From positions 1 to 36,367 of the forward strand of contig QIEB01000580.1 in assembly GCA_003229495.1 (NCBI GenBank): 36,367 nucleotides of DNA, read 5' to 3'. The notes beneath the pieces were generated by a model. That model was not told the DNA's origin and made no database searches. It worked only from the letters and a program-made list of their open reading frames with translations. Below, piece after piece: positions 1 to 36,367 of the stretch. Positions within the stretch are counted from its first letter, which is position 1, and every line of letters begins with the position of its first letter. Source of the DNA: Flammeovirgaceae bacterium. Lineage in GTDB: Bacteria; Bacteroidota; Bacteroidia; Cytophagales; Cyclobacteriaceae. The translations under genes and the position numbers were made by a program.

Positions 1-808
1 AGCGTGCATAAAACCGCTGAAAGTATGAGTTGTCAGGAAAGGTCTCTGACAGGTATTGACTCACCTGTAAGGCCCGAATGAGTTCTTGTTCTTCTATGGC
101 CAAAATTCTCATAAGGAAGGACTGTGCTTCGGTTCGGGTGTAAAAAGCATTGTTCGCTACCTCCTGCAATTGCTTTATGCCAAGTTCCTTATCGCCCTTT
201 TTAAAGAACATCAAAACGGGTTTCAATATGGGATAATTCTCAGGTATCCAAACGGAATAGTAATTGTAAAGTGCATCTCCGAAAAGGAATTCCGGGCTTA
301 GATCGGATTGATTACTGCTTTTGTCAAGGTATTTGAGGGCATTTTTGCCAGCTGTGGCAGCCTTTCTCCAGCTGCTGCGTTCAGCCAGTAGTCTTCCCTT
401 AAAACCGTAGCCGGCAGCAAGGAAGAAGCCAGCCTCCACATTTTCAGGATCCTGATCATACATTTTATGCGCTAATTCTAACGATCGGTTCATGTATTCC
501 ATGAACTCTTCATCATAAGCGCCATTATCAATATTGGGCGCCATTCTCCACCACTGGCTCAGTCCCAGTAAAAAATATGGGAGCGGATGTTCAGGATGGT
601 CCTGGGCCAGCCAACGGAATTGACGCTCAGCTTTTTCAAATTTAAAATTGTACATGTCATTGACCGCCTGGGTGGCATCAATCTGGACGTCTTTATCCAT
701 CAACAGAATCTTCGATGAATCATCCTGACCGAAAGCGAATATAGAGGGCATCAGTAAACCGACAACTATAACTAAATTGCGAATTATATGATATCTTCTG
801 ACGTACAT
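1..808 (-). CDS. TPR-like / tetratricopeptide-type exported protein, C-terminus truncated by the left window edge
   Basis: Manual reverse translation from ATG at 808 stays open to position 1: MYVRRYHIIRNLVIVVGLLMPSIFAFGQDDSSKILLMDKDVQIDATQAVNDMYNFKFEKAERQFRWLAQDHPEHPLPYFLLGLSQWW...; signal peptide followed by helical TPR-like repeats. Absent from the ORF track, probably because it has no stop inside the window. Confidence 0.85.
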   Translation of the reverse strand, partial: MYVRRYHIIRNLVIVVGLLMPSIFAFGQDDSSKILLMDKDVQIDATQAVNDMYNFKFEKAERQFRWLAQDHPEHPLPYFLLGLSQWWRMAPNIDNGAYDEEFMEYMNRSLELAHKMYDQDPENVEAGFFLAAGYGFKGRLLAERSSWRKAATAGKNALKYLDKSSNQSDLSPEFLFGDALYNYYSVWIPENYPILKPVLMFFKKGDKELGIKQLQEVANNAFYTRTEAQSFLMRILAIEEQELIRALQVSQYLSETFPDNSYFQRFYAR

Positions 809-919
809 ATCTTACTTTATCTTCATAAAAACGTAAGGTCTCATATGTCAGATACAAAAAGGCATAAGTTTATGCAAGATGTCACTATTAGATGAGATGG
901 ATCTCTATTATTAGTGGTT

Positions 920-972
920 TTAAACCCGGATTATGCACAAGAAACCTATTCCGAGCTTAAACCGGGTTTAAG
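920..972. promoter_or_regulatory. Inverted-repeat cluster in the divergent intergenic region (TTAAACCCGG ... CTTAAACC-G-GGTTTAAG)
   Basis: TTAAACCCGG (920-929) is the exact reverse complement of CCGGGTTTAA (962-971); CTTAAACC (956-963) and GGTTTAAG (965-972) form a second, overlapping perfect inverted repeat. Confidence 0.5.
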
Positions 973-1047
973 ATAATAAAATCTCAATTTAGAGCCCTTT
1001 ACTTTAATAATTTATTAATTTCGCCAGGTTATAATTTATTCAAGAAT

Positions 1048-4000
1048 ATGCCAAACTTTGGGAGGTTAAACACTTATGCGGGATGGGTTGTTTTTGCCAT
1101 TGCCACACTAGTATATATTCTTACAGTTGAAGAAACGGCCAGTTTTTGGGATTGCGGGGAATTTATTGCCTCCAGCTATAAACTGCAGGTACCGCATCCT
1201 CCAGGTGCACCGTTCTTTTTGTTAATGGGGAGGCACTTTTCTTTCCTTGCTTTTGGAGACACCAGCCAGGTGGCCTATTGGATTAATATGATCAGTGTTC
1301 TGAGTTCAGGATTCACCATTCTATTCTTATTTTGGACCATTTCACTGCTTGGACGCAAATTGTTCAAAATCAATGAGTCTGAGATTTCTCAAACACAGAC
1401 GATTACCGTGATAGGTGGTAGCGTAATAGGTGCCTTGGCTTATACATTTTCCGATTCGTTCTGGTTCTCTGCGGGAGAAGCAGAGGTTTATGCAATGTCC
1501 TCCTTTTTTACCGCGTTTGTTTTTTGGGCTATTCTAAAATGGGAGCGAATTAATGATGAGAGTAGAAGTAATCGTTGGCTGATATTGATTGCCTATATGA
1601 TGGGACTCTCTATAGGTGTACACTTGTTGAACCTTGTTACCATTCCAGCGCTGGCAATGATCTATTACTATAAGAAATACAAGACCAGTACTATGGGATT
1701 TGTTGCCACTATGTTGGTAAGTGGCTTAATCATTGTTACCATTTTGTCTGGTATCATTCCGGGACTGCCTAGTTTAGCTGGGTCCTTTGAAGTGTTTTTT
1801 GTGAATAACCTGGGATTACCTTTCGGCGCAGGAATTGTGTTTACGGTCGTTCTATTGCTGGGCGGATTGGTATATGGAATCATAAAAACACAAAAACAAA
1901 ATCGACAAATTCTCAATACTGCGCTCCTCTCGCTTGCTTTTGTTTTAGTTGGTTATTCCAGCTACTCCATCATTGTGATCAGGTCAAATTACAACCCGCC
2001 AATTGATCAAAACAACCCTGACGACATAATGAGTATTGTTTCCTATTTAAAACGGGAACAATACGGGTACCGTCCACTACTGCATGGTCGATATTTTACG
2101 GCACAATTAACCGATCAGAAGAAAGGTCAGCCGGTATACGTGAAAGGGAAAGACAAATACGAAATTGCCCAATACCGAATAGAGAATATTTATGACCCAA
2201 CCCAAACCACAATATTACCCAGGATCTATAGCAACGATAAGAATCACGTTGCCAGATACCAAGAGGTACTAGGACTAAAGGATGGTGAGGTCCCCTCATT
2301 TACTGACAACATAGCGTTCCTGCTCAAACACCAATTGGGTCATATGTATTTCAGATACCTTCTTTGGAATTTCGCAGGTCGGGAAAGTGACGTACAGGAT
2401 GCCGATTGGTTGGCTCCATGGGACACCAACAAAGACCTGCCTGAAAGGTATGCTAACAACAAGGCACGAAATAATTATTTTATGCTACCGCTAATTCTAG
2501 GTCTGATAGGGATGTTTTTTCAGTTCAAACGTAATGAAAAAGGTTTTTGGGTAGTACTTCTACTATTTTTTCTATCTGGTATTGGCCTTATTCTGTACCT
2601 GAATTCACCTCCAATTGAACCCAGGGAACGGGATTATATATATGTAGGCTCTTTTTATGCTTTTGCTATTTGGATCGGTTTTGGGACCATGGCACTTGCT
2701 AATTGGCTCAAGAAGTATCTTCAAAATATTAGGGCGCCCATGGTCGCTACCGCGATCACTCTTATAGTGCCCTTGATAATGGCTGCAGAGGGATGGGACG
2801 ATCATAATCGTTCGAATCGTTTTTTCTCTGTAGACTCAGCAGTTAATTATCTTGAATCTTGCGCACCAAATGCCATCCTTTTTACAGGAGGTGACAACGA
2901 CACTTTTCCATTGTGGTATGCACAAGAGGTTGAAGGAGTACGTACAGACGTACGTGTAATCGTACTTACCTATTTTGCTACCGATTGGTACATCGATCAG
3001 ATGCGTCGAAATACTTACCAATCAGAACCTCTGCCGCTGTCTTTATCGGCCAAAAATTATAAACAAGGTGGTGCCAACGATTACCTGCTGGTCCGTGAAG
3101 ATCCTAGGCTCAAGGGCCAGGCCGTTGACCTGGATCAATATTTAAAGTTGATAAGAGAAGAAAGTGATTTGCTCCGGTTACCCACTTCATTTGGCGACTC
3201 AGTAAGCATAATGCCTTCAAAACGAATTGTACTTAAAGTCGACAGTGCGGAAGTTCTTGAAAAAGGTATTATCCCACATGGAAAAGAGCAGTTGATCACA
3301 AAGCAAATGGTAATACCCCTTAAAGGTGGTGCACTTTATAAAAACGACCTGGCACTTTTAGATATTCTAGCCACCAACAAATGGGAACGGCCCATTTATT
3401 TCAACCAAACCTCATTGATGAACATAAACCTGGATCTCAGGGATTTTGTGGTTCAGGAAGGGGCAACTTTCCGTCTTCTACCAATTGATAGTAAAAAACA
3501 AAGGACACTTGAAACTGCTATTAATACCGAAGTAGATTTCAATCCAGTTCAGAATCTAGTAAACTCGGAGGTTATGTACCACAATGTGATGGATAAATTC
3601 CGATGGCGAGAATTGGACAACCCAAAATCTTATTACAATACCGAAGACTACAAGGATAAGGCCATCTCTGTACACCGTTCTTATTTAAACAACCTGGCCG
3701 AATCCCTGATAGCAGAAAATAAGATTGAAAAAGCCAGGGAGGTACTGCTTAAAAGTCTGGAGGTAATGCCTGATAATGCCGTCCCCTATGGCATTTATAA
3801 TGCTGAGTCCGTCAGCTTACTTTTCGAAGTTGGCGAAACTGAAATGGCCCTTGAGGTGGCTGGTGTTCTTTCTAATCGTGCCGACGAAGAATTGAGTTAT
3901 CTCACAAAAAAAGGAATAACCAACAGAGATACCTATATAAATCTCCGTATACTGGATCTGTTGCGGAACACCATGAAATCAATGGGACAAACCGAAGAGG

Positions 4001-4053
4001 CTCAGGCACTGGAGGAAATTTTTCTACAACATTACAGTGTCTTTCAGAATTGA
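1048..4053 (+). CDS. DUF2723 family multi-pass membrane protein (TMEM260 / protein O-mannosyltransferase-like)
   Basis: 1001-aa ORF; N-terminal 'TVEETASFWDCGEFIASSYKLQVPHPPGAPFFLLMGR' typical of DUF2723; many TM segments and a soluble C-terminal helical region. Confidence 0.9.
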   Translation: MPNFGRLNTYAGWVVFAIATLVYILTVEETASFWDCGEFIASSYKLQVPHPPGAPFFLLMGRHFSFLAFGDTSQVAYWINMISVLSSGFTILFLFWTISLLGRKLFKINESEISQTQTITVIGGSVIGALAYTFSDSFWFSAGEAEVYAMSSFFTAFVFWAILKWERINDESRSNRWLILIAYMMGLSIGVHLLNLVTIPALAMIYYYKKYKTSTMGFVATMLVSGLIIVTILSGIIPGLPSLAGSFEVFFVNNLGLPFGAGIVFTVVLLLGGLVYGIIKTQKQNRQILNTALLSLAFVLVGYSSYSIIVIRSNYNPPIDQNNPDDIMSIVSYLKREQYGYRPLLHGRYFTAQLTDQKKGQPVYVKGKDKYEIAQYRIENIYDPTQTTILPRIYSNDKNHVARYQEVLGLKDGEVPSFTDNIAFLLKHQLGHMYFRYLLWNFAGRESDVQDADWLAPWDTNKDLPERYANNKARNNYFMLPLILGLIGMFFQFKRNEKGFWVVLLLFFLSGIGLILYLNSPPIEPRERDYIYVGSFYAFAIWIGFGTMALANWLKKYLQNIRAPMVATAITLIVPLIMAAEGWDDHNRSNRFFSVDSAVNYLESCAPNAILFTGGDNDTFPLWYAQEVEGVRTDVRVIVLTYFATDWYIDQMRRNTYQSEPLPLSLSAKNYKQGGANDYLLVREDPRLKGQAVDLDQYLKLIREESDLLRLPTSFGDSVSIMPSKRIVLKVDSAEVLEKGIIPHGKEQLITKQMVIPLKGGALYKNDLALLDILATNKWERPIYFNQTSLMNINLDLRDFVVQEGATFRLLPIDSKKQRTLETAINTEVDFNPVQNLVNSEVMYHNVMDKFRWRELDNPKSYYNTEDYKDKAISVHRSYLNNLAESLIAENKIEKAREVLLKSLEVMPDNAVPYGIYNAESVSLLFEVGETEMALEVAGVLSNRADEELSYLTKKGITNRDTYINLRILDLLRNTMKSMGQTEEAQALEEIFLQHYSVFQN

Positions 4054-4827
4054 TCATTTGGTCAGGATGCAAAAAAGATCCAGACCTTTTGCCCCTTCCT
4101 CAACTAGAATATAGTCCTCATGGGTGATACCGGTGACTAACTGGTTATCCTGTCTTTGTAACTTCTTGCGGTTGATTCGGTTTAGAATGTCATAGGGAAT
4201 ACGCAACAGACTGGCAGGTAACCGGTATTGAAGATCAAGTACATCAAACCGGGTGATCTTTTCAACTGCCTGTTTATTGTGATTATAATAACTCATTACC
4301 TTTTCATTGCCTGCAATTCCTTTGATCTGCACCTTGTTAAAAACCGCTTCAGCCAGTTCTTTTAATTGGTGACTTTGATATTCTCTTTGGTGCCAGGGGT
4401 TTCGGGTAAGGGTAAACTTGATGTTCGGTGTGGTAATAAGAGCTAATCCTCCGGGCTTTAATACTCGTGCTATTTCACGCAAGAAAGTCAGGTCATCTTT
4501 TATATGTTCAATTACCTGAAAGCTGATCACCCTGTCAAACGAATTGTCCGGGAGTATCGCCATTGGGGGAATATTCATTGGCATAAACTCCACCTGGGGA
4601 TAAATTGTTTGCAGTTTTTCAAGTACCCCGCCTACCTTATCTATCGCGACATACCGTTGACACCTGGATTGCATTAATGCAATTCCCCTACCCTCTCCAC
4701 AGCCCACTTCCAGTAAATTTCCAACTATATATGGCTGGGCCAGATAGTAGGCTTTAATCAGACGCTGATGGATAGGATTATCAGAATCCAGGGTGTCACT
4801 AGTAATCTCTGTTGTGTAAATTGCCAT
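4054..4827 (-). CDS. Class I SAM-dependent methyltransferase
   Basis: 257-aa ORF with SAM motif I 'LLEVGCGEGRGIALM' and 'FDRVISFQVIEHIKDDLTFLREIARVLKPGGLALITTPN'. Confidence 0.9.
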   Translation of the reverse strand: MAIYTTEITSDTLDSDNPIHQRLIKAYYLAQPYIVGNLLEVGCGEGRGIALMQSRCQRYVAIDKVGGVLEKLQTIYPQVEFMPMNIPPMAILPDNSFDRVISFQVIEHIKDDLTFLREIARVLKPGGLALITTPNIKFTLTRNPWHQREYQSHQLKELAEAVFNKVQIKGIAGNEKVMSYYNHNKQAVEKITRFDVLDLQYRLPASLLRIPYDILNRINRKKLQRQDNQLVTGITHEDYILVEEGAKGLDLFCILTK

Positions 4828-4850
4828 CCCAACTTTTTAAGTAGGACGGC

Positions 4851-4858
4851 CAAAGTTA
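4851..4858 (-). promoter_or_regulatory. Candidate Bacteroidota -7 element (TAACTTTG) for the methyltransferase gene
   Basis: Plus-strand CAAAGTTA reads TAACTTTG on the minus strand, matching TAnnTTTG, 24 bp upstream of the ATG at 4827; no well-spaced -33 TTG. Confidence 0.35.
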
Positions 4859-4924
4859 TGTCAAATATTACAAGAACTTAAGGAGGTGGTTTAATAATTC
4901 TACTAAATTAGTTAATATTAAAAA

Positions 4925-6124
4925 ATGTCCAAAGACCTAATTTTCCAGACATTTCTTAGTGTAAGATGCTTTTTGCTATCTGTTCAGTGTTTGTTGACTT
5001 GGTCCGTTTGTATTGGTCAGGAAGAAAGTTTAAATACCCTGGACCTTTACCAAACAGACGGCCTGGTTAATTGTAGATTTTCATTACTGGACCAGGGTGA
5101 TTCTCTCTGGATATATGCTGCACTCGAATTTAAGCAAACAGTTGAAGATTCCTCGTTGTGGATTGAAACTTCCTGGATATCAAGCAACCAGATTTTCCTG
5201 GACTCCACGGTACTGGTGCTTGAAAACAATAAACGGGCCATTATGAAATGGGGATTCACACCAAGAACGGTGCCTACCTTGTTCACATTATCCTTGAATT
5301 GGAAAGCGCGCACCTGGACCTTTCAAGAACATTTTCCCATGAGCGCTTACCATCCATCCGGTGGTCTGTCTCTAAGACACTACTCAAAATCAATTTTAAA
5401 TACCTGGGTTCATTACCATGATAGTGTCCAGATAAATACCATGGGAAATAAAATGGTATTTACATATTTCTATGATCATGAATTTGATCCTGCCAGACCT
5501 CCCATGACCATAAGGCCAGATAAAGGAAGCGGAACTCTTGAAATCGATACTATTCTGGTACTGACTCCGGATCAAATATTTAGTCCAAACAAACCCGGTC
5601 TATATTTTTTTCAGACGGACAGCAGTTCAACCCTGGGGACAGCACTTTTTGTCTCGGACAAGCATTTTCCTCAACCACAGGAAATTAAAGAACTTTCCGA
5701 ACCACTGATCTATATTACCACCAAAGGAGAGTATCAAAAACTAAGGAAGGATCTGACTAGCAAACAAGCATTGGACAAATTCTGGTTGTCAACGGTAGGA
5801 TCTCCTGAAAAGGCCCGCAGATCAATCAAGAATTTTTATCATAATATTGAAGTGGCCAATATTTTGTTCACCAGTTACAAAGAAGGATGGAAAACTGATC
5901 GTGGAATGATCTATACGGTGTTGGGCCCTCCTTTATCAGTAGTGAAAGAGCATGAAACCGAGACCTGGTTTTATAAGGACATAGCCAATGAGGAATTAAG
6001 CTTTGTATTTAAAAAAATTAGAAATATCTTCTCAAATAATCATTACGAATTACTTAGGGATAAATCCTACGATCGTCAATGGTTTCTGGCTATTGATCGC
6101 TGGAGGGATGGGCAAATAAAATAG
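4925..6124 (+). CDS. GWxTD domain-containing exported protein
   Basis: 399-aa ORF with N-terminal hydrophobic segment and the motif 'YKEGWKTDRGMIYTVLGPP' characteristic of GWxTD proteins of Bacteroidota. Confidence 0.8.
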   Translation: MSKDLIFQTFLSVRCFLLSVQCLLTWSVCIGQEESLNTLDLYQTDGLVNCRFSLLDQGDSLWIYAALEFKQTVEDSSLWIETSWISSNQIFLDSTVLVLENNKRAIMKWGFTPRTVPTLFTLSLNWKARTWTFQEHFPMSAYHPSGGLSLRHYSKSILNTWVHYHDSVQINTMGNKMVFTYFYDHEFDPARPPMTIRPDKGSGTLEIDTILVLTPDQIFSPNKPGLYFFQTDSSSTLGTALFVSDKHFPQPQEIKELSEPLIYITTKGEYQKLRKDLTSKQALDKFWLSTVGSPEKARRSIKNFYHNIEVANILFTSYKEGWKTDRGMIYTVLGPPLSVVKEHETETWFYKDIANEELSFVFKKIRNIFSNNHYELLRDKSYDRQWFLAIDRWRDGQIK

Positions 6125-6126
6125 CC

Positions 6127-6882
6127 ATGTCACCACCAAAAACTCCTGAGAAAACTTTCCTATTTGGTACCCGTGCAGTCATGGAGGGCATAAATGCAGG
6201 ACGGGAAATTGACAAAATTCTTGTGCTTAAGAACCTAAAGAATCCATTAATTCAAGAGTTATTGAGTTTGGCCATGGAAAACCGGATACCCGTACAGAGG
6301 GTGCCCGTACAGAAACTTCAGCGCTATACCAGAAAAAATCATCAAGGCGTCGTTTGCCTGCTTTCTGCCATCAGTTACAGTTCTTTGGATCACGTGATTT
6401 CACAAGCTTTCATGGAAGGACGGGCTCCATTAATTGCCATACTTGACCGGATAACCGACGTAAGGAACTTTGGAGCTATCGCCCGGACTGCTGATGCGGC
6501 TGGCGCTGATGCCCTGGTGGTACCTCTAACCGGCCATGCCCAAGTAACAGAAGACGCTATCAAAACTTCAGCAGGGGTCTTGAACTACTTGCCAGTTTGC
6601 CGGGTAAACAGCTTAAGATCCTGTATAAAGGAGCTTCAAGATAGTGGCTTACAAGTTGTGGCCTGTTCCGAAAAAGCCAGGGAATTGATGTACTCGGTGG
6701 ATTTAACTGGCCCCACAGCTCTTCTAATGGGTTCAGAACAGAATGGTATTGGAATAGAATTGTTGGCCATCTGTGATCTTCATGTCAAAATTCCCATGGT
6801 GGGGAAAATTTCCTCTTTGAATGTGTCTGTAGCAACCGGCCTGGTGCTTTATGAGTGTGTTAGGCAAAGGTCAGGATCATAG
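6127..6882 (+). CDS. rlmB: 23S rRNA (guanosine-2'-O-)-methyltransferase RlmB (SpoU/TrmH family)
   Basis: SpoU motifs 'LDRITDVRNFGAIARTADAAGADALVVP', 'LLMGSEQNGIG' and 'IPMVGKISSLNVSVATGLVLYE'. Confidence 0.93.
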   Translation: MSPPKTPEKTFLFGTRAVMEGINAGREIDKILVLKNLKNPLIQELLSLAMENRIPVQRVPVQKLQRYTRKNHQGVVCLLSAISYSSLDHVISQAFMEGRAPLIAILDRITDVRNFGAIARTADAAGADALVVPLTGHAQVTEDAIKTSAGVLNYLPVCRVNSLRSCIKELQDSGLQVVACSEKARELMYSVDLTGPTALLMGSEQNGIGIELLAICDLHVKIPMVGKISSLNVSVATGLVLYECVRQRSGS

Positions 6883-7956
6883 GTATTTCAACATTTTATG
6901 CGCCTTAATATCAGCGGAGAAATTTCTGAATTGCTGCTCATCGTTTTTTTCACAAATGACCAATACGTTATCAATATCCGCTACCAAATAACCATCCAGT
7001 CCCTGAACAATAATTAACTTGTCCTTGGGTCCTTTTACAATACAATTCTTAGTATCGTATGCAAGGATGGTGGCCTCAAAAACATTGTTGTTTTCGTCCT
7101 TTTTCTTCATGTCATGTAAAGTTGCCCAAGAGCCAATATCGGACCATCCAAAGTCTGCCTGGACCACGTACACATTGGATGCTTTTTCCATTACCCCATA
7201 ATCAATGGAAATGTTCTTGCATTGATAGTAGACATCCTTGATAAAATTGGGCTCCTGTGGAGAATGGTATAAGGATTCTCCCTGAGCAAACAATTCTGCC
7301 ATATCAGGCAAAAACTTTTCGAATGCAGATTGGATGGTATTTACATTCCAGATAAAAATTCCGGCATTCCAAACAAAGTCCCCGCTGTCCAGAAATTTCT
7401 TCGCTAGTTCTATTCCAGGTTTTTCAGTGAATGTTTTCACTTTCTTTACCTGATCAGCTAAGTCTGGAAGAAATTGAATATATCCGTAGCCTGTCTCTGG
7501 TCTATTGGGTTTAATACCAATGGTGATGATACGATCCGAGCTAGCCGCAGATTCAACAGCAGTTAAAATTACCTCTTCGAATTCCTTCTCTTTAAAAACA
7601 GTATGATCGGAAGGTGTGACAATAATATTGGCGTTTTTGTTTTTGGCAGCAATCTTATAACTGGCATAAGCGATACATGGTGCGGTATTCCTGCCCATTG
7701 GCTCAGACAATATCTGATGGTCACTTAAATTCGGTAAATGTTCTTTTACCAGATCCACATAAGAACTGTTAGTAACTACATACACATTCTCTTGTGGACA
7801 GATACTTTTGAATCGATTATTGGTTAATTGGATTAGGGAATATCCTGTATCCAACACATCCAAAAACTGCTTGGGGCGATAGTTACGGCTATAGGGCCAA
7901 AACCGACTTCCCACTCCACCAGCCATAATTACCACATAGGTGTCCTGATTAATCAT
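6877..7956 (-). CDS. manC: Mannose-1-phosphate guanylyltransferase
   Basis: 'YVVIMAGGVGSRFWPYSRNYRPKQFLDVL' nucleotidyltransferase signature and 'ENVYVVTN...ILSEPMGRNTAPCIAYA'. Confidence 0.92.
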   Translation of the reverse strand: MINQDTYVVIMAGGVGSRFWPYSRNYRPKQFLDVLDTGYSLIQLTNNRFKSICPQENVYVVTNSSYVDLVKEHLPNLSDHQILSEPMGRNTAPCIAYASYKIAAKNKNANIIVTPSDHTVFKEKEFEEVILTAVESAASSDRIITIGIKPNRPETGYGYIQFLPDLADQVKKVKTFTEKPGIELAKKFLDSGDFVWNAGIFIWNVNTIQSAFEKFLPDMAELFAQGESLYHSPQEPNFIKDVYYQCKNISIDYGVMEKASNVYVVQADFGWSDIGSWATLHDMKKKDENNNVFEATILAYDTKNCIVKGPKDKLIIVQGLDGYLVADIDNVLVICEKNDEQQFRNFSADIKAHKMLKYL

Positions 7957-8963
7957 ATAATTCCCTCTTTTAACAGATCATGTAAATGAACAAACCCTAA
8001 TACCCGACCTTCCTCGGTAACAATTAATTGAGTAATGTTAAACTCCTGCATATTAGCCAAAGCTTGCACTGCAAAACACTCTTTATCTACAGTTTGCGGA
8101 TTGCTGGACATAATGGCTTCCGCAGTTACACTTCCTGAAATATCCTTTGATTTAAGCATTCTTCTCAAATCTCCATCTGTAATAATCCCCTTCAATATCT
8201 GCCTTTCATCCACCACAGCGGTGGCGCCCAGGCGTTTAGTAGTCATTTCCAGGATGATTTCTTCGATTGATGCATCAATCAGAACCACCGGACAATCATT
8301 ATTGGGATAAATGTCAGATACCTTCAAATACAGCTGCTTACCCAGCGAGCCACCGGGATGATATTGTGCAAAATCACTACTGCTAAACCCTCGGGCCTCC
8401 AGCAAACAAACCGCCAGCGCATCACCAAGTGCCAGGTGTACAGTAGTGCTGGTGGTGGGGGCCAGATTATGAGGACAGGCCTCCTCATTTATAGTAGCGT
8501 TTATCACGTAGTCTGCCTGTATTGCCAGTTCTGACTCCACGTTGCTTACCATAGCAATGAGTTGACATCCTGTGCGCTTAACCAAAGGTACCAGGACTTT
8601 GATCTCTGGGGTATTGCCACTTTTTGACAGCACCATTACCATGTCCTCTATCTTGATCATTCCAAGGTCACCATGTATTGCGTCCCCAGCGTGCATAAAG
8701 ATAGCCGGAGTGCCGGTAGAATTTAAGGTGGCGGTAATTTTATTGGCAATGATGGCGCTTTTGCCTATTCCTGAGACCACCACACGTCCTTTACATTGCA
8801 GAATTGCTTCCACTGAGGATACAAATCCCTGGTCGATATATCCGCTAACCTTATCAATGGCCTGGGCTTCATTAATAAGTACTTTTTTAGCTGTTTCTCT
8901 GATATTTTTTAGTAAATTCAATATTGAGATGCCCTTAAAATAAGATTGCCTAAAGATAGTCAA
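7953..8963 (-). CDS. kdsD: KpsF/GutQ family sugar isomerase (D-arabinose-5-phosphate isomerase), SIS domain plus two CBS domains
   Basis: 'GRVVVSGIGKSAIIANKITATLNSTGTPAIFMHAGDAIHGDLGMI' SIS domain; 'FAQYHPGGSLGKQL' signature; C-terminal CBS pair. The track start at 8963 is a TTG; an internal TTG near 8921 is an alternative. Confidence 0.92.
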   Translation of the reverse strand: MTIFRQSYFKGISILNLLKNIRETAKKVLINEAQAIDKVSGYIDQGFVSSVEAILQCKGRVVVSGIGKSAIIANKITATLNSTGTPAIFMHAGDAIHGDLGMIKIEDMVMVLSKSGNTPEIKVLVPLVKRTGCQLIAMVSNVESELAIQADYVINATINEEACPHNLAPTTSTTVHLALGDALAVCLLEARGFSSSDFAQYHPGGSLGKQLYLKVSDIYPNNDCPVVLIDASIEEIILEMTTKRLGATAVVDERQILKGIITDGDLRRMLKSKDISGSVTAEAIMSSNPQTVDKECFAVQALANMQEFNITQLIVTEEGRVLGFVHLHDLLKEGII

Positions 8964-11195
8964 ATTACCGAATCTATGGGGTCACAGCCTATGTTGATTG
9001 AACAAAAAGACCAACTTGAAAAAGACCGGCTTAAAGATAAGTTAAAAGAAGTATTTGGGTACAGTCAATTCAGAGGTAATCAAGAAACTATTATTAAGAA
9101 TATTCTTAAAGGTAAGAACACTTTTGTGATCATGCCTACGGGAGCCGGTAAATCATTATGCTACCAACTGCCAGCGGTGTTTTTGGAGGGAACGGCTATT
9201 GTGATCTCTCCTCTGATCGCACTAATGAAAAACCAGGTGGACGTACTCAATGCCCTGGGAGTAAATGCTCAGTTTCTTAACTCAACCTTAACCAAATCTG
9301 AGATCAACCGGGTAAAACAAGGAACACTTGAAGGAAAGGTGAAACTCCTGTACGTAGCGCCGGAATCACTTACAAAACCGGAAAACATTAGTTTTTTGAA
9401 GCAGTCAAACCTTCTTTTTGCTGCTATAGACGAAGCCCACTGTATTTCTGAATGGGGCCATGATTTCCGTCCGGAATATAGAAAGATAAAGACCATTTTA
9501 GATCAACTGGGTCAATTGCCAATAATTGCCCTGACAGCCACTGCTACTCCCAAAGTAAAATTAGACATACAGCGAAACCTGCAAATGGAGGAGGCCGACG
9601 TGTTCAAATCCTCATTTAATCGAGAGAATCTTTATTATGAGGTCCGGTCAAAAAAAGACATTAAAAAACAATTAATCAAGTTTGTCAAAGCTCATCATGG
9701 CAAATCGGGTATTGTTTACTGCCTCTCCCGTAAAACTGTACAAGAAATAGCCGAGTTTTTACAAGTGAATGATATTAAAGCTGCTCCTTATCACGCGGGA
9801 CTGGACAGTAATATCCGGATAAAAAACCAGGATGATTTTCTTAACGAAGAAATACATGTAATCGTAGCCACCATTGCCTTTGGAATGGGCATAGACAAAC
9901 CTGATGTACGGTTTGTAGTTCATTACGACACTCCTAAATCACTGGAAGGTTATTATCAGGAAACAGGTCGGGCCGGTAGAGATGGGTTAGAAGGTAATTG
10001 TCTAATGTTCTACAGTTATAATGATATAATCAAACTGGAGAAATTCAATAAAGACAAACCGGTTACTGAAAGAGAGAATGCTAAGGTTCTTCTGGAGGAA
10101 ATGGCATCATATTCGGAATCTGCGGTATGTAGAAGAAAGCAGCTACTACATTATTTTGGAGAGATATATCAGGGGAACTACTGTTCTGAGACCAAATGGT
10201 GTGATAATTGCCGATACCCCAAAGAAAAATATGAGGGAAAGGATTATGTACTTACAGGGTTAAAAACTGTAAGTCTGACCAATGAGCGATTTGGGCTGAA
10301 ACACTTGACTGATGTGATCACCGGAGTGAGTAGTCAGTACGTACAAAGTTATCGCCATTATGAACTTCCGGTATTTGGCTCCGGGAAAAACGAAGGTCAG
10401 GAAATGTGGAGTTCCATTCTCCGCCAGACTATGCTGCTGGGATTTCTTGAAAAGGATATTGAACATGTGGGAACGTTAAAGTTGACCAATAAAGGACGTT
10501 CATTTTTGGAAGAACCACACTCGGTTGAGCTTAGCAAAGACCATGATTACGGCAAGGAGGAAGAACCCAGCATCACAGACGAAGCGATCACTCGAAGATC
10601 GTATGACATATCCCTCTTTGAGTTACTGAAGGGGCTAAGAAAAAAGATTGCCAGGCAGAAGGGTTTACCGCCTTACGTGATTTTTCAGGACCCATCTCTT
10701 GAAGAAATGGCCATTATATACCCTACTAACCGGGAAGAGTTGTCCCAGATAAATGGAGTTGGTAGAGGGAAGGTGGCAAAGTTTGGACAGCCATTTATTG
10801 AGACTATAAAACATTATGTAATAGAAAACGACATAACCACTGCTTCCGATGTGGTAATAAAATCCGCTATTAATAAGTCCAAAATCAAAATACACATTAT
10901 CCAGCAAATTGACCGCAAAGTGGACCTGGAAGAAATTGCAGAATCTAAGAATATGAAAATGGAAGAACTCTTGGGAGAGATAGAACAGATCTGTTATTCC
11001 GGTACTAAGTTAAACCTCGACTATTATGTGGAACAAATTATGGACCATGACCGGCAGGATGATTTGTATGACTATTTCCTAAATGCAGAGTCTGATAATA
11101 TCAGGGAAGCTTTGAACGAATTGGAGGATGAGGACTTTTCCGAAGAGGAGTTGCGGCTGATGCGAATCAAGTTCCTTTCCGAATACGCCAACTAA
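8946..11195 (+). CDS. recQ: ATP-dependent DNA helicase RecQ
   Basis: 'FVIMPTGAGKSLCYQLPA', 'IDEAHCISEWGHDFRPEY', 'GYYQETGRAGRDG', Zn-binding 'CRRKQLLHYFGE...C..CDNC', C-terminal HRDC-like region. Track start at 8946 is TTG; ATG alternatives at 8976 and 8991. Confidence 0.95.
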   Translation: MPKDSQITESMGSQPMLIEQKDQLEKDRLKDKLKEVFGYSQFRGNQETIIKNILKGKNTFVIMPTGAGKSLCYQLPAVFLEGTAIVISPLIALMKNQVDVLNALGVNAQFLNSTLTKSEINRVKQGTLEGKVKLLYVAPESLTKPENISFLKQSNLLFAAIDEAHCISEWGHDFRPEYRKIKTILDQLGQLPIIALTATATPKVKLDIQRNLQMEEADVFKSSFNRENLYYEVRSKKDIKKQLIKFVKAHHGKSGIVYCLSRKTVQEIAEFLQVNDIKAAPYHAGLDSNIRIKNQDDFLNEEIHVIVATIAFGMGIDKPDVRFVVHYDTPKSLEGYYQETGRAGRDGLEGNCLMFYSYNDIIKLEKFNKDKPVTERENAKVLLEEMASYSESAVCRRKQLLHYFGEIYQGNYCSETKWCDNCRYPKEKYEGKDYVLTGLKTVSLTNERFGLKHLTDVITGVSSQYVQSYRHYELPVFGSGKNEGQEMWSSILRQTMLLGFLEKDIEHVGTLKLTNKGRSFLEEPHSVELSKDHDYGKEEEPSITDEAITRRSYDISLFELLKGLRKKIARQKGLPPYVIFQDPSLEEMAIIYPTNREELSQINGVGRGKVAKFGQPFIETIKHYVIENDITTASDVVIKSAINKSKIKIHIIQQIDRKVDLEEIAESKNMKMEELLGEIEQICYSGTKLNLDYYVEQIMDHDRQDDLYDYFLNAESDNIREALNELEDEDFSEEELRLMRIKFLSEYAN

Positions 11196-11246
11196 CACCT
11201 CACAATCTTATTTTTATTGACATTTAAATTCAACTGATCTGGAAGT

Positions 11247-12557
11247 ATGAACATTCTTATTTTAGGTTCTGGGGGCAGGGAACATACATTTGCCTGGAAA
11301 ATAAAGCAAAGTCCAAAATGTGGGCGACTGTACATTGGGCCTGGTAATGCCGGGACCGGTTTGATTGGGGAAAATGTACCACTGGATCTCATGTCATTCC
11401 CCGAAATAGGGGACTTTGTAATTTCAAAAAACATTGACTTGGTGATAGTGGGTCCGGAGGTACCATTGGCACTTGGTATAAAGGATTATTTTAAACAAAG
11501 GGATGACATCCGGAATGTTCCTTTGGTTGGACCTGATAAAAAGGGAGCAATGCTGGAAAGTAGTAAAGACTTTGCAAAACAGTTTATGGTGAAATACGGA
11601 ATCCCTACCGCTGATTATGCAACCTTTGACCGATCACAACTTGAACAAGGTCTTGACTACCTAAAACGACAAAATTTACCTATTGTACTAAAGGCCGACG
11701 GTTTGGCCGCTGGAAAAGGCGTGGTGATCTGCAATTCACTTGAAGAGGCGGACAAGATCTTTAAAGAAATGCTCCTGGAGTCAAAATTCGGAAAGGCAAG
11801 CGCCAAAGTGGTGGTAGAAGAATTCCTTAGTGGTGTTGAAATCTCAGTCTTTATTGTTACAGATGGAAATACCTACAAAATACTGCCATCAGCCAAAGAT
11901 TATAAAAGAATAGGGGAAAATGATAGTGGGCCAAATACCGGGGGAATGGGAGCTGTGTCTCCGGTGCCGTTCGCAGATGATACATTCATGAAAAAAGTTG
12001 AAGAGCATATTATAATGCCTACCATCAACGGCCTCAAAACCGAACAGATTGATTACAAAGGGTTTATATTTTTGGGTCTGATTAACGTAAATGGTGAACC
12101 CATGGTCATCGAATACAATGCTCGTATGGGGGATCCTGAAACACAGGTAGTATTCCCACGAATATCCAGTGATTTGGTAGACATGCTTTTGGGCTGTGCC
12201 CAGGGGACTTTGGATCAAATTGAGCTATCTATTGATTCCAGGAGTGCCTGCACAGTAGTAATGGTTTCAGGAGGATATCCAGGAAGTTATCCGAAAGGCC
12301 TAACAATCAAAGGCCTGGACACCCCAACTGAAAATCTGATATTTCATGCGGGAACAAGTTCTCAGGATGGTCACATCTTAACCAATGGAGGCCGGGTTTT
12401 AGCCATTACGGCTTTTGGAAACAATTTGACGGACGCATTGGACTTAGCATATGATACCGTAGATCAAATTGAGTGGAAGGATGTGTACTACCGAAAAGAC
12501 ATAGGCCAGGACCTGCTGGCTATGGTAAACAAAACTGTGGAAACTTCGGCTGAGTAA
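11247..12557 (+). CDS. purD: Phosphoribosylamine--glycine ligase
   Basis: 'MNILILGSGGREHTFAWKIKQSPK', 'VLKADGLAAGKGVVIC', 'MGAVSPVPF', 'VIEYNARMGDPETQVVFPR'. Confidence 0.96.
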   Translation: MNILILGSGGREHTFAWKIKQSPKCGRLYIGPGNAGTGLIGENVPLDLMSFPEIGDFVISKNIDLVIVGPEVPLALGIKDYFKQRDDIRNVPLVGPDKKGAMLESSKDFAKQFMVKYGIPTADYATFDRSQLEQGLDYLKRQNLPIVLKADGLAAGKGVVICNSLEEADKIFKEMLLESKFGKASAKVVVEEFLSGVEISVFIVTDGNTYKILPSAKDYKRIGENDSGPNTGGMGAVSPVPFADDTFMKKVEEHIIMPTINGLKTEQIDYKGFIFLGLINVNGEPMVIEYNARMGDPETQVVFPRISSDLVDMLLGCAQGTLDQIELSIDSRSACTVVMVSGGYPGSYPKGLTIKGLDTPTENLIFHAGTSSQDGHILTNGGRVLAITAFGNNLTDALDLAYDTVDQIEWKDVYYRKDIGQDLLAMVNKTVETSAE

Positions 12558-12598
12558 CAGAAAATTGTAAATTGTCGGTTTAATACTATTAGAAATTT

Positions 12599-13738
12599 AT
12601 GTCGGGTTGCAATTCATGCATAACAACCGGAGGAAAAGTGGATGGTTGCCAAAACAACGGAGGATGTCTTACTGGCGGCTGTAACAAACTTAACGTATTT
12701 GATTGGCTCTCAAATATGGGCATGCCCCAATCTGAGACATTTAATATTCTTGAGGTTCGTTTTAAAAGCGGGAAAAAAGAATTCTATCGCAATCAAGACC
12801 AATTTGATGTAGTAACCGGAGATGCAGTGATCGTTGATGTGCCCAACGGACACCATCTGGGATACATTTCCCTGCAGGGAGAATTGGTTCGTTTGCAAAT
12901 GCAAAAAAAGAAAATAAAAGAGGATGAGAAAGTTCGCAAGATCTATCGTGTTGCCAGTGTAAAAGACCTTGAAAAGTATCATCAGGTAAGAAAACGTGAG
13001 AATCCCACACTTATTCGAACTCGACAAATCATTAAGGATATGAACCTGGCAATGAAACTTTCTGATGTGGAATTCCAGGCGGATAATTCCAAGGCTATTT
13101 TTTATTATTCCGCAGTAGAACGGATAGACTACCGAGAATTGATCAAGGTCCTGGCTAGTGAATTTAATATTAGGGTAGAAATGCGTCAGATAAGTTTACG
13201 GCAGGAGGCCGGCCGGCTGGGTGGAATTGGTTCATGTGGGAGAGAACTGTGTTGTTCAACCTGGCTTAATGAATTCAAGAGTGTTTCAACCGCAACTGCC
13301 CGATATCAGAAATTGAGCCTTAACCCCAGCAAGCTTTCAGGGCAGTGTGGAAGACTGAAGTGCTGCCTCAATTATGAGTTGGACTCTTATATGGACGCAC
13401 TAATAGACATCCCCAAACTTGAAGGTCCATTGCAAACCAAGAAAGGATTCGCAAAATTGCAAAAGACCGATATCTTCAGAAAAATTATGTGGTTCGGTTA
13501 TGAACTTGAGAATTCCTGGCACCCGGTATCCTGCGCTCGTGTAAAAGAAATCGTGGCACTAAACCAGCGGAATATCTTACCGGAAACTCTGGAGTCAAAT
13601 GAGAGCACCAACGGTAAAAATCATTTTATCTCAATAAATAAAGAGCTTGACAGAATTGATAGAAAGTACAGGTCAAAGAATAAAAGAAAACCCAGCAAGA
13701 GGTCCGGAAATAAAAAGTCACCACCAAATGAGTCGTAA
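12599..13738 (+). CDS. ricT: PSP1-domain protein RicT/YaaT-like, with Cys-rich N-terminus
   Basis: PSP1 region 'LRQEAGRLGGIGSCGRELCCSTWL...LSGQCGRLKCCLNYELDSY'; N-terminal 'MSGCNSCITTGGKVDGCQNNGGCLTGGC'. Confidence 0.88.
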   Translation: MSGCNSCITTGGKVDGCQNNGGCLTGGCNKLNVFDWLSNMGMPQSETFNILEVRFKSGKKEFYRNQDQFDVVTGDAVIVDVPNGHHLGYISLQGELVRLQMQKKKIKEDEKVRKIYRVASVKDLEKYHQVRKRENPTLIRTRQIIKDMNLAMKLSDVEFQADNSKAIFYYSAVERIDYRELIKVLASEFNIRVEMRQISLRQEAGRLGGIGSCGRELCCSTWLNEFKSVSTATARYQKLSLNPSKLSGQCGRLKCCLNYELDSYMDALIDIPKLEGPLQTKKGFAKLQKTDIFRKIMWFGYELENSWHPVSCARVKEIVALNQRNILPETLESNESTNGKNHFISINKELDRIDRKYRSKNKRKPSKRSGNKKSPPNES

Positions 13739-14216
13739 ACTTTATTATGTGTTCCTTTTACTTGCAATTCTGTCCGCCTGCTCCGATCCTCTCAGGGTTT
13801 ACGAAAAAAATATTGATTTTTCAAGAAATTTATGGCTGGCTGATAGTGTGGCAAAATTTGAGTTTGAAATAACAGCCACCAATCTATCCTATAACCTATA
13901 TTATAACGTTCGTAACTCAATTTCTTATCCGTATCATAACCTTTATGTCCTTCATACTTTAGAGGATTCTCTAGGCAATGCTTTGTCTAGCGCTCTGCAA
14001 AATATGGATCTATTTGATCCAATAACAGGTGCACCCTTGGGTGATGGATTGGGAGATATTTTTGACCACCGAATATTAGCAATTCCCAACCAACGTTTTC
14101 CTGAAAATGGCCTATACCGATTCAAGATTCAACAGTTCATGCGTCAGGACTCCTTACCATTAATACTGAGCATAGGCTTAAGAGTTGAAAAAGCCGTGGG
14201 AACAGTAGAACAGTAG
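13728..14216 (+). CDS. gldH: Gliding motility lipoprotein GldH
   Basis: Start revised to the ATG at 13728 (MSRKLYYVFLLLAILSACSDPLRVYEKNIDF), giving a lipobox (LSAC) and GldH-like sequence; overlaps the ricT end by 11 nt. The ricT-gldH order is usual in Bacteroidota. Confidence 0.82.
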   Translation: MSRKLYYVFLLLAILSACSDPLRVYEKNIDFSRNLWLADSVAKFEFEITATNLSYNLYYNVRNSISYPYHNLYVLHTLEDSLGNALSSALQNMDLFDPITGAPLGDGLGDIFDHRILAIPNQRFPENGLYRFKIQQFMRQDSLPLILSIGLRVEKAVGTVEQ

Positions 14217-14232
14217 ATCATTTGAACAGTAG
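14201..14232. repeat. 8-bp-period repeat AACAGTAG-AACAGTAG-ATCATTTG-AACAGTAG across the gldH stop codon
   Basis: Direct reading: copies at 14201-14208, 14209-14216 and 14225-14232, with an 8-bp diverged unit between. Confidence 0.8.
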
Positions 14233-14271
14233 AACCTGGGCACGGCTTGATTGGGTGGAGTTTCAAATATC

Positions 14272-15882
14272 TCAATCGAGCAGCGAGGCTTGTTCGGAAT
14301 TGCCGATTGTCGGAGAGCCTGGTATATGGATAGTGAAACAAGTACCTTCTCCAATTTTGCTGGTTACTTCAATGTCACCTCCGATAAGTTCGGCAAACTC
14401 CTTGCACAACAATAGACCTAAACCCGCCCCTTCATTGAAAGACCCGCCATTTATTTCACTTCCTTTGAACTCAAATATACTCTGTAATTTTTCCTCACTA
14501 ATACCAATGCCGTCATCTGCTACTTCAATCATGGCAGTGCCCTCCTCACCTGTTTTAAGGCTTATTGCGATATATCCATCCTGTCTGGAAAATTTAATAG
14601 CATTGCTTATTAAATTTCTCAAAATCAACCGAAGCATGTTGGCGTCCGCATAAACCTCAATGCTATCTGGAACACTGGCTCTGAAATGAATATTCTTAGC
14701 CTTTAACCTTGATTTGACAAATAAATAGTTTTCTTCTATCAATCTTTTTAGGTCAATCTTCTTCACGTTGGGTTTGATCTGACCCAGATGTGACATTGAC
14801 CATCTTAAAAGATCATCCAGAAAGTGGGACAATCGATCCGTGGATTCAATCATTTCATTGGCTAGTGATCTCAACTCAATATCTCCGATAGAGGACAACT
14901 TCGCTCCCAAAATATTTAGAAATCCAGAAATCGTGTTAATAGGGCTTCGTAGATCATGTGATATGATGGAGAACAGTTTGTCTTTGGTCATATTGGAATG
15001 CCTCTGTTCTTTTTCCGTCTTAGACAAAGTCAGATTGAGGCGCTGCAATTCTTCATTTTGTTTTACCAGTTGTTTCTGAACTGCTCGTTTATTTTCTACA
15101 TCTTCCAGTAAGTTGCTGGTCTTACGGTATTGTACGATCCAACCAATCAATACCATAAAAAATCCAATCACCAATGAAAAGATTAGTAGATAACGCCAAT
15201 CTGTAATGGGTATATCGGTGGACCCCGAAGTAGCCGGAGCCTCAACATAAATGGTATCTTTCGAAGATTCTATTTCTTTGTTGAGAAGGTCATTGAAACT
15301 CTCAGCTTGACTTTGAATTGAATCCTGATAAAGTTGGGTCAGCATTCTAATGACCTTATTCTGGTATATAACAGCCCTGTTGAAATTTCTTCTCTTGGTT
15401 GCAATATCTGCCAGATTCTGATTTATGGACATTTGGAACGATTGGCTGGCGCTATTTTCAATAATTTCCGCAGCATCTAGATATGATATCCTTGCCAATC
15501 GGTAGTATCTTTCGGGCTCATCATTGTCTCCAAACCTCTGGTAGATGTTTCCTTTGGCTTGATGTATTTTGGCAGCTGCTATAGACTTACCTTCGCCGTT
15601 TAAAAGAGGCAGAGCACGATCGAAATAACTGATTGCTGAATTGTACTTGCCGGCCTTGTGATAGAGATATCCGATGCTAGCCAGCGCCCTTCCCACTTGT
15701 TTTTCACCTTCCTCTACAATTCGCAGGTAGTAAGCTATACTATCCTGGTCCGGCGCCCTGTCAGGGGCTTGAGCTTCCAAGGAATACGTGATCAACCAAC
15801 ATGGGGTTAGGTATAAAAAAAACAAGAAAAACCGATCGATCCTTCTTGGTGGTGAGAACGGAAAATAGTTGATCCAATGCAT
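14272..15882 (-). CDS. Membrane-anchored sensor histidine kinase with N-terminal TPR-like repeats
   Basis: H-box 'KLFSIISHDLRSPINTISGFL', N-box 'LRLILRNLISNAIKFS', G-boxes 'VADDGIGISEEKL' and 'GAGLGLLLCKEFAELIGGDI'; TPR-like N-terminus and TM segment 'YLLIFSLVIGFFMVLIGWIV'. No receiver domain. Confidence 0.93.
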   Translation of the reverse strand: MHWINYFPFSPPRRIDRFFLFFLYLTPCWLITYSLEAQAPDRAPDQDSIAYYLRIVEEGEKQVGRALASIGYLYHKAGKYNSAISYFDRALPLLNGEGKSIAAAKIHQAKGNIYQRFGDNDEPERYYRLARISYLDAAEIIENSASQSFQMSINQNLADIATKRRNFNRAVIYQNKVIRMLTQLYQDSIQSQAESFNDLLNKEIESSKDTIYVEAPATSGSTDIPITDWRYLLIFSLVIGFFMVLIGWIVQYRKTSNLLEDVENKRAVQKQLVKQNEELQRLNLTLSKTEKEQRHSNMTKDKLFSIISHDLRSPINTISGFLNILGAKLSSIGDIELRSLANEMIESTDRLSHFLDDLLRWSMSHLGQIKPNVKKIDLKRLIEENYLFVKSRLKAKNIHFRASVPDSIEVYADANMLRLILRNLISNAIKFSRQDGYIAISLKTGEEGTAMIEVADDGIGISEEKLQSIFEFKGSEINGGSFNEGAGLGLLLCKEFAELIGGDIEVTSKIGEGTCFTIHIPGSPTIGNSEQASLLD

Positions 15883-15919
15883 TATTTACATTGAATATAG
15901 TCCATTCATTAACACTAAT

Positions 15920-15948
15920 CAAATTTATTGAGACTTGGATAAGCCCAA
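15920..15948 (-). promoter_or_regulatory. Candidate Bacteroidota promoter (TTG-N18-TAAATTTG) for the histidine kinase gene
   Basis: On the minus strand TTG (15948-15946), 18-nt spacer, TAAATTTG (15927-15920), fitting TTG-N17-23-TAnnTTTG; 37 nt before the ATG. Confidence 0.55.
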
Positions 15949-16124
15949 AAAAATCTAAAAATATTGAATAAATTTTTTCAATCCTTGTTTAACACAATTT
16001 CTTGAAAACGTATGAATCAATTATCGTAAAAAAGTCCAAAACCTTGTTGAAGGGATATTTTTTCCGCCTATAAAAAAATTTTATGGTTCTAACGTGAATT
16101 TATCCACTAGTTTACCCTTCACGG

Positions 16125-19100
16125 TTACCCGTCTCTCAATTCTTCTTTCATTACGAATCGCTCAAGCTGCTCTTTGATGTCATCTGGACTTATCCAATAT
16201 TGCCTGCTAAAAACCTCGTAGAACCTCCAACCTTTACTTTTTAGTATAAAGGGGACATATACATGTGCATCTTTTGCAGATATGCTTTGATGGTAGAGAT
16301 CATCATCTGTAAGGATCAGGCCCACAAATTGAGTGTTCCGGCGAAGTACCAGATCGGCAAATGGGAGCGATTCCTCTAAGGAATGAGCGTTGTTTGGAAA
16401 CGTCATAGCTTTGAGTTTTTTCTTTAGGTACCAACTACTTTGGAACTGATTGTCTTCAGATACCATTTGCTGAGGAATACCTTCAGAAATTTCCCAGGCA
16501 TAACTTAAGTATTTCTTTAGCAATTTGGGACCTTCATTCTTACTTTCCCCAACTTTAAGATCCTTTGGCATTATGCTGGAGATCACGTAGACCTTCTCTC
16601 TTGCCCGGGTAATTGCAACATTCAACCGGTTTTCTCCTCCAACTGCATTAAGGCTACCAAAATTCATGCTCAGTTTACCTTTAATATCATGGGCGTAACC
16701 AATGGAGAAAATAATTATATCCTTTTCGTCACCTTGTACATTTTCAATATTCTTTATGATCAAAGTAGAGGGTAATGGCTGGGCGGATTGGATGGCCCGG
16801 TCTTCCAGGCACTCCATGATATATTGTTGTTGTTGAATATTAAAGGTTACAATACCAATGGTTTTATCAGGTGTTTCCTTGCATATTTTATCTACCAGCA
16901 TCACTACTTCCATAGCTTCGTTCTGGTTAATGCTCCGTTCCCACAAACCATTAATCTTTATGTATTGGATAGCAGGCGCCCCTTCCTTGATAACCTGGTA
17001 ATCTGGAAGCATTCTTAATTTCCCCTGGTAAAAATGTTGGTTGGAAAATGCGATCAGGTCCAGGGACTTACTTCTATAATGTCCTTGAAGAGGAATCTGA
17101 GGAAGGTGTTTACTGGCAAGGTCTAGCAAAGAATCAATTTCAAGATCAATGTCCTCTGGATCCTCCTCTTGCCATCTGATGGTATACAAGTCATTTGGAG
17201 TCAACTGTTTGCTATCTCCTGTGACAACTACCTGGCGGGCCCGGTAAATGGAAGGGATTCCTTTTTCAGCAAAACACTGGGAAGCTTCGTCAAAGATTAC
17301 CAAATCAAACAGCACTTTCATAGGAGTGATGGCACTTACTGATTCCGGGCTAGCCAACCAGCATGGAACTAATGTGAATAGTTCATCACTAAAATGTGAC
17401 AAAAGTTTTCTAATAGGCCAAATTCTCCTTTTCTTGGAAACCTGATGTCTAAGGTCCCGGTACGAAATCATATTGTTTAGCCGGTTATACTTGACATCCT
17501 TGTATACATATTCTCGCAGCTTTAACAATAATATCTCCTGGCTGATTTCGAACTTCATTTTTACCTGGTTCCGATATTCCTCTTCCAACTGCTTCAGTTT
17601 CAATGAAGATACCATTCTCAACAATGGATATTTCACCTCAATGTGTTCTATCCATGCAAGTTTCAAACTGTTATCAAACAAAACCACCACATCGATCCCC
17701 TCTTTTTCCGAGCAAAGTTCATAAAGCTTTGCAATGGCAGATTTTTCGGTGGCAGTAAAGCTTTGCTCCAACTTATCGAATTCACATAAATTTTCGAATT
17801 CCTTGTTCAAAGACCCTTGCAGTTCTTTTTTCAATTTTAGATCACCCAAAATGAATGCGATTTGCTTTGGCAGTAAGTACCTAATCCACACCTTTTTCTT
17901 TTCAGGAAGTTCAGTAAGTATGGTAAGAAGCTCTTCTAACAACTTTTTCAGGTCTTCATATGACAGCTTTGATACGTTAAAATACTCATTAAAATTGCGC
18001 TGACTAACGAAGATTTTTTGTGCTTCGATGGCCTTCTTTTGATAATAAAACCAGGCTTGGAAATCAACCTGATGGTACGTTGTTGGTATTTCCTTTAGCC
18101 AGGAGTACGCTTTAAGTTTCGATAAATTATGTTCCAGATTAAGACGATTATCCATCTTCTCCAGCAGCATGCTGAAACCATCAGGATTTTTCAACAAGCC
18201 ATTGGCCTTCAGTACCCGTTGATACTGCATTTTCTCTTTGCTGAACAAATTCCAATTAAGCCATTTGAATATATTTTTGCGGGATTCAATCCGTTGTTGA
18301 ATAATCTCCTGAAACGAACCTAATTCACTTGTGGGGATGCTTACTTCGGGGCCCTCCTTTTTATAGCAATTGAGCACTACCCGTTCGATGTTCGCCAAGC
18401 CCAAATGATGCTTGTGAATATCCTTATAGTCCACTTGGTGATTAAAAAATCTATATACCGTTGGATCCTTGGTCAGGCTGACAAACTTGAGTATGTCTTC
18501 CCTACTATTGATAATTTCCTCCAGAGTTTCGAAAGAAACGGTAGTATTTAATATTATTGAAGCCTTTTGAACAGTGTCATCAGCGTACTTTTTGATCTCA
18601 TCAATCAAGTTGCTTATCGACTTCAGGTCTTTGATGGTAAAGGAATGAAACGACCTGCGATCTTTCCATAGAAAGTCAGGTTGATTAAGCTGCTGCCAAT
18701 AGTTATTATAAACATTCAGTTTTCGTTTGAATGCTTCCGCCTCGATCATCGGAAAATGTTTGTACTCTTGTTTCAGGTTTATTGACGGTCCGTCTAACTC
18801 TGATGTCAGATATAACTCTTTCACTGATATTCCACATTCCTGTTGGTCAAAAAGCGCCTGCTTAAACTCTTCAAACTCCTCGGTAATCTGATCGGTCCTT
18901 CGACTGACCTGTAGGAATTGTCTTTCCAATTGAATAGCATCCAGGCTGCTATTCAATCGCTTATAGTCATCTAGATTTTCTATTTGCTCCAGAATTTGGG
19001 CATACAGTTCCTTTCTGTCGTTCTTAAAATCATGGACCAACGCTATGAATTTGCCCATCCCCACCTCCTGCAATCTCTCGGAAACTACATCCAGTGCAGC

Positions 19101-20138
19101 TCTTTTCTGACATACCAGAAGCACCCTTTTACCTCTGGATGCATAGTCTGCCATTACATTGGATATTAATTGGGATTTACCGGTACCGGGTGGCCCTTGT
19201 ATTACCAAGGATTTTCCAGATTTTATAGCCGTTAACGCATTCTCTTGAAAAGCATCTAATTTAAACGGAGTTACCGTTCGTTCCTCCTTTAAAGAGGATA
19301 AAAAACTAAATTCATGGGTGGCACCATCAAAATGCTGGCCACTGAAAAAAGAGCTAAGATCCAAAATGGATTTGTCTTCAAGAAGAGTCAAATAGTCCGG
19401 GACCAAATATGATCCTGCCTGTGGAAATAACCCCAATATTGCCTCAGGCTGCAAGGTAATAGTTCCTTGCTTAAAGTGTTCTTTATACTCAGCCTTGTTG
19501 AATGCCCTGAATGGCAACAGATTATCTGTGAAATTCTGTTGATTAAAATTTAATTCGATTCCACTATTTTTAAACAATTCATAGAGTGCCACCCGAAAGG
19601 ACCTACTTTCCGAAGGAAACTCCTCAAAATTGAAATCCATGAGCTGCTCATCAACCGTAACTTTATTGAAATAGGCATAAGCCAATAGAAAACTCCGGTT
19701 CAAATAACAATACTCATCTGTTCTGGCTTTTAGAATCCACCCGTTTTCCTCTATGTGCAGGGACACCGGGAAAAACAACAAGGGTGCACGCACCGGGGTG
19801 CCATCGGAAAAAGACCCACAAGCAAAAGGCCATGCCATGAAAAGATCCTTGGCACCCCGTTCTTCCAACACAAACCGGTCAAAACGTGCTAATTTTCGCA
19901 GTTTTTGACTTACCATATTGTTGGTTTCATCCCGGCTGTCCAGTACCCGGCAAAGGAATACTTCTTTCTTTCTTTTGATAAGTTGTTCTACAATCGAAAA
20001 AGCGGGTTTTCTATTGAGAAAATCAAGTTCATTTATATCTACAAACCGACTGGCGGCTAATCTTAGTAACAATAACGATTTATTCCTGGACGTCAGGTTG
20101 GTCAGGCGGCGCAGATACGAATTGAGGATTCTATGCAT
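16125..20138 (-). CDS. Large SF1 (UPF1-like) helicase, DUF4011-like N-terminus, C-terminal Vsr/MTES_1575-like nuclease-fold region
   Basis: 1337 aa; N-term 'LRRLTNLTSRNKSLLLLRL'; Walker A 'VIQGPPGTGKSQLISNV'; Walker B 'LVIFDEASQCF'; 'VVVTGDSKQLTPND', 'LQGHYRSKS', 'NVQGDEKDIIIFS', 'NRLNVAITRAREKVYVISS'; C-term 'ADLVLRR...LYHQSISAKDAHVYVPFILKSKGWRFYEVFSRQYW'. Confidence 0.88.
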   Translation of the reverse strand: MHRILNSYLRRLTNLTSRNKSLLLLRLAASRFVDINELDFLNRKPAFSIVEQLIKRKKEVFLCRVLDSRDETNNMVSQKLRKLARFDRFVLEERGAKDLFMAWPFACGSFSDGTPVRAPLLFFPVSLHIEENGWILKARTDEYCYLNRSFLLAYAYFNKVTVDEQLMDFNFEEFPSESRSFRVALYELFKNSGIELNFNQQNFTDNLLPFRAFNKAEYKEHFKQGTITLQPEAILGLFPQAGSYLVPDYLTLLEDKSILDLSSFFSGQHFDGATHEFSFLSSLKEERTVTPFKLDAFQENALTAIKSGKSLVIQGPPGTGKSQLISNVMADYASRGKRVLLVCQKRAALDVVSERLQEVGMGKFIALVHDFKNDRKELYAQILEQIENLDDYKRLNSSLDAIQLERQFLQVSRRTDQITEEFEEFKQALFDQQECGISVKELYLTSELDGPSINLKQEYKHFPMIEAEAFKRKLNVYNNYWQQLNQPDFLWKDRRSFHSFTIKDLKSISNLIDEIKKYADDTVQKASIILNTTVSFETLEEIINSREDILKFVSLTKDPTVYRFFNHQVDYKDIHKHHLGLANIERVVLNCYKKEGPEVSIPTSELGSFQEIIQQRIESRKNIFKWLNWNLFSKEKMQYQRVLKANGLLKNPDGFSMLLEKMDNRLNLEHNLSKLKAYSWLKEIPTTYHQVDFQAWFYYQKKAIEAQKIFVSQRNFNEYFNVSKLSYEDLKKLLEELLTILTELPEKKKVWIRYLLPKQIAFILGDLKLKKELQGSLNKEFENLCEFDKLEQSFTATEKSAIAKLYELCSEKEGIDVVVLFDNSLKLAWIEHIEVKYPLLRMVSSLKLKQLEEEYRNQVKMKFEISQEILLLKLREYVYKDVKYNRLNNMISYRDLRHQVSKKRRIWPIRKLLSHFSDELFTLVPCWLASPESVSAITPMKVLFDLVIFDEASQCFAEKGIPSIYRARQVVVTGDSKQLTPNDLYTIRWQEEDPEDIDLEIDSLLDLASKHLPQIPLQGHYRSKSLDLIAFSNQHFYQGKLRMLPDYQVIKEGAPAIQYIKINGLWERSINQNEAMEVVMLVDKICKETPDKTIGIVTFNIQQQQYIMECLEDRAIQSAQPLPSTLIIKNIENVQGDEKDIIIFSIGYAHDIKGKLSMNFGSLNAVGGENRLNVAITRAREKVYVISSIMPKDLKVGESKNEGPKLLKKYLSYAWEISEGIPQQMVSEDNQFQSSWYLKKKLKAMTFPNNAHSLEESLPFADLVLRRNTQFVGLILTDDDLYHQSISAKDAHVYVPFILKSKGWRFYEVFSRQYWISPDDIKEQLERFVMKEELRDG

Positions 20139-20177
20139 GATTGAATAGAGGTCAAATTCAAAAAAAATAGCGCGAAA

Positions 20178-21068
20178 TCAAAAATCCAAATATGGATAAA
20201 CTCTAAGATAAGTACTATCGTTGATTATATGTATCTTTTTTATTTCTTCTACATTTTGAAATGATCCGTGTTGATCCCGGTAGGTAATTATGGCCTTAGC
20301 CTGATTGAATGAAATGTAGGGGTGTGAGGCAATTTTTTTAAAATCATCAGTATTTAAATTGATCTTGTTAAGGTGAGTGTCAGGTTTAACAAAAAGTTGC
20401 TTGTTGAGGTTCATCTGTACTTCTGGCGACAGACCGTAAACCTCTTTAAGTTGTTCCATCGAGTAATATCCACCCAATAAATTCCTATACTTTACCACAC
20501 GCTTACTCAAGACCGGCCCTATGCCATAGATGCCCTGTAGCCAAACGCTGTCAACCTTATTTAGGTCTTTCCTGGTGGTGTTTTTATAAGTGACTTTTTT
20601 TGAACGTCGCTTTTGTGCTGTTTGTTCATTAGCATCCGGCACCGAATCCATAGGATCAAGGTCAACCCAAGGACTTAGTGCAATCCAAATAGAATCGGTC
20701 ATTCCAAAAATTTTTTTCAGATCCTTCGGTTGGTAAAAACGTCCTCCTGATTCCCGGTACTTGATCATATTAGCAGCTACAAATAGCTCTAGTCCCCATG
20801 AGACCAGACTGTCATATGCAATTGTATTGGGATCGAATGATCGTATGGAGTGGTGCTTTGCGGGAAATGTGTCTTGAAATGCTTTAAGTATCTGGGATAT
20901 GCTATCCAGGAATACAGGATCTTCAAGGTCGAATTTCTGAGCAGAGGGGAATCGTGTAACCCCGAAATGAATCACCATAAGTAGGGCTATTAACACCAGG
21001 TAACCATTTGCCTCTGTTCTGGAAAACCCAAAACTACTCCGGATCCAACATACTATTGTTCTGTACAA
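20178..21068 (-). CDS. Helix-hairpin-helix (ComEA-like) domain protein
   Basis: 296-aa ORF with N-terminal TM and repeated HhH motifs: 'LNKVDSVWLQGIYGIGPVLSKRVVKYRNLLGGYYSMEQLKEVYG', 'INLNTDDFKKIASHPYISFNQAKAIITYRDQHGSFQNVEEIKKI'. Confidence 0.88.
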   Translation of the reverse strand: MYRTIVCWIRSSFGFSRTEANGYLVLIALLMVIHFGVTRFPSAQKFDLEDPVFLDSISQILKAFQDTFPAKHHSIRSFDPNTIAYDSLVSWGLELFVAANMIKYRESGGRFYQPKDLKKIFGMTDSIWIALSPWVDLDPMDSVPDANEQTAQKRRSKKVTYKNTTRKDLNKVDSVWLQGIYGIGPVLSKRVVKYRNLLGGYYSMEQLKEVYGLSPEVQMNLNKQLFVKPDTHLNKINLNTDDFKKIASHPYISFNQAKAIITYRDQHGSFQNVEEIKKIHIINDSTYLRVYPYLDF

Positions 21069-21235
21069 ATCGAGATTTTTACCCTGGATAATAGTTTATG
21101 ACAGGTTCAAATTGGAATATTATGAACTTTTTAAGCATGAACTGAAGTTATGACGTAGAACGATCATAAATAACCTGGAAAAAGTTTAATTTGTAGCATT
21201 TCGTATTAACTTGCTCCTTTAGTCTCGAAGTATTC

Positions 21236-22522
21236 ATGCACAATCATTTCAAAGTCATTAGTATTTCCCATAAAACTGCTGCTGTGGAAGTAAGGGAACG
21301 TATGGCCTTAAACTCGGAGGAAACTATTCAGGTCTTGGAACGTGTTCGAGATATTTTTGCCCTTCGAGATGTTATGGTTTTGTCAACATGCAATCGAAGC
21401 GAAATTTATTACGGATCAGATAAAGACCTTAGTGAAGAACTGATTAAGATCCTGGCTTTACAAAATAACCTTGAAGACGTTGAATACTTTAAAAGTTATT
21501 TTGAGAATATCACAGATCATCTCCAAGCCGTAGAACATTTGTTCAGAGTGGCTACAGGCCTCGAGTCTCAAATCGTTGGGGACATGCAGATAACAAATCA
21601 GGTGAAAACGGCCTATCAACTATCTGCTGATGCTGACATGGCAGGACCTTTCCTGCATCGTCTACTGCACACAGCTTTTTATATCAATAAGAAGGTAGTA
21701 CAGGAAACCGCATTTAGGGATGGAGCTGCTTCCATCAGTTATGCTGCACTTGAATTAATTGCCGAGCTTACAGTTAATCTGGAGGCCCCCAGGGTAATGA
21801 TCATTGGGTTAGGAAACGTGGGTACTGATTTGTGCTTGAACATTTCAGATCATAAGAACTTTCAGAATTACCAGGTGCTTCTGGCAAACCGTACAGGGGA
21901 CAAAGCTGATAAACTAGCCAAAACATGCGGTTTCAAGTCAATTCCTTTCGATTCTGTAAAAGACCACTTTTCAGAGATTGATTTGGTAGTTACGGCAGTT
22001 AATAATCACAATTTATTAATTGACAGGGAGCTTATATCAAAATTTCCCGTCGGTAATTTCAAGTACTTTGTTGATTTAAGTGTACCTCGTAGTGTAGAAA
22101 CTGGGATCGAGGAGATCAATGGAGTACTTCTTTACAACATCGACGATATTCAGTCACGTGCTGATGAAGCCTTAAAACGGCGCATGTCATCTATTCCGAA
22201 AGTAGAAGCCCTTTTGGCAGAGGCTATTGCTGACTTTGATGATTGGAGCAAGGACATAAGCGTAAATCCTACTATCAATAAGTTGAAGAATGCATTAGAG
22301 CAGATCAGGAAAGAGGAAATCGCCAGGTATTTGAAGGATGCTTCGAACGATGAATCCGATATGTTGGAAAAATTGACTAAGAGTATCATGCAAAAGGTGA
22401 TCAAGCTGCCAGTGCTTCAGTTGAAGGCAGCCTGTAGAAGGGGTGATGCTGAAACTTTGATTGATGTTCTAAACGACCTTTTTAACCTTGAAAAAGATAC
22501 TATATCAGGGGAAAAGAAATAA
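21236..22522 (+). CDS. hemA: Glutamyl-tRNA reductase
   Basis: 'FKVISISHKTAAVEVRERMAL', 'VLSTCNRSEIYY', 'GLESQIVGDMQITNQVKTAY', Rossmann 'VMIIGLGNVGTDLC'. Confidence 0.95.
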   Translation: MHNHFKVISISHKTAAVEVRERMALNSEETIQVLERVRDIFALRDVMVLSTCNRSEIYYGSDKDLSEELIKILALQNNLEDVEYFKSYFENITDHLQAVEHLFRVATGLESQIVGDMQITNQVKTAYQLSADADMAGPFLHRLLHTAFYINKKVVQETAFRDGAASISYAALELIAELTVNLEAPRVMIIGLGNVGTDLCLNISDHKNFQNYQVLLANRTGDKADKLAKTCGFKSIPFDSVKDHFSEIDLVVTAVNNHNLLIDRELISKFPVGNFKYFVDLSVPRSVETGIEEINGVLLYNIDDIQSRADEALKRRMSSIPKVEALLAEAIADFDDWSKDISVNPTINKLKNALEQIRKEEIARYLKDASNDESDMLEKLTKSIMQKVIKLPVLQLKAACRRGDAETLIDVLNDLFNLEKDTISGEKK

Positions 22523-22632
22523 TGCCAGCTTTCTAAGACCTGTAAGTTTTTGCCTTAAAATCAAACCTATCCACTTGGCTATCTCCTCACTTATCCATTA
22601 ATTGCGTGAATTAATATATAATTAAGACCTGA

Positions 22633-24789
22633 GTGGAAAGTATTCTTCCTAGATTAATCATCCGTAAACTACAGCCTTTGCTTTGGGTGGTCTTTTTGAT
22701 TTCCCTGTCTTTAACCCAAAGCAAATTATCCGCAAATATCATTGAGGAAGATTATGTTATTTTCCAGGTTAACAATAAAAAAGGTCTGCGTGACTCAAAA
22801 GACAAAGTTGTTATTCCTGCAGAATATGACGATCTGGGCTGGTCTATTGGTGAATTTCATCCGCTCAATGATGTGCTTGGATATAAACAAGATGAATTGT
22901 GGGGCTTGATAACCCTGAAAAACAAGAAAATAACCACCCCCAGCTACTTCAACCTATATCCCCTTAACAGGCAACTGATTGTGGCATCCAAATTTGATGT
23001 AATCCTTCAGCAAGAGCGCTACGGGATTATAGACCTGAACGGGATTGTAGTGTTAAACTTTGAATACAGGCTGCTAAACATATTCAACAACCTAATTGTT
23101 GCTTCTAAAAAGGTGAATTCCGAATGGAAATACGGAATGATTGACATCTCCTTTCAGGAGGTCCTTCCGTATAAATACTCCTTGATTAAACCCCTGAACA
23201 ATCAATATGCGATAATCAAGGATCAGGAACTGACCGGACTGGTGAATGCCAACGGCCAGGTACTTGTTCATCCCAAATATCATGTAGTTGAACTAAAAGG
23301 CAAAGAATTTCGTGGTAAAGTGCTTGATACCTACGAAATTAAAAACGTCCAAAACCAACTTGTGGCCTCTCTTCAGTTGAAAAACCTAAAAAAAGCAGAC
23401 CAAGGGGTTTTGGTGGGGTTGGGTTTGGAAAATAGTCAACTGATAAACGCCCAGGGGCAATTAGTGAAATCTTTTCCTCAAACTCATGTATTTGAATTCA
23501 GTAATGGTAAGGCGGTAATTAAGCGTGATGGCCGCATTGGGGTGATCAACGCTGCAGGAGAGGTACTGATTCCCACCACCAACAAATCTGTTTGGATCAA
23601 GGACTATTTCCTGGGTGTAGAATTTCAAGAAAACAAATGGACCCTGCTTAATTCTGAGTTGCAAAAGGTTACCGGCAGGGAATACCAGGAGATAAGACCT
23701 GCAACTGAAGGACTGTTTCCCATTAAAAGACAAAACAGCTGGGGTTTTATTGATAACAATGGCACTGAGGTAATACCACCTCAATATCAGGAAGTAGCTG
23801 ACTTTAAAGAGGATGTGGCCTATGCAAATTACCTGGGAAGCTGGGGATTGATTGATAAATCTGGAAACTGGCTGATAAAACCTCGTTTTGTCAAACTCGA
23901 AAAAATAACTAAGAACACTTACCTCTTTAAAACCAACACACATTACGGATTAGTAAATACCAGTCAGGAGGAAATCTATCATACACTTAACCAACTTCAA
24001 GCTACAGAAACCGGGGTTATTGAACAGAACAAAGACCACCAATATGGTTTAATCTCATTGGAAGGGGAGCAAATGCTTTCTTTACAATACCAAAAGATCA
24101 GCGTTTTCAAGGAAGACCCCAAATACTATCAATTTGAGGACGAAAACGGAAAAGGTATTTTTGACATCTCCCGGCGCATTTTTGTCCGGGACACTGGAAT
24201 CCAGGAGATGAGAACTCTGGACCAGGGATATATTGGAGTCCGAATCAATGATCAATATGGATTCATTGATGTGAACGGAAAGCTTCGAATCGCCAATCGA
24301 TATGAGGACGTTGGCGTATTCAGCGAAGATATGTCACCGGTGAAGTTAAAGGGCAAATGGGGGTATGTAGACCGATTGGAACGATTGAAAGTGCAGCCTT
24401 TGTATGAGACTGCAGATCACTTTATTAATGATCTTGCAATTGTTTCTCAAAACCAAAGGTTTGGGTTAATCAATAAAGCCGGTGAGGTGATTCTTGCTTT
24501 GGAATACGATCGATTGGAACGATTTCAGGAAGGCAAATTCTTTTGCTATCAGGGCCAAAGAGTTGGATTAGTTAACGAAAATGGCAAAGTACTGCTATAT
24601 CCCGGATATAGTAGTTTGCAAATCCTTGAAAACGGCCTTTTTAAAGCATCGAAAAATGGCAAGCAAGGGCTTATCAGCAAACAGGGAAAGATATTAATAC
24701 CAACAGTGTATGATGAACTAATTTATGATCAGTTCAATGATCTTTACCTTTTAAACAGGAAGTATCCCTGGGACATTATCAAGCTTTAA
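22633..24789 (+). CDS. WG-repeat-containing exported protein
   Basis: 718-aa ORF (GTG start) with many repeats of the type 'WGFIDNNGTEVIPPQYQEV', 'WGLIDKSGNWLIKPRFVKL', 'YGFIDVNGKLRIANRYEDV'. Confidence 0.9.
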   Translation: MESILPRLIIRKLQPLLWVVFLISLSLTQSKLSANIIEEDYVIFQVNNKKGLRDSKDKVVIPAEYDDLGWSIGEFHPLNDVLGYKQDELWGLITLKNKKITTPSYFNLYPLNRQLIVASKFDVILQQERYGIIDLNGIVVLNFEYRLLNIFNNLIVASKKVNSEWKYGMIDISFQEVLPYKYSLIKPLNNQYAIIKDQELTGLVNANGQVLVHPKYHVVELKGKEFRGKVLDTYEIKNVQNQLVASLQLKNLKKADQGVLVGLGLENSQLINAQGQLVKSFPQTHVFEFSNGKAVIKRDGRIGVINAAGEVLIPTTNKSVWIKDYFLGVEFQENKWTLLNSELQKVTGREYQEIRPATEGLFPIKRQNSWGFIDNNGTEVIPPQYQEVADFKEDVAYANYLGSWGLIDKSGNWLIKPRFVKLEKITKNTYLFKTNTHYGLVNTSQEEIYHTLNQLQATETGVIEQNKDHQYGLISLEGEQMLSLQYQKISVFKEDPKYYQFEDENGKGIFDISRRIFVRDTGIQEMRTLDQGYIGVRINDQYGFIDVNGKLRIANRYEDVGVFSEDMSPVKLKGKWGYVDRLERLKVQPLYETADHFINDLAIVSQNQRFGLINKAGEVILALEYDRLERFQEGKFFCYQGQRVGLVNENGKVLLYPGYSSLQILENGLFKASKNGKQGLISKQGKILIPTVYDELIYDQFNDLYLLNRKYPWDIIKL

Positions 24790-24797
24790 CCCCCGGA

Positions 24798-25799
24798 TTA
24801 ATCATCTTTTTCAGGTCCCTTACCACCATCAGAATCATCTGCCTTGGAAATTGAATCTCTCATGCCAGTATCAGCTTCAATGTTCTTCATGCGATAATAA
24901 TCCATTATGCCAAGATTTCCCTTGCGGAAAGCTTCGGCCATAGCCTTAGGCACTTCAGCCTCAGCTTCGATTACCCGGGCGCGCATCTCCTGGCTTAGAG
25001 CCTTCATCTCCTGCTCTTTGGCTACCGCCATGGCCCTGCGCTCTTCAGCTTTTGCCTCAGCAACTTTAAGGTCTGAATTGGCTTGATCTATTTGAATTTT
25101 AGCACCAATATTCGCATCAACTTTGGGAACGTCCACATCCGCAATATCAATAGACAGGATTTCAAACGCAGTACCCGCATCAAGACCACGCTCCAACACC
25201 AATTTAGAGATGTTGTCAGGATTCTCTAACACGTCTGTATATTTTGCCGCAGAACCAATGGAGGTGACAATACCTTCCCCTACCCTGGCAAGTATGGTTT
25301 CTTCACCGGCGCCACCTACTAGTCTGCCGATATTGGCCCTAACGGTTACCCTGGCTTTAGCCAAAAGTTGTATTCCATCTCCGGCCACTGCTGAAACAGA
25401 TGGTGTATTAATTACTTTTGGGTTTACTGATAGCTGCACTGCTTCGAATACATCACGACCTGCAAGATCGATGGCAGTTGCCTGTTTAAATGATAGTGTG
25501 ATATTGGCCTTGTCTGCGGAGATCAAGGCCTTTATAACACTTGGCACATGACCTCCAGCCAGGTAATGGGTTTCCAACTCAGTGGTAGTTACTTGTAAAC
25601 CTGCTTTAATGGCCGTGATCATTTCCCTGATGATCACCCCGGGTGGTACCTTACGGATACGCATAAACATAAGTTCAAGTAACCCCACTTTTACTCCCGA
25701 AAAACGGGCCGTGATCCAAAGGTTTACCGGGATAAAGTACAAGAATATAAATACCAGTACTATCGCCAAAAAGATGCCAATCAAAGAAAAAAGATCCAT
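24798..25799 (-). CDS. floA: Flotillin-like SPFH protein FloA
   Basis: 333 aa; N-terminal TM, '[28 protein letters not shown]', '[42 protein letters not shown]' typical of FloA/UPF0365. Confidence 0.93.
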
Positions 25800-25804
25800 A
25801 CGCT

Positions 25805-26272
25805 CTAAATAGATTTTACAATTATTTTATTATCGGACAAGTTAGCAATTTCTACTGTATTTCCAGCTTCCAGGTAATTGCCGTTAGTTTGTACTTCGTA
25901 TAATTTATCAAGAAATTCGGCAGTTCCCATAGGACGCAAATCGGAAATTGACTTACCCTCCATTCCCACACGAAGTTCTGATTTTTCATTCTCGTTAACC
26001 CTGCTATCTATACTTGATTTTAAGGCAAATTTTTGCCAAGTTCCAGCCCGAAGGCTATAAACCAAGGCCAAAATTGAAAATACCAAAGTGCCAGCCAAAA
26101 TCAAATAACCGGTTTGTCGGCCGAAACTTGTAAAGCTCATAGCAACCCCTCCTATCAATGCCACTAACCCAAGAATGCCCAAGACAGTAACTCCAGGGAC
26201 AAATATTAGCTCGATGATTATAAAAGCGATACCACAAAGTATCAGCAATATTATGGAAATCCAATCAGCCAT
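25805..26272 (-). CDS. NfeD-like membrane protein (TM plus OB-fold C-terminal domain)
   Basis: 155 aa, TM helices followed by '[53 protein letters not shown]'; immediately upstream of floA. Confidence 0.87.
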
Positions 26273-26326
26273 TTATAAGTACCCAGGTAATTTGCTAAAG
26301 CTACTAAAATCGTTATTGGCAAACAA

Positions 26327-27802
26327 TCAATAGGCTTTGGCAAAGATCACCTGCTGGCTGGATGATTTGCCTGAATATATACATATGCCTGCCTTGGCTT
26401 CCTCATTAATAGGAATACAACGAATCGTTGCCTTAGTTTCATCCTTGATCCGTTGTTCAGTTTCAATGGTTCCATCCCAATGTGCCCTGACAAATCCACC
26501 TCTGGTATCCAGAACTTCTTTAAAATTCTCGTAAGAGTCCACCGTGGTAATATTTTGGTCACGAAACTTTAGCGCTTTTTGATAAATGCTATTATGCATT
26601 CCACTCAGCATATGTTGTACAGTACTACCGATGTCCTGTTGATTACAGGTTTGCTTTTCTGAGGAATCCCTGCGAGCAATCTCAGCGGTAGAATTTTCAA
26701 GGTCCCTGGGGCCCATCGCAATTCTTACCGGAACACCTTTCAACTCATATTCGGCAAATTTCCATCCCGGTTTGTGGGTATCCCGATCGTCGTATTTTAC
26801 AGAGATATTCCGCTCTTTTAACTGATGAACAATTCCCTGAACAGCTGCTGATATCGCTTCCAACTGCTCTTCATTCTTAAAAATTGGGACGATCACCACC
26901 TGAATTGGCGCTAGCCTGGGCGGTAGAATTAAACCTTTGTCGTCTGAGTGGGCCATAATCAAAGCCCCCATTAAACGAGTGCTGACCCCCCAGGAAGTTC
27001 CCCACACGTATTCGAGTGCCCCCTCCCTGGTGGCAAACTTTACTTCAAACGCTTTGGCGAAGTTTTGTCCAAGAAAATGGGAAGTACCAGCTTGTAAAGC
27101 CCGGCCATCTTGCATCAGGGTTTCGATACAATAGGTGTCGACCGCCCCGGCAAATCTCTCAGATTCTGTTTTAATCCCCTGAATCACCGGTATGGCCATA
27201 TAATCCTGAACAAAATCAGTATAGACTTGAAGCATTTTGAGAGTTTCCTCTTTAGCCTCTTCCCTGGTAGCATGAGCGGTGTGTCCTTCTTGCCATAAGA
27301 ATTCCGTGGTTCGCAAGAACAGCCTGGTACGCATCTCCCACCGCACTACATTGACCCACTGATTTAATTTCAACGGCAGGTCCCTATAGGATTGAATCCA
27401 GTTTCTATAAGTATTCCAGATTACCGTTTCTGAAGTAGGTCGAATAATCAGTTCCTCTTCCAGCTTAGCTTCAGGGTCTACCACTAGTCCACTTCGATCC
27501 TCCGCTTGTTTCAAACGGTAGTGTGTCACTACTGCGCACTCCTTGGCAAATCCTTCTATATGGTCTGCTTCTTTGCTGAGGTAGGACTTTGGAATAAAAA
27601 TGGGAAAGTACGCATTACTGTGACCAGTTTCCTTAAACATCTGATCCAATTTCGCCTGCATTTTTTCCCAAATGGCAAACCCATAAGGCTTTATTATCAT
27701 ACAACCCCTGACCGGTGAATTCTCAGCCAGGTCTGCCTTCTTTACCAACTCATTGTACCACAGCGAATAGTCTTCACTTCTTTTCGGTAACCCTTTACTC
27801 AT
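26327..27802 (-). CDS. proS: Prolyl-tRNA synthetase (archaeal/eukaryotic-type ProS)
   Basis: '[42 protein letters not shown]', class II motifs '[61 protein letters not shown]'. Confidence 0.96.
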
Positions 27803-27993
27803 TAGTGTGTTTATAGTTAACAGGGACGCAGAATTTCGATAACGATAATTCTGTTTTTTAAGAATTTACAACCAATTATGGCATCAATTTTGCTCCTTAC
27901 AAGTAAGAAGCTGAATTTGATTCGACAAATATAAGTTTTTAAAGGCTTATTTCGATCTTAGTTGGTAATTTAACGTATATAAATATAAAGCAT

Positions 27994-29575
27994 ATGAAGC
28001 CTCTACTATCCATTCAACTGCTACTTCTGGCCTTGTCCGTCGGAATATTTTCTTGTTCCTCAAGTAGATATGCTCAAAGTGGCACTTCGGAATATGACGA
28101 CCTATACTTCAATAAGGGGGACAGGTATCCTATTATGTCCACTCCAGGCAACATGGCGGTAATACAAAGACCTGATCAAACCAACAACGGTGGTGTGAGT
28201 ACTGGTTACAATTCAAAGACATTAAATCCCGACTACGGTCTTCCGCAAGATGCACAAACTGAAGTGCAGACTGAAAACGGTTATAGCGAAGACGAGTACT
28301 ACGTGGAAAATCGTGATGATGAATATATTCAACAAGCGGTAGAGGACTATCTCAGGAACAACTCAACTACCGCCAAGCGGTACAACAACCCCAATTATTC
28401 CAATAATTTTGACGATGTATTCTGGAGTGATCCATTGTACTATCAGGGTACTTTATTCGATCCTTTATACCGGTCTTACTATGGGGTGTATAGCCCATTT
28501 GCCTATCGGTCTTATTATCGTCCTTATAGCTCTTTTTATAGACCATGGGGATCTGGTTTATCCGTTAGTATTGGATTCGGTTTTGGATCTTCCTATGGCC
28601 GATACTACGACCCGTTCTACTATGGCAGCGGATTTGGTTATGGATACGGCAGCGGATTTGGGATACGGCAGCGGATTTGGTTATGGATACGGCAGTGGAT
28701 ATGGTCATGGCTACGGTGGTGGATATGGTTATGGTAGTGCCTGGTATCCACCTTCTTACTACGGCAGTTATAACAATGCGGTAGTAATCAATAGTATTGA
28801 AAATACCAATCCCGGAAATGTACGCTATGGAACGAGATCATCGAGAGGGTCTAACTATATTGTCAATAACGGCATAAGACAGCGTAACACAGCTGATGCT
28901 GCCTCCAACAATCGCAGGATTCGGTCCAGGGCTGATAACAGTGTGAGACAGACTGCTGAAAGGACCCTTAACAGCGCCAGGATAAGTCAGCGCGATCAGT
29001 CTGGCACTAATTTGCGCACCAGGGACCTCAATCAATATAACCAGGCTGGTGGATCCAGAACTAGGTTCAGTACGCATTCTTTGGAATCAAAGAACAATGG
29101 ATTAATCAATGAACGAACCGGGTCAAAAACCAGCCTGCTGCAACGAAGCCGCACCCTCAACAGTGGCACTTATCGAACACCTGATCGTAAATTTGGGACC
29201 CGGCGTACCACAAATTACGACAGAAGTTTTTCTACCAGTCCATCAAGGAATTCCGGTTCCTCCAGATATGGTAAAACTCCAAATAGAAGTCCAGCTTCCA
29301 GTGGGGTAAGGAGCAGGAGTAGCTATTCGCGTCGAAGCAGCTCGCCAAGTAGAGTTGGCAGCAGCAATTATCGAAGAAGCTCTTCTTCAGGTAGGATAAG
29401 TTCTCCCAGTAGAAGTTCATCTCCCAGCCGTATTCGAAGTTCTCCCAGCAGGAGTTCATCTCCCAGCCGTATTCGAAGTTCTCCCAGCAGGAGTTCGTCG
29501 TTTCGCAGCAGTTCTCCCAGCCGCAGTCTGCCTAGCAGGTCCAGTGGGGGATCTATCAGGAGTATTAAACGTTAG
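27994..29575 (+). CDS. Gly/Tyr-rich, Ser/Arg-rich lipoprotein, reading frame interrupted near 28654-28672 (27994-~28660 in frame 1, then 28661-29575 in the +1 frame)
   Basis: ORF 27994..28737 starts with a lipobox (LSVGIFSCSSS) and ends in nonsense 'IRQRIWLWIRQWIWSW'; the +1 frame continues the GYGSGFGYGYG repeat and then a coherent C-terminus to 29575. Break lies in a tandem repeat with one short unit. Confidence 0.8.
28630..28696 (+). repeat. 24-bp Gly/Tyr-coding tandem repeat (24 + 19 + 24 bp)
   Basis: GGATTTGGTTATGGATACGGCAGC at 28630-28653; GGATTTGGGATACGGCAGC at 28654-28672 (5 bp short); GGATTTGGTTATGGATACGGCAGT at 28673-28696. Confidence 0.9.
29399..29496 (+). repeat. 39-bp tandem repeat encoding SSPSRSSSPSRIR (two full copies and a partial third)
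   Basis: AGTTCTCCCAGYAGRAGTTCATCTCCCAGCCGTATTCGA at 29399-29437 and 29438-29476, partial at 29477-29496. Confidence 0.9.
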
Positions 29576-29636
29576 TAAACTTTTCAAACACTTCCCCTAA
29601 CTCCACTGAGATCAGGGAAATTTAAAACTAAAAATT

Positions 29637-31148
29637 ATGAGACGTTTGAACACGCTTATATTAATAAGCATGGGCTTGGTTTGTTTTTACCAAACCCCGG
29701 CACATGGGCAAAGCTATGCAGATATTGCCCGCACTATGAGTCAACAAGAAATCTACGGCACCGCCCGCTTTCAGGGAATTGGGGGCGCTAGAACGGCGCT
29801 TGGAGGCGACATTAGTTCTATTTCAGGCAACCCTGCAGGACTGGGCTTCTACAACTCTTCGGAATTTTCAATCAGCCCAGGGTATATATTCATCAACAAT
29901 ACCTCAAGTTATCTTGGGTCTTCTGTTAAAAATGATTATAGCAACTTTTATCTCGCTAATGCAGGAGCGGTAATACATAAAAAACCTTCTTCACAACGCT
30001 CCGGTGGATTTAAGGGTGGCTCTTTTGGATTTGGAACTTCACGAATTGCTAATTTTCAAAACCAGATAGCATATCAGGGCTCCAATACCAGGGAGGATTT
30101 TATTGACTATGCGGTTGATGAGGCCAATGCCCAGGGCATGGATTCATATGACAACCCGGATCTTTTACCGGAACTTCCCTTTCTGGCTTTTCAAACCACC
30201 TTGATAGATCGATTTTTTGGTGTAGACACCCCGGGGGACTCAACTTTCTTTTTTGACCGCAATATCTACGATATTTTTAACCCTGACCAGATCGCTTTTC
30301 CATCAGATGAGTTTCCTACCCTACAGGAAGAAATGATAATTACCAAAGGTGGACACTACCAATCCAACTTCTCCTATGGAGCCAATTTTGCGGATAGGTT
30401 CTACATTGGAGCAGCAGTTGGTGTCAACACCCTACGATTAGACCAAGAACGGGTTTACCGGGAAACACCTACCGATGCGGACCTCACTGAGTTCACGCTG
30501 GTTGACGATAGACTGCTTAAAGGAACAGGAATCAACGGAACCCTTGGGATCATCCTGAGGCCAGTGAATGTATTTACCTTGGGAGTATCCTACACCTCCC
30601 CCACTTTCTATGAGATGCGGGATGAATCTTATCTGTCAATGTCAGCCGATTTCAATACCGGTGTTATAAGTGATGAAGTAATTTTTCTACCCTTAAAATA
30701 CCGTCTCAGAACTCCTGGCAGACTGAATGGAGGAGCGGCTTTGTTCCTGGACAAATTTGGTTTTATTTCAGCGGATGTGGAATGGGTAGATTATGGGTCA
30801 GCGAAATTAACCAGCAATGAATTTGATTTCTCCGATACCAATCAGGAGGTGGATAGCTACGGATCTGTTTTGAACTACAGAGTTGGTGGTGAGTTGCGTT
30901 TTAAATCGCTGCGACTTCGGGCTGGTTACTCTTTTCAGGAAGACCCTTTGGATAGTGGTGACGGTGTTGATCGCAGCAGGGAGTCCTTTACCGCAGGACT
31001 GGGGCTGCGGTTGAAAAAGTTCTTTGCAGATGCTTCGTATGTGCGGTCTAACTACAATTCTTCAGTCAGTCCCTATCCAGAGGCCTCAACCGCTCTTGTT
31101 GAAAACACCTCGGAAAATGCTGTTTTAACTTTGGGCTTTAAGTTTTAA
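29637..31148 (+). CDS. OmpP1/FadL-like outer-membrane beta-barrel protein
   Basis: 503 aa; signal peptide, 'YGTARFQGIGGARTALGGDISSISGNPAGLGFYNSSEFSISPGY' and C-terminal strand ending in 'ENAVLTLGFKF'. Confidence 0.82.
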   Translation: MRRLNTLILISMGLVCFYQTPAHGQSYADIARTMSQQEIYGTARFQGIGGARTALGGDISSISGNPAGLGFYNSSEFSISPGYIFINNTSSYLGSSVKNDYSNFYLANAGAVIHKKPSSQRSGGFKGGSFGFGTSRIANFQNQIAYQGSNTREDFIDYAVDEANAQGMDSYDNPDLLPELPFLAFQTTLIDRFFGVDTPGDSTFFFDRNIYDIFNPDQIAFPSDEFPTLQEEMIITKGGHYQSNFSYGANFADRFYIGAAVGVNTLRLDQERVYRETPTDADLTEFTLVDDRLLKGTGINGTLGIILRPVNVFTLGVSYTSPTFYEMRDESYLSMSADFNTGVISDEVIFLPLKYRLRTPGRLNGGAALFLDKFGFISADVEWVDYGSAKLTSNEFDFSDTNQEVDSYGSVLNYRVGGELRFKSLRLRAGYSFQEDPLDSGDGVDRSRESFTAGLGLRLKKFFADASYVRSNYNSSVSPYPEASTALVENTSENAVLTLGFKF

Positions 31149-31157
31149 ACCCAAAAG

Positions 31158-31688
31158 TTAAATGGCTTTCAACTCCTCAATGATATCATTCATTGAAATA
31201 CTTGGGCCTTCCAGATGGATTAAGACCTTTAGATAGTAGTCCTTTCTTTGGAAAAAGTGATCCTGTAGTTGGGCTAGTAGTTCCTTTGGGGTCTTATCCC
31301 TTAACAGGGGACGTCTGTCGGTACCTTGTTGGATCAGACGGTCTGCAATTATTTTCAGGGGTACATCCAGGAAAATACCCACCCCATTGTTATTGATATA
31401 ATCAATATTGTGGTGAAAACAAGGGGTACCGCCACCTGTAGCTATTACCTTCGGGTAAGGTTGCTCACTTACTCTCTGTAAACAGTGGTTTTCTATGACC
31501 CTGAATCCGTCCTCACCATCTTCAATAAATATCTGGGTAATGCCCTTACCAGCATGATTTTCTATGTATTGGTCCAGGTCATAAAATTCAATTTTCAAGT
31601 GCTCAGATAATTCCATGCCCAAGGTTGACTTGCCACTCCCCGGCATGCCCAATAGATAGATATTGTCAGGAATGGTAAAAGCCTTCAC
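31158..31688 (-). CDS. aroK: Shikimate kinase
   Basis: 'IYLLGMPGSGKSTLGMELSEHLKIEFYDLDQYIE', 'KVIATGGGTPC', 'GTDRRPLL'. Confidence 0.94.
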   Translation of the reverse strand: MKAFTIPDNIYLLGMPGSGKSTLGMELSEHLKIEFYDLDQYIENHAGKGITQIFIEDGEDGFRVIENHCLQRVSEQPYPKVIATGGGTPCFHHNIDYINNNGVGIFLDVPLKIIADRLIQQGTDRRPLLRDKTPKELLAQLQDHFFQRKDYYLKVLIHLEGPSISMNDIIEELKAI

Positions 31689-31691
31689 GGT

Positions 31692-32786
31692 CTAAAAGCT
31701 TAACTTCAATAGTTGCGTTGCGGTGGGAACATCCCGAAAATGCCATTTCCCCCTGACCTCGCCATTTTTTAACAACAGTAATCCGGGATTTGACCTTATC
31801 ATAGTCTTCAACACCGTAGCGTCTGCAAAGTAGTATGGAACTGCAAGTTGTACCTTATGTCTAAACTCTTCAAATGATTTCTCATCAGATGCCGTGAGCA
31901 CCATAGCACCTATTTCACCTTCTACCTGGTTAATCAGATCATTGATCTCCTGAAATATAGAGGCATCCGCTTGATCCACATAATGTATCACAATCAACAA
32001 CTGTGCACCCTGGAATGTCTGTCCGGTAACATCTTCCCCATCGGTATTCCAAACACTGTAATCAGTTATTGTAGGCTGGGCCTCCGGATTCAACAATTCT
32101 ATGTCCAAATAATGATAAGCGGTATCGGTAGGGTATGATTCCATCTCGAATTTTTCTCCACCTTTTTCCATGATGTAAAGATGCCTCAGGGGTTCTGAAG
32201 GTTCCATACTTGCAGGAATGCTGGTGCCCGGTTTATAGGCCCTGAAATCAATGAATGGAAGGTGTCTAACAGCGTGAATGGCTAAATAAACATTGACCAC
32301 TACTACCAGTCCAATGATTAGATCACCTATTCGTTTCTCAAACATGGGCTTGAACTGGTGGCGAAAAGGAAATATTACCAAAATCAGTGACAGCAATATT
32401 ATATCCTTGGTAAAACTCTCCCATGGAGTTAGTTTAATGGCATCTCCGAAACAGCCACAATCCGTTACTTTATTAAAAAAAGCAGAATAAAAAGTCAGAA
32501 AACTAAAAAAAAGTATTAACAACAGCAATATCCAGGAAATAGTTGGCATGCGGAAATTGATCAAAACAGCTATTCCTATTGCCACTTCCAAAACCACCAG
32601 AAATAGAGAGAAATATAAGGCATAAGGCTCCAAAGCTCCAAAAAATGAAGCAAAATCACTGCTGAACACATTGAAGTACTCCTCCAGTTTTATAGCGGTC
32701 CCAACCGGATCATTCACCTTAATCAAACCGGAAAAGATAAACAGCCCTCCCACCAGGAAACGTGCTGCTGATTTTACCCAATTCAT
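31692..32786 (-). CDS. BT_3928-like DoxX family membrane protein with C-terminal thioredoxin-like region
   Basis: 'VKSAARFLVGGLFIFSGLIKVNDPVGTAIKLEEYF' DoxX-like start, four TM segments, 'VTDCGCFGDAIKLTPWESF', soluble C-terminal domain. Confidence 0.85.
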   Translation of the reverse strand: MNWVKSAARFLVGGLFIFSGLIKVNDPVGTAIKLEEYFNVFSSDFASFFGALEPYALYFSLFLVVLEVAIGIAVLINFRMPTISWILLLLILFFSFLTFYSAFFNKVTDCGCFGDAIKLTPWESFTKDIILLSLILVIFPFRHQFKPMFEKRIGDLIIGLVVVVNVYLAIHAVRHLPFIDFRAYKPGTSIPASMEPSEPLRHLYIMEKGGEKFEMESYPTDTAYHYLDIELLNPEAQPTITDYSVWNTDGEDVTGQTFQGAQLLIVIHYVDQADASIFQEINDLINQVEGEIGAMVLTASDEKSFEEFRHKVQLAVPYYFADATVLKTMIRSNPGLLLLKNGEVRGKWHFRDVPTATQLLKLSF

Positions 32787-33331
32787 GATTCGCCTTGATT
32801 TAGTTTTATCAGGCAGAAAATAGCATAATTTATGATATCCTGATAATTTGCTTTCACTCCCTCAGATACCAGGGTCTGGCCCTGATTATCTTCGATTTGC
32901 TTTACGCGCAATAGCTTCATTAATATGATATCGGTAATAGAACTGATGCGCATATCCCGCCAGGCCTCATCGTAATCATGATTTTTATTCTTAAGTAAAT
33001 CGATCACTTCACCTATGGCTTGATCGTAAAGAGGTTCTAGCTTTTGGTATTCGATGTCTAATGACTCCCCCTCCTCCCAGGCAATCTGAATGATGGCTAT
33101 AATGCAATAATTCACGATACCAATGAATTCTGAGCTTATGCCTTCTAAAACTCTCTGTTGACCTTTTTCCTGAATGGACCGGATCCGCTGTGCTTTAATA
33201 AAAATCTGGTCAGTAATGGATGGGGCCCTAAGGATCCTCCAGGCGGTTCCATAATCCTTGGTTTTCTTGGCAAAAAGTTCTTTACAGTGCTTGACCACCT
33301 GTTTGTACTGGTCTATTGTTTGATTTATCAA
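32783..33331 (-). CDS. DUF1599 protein with two tandem copies of the domain
   Basis: Two homologous halves: 'CKELFAKKTKDYGTAWRILRAPSITDQIFIKAQRIRSIQEKGQQRVLEGISSEFIGIVNYCIIAIIQI' and 'VIDLLKNKNHDYDEAWRDMRISSITDIILMKLLRVKQIEDNQGQTLVSEGVKANYQDIINYAIFCLIKL'. ATGA overlap with the DoxX gene. Confidence 0.88.
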   Translation of the reverse strand: MINQTIDQYKQVVKHCKELFAKKTKDYGTAWRILRAPSITDQIFIKAQRIRSIQEKGQQRVLEGISSEFIGIVNYCIIAIIQIAWEEGESLDIEYQKLEPLYDQAIGEVIDLLKNKNHDYDEAWRDMRISSITDIILMKLLRVKQIEDNQGQTLVSEGVKANYQDIINYAIFCLIKLNQGES

Positions 33332-33370
33332 CTTTTATCTAAATTTAGAGAAACCTATCCGGGCTGGACC

Positions 33371-34228
33371 ATGGAATCGAAAGTTAAACCTTTTTCCTCA
33401 AAAAAAACACTTAACCTCAGGGGAAAACTCTACTCCCTGGATAATCCTCTGGTGATGGGAATTCTCAACGTGACACCGGACTCTTTCTACGATGGCAATC
33501 AATTCAACGGCGAAAGTGCTTTGATCAATAGGTTGGAACAAATGATAAATGAAGGCGCTGACATTATTGATATTGGCGGCTACTCGTCAAGACCCGGAGC
33601 AGACAAAATATCTATCCATGAAGAAATAGAACGAGTAATACCGGCCATAATGCAGGCCAGATCCCTTGCACCAGAGATACCCCTGTCCATTGACACATTC
33701 AGATCCGATGTGGCAGCCGCTGCACTTGATGCCGGGGCAGATATAGTGAACGATATCAGTGGAGGTAATCTTGACCCGTCAATGTTCCAGATAGTGGCAG
33801 AGCGAGGGGCCCCATATGTATTAATGCATATGCGTGGTGATCCTAGTACCATGTCCTATAAAACAGACTATGAAAATCTTATCACTCAGGTGATGAAGTA
33901 CTTTGTTGACCGGATTGAGCAATTAATTACTCTTGGAGTAAAAGACATCCTGGTGGACCCCGGTTTTGGTTTCGCCAAAACCACCAGCCAGAACTATGTT
34001 TTACTGAAAAATTTGGGTTATTTTAAAGAATTGAATGTTCCGCTGCTGGTCGGCCTTTCACGTAAATCCATGATCTACAAGACCCTGAAAATGTCAGCGG
34101 GTGAAGCCCTGACAGGGACCTGTGTGCTAAATACCATAGCTCTGATGAACGGGGCCTCCATCCTGCGTGTTCATGATATACGGGCTGCGCGCGAAACAGT
34201 CAGCCTTTTTAAACGAACTTATCCGTGA
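33371..34228 (+). CDS. folP: Dihydropteroate synthase
   Basis: 'LVMGILNVTPDSFYDGNQF', 'GADIIDIGGYSSRPGA', 'PLSIDTFRSDVAAAALDAGADIVNDISGG', 'DILVDPGFGFAKT', 'LLVGLSRKSMI'. Start revised from 33158 to the ATG at 33371, clear of the divergent DUF1599 gene. Confidence 0.94.
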   Translation: MESKVKPFSSKKTLNLRGKLYSLDNPLVMGILNVTPDSFYDGNQFNGESALINRLEQMINEGADIIDIGGYSSRPGADKISIHEEIERVIPAIMQARSLAPEIPLSIDTFRSDVAAAALDAGADIVNDISGGNLDPSMFQIVAERGAPYVLMHMRGDPSTMSYKTDYENLITQVMKYFVDRIEQLITLGVKDILVDPGFGFAKTTSQNYVLLKNLGYFKELNVPLLVGLSRKSMIYKTLKMSAGEALTGTCVLNTIALMNGASILRVHDIRAARETVSLFKRTYP

Positions 34229-35091
34229 CACTACTTTTTCAAATTGGGTTCCTGGAGATCAAACTGGTAGATTTTATCGACATTGGATTGGTCAGTGTTT
34301 TGCTCTATCAGATCTACAAGCTGATGCGTGGAAGTGTTGCCATCAAAGTATTTCTTGGCTTCTTGTCGCTTTATCTGATATTCCTGGTGGTTAAAGCCGC
34401 CCAAATGGAGTTACTTTCCTCTATATTAGGACAGTTTATGGGGGTCGGGGTAATTGCTGTGATCATCCTGTTTCAACCGGAGATCAGAAAATTCCTGTTG
34501 CTGATCGGAAAGACTACCTCCGTGGACCGGGAAACACTGTTAAACAATCTTTTGGGGCGTCACAAAAACATTGACAAAGTCGACATCACACCGGTGATTG
34601 AAGCAGCTAAGAGTCTCGGAGGAGCAAACAACGGGGCACTGATTATCTTTTCCCGTGATTCACCGCTAAAATTTTATACGGAATCCGGTGACCTAATTGA
34701 TGCTTATATTTCTAAACGGCTGCTTCTGGCCATATTTAACAAAAACTCCCCACTTCACGATGGCGCTGTGATTCTCTACCAAGGCAAGATCGTGGCTGCA
34801 AGATGTATCCTTCCTCTTACTGAACAGGAAAATATTCCCCCCCAATACGGACTTCGGCATAGGGCGGCCCTGGGGATGTCTGAGGCCTCAGATACTCTGG
34901 TACTGGTGGTCTCTGAGGAAACCGGTCAAATGTCATTGGCAAGGAATGGTAAAATAATGCATAACCTTTCTACCCAGGAACTGCGGTCTGCTATCAATAA
35001 CTATCTTTATGAAGATGAGCAATCCAAACCTCTTGAAAAAGGTGAAGTTGTGTCTGAACCTGATAAAGATCAGGAAATTGCCAAAGTTTAA
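34225..35091 (+). CDS. cdaA: Membrane-bound diadenylate cyclase CdaA (DAC domain)
   Basis: Three N-terminal TM helices then '[14 protein letters not shown]', '[63 protein letters not shown]'. GTG start overlaps the folP TGA (GTGA). Confidence 0.95.
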
Positions 35092-36278
35092 TCAATTACC
35101 CCTAACTCTTTACCCACCGCAGTAAATGCCTCTATTGCCCTGTCCAGATGTTCCCTCTGGTGGACTGCAGAGATCTGTACCCGGATCCTGGCCTGACCTT
35201 TAGGCACTACTGGGTAATAGAACCCGATTACGTACACCCCTAGATCCAAAAGACCTTGGGACATCTTTTGTGACAGAACCGCATCATACAACATGATGGG
35301 GACTATAGGATGTTCTCCAGGATTGATATCAAATCCCGCAGCGGTTATCTGTTTCCTGAAATATTTGGTGTTTTTTTCCAATGTATCCCGAAGTTCAGTG
35401 GTTTCAGTCAGCATGTCCAAGACTGTGATAGACGAGGCTGTAATGCAAGGAGCCAGGGTATTAGAAAATAAATAGGGGCGAGAACGTTGACGAAGGATTC
35501 CCACTATTTCTTTATGGCCTGAGGTAAATCCACCCGAGGCCCCGCCTAGCGCCTTTCCAAAAGTCCCGGTAATGATATCTACTCTTCCCATCACACCACG
35601 ATATTCATGAACTCCCCGGCCGGTGGCCCCTATAAAACCTGTGGAATGGCATTCATCTGACATCACCAGGGCCTGGTATTTATCTGCCAGGTCACATATT
35701 TTGTCCAATTGAGCAATAGTCCCGTCCATAGAGAACACCCCATCAGTTACTATGATCCGGTGTCGTTGAGCCGAAGCCAATTTCAACTGCTCCTCCAAAT
35801 CCTCCATGTCATTGTGTTTGTAGCGATACCGTTGAGCCTTGCACAACCGTACTCCATCAATAATAGAAGCGTGATTGAGTGTGTCTGAAATAATGGCATC
35901 TTCAGCAGTTAACAGCGGCTCAAAAACCCCGCCATTGGCATCAAAAGCAGCGGCATATAAAATTGTATCCTCAGTACCCAGAAATTGAGATATTTTCGCT
36001 TCCAGCTGCTTGTGAATGTCCTGAGTGCCACAGATAAACCGAACGGATGACATTCCGTAACCATGACTGTCAACCGCTGCTTTGGCAGCCTGAATTACTT
36101 TTGGGTGAGAAGAAAGGCCCAGGTAATTGTTAGCACAAAAATTTATTACTTCCTTTCCATCATCAGCTTTGATCACGGCACCCTGGGGTGTGGTAATTAC
36201 CCTTTCAGTTTTGTATAGACCTGCTTCTCGGATGGTATCGAGTTCCTGGGAGAGTTGTTGTTTGAGTTTACCGTACAT
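35088..36278 (-). CDS. kbl: Glycine C-acetyltransferase (2-amino-3-ketobutyrate CoA ligase)
   Basis: 396 aa; '[53 protein letters not shown]', PLP site '[21 protein letters not shown]'. Confidence 0.93.
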
Positions 36279-36298
36279 AGTTGATTATTCTGCTGGTA

Positions 36299-36306
36299 CA
36301 AAGATA
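36299..36306 (-). promoter_or_regulatory. Candidate Bacteroidota -7 element (TATCTTTG) for kbl
   Basis: Plus-strand CAAAGATA reads TATCTTTG on the minus strand, 21 bp upstream of the ATG at 36278; no well-spaced -33 TTG seen. Confidence 0.35.
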
Positions 36307-36367
36307 ATAGGAATTCAATAATTGTAGTTTTCGGGGACAGAGTTTGTCGCTTAGTAATTAGAACTTA

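What the first reader, a model, noticed from the sequence alone, without database searches (positions are those of the whole stretch)
16125..20138. DUF4011-like SF1 helicase with a C-terminal nuclease-fold domain that appears catalytically eroded
Seen: Walker A (about 19170-19200) and DEASQ (about 17277-17292) are separated by a very long, probably coiled-coil insertion, and the last ~100 aa follow the helicase core. Knowledge: DUF4011-helicase-Vsr proteins are reported as single-gene antiphage candidates (the Hhe type), and Vsr/MTES_1575-like domains usually carry a 'D...(I/V)E(C/V)DG..YH.S..ARDR......GW...R.WS..W' pattern. Here the segment reads 'ADLVLRR..QFVGLILTDDDLYHQSISAKDAHVYVPFILKSKGWRFYEVFSRQYW': the YH, S.A.D and GW...S..W frame is kept, but the acidic residue of the usual E.DG seems replaced (LILTDDD). 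Inference: either a non-cleaving DNA-binding module or a divergent active site, making this a sub-type of the helicase-nuclease defence family or a repurposed housekeeping version.
Basis: partly seen in the sequence, partly recalled or inferred. Interest (0 to 1): 0.6.

Follow-up and report, generated by a model that had tools for sequence, protein, structure and literature searches.

The report
Core Cytophagales helicase with altered pseudo-nuclease
This is a helicase gene that nearly every member of one bacterial family keeps in a fixed chromosomal place; its tail resembles a DNA-cutting domain whose catalytic glutamate was lost long ago and replaced by a different, strictly conserved motif, so it looks like a resident cell gene related to anti-phage proteins rather than a mobile defence gene.

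Summary
ORF 16125-20138 (-) encodes a 1337-aa DUF4011/SF1 (UPF1-like) helicase whose last ~75 residues are homologous to the Vsr-like MTES_1575 nuclease domain. The usual catalytic Glu (ECDG) is Leu1276 here.

Two points change the interpretation. (1) The gene is a resident chromosomal gene, not an accessory defence gene. It is found in 143 of 149 Cyclobacteriaceae genomes and 125 of 193 across the order Cytophagales, nearly always as one copy, lies among housekeeping genes with conserved synteny, and is inherited largely vertically. (2) The site is not randomly decayed. Among 89 orthologues Glu is never present at 1276, but the next residues are T-D-D with both Asp invariant. D1278, D1279 and W1304 are the only invariant residues after position 1196. 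A sister family keeps ECEG, and one lineage between them reads LCED, so loss was ancestral and stepwise. The putative first catalytic Asp (D1262) is missing in 4 of 89 orthologues, while key ATPase residues never vary.

Most likely reading: an active SF1 helicase in nucleic-acid maintenance with a repurposed, non-cleaving Vsr-like module. It fails the Hhe and ProA membership cut-offs. Structure prediction was inconclusive. Function is inferred, not shown.

The parts
16125..20138 (-). 1337-aa DUF4011 / SF1 UPF1-like helicase with Vsr-like C-terminal domain
19689..19931 (-). DUF4011 match, aa 70-150
   Evidence: Pfam PF13195 35.8 bits over cut-off 22.2
19173..19196 (-). Walker A GPPGTGKS, aa 315-322; K321 invariant in 89 of 89 orthologues
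17499..18938 (-). long insertion between motifs Ia and II, aa 401-880; least conserved part (mean pairwise identity 0.28), mostly helix in a low-confidence model
17277..17291 (-). motif II DEASQ, aa 950-954; D950 and E951 invariant
16599..17222 (-). helicase motifs III-VI (GDxxQL, GHYRS, VQGDE, RLNVAITRAR), aa 973-1180
16179..16373 (-). Vsr/MTES_1575-related C-terminal domain, aa 1256-1320
16353..16355 (-). D1262, position of the first catalytic Asp; 85 of 89 orthologues
16302..16313 (-). L1276-T1277-D1278-D1279, replacing E-C-(D/E)-G of intact relatives; both Asp invariant in 89 orthologues
20178..21068 (-). upstream ComEA-like helix-hairpin-helix protein on the same strand, 39 bp gap, likely co-transcribed (inference)
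   Evidence: Pfam HHH_3, TIGR00426 over cut-off; at position -1 on the same strand in the window and 21 of the relatives' loci

Best explanation
A resident chromosomal SF1 (UPF1-like) helicase of the order Cytophagales. Shown by sequence: helicase core strictly kept; a C-terminal Vsr/MTES_1575 relative that lost its catalytic Glu, flanking Arg and (mostly) His in an ancestor and then fixed an invariant T-D-D motif; near-universal single-copy presence in Cyclobacteriaceae with housekeeping neighbours. Inferred: the protein is an ATP-driven translocase (5'-3', as in UPF1/SMUBP2-type SF1B enzymes) working on host DNA or RNA in repair or replication maintenance. The helical insertion would form an arm on the first RecA domain, and the former nuclease domain would act as a non-cleaving nucleic-acid-binding or regulatory module in which T-D-D and W1304 form the functional surface.
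For: Present in 143 of 149 Cyclobacteriaceae (nearly always one copy), 125 of 193 order-wide, 10 of 10 in sister family f22. Conserved synteny with RecQ, PurD, PSP1, HHH, HemA and FloA. No defence gene called among the other window proteins scanned; the RecQ gene rings DpdF models but passes the RecQ cut-off. Gene tree agrees with RpoB on the f22/order split, the f2, f13 and f22 groups and two f1 pairs. ATPase residues K321, D950, E951 and R1178 are never changed in 89 orthologues, whereas D1262 is changed in 4 (S, A, N, E) and position 1276 is never E. D1278, D1279 and W1304 are invariant. Purifying selection on the tail: dN 0.024 vs dS 0.15 in the closest pair. A second, intact ProA-type gene coexists with the altered core gene in genome G034.
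Against: No experiment and no usable structure: the AlphaFold models are poor (pLDDT 59.5 and 36.4) and the PDB fold search found nothing significant. Being resident does not exclude constitutive defence. The gene is absent from several families of the order, so it is not essential throughout. E. coli Vsr itself has no acid at this position (IFTHGCFWH), so loss of Glu alone does not prove loss of cleavage. The protein evolves roughly four times faster than RpoB (median end branches 0.87 vs 0.22).
Confidence: 0.6

Rival explanations
1. A fixed, constitutive innate defence protein: a single-gene relative of Hhe/ProA that became part of the chromosome and restricts incoming DNA with helicase activity plus a DNA-sensing tail.
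For: Closest named families are anti-phage ones: PDC-S37 2.6e-152, ProA 4.3e-155, Hhe 7e-94. Inactivated Vsr domains are described at the C-termini of Druantia I/II helicases (PMC12458937).
Against: No defence neighbours, near-universal presence, single copy, largely vertical inheritance. Far below the family cut-offs.
Confidence: 0.22
2. The tail is still a nuclease with a rearranged active site: D1262 with the invariant T-D-D binds metal, in the way that Vsr works without a Glu at this position.
For: D1278 and D1279 are as invariant as the Walker A lysine. E. coli Vsr reads IFTHGCFWH with Phe where MTES_1575 has Glu. The window protein itself keeps H1283 and D1290 at positions that line up by eye with Vsr H69 and D97.
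Against: D1262 is replaced in 4 of 89 orthologues. Among the 89 Cytophagales orthologues plus two outlier relatives (91 sequences), position 1283 is His in only 15, mostly Tyr or Phe. The Arg residues at 1291, 1295 and 1308 that are invariant in intact relatives are not conserved. The alignment to Vsr is not supported by profile comparison (0.4%).
Confidence: 0.15
3. An ordinary decaying domain: the tail is slowly degenerating and has no function.
For: Faster evolution of the tail (0.39 mean pairwise identity vs 0.56 in the helicase core). One far relative, L078, has a degenerate tail.
Against: Three invariant residues and 13 further positions above 85% in the last ~140 aa; dN well below dS. 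No orthologue in the 89-sequence alignment lacks the domain.
Confidence: 0.03

Closest known systems
ProA / PDC-S37 (NF058533, PDLC05009): DUF4011 - SF1 helicase - MTES_1575 nuclease - DUF3320 anti-phage protein
   Same: DUF4011, long insertion, SF1 core and Vsr-like tail in the same order; E 4.3e-155 and 2.6e-152
   Different: 518 vs 1500-bit cut-off; no DUF3320; ECDG..H replaced by LTDD; resident single-copy gene
Hhe (NF042953, PDLC02194; DefenseFinder Gao_Hhe)
   Same: DUF4011-helicase-Vsr architecture
   Different: 315 vs 2000-bit cut-off; shorter; active-site Glu absent; not in a defence context
MTES_1575 Vsr-like REase domain (PF18741; described in PMC3710099)
   Same: D...motif...GW...S..W frame; profile homology 96%, 4e-9
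   Different: below the gathering score (26.3 vs 38.2); E of ECDG, and R1291, R1295 and R1308 not kept
Inactivated Vsr tails of Druantia type I/II YprA helicases (PMC12458937)
   Same: Helicase with a predicted inactive Vsr C-terminal domain
   Different: Those are YprA-family (SF2, general knowledge) helicases in defence systems; this is an SF1 resident gene
DUF4011 core gene flanking defence hotspot cDHS1 of Pseudomonas aeruginosa (PMC10250203)
   Same: A large DUF4011 gene that is core, found in every isolate examined
   Different: Different phylum; its tail was not examined here; it borders a defence hotspot

Membership tests
SF1 UPF1-like helicase | Walker A, DEAxQ, GDxxQL, YRS, VQGxE and R.NVA.TRA motifs intact | tested here: met
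   Motifs present; K321, D950, E951, Q1135 and R1178 invariant in 89 orthologues; best PDB relatives UPF1, SEN1 and SMUBP-2
Hhe anti-phage protein | Curated NCBIfam score cut-off (2000 bits) | tested here: not met
   315.4 bits
Hhe anti-phage protein | Accessory, defence-associated genomic context | tested here: not met
   Single-copy resident gene among housekeeping genes
Hhe anti-phage protein | Protection against phage | not testable with these tools
   needs a phage assay
ProA / PDC-S37 | Curated NCBIfam score cut-off (1500 bits) | tested here: not met
   518.5 bits; a true ProA in G034 scores 1618.7
ProA / PDC-S37 | C-terminal DUF3320 domain after the nuclease (present in the two PDC-S37-type relatives scanned) | tested here: not met
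   Absent in the window protein; present in L081 and L084
MTES_1575 nuclease domain | Pfam gathering score | tested here: not met
   26.3 vs 38.2 bits; f22 relatives pass with 79.7 and 76.8
MTES_1575 nuclease domain | Catalytic Glu of E-x-(D/E)-G | tested here: not met
   Never E in 89 orthologues; E in 9 of 9 f22 and 2 of 2 Hhe-like sequences; ECDG in all 14 further relatives whose motif could be read
MTES_1575 nuclease domain | Homologous domain | tested here: met
   Profile-profile 98.9% to f22 and 96% to intact tails; sequence-based only
Vsr (E. coli type) | Vsr fold with D51/T63/H69/D97 constellation | tested here: inconclusive
   hhalign 0.4%; fold search of a low-confidence model gave no significant match; residue correspondence is by eye and Vsr catalytic residues are from general knowledge

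The most novel reading that the evidence does not exclude
A whole order of bacteria carries a resident helicase in which an anti-phage-type Vsr nuclease domain was converted, stepwise (ECEG to LCED to h-T-D-D), into a new functional site that is as invariant as the ATPase motifs: either a new metal-dependent catalytic site or a dedicated recognition module. That would be a domestication of a defence-type helicase-nuclease into core genome maintenance.
Probability: 0.25. Interest if true: 0.62.

Novelty: new variant of a known kind. Interest (0 to 1): 0.42.

Why it matters
Annotation models tie this protein to anti-phage families (PADLOC PDC-S37 at E 2.6e-152, NCBIfam ProA at 4e-155), yet across Cytophagales it behaves as a resident gene. 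Counting it as defence would inflate defence inventories in that order. If the T-D-D site is functional, it gives a stepwise example of a nuclease domain being re-used inside a helicase, with intact sister proteins available for direct biochemical comparison.

Tried and rejected
Foldseek of the C-terminal model: best E 1.9, no meaningful match. hhalign against single E. coli Vsr: no support. HemA as a marker for a mirror tree: correlation 0.32, weakened by paralogues and saturation; replaced by RpoB. RpoB distance correlation is 0.59 overall but only 0.16 inside the order, so vertical inheritance rests on tree clades, synteny and prevalence, not on that number. HHH protein as an obligate partner: rejected, it is present in all 26 genomes tested, including family members that lack the helicase. 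Paper searches for ProA and for Vsr catalytic residues returned nothing useful. The Gao 2020 origin of Hhe is from general knowledge; a held paper names it 'Gao Hhe'.

Full report
OBSERVATION. The ORF at 16125-20138 (-) is real: 1337 aa, ATG start, and the only match of its kind in its genome. Pfam finds DUF4011 (35.8 bits, cut-off 22.2), AAA_11 and AAA_12, and a sub-threshold MTES_1575 nuclease match at aa 1261-1327 (26.3 vs 38.2). The nearest solved sequences are UPF1, SEN1/NAM7 and SMUBP-2, that is, UPF1-like SF1 helicases. The long insertion is shared by relatives (468-654 aa between Walker A and motif II in five of them), so it is a family trait; its coiled-coil nature is not established.

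WHERE IT COMES FROM. The window lies in a MAG whose named close relatives are labelled Cyclobacteriaceae, Flammeovirgaceae or Bacteroidia, so I place it in Cyclobacteriaceae, order Cytophagales (inference from those titles).

DISTRIBUTION. The gene is found in 143 of 149 sampled genomes of its family and, with rare split-contig exceptions, once per genome. It is in 125 of 193 genomes of the order, missing from certain families and reduced genomes, and in 10 of 10 genomes of one family, f22, of another order in the class. Class-wide only 15 of 197 genomes match at E <= 1e-60. This is the pattern of a resident gene with some lineage losses, not of a sporadic defence gene.

NEIGHBOURHOOD. Window neighbours are housekeeping: RecQ, PurD, PSP1, HemA, FloA, NfeD, ProRS, dihydropteroate synthase, CdaA, SpoU methylase. 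Apart from the helicase, no defence system is called by PADLOC among the window proteins scanned; the RecQ gene rings DpdF models, but it passes the RecQ equivalog cut-off. The order of these genes is kept in many relatives. A ComEA-like helix-hairpin-helix gene lies directly upstream on the same strand in the window and 21 of the relatives' loci, usually within 130 bp; a second sub-clade has an SDR gene there instead. The HHH gene is present in all 26 genomes tested, including family members without the helicase, so it is a neighbour and perhaps co-transcribed, but not an obligate partner.

INHERITANCE. In trees of 29 genomes the helicase and RpoB agree on the f22/order split (100/100 in both), on the f2, f13 and f22 groups and on two f1 pairs; one helicase pairing (G044_f9 with G039_f4) disagrees. 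Distances correlate at 0.59 overall, but only 0.16 inside the order. I read this as largely vertical with possible exceptions.

THE C-TERMINAL SITE. I aligned 89 Cytophagales orthologues, 9 from f22 and 2 Hhe-like proteins. At 1276 intact relatives have E in 11 of 11; Cytophagales never have E (L 58, M 6, F 6, I 5, N 4, R 3, others). Position 1277 is T in 97% (mostly C in intact relatives), 1278 is D in 89 of 89, 1279 is D in 89 of 89 (G in intact relatives). R1291, R1295 and R1308, invariant in the intact sets, are lost; position 1283 (His in the Hhe-like proteins, Phe in f22) is His in only 15 of the 91 sequences aligned there (the 89 orthologues plus two outlier relatives). D1262 is kept in 85 of 89, replaced by S, A, N or E in the rest. 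In the whole protein 54 positions are invariant, and only three lie after 1196: D1278, D1279 and W1304. In the three closest informative pairs the tail's dN is well below dS (0.024/0.15, 0.131/1.11, 0.155/0.81). Fourteen further relatives across the phylum, all those whose motif could be read, show ECDG. A core-helicase tree places f22 (ECEG), then L043 (LCED), then Cytophagales (h-T-D-D) in order, with support of 88-98. So Glu was probably lost once before the order radiated and a new motif was fixed afterwards.

WHAT THE SITE MEANS. Two arguments pull in different directions. Against cleavage: the Glu, the Arg residues and mostly the His are gone, and D1262, which should be indispensable in a PD-(D/E)xK or Vsr enzyme, is replaced in four orthologues while the key ATPase residues never are. 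For possible cleavage: E. coli Vsr itself has Phe at the Glu position (IFTHGCFWH, sequence; its catalytic roles are general knowledge), and the invariant D-D could bind metal. Both proposals are inference. The structural models were too poor to decide.

MEMBERSHIP. It is a relative, not a member, of ProA/PDC-S37 and Hhe: far below the curated cut-offs, without DUF3320, without the catalytic motif, and in a resident context. The contrast is visible inside one genome: G034 carries both the altered core gene and a full ProA-type gene with ECDG that passes the ProA cut-off at 1618.7 bits.

PRECEDENT. Inactivated Vsr tails on defence helicases are described for Druantia I/II (PMC12458937), and a large DUF4011 gene is core in Pseudomonas aeruginosa (PMC10250203). 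Hence 'new variant of a known kind'.

CONCLUSION. Best supported: a resident UPF1-like SF1 helicase in nucleic-acid maintenance with a repurposed, probably non-cleaving Vsr-like module (0.6). Rivals are fixed innate defence (0.22), altered catalysis (0.15) and plain decay (0.03).

Noticed in passing
window 20178-21068 (-): ComEA-like protein with helix-hairpin-helix repeats and a probable N-terminal membrane segment, 39 bp upstream of the helicase; this order is kept in the window and 21 relatives' loci, which suggests an operon.
   Followed up: partly
window 14272-15882 (-): TPR histidine kinase inserted directly downstream of the helicase in this genus and a few relatives; other genomes go straight to the PSP1 region.
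   Followed up: no
L084 (genome G034) 5370-10058 (+): A ProA-type anti-phage protein with intact ECDG coexists in the same genome with the altered core helicase.
   Followed up: partly
L043 1456-5292 (-): A relative from another family of the class reads LCED at the active-site position and branches between the intact and altered groups: a possible intermediate.
   Followed up: yes
L085 4406-8485 (-) and 8942-10081 (-): A second DUF4011-like helicase with intact ECDG in genome G029, next to a PADLOC candidate PDC-S01 gene.
   Followed up: no
window 8946-11195 (+): RecQ is called DpdF by PADLOC models although it passes the RecQ equivalog cut-off: an example of a housekeeping helicase ringing defence models.
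   Followed up: no
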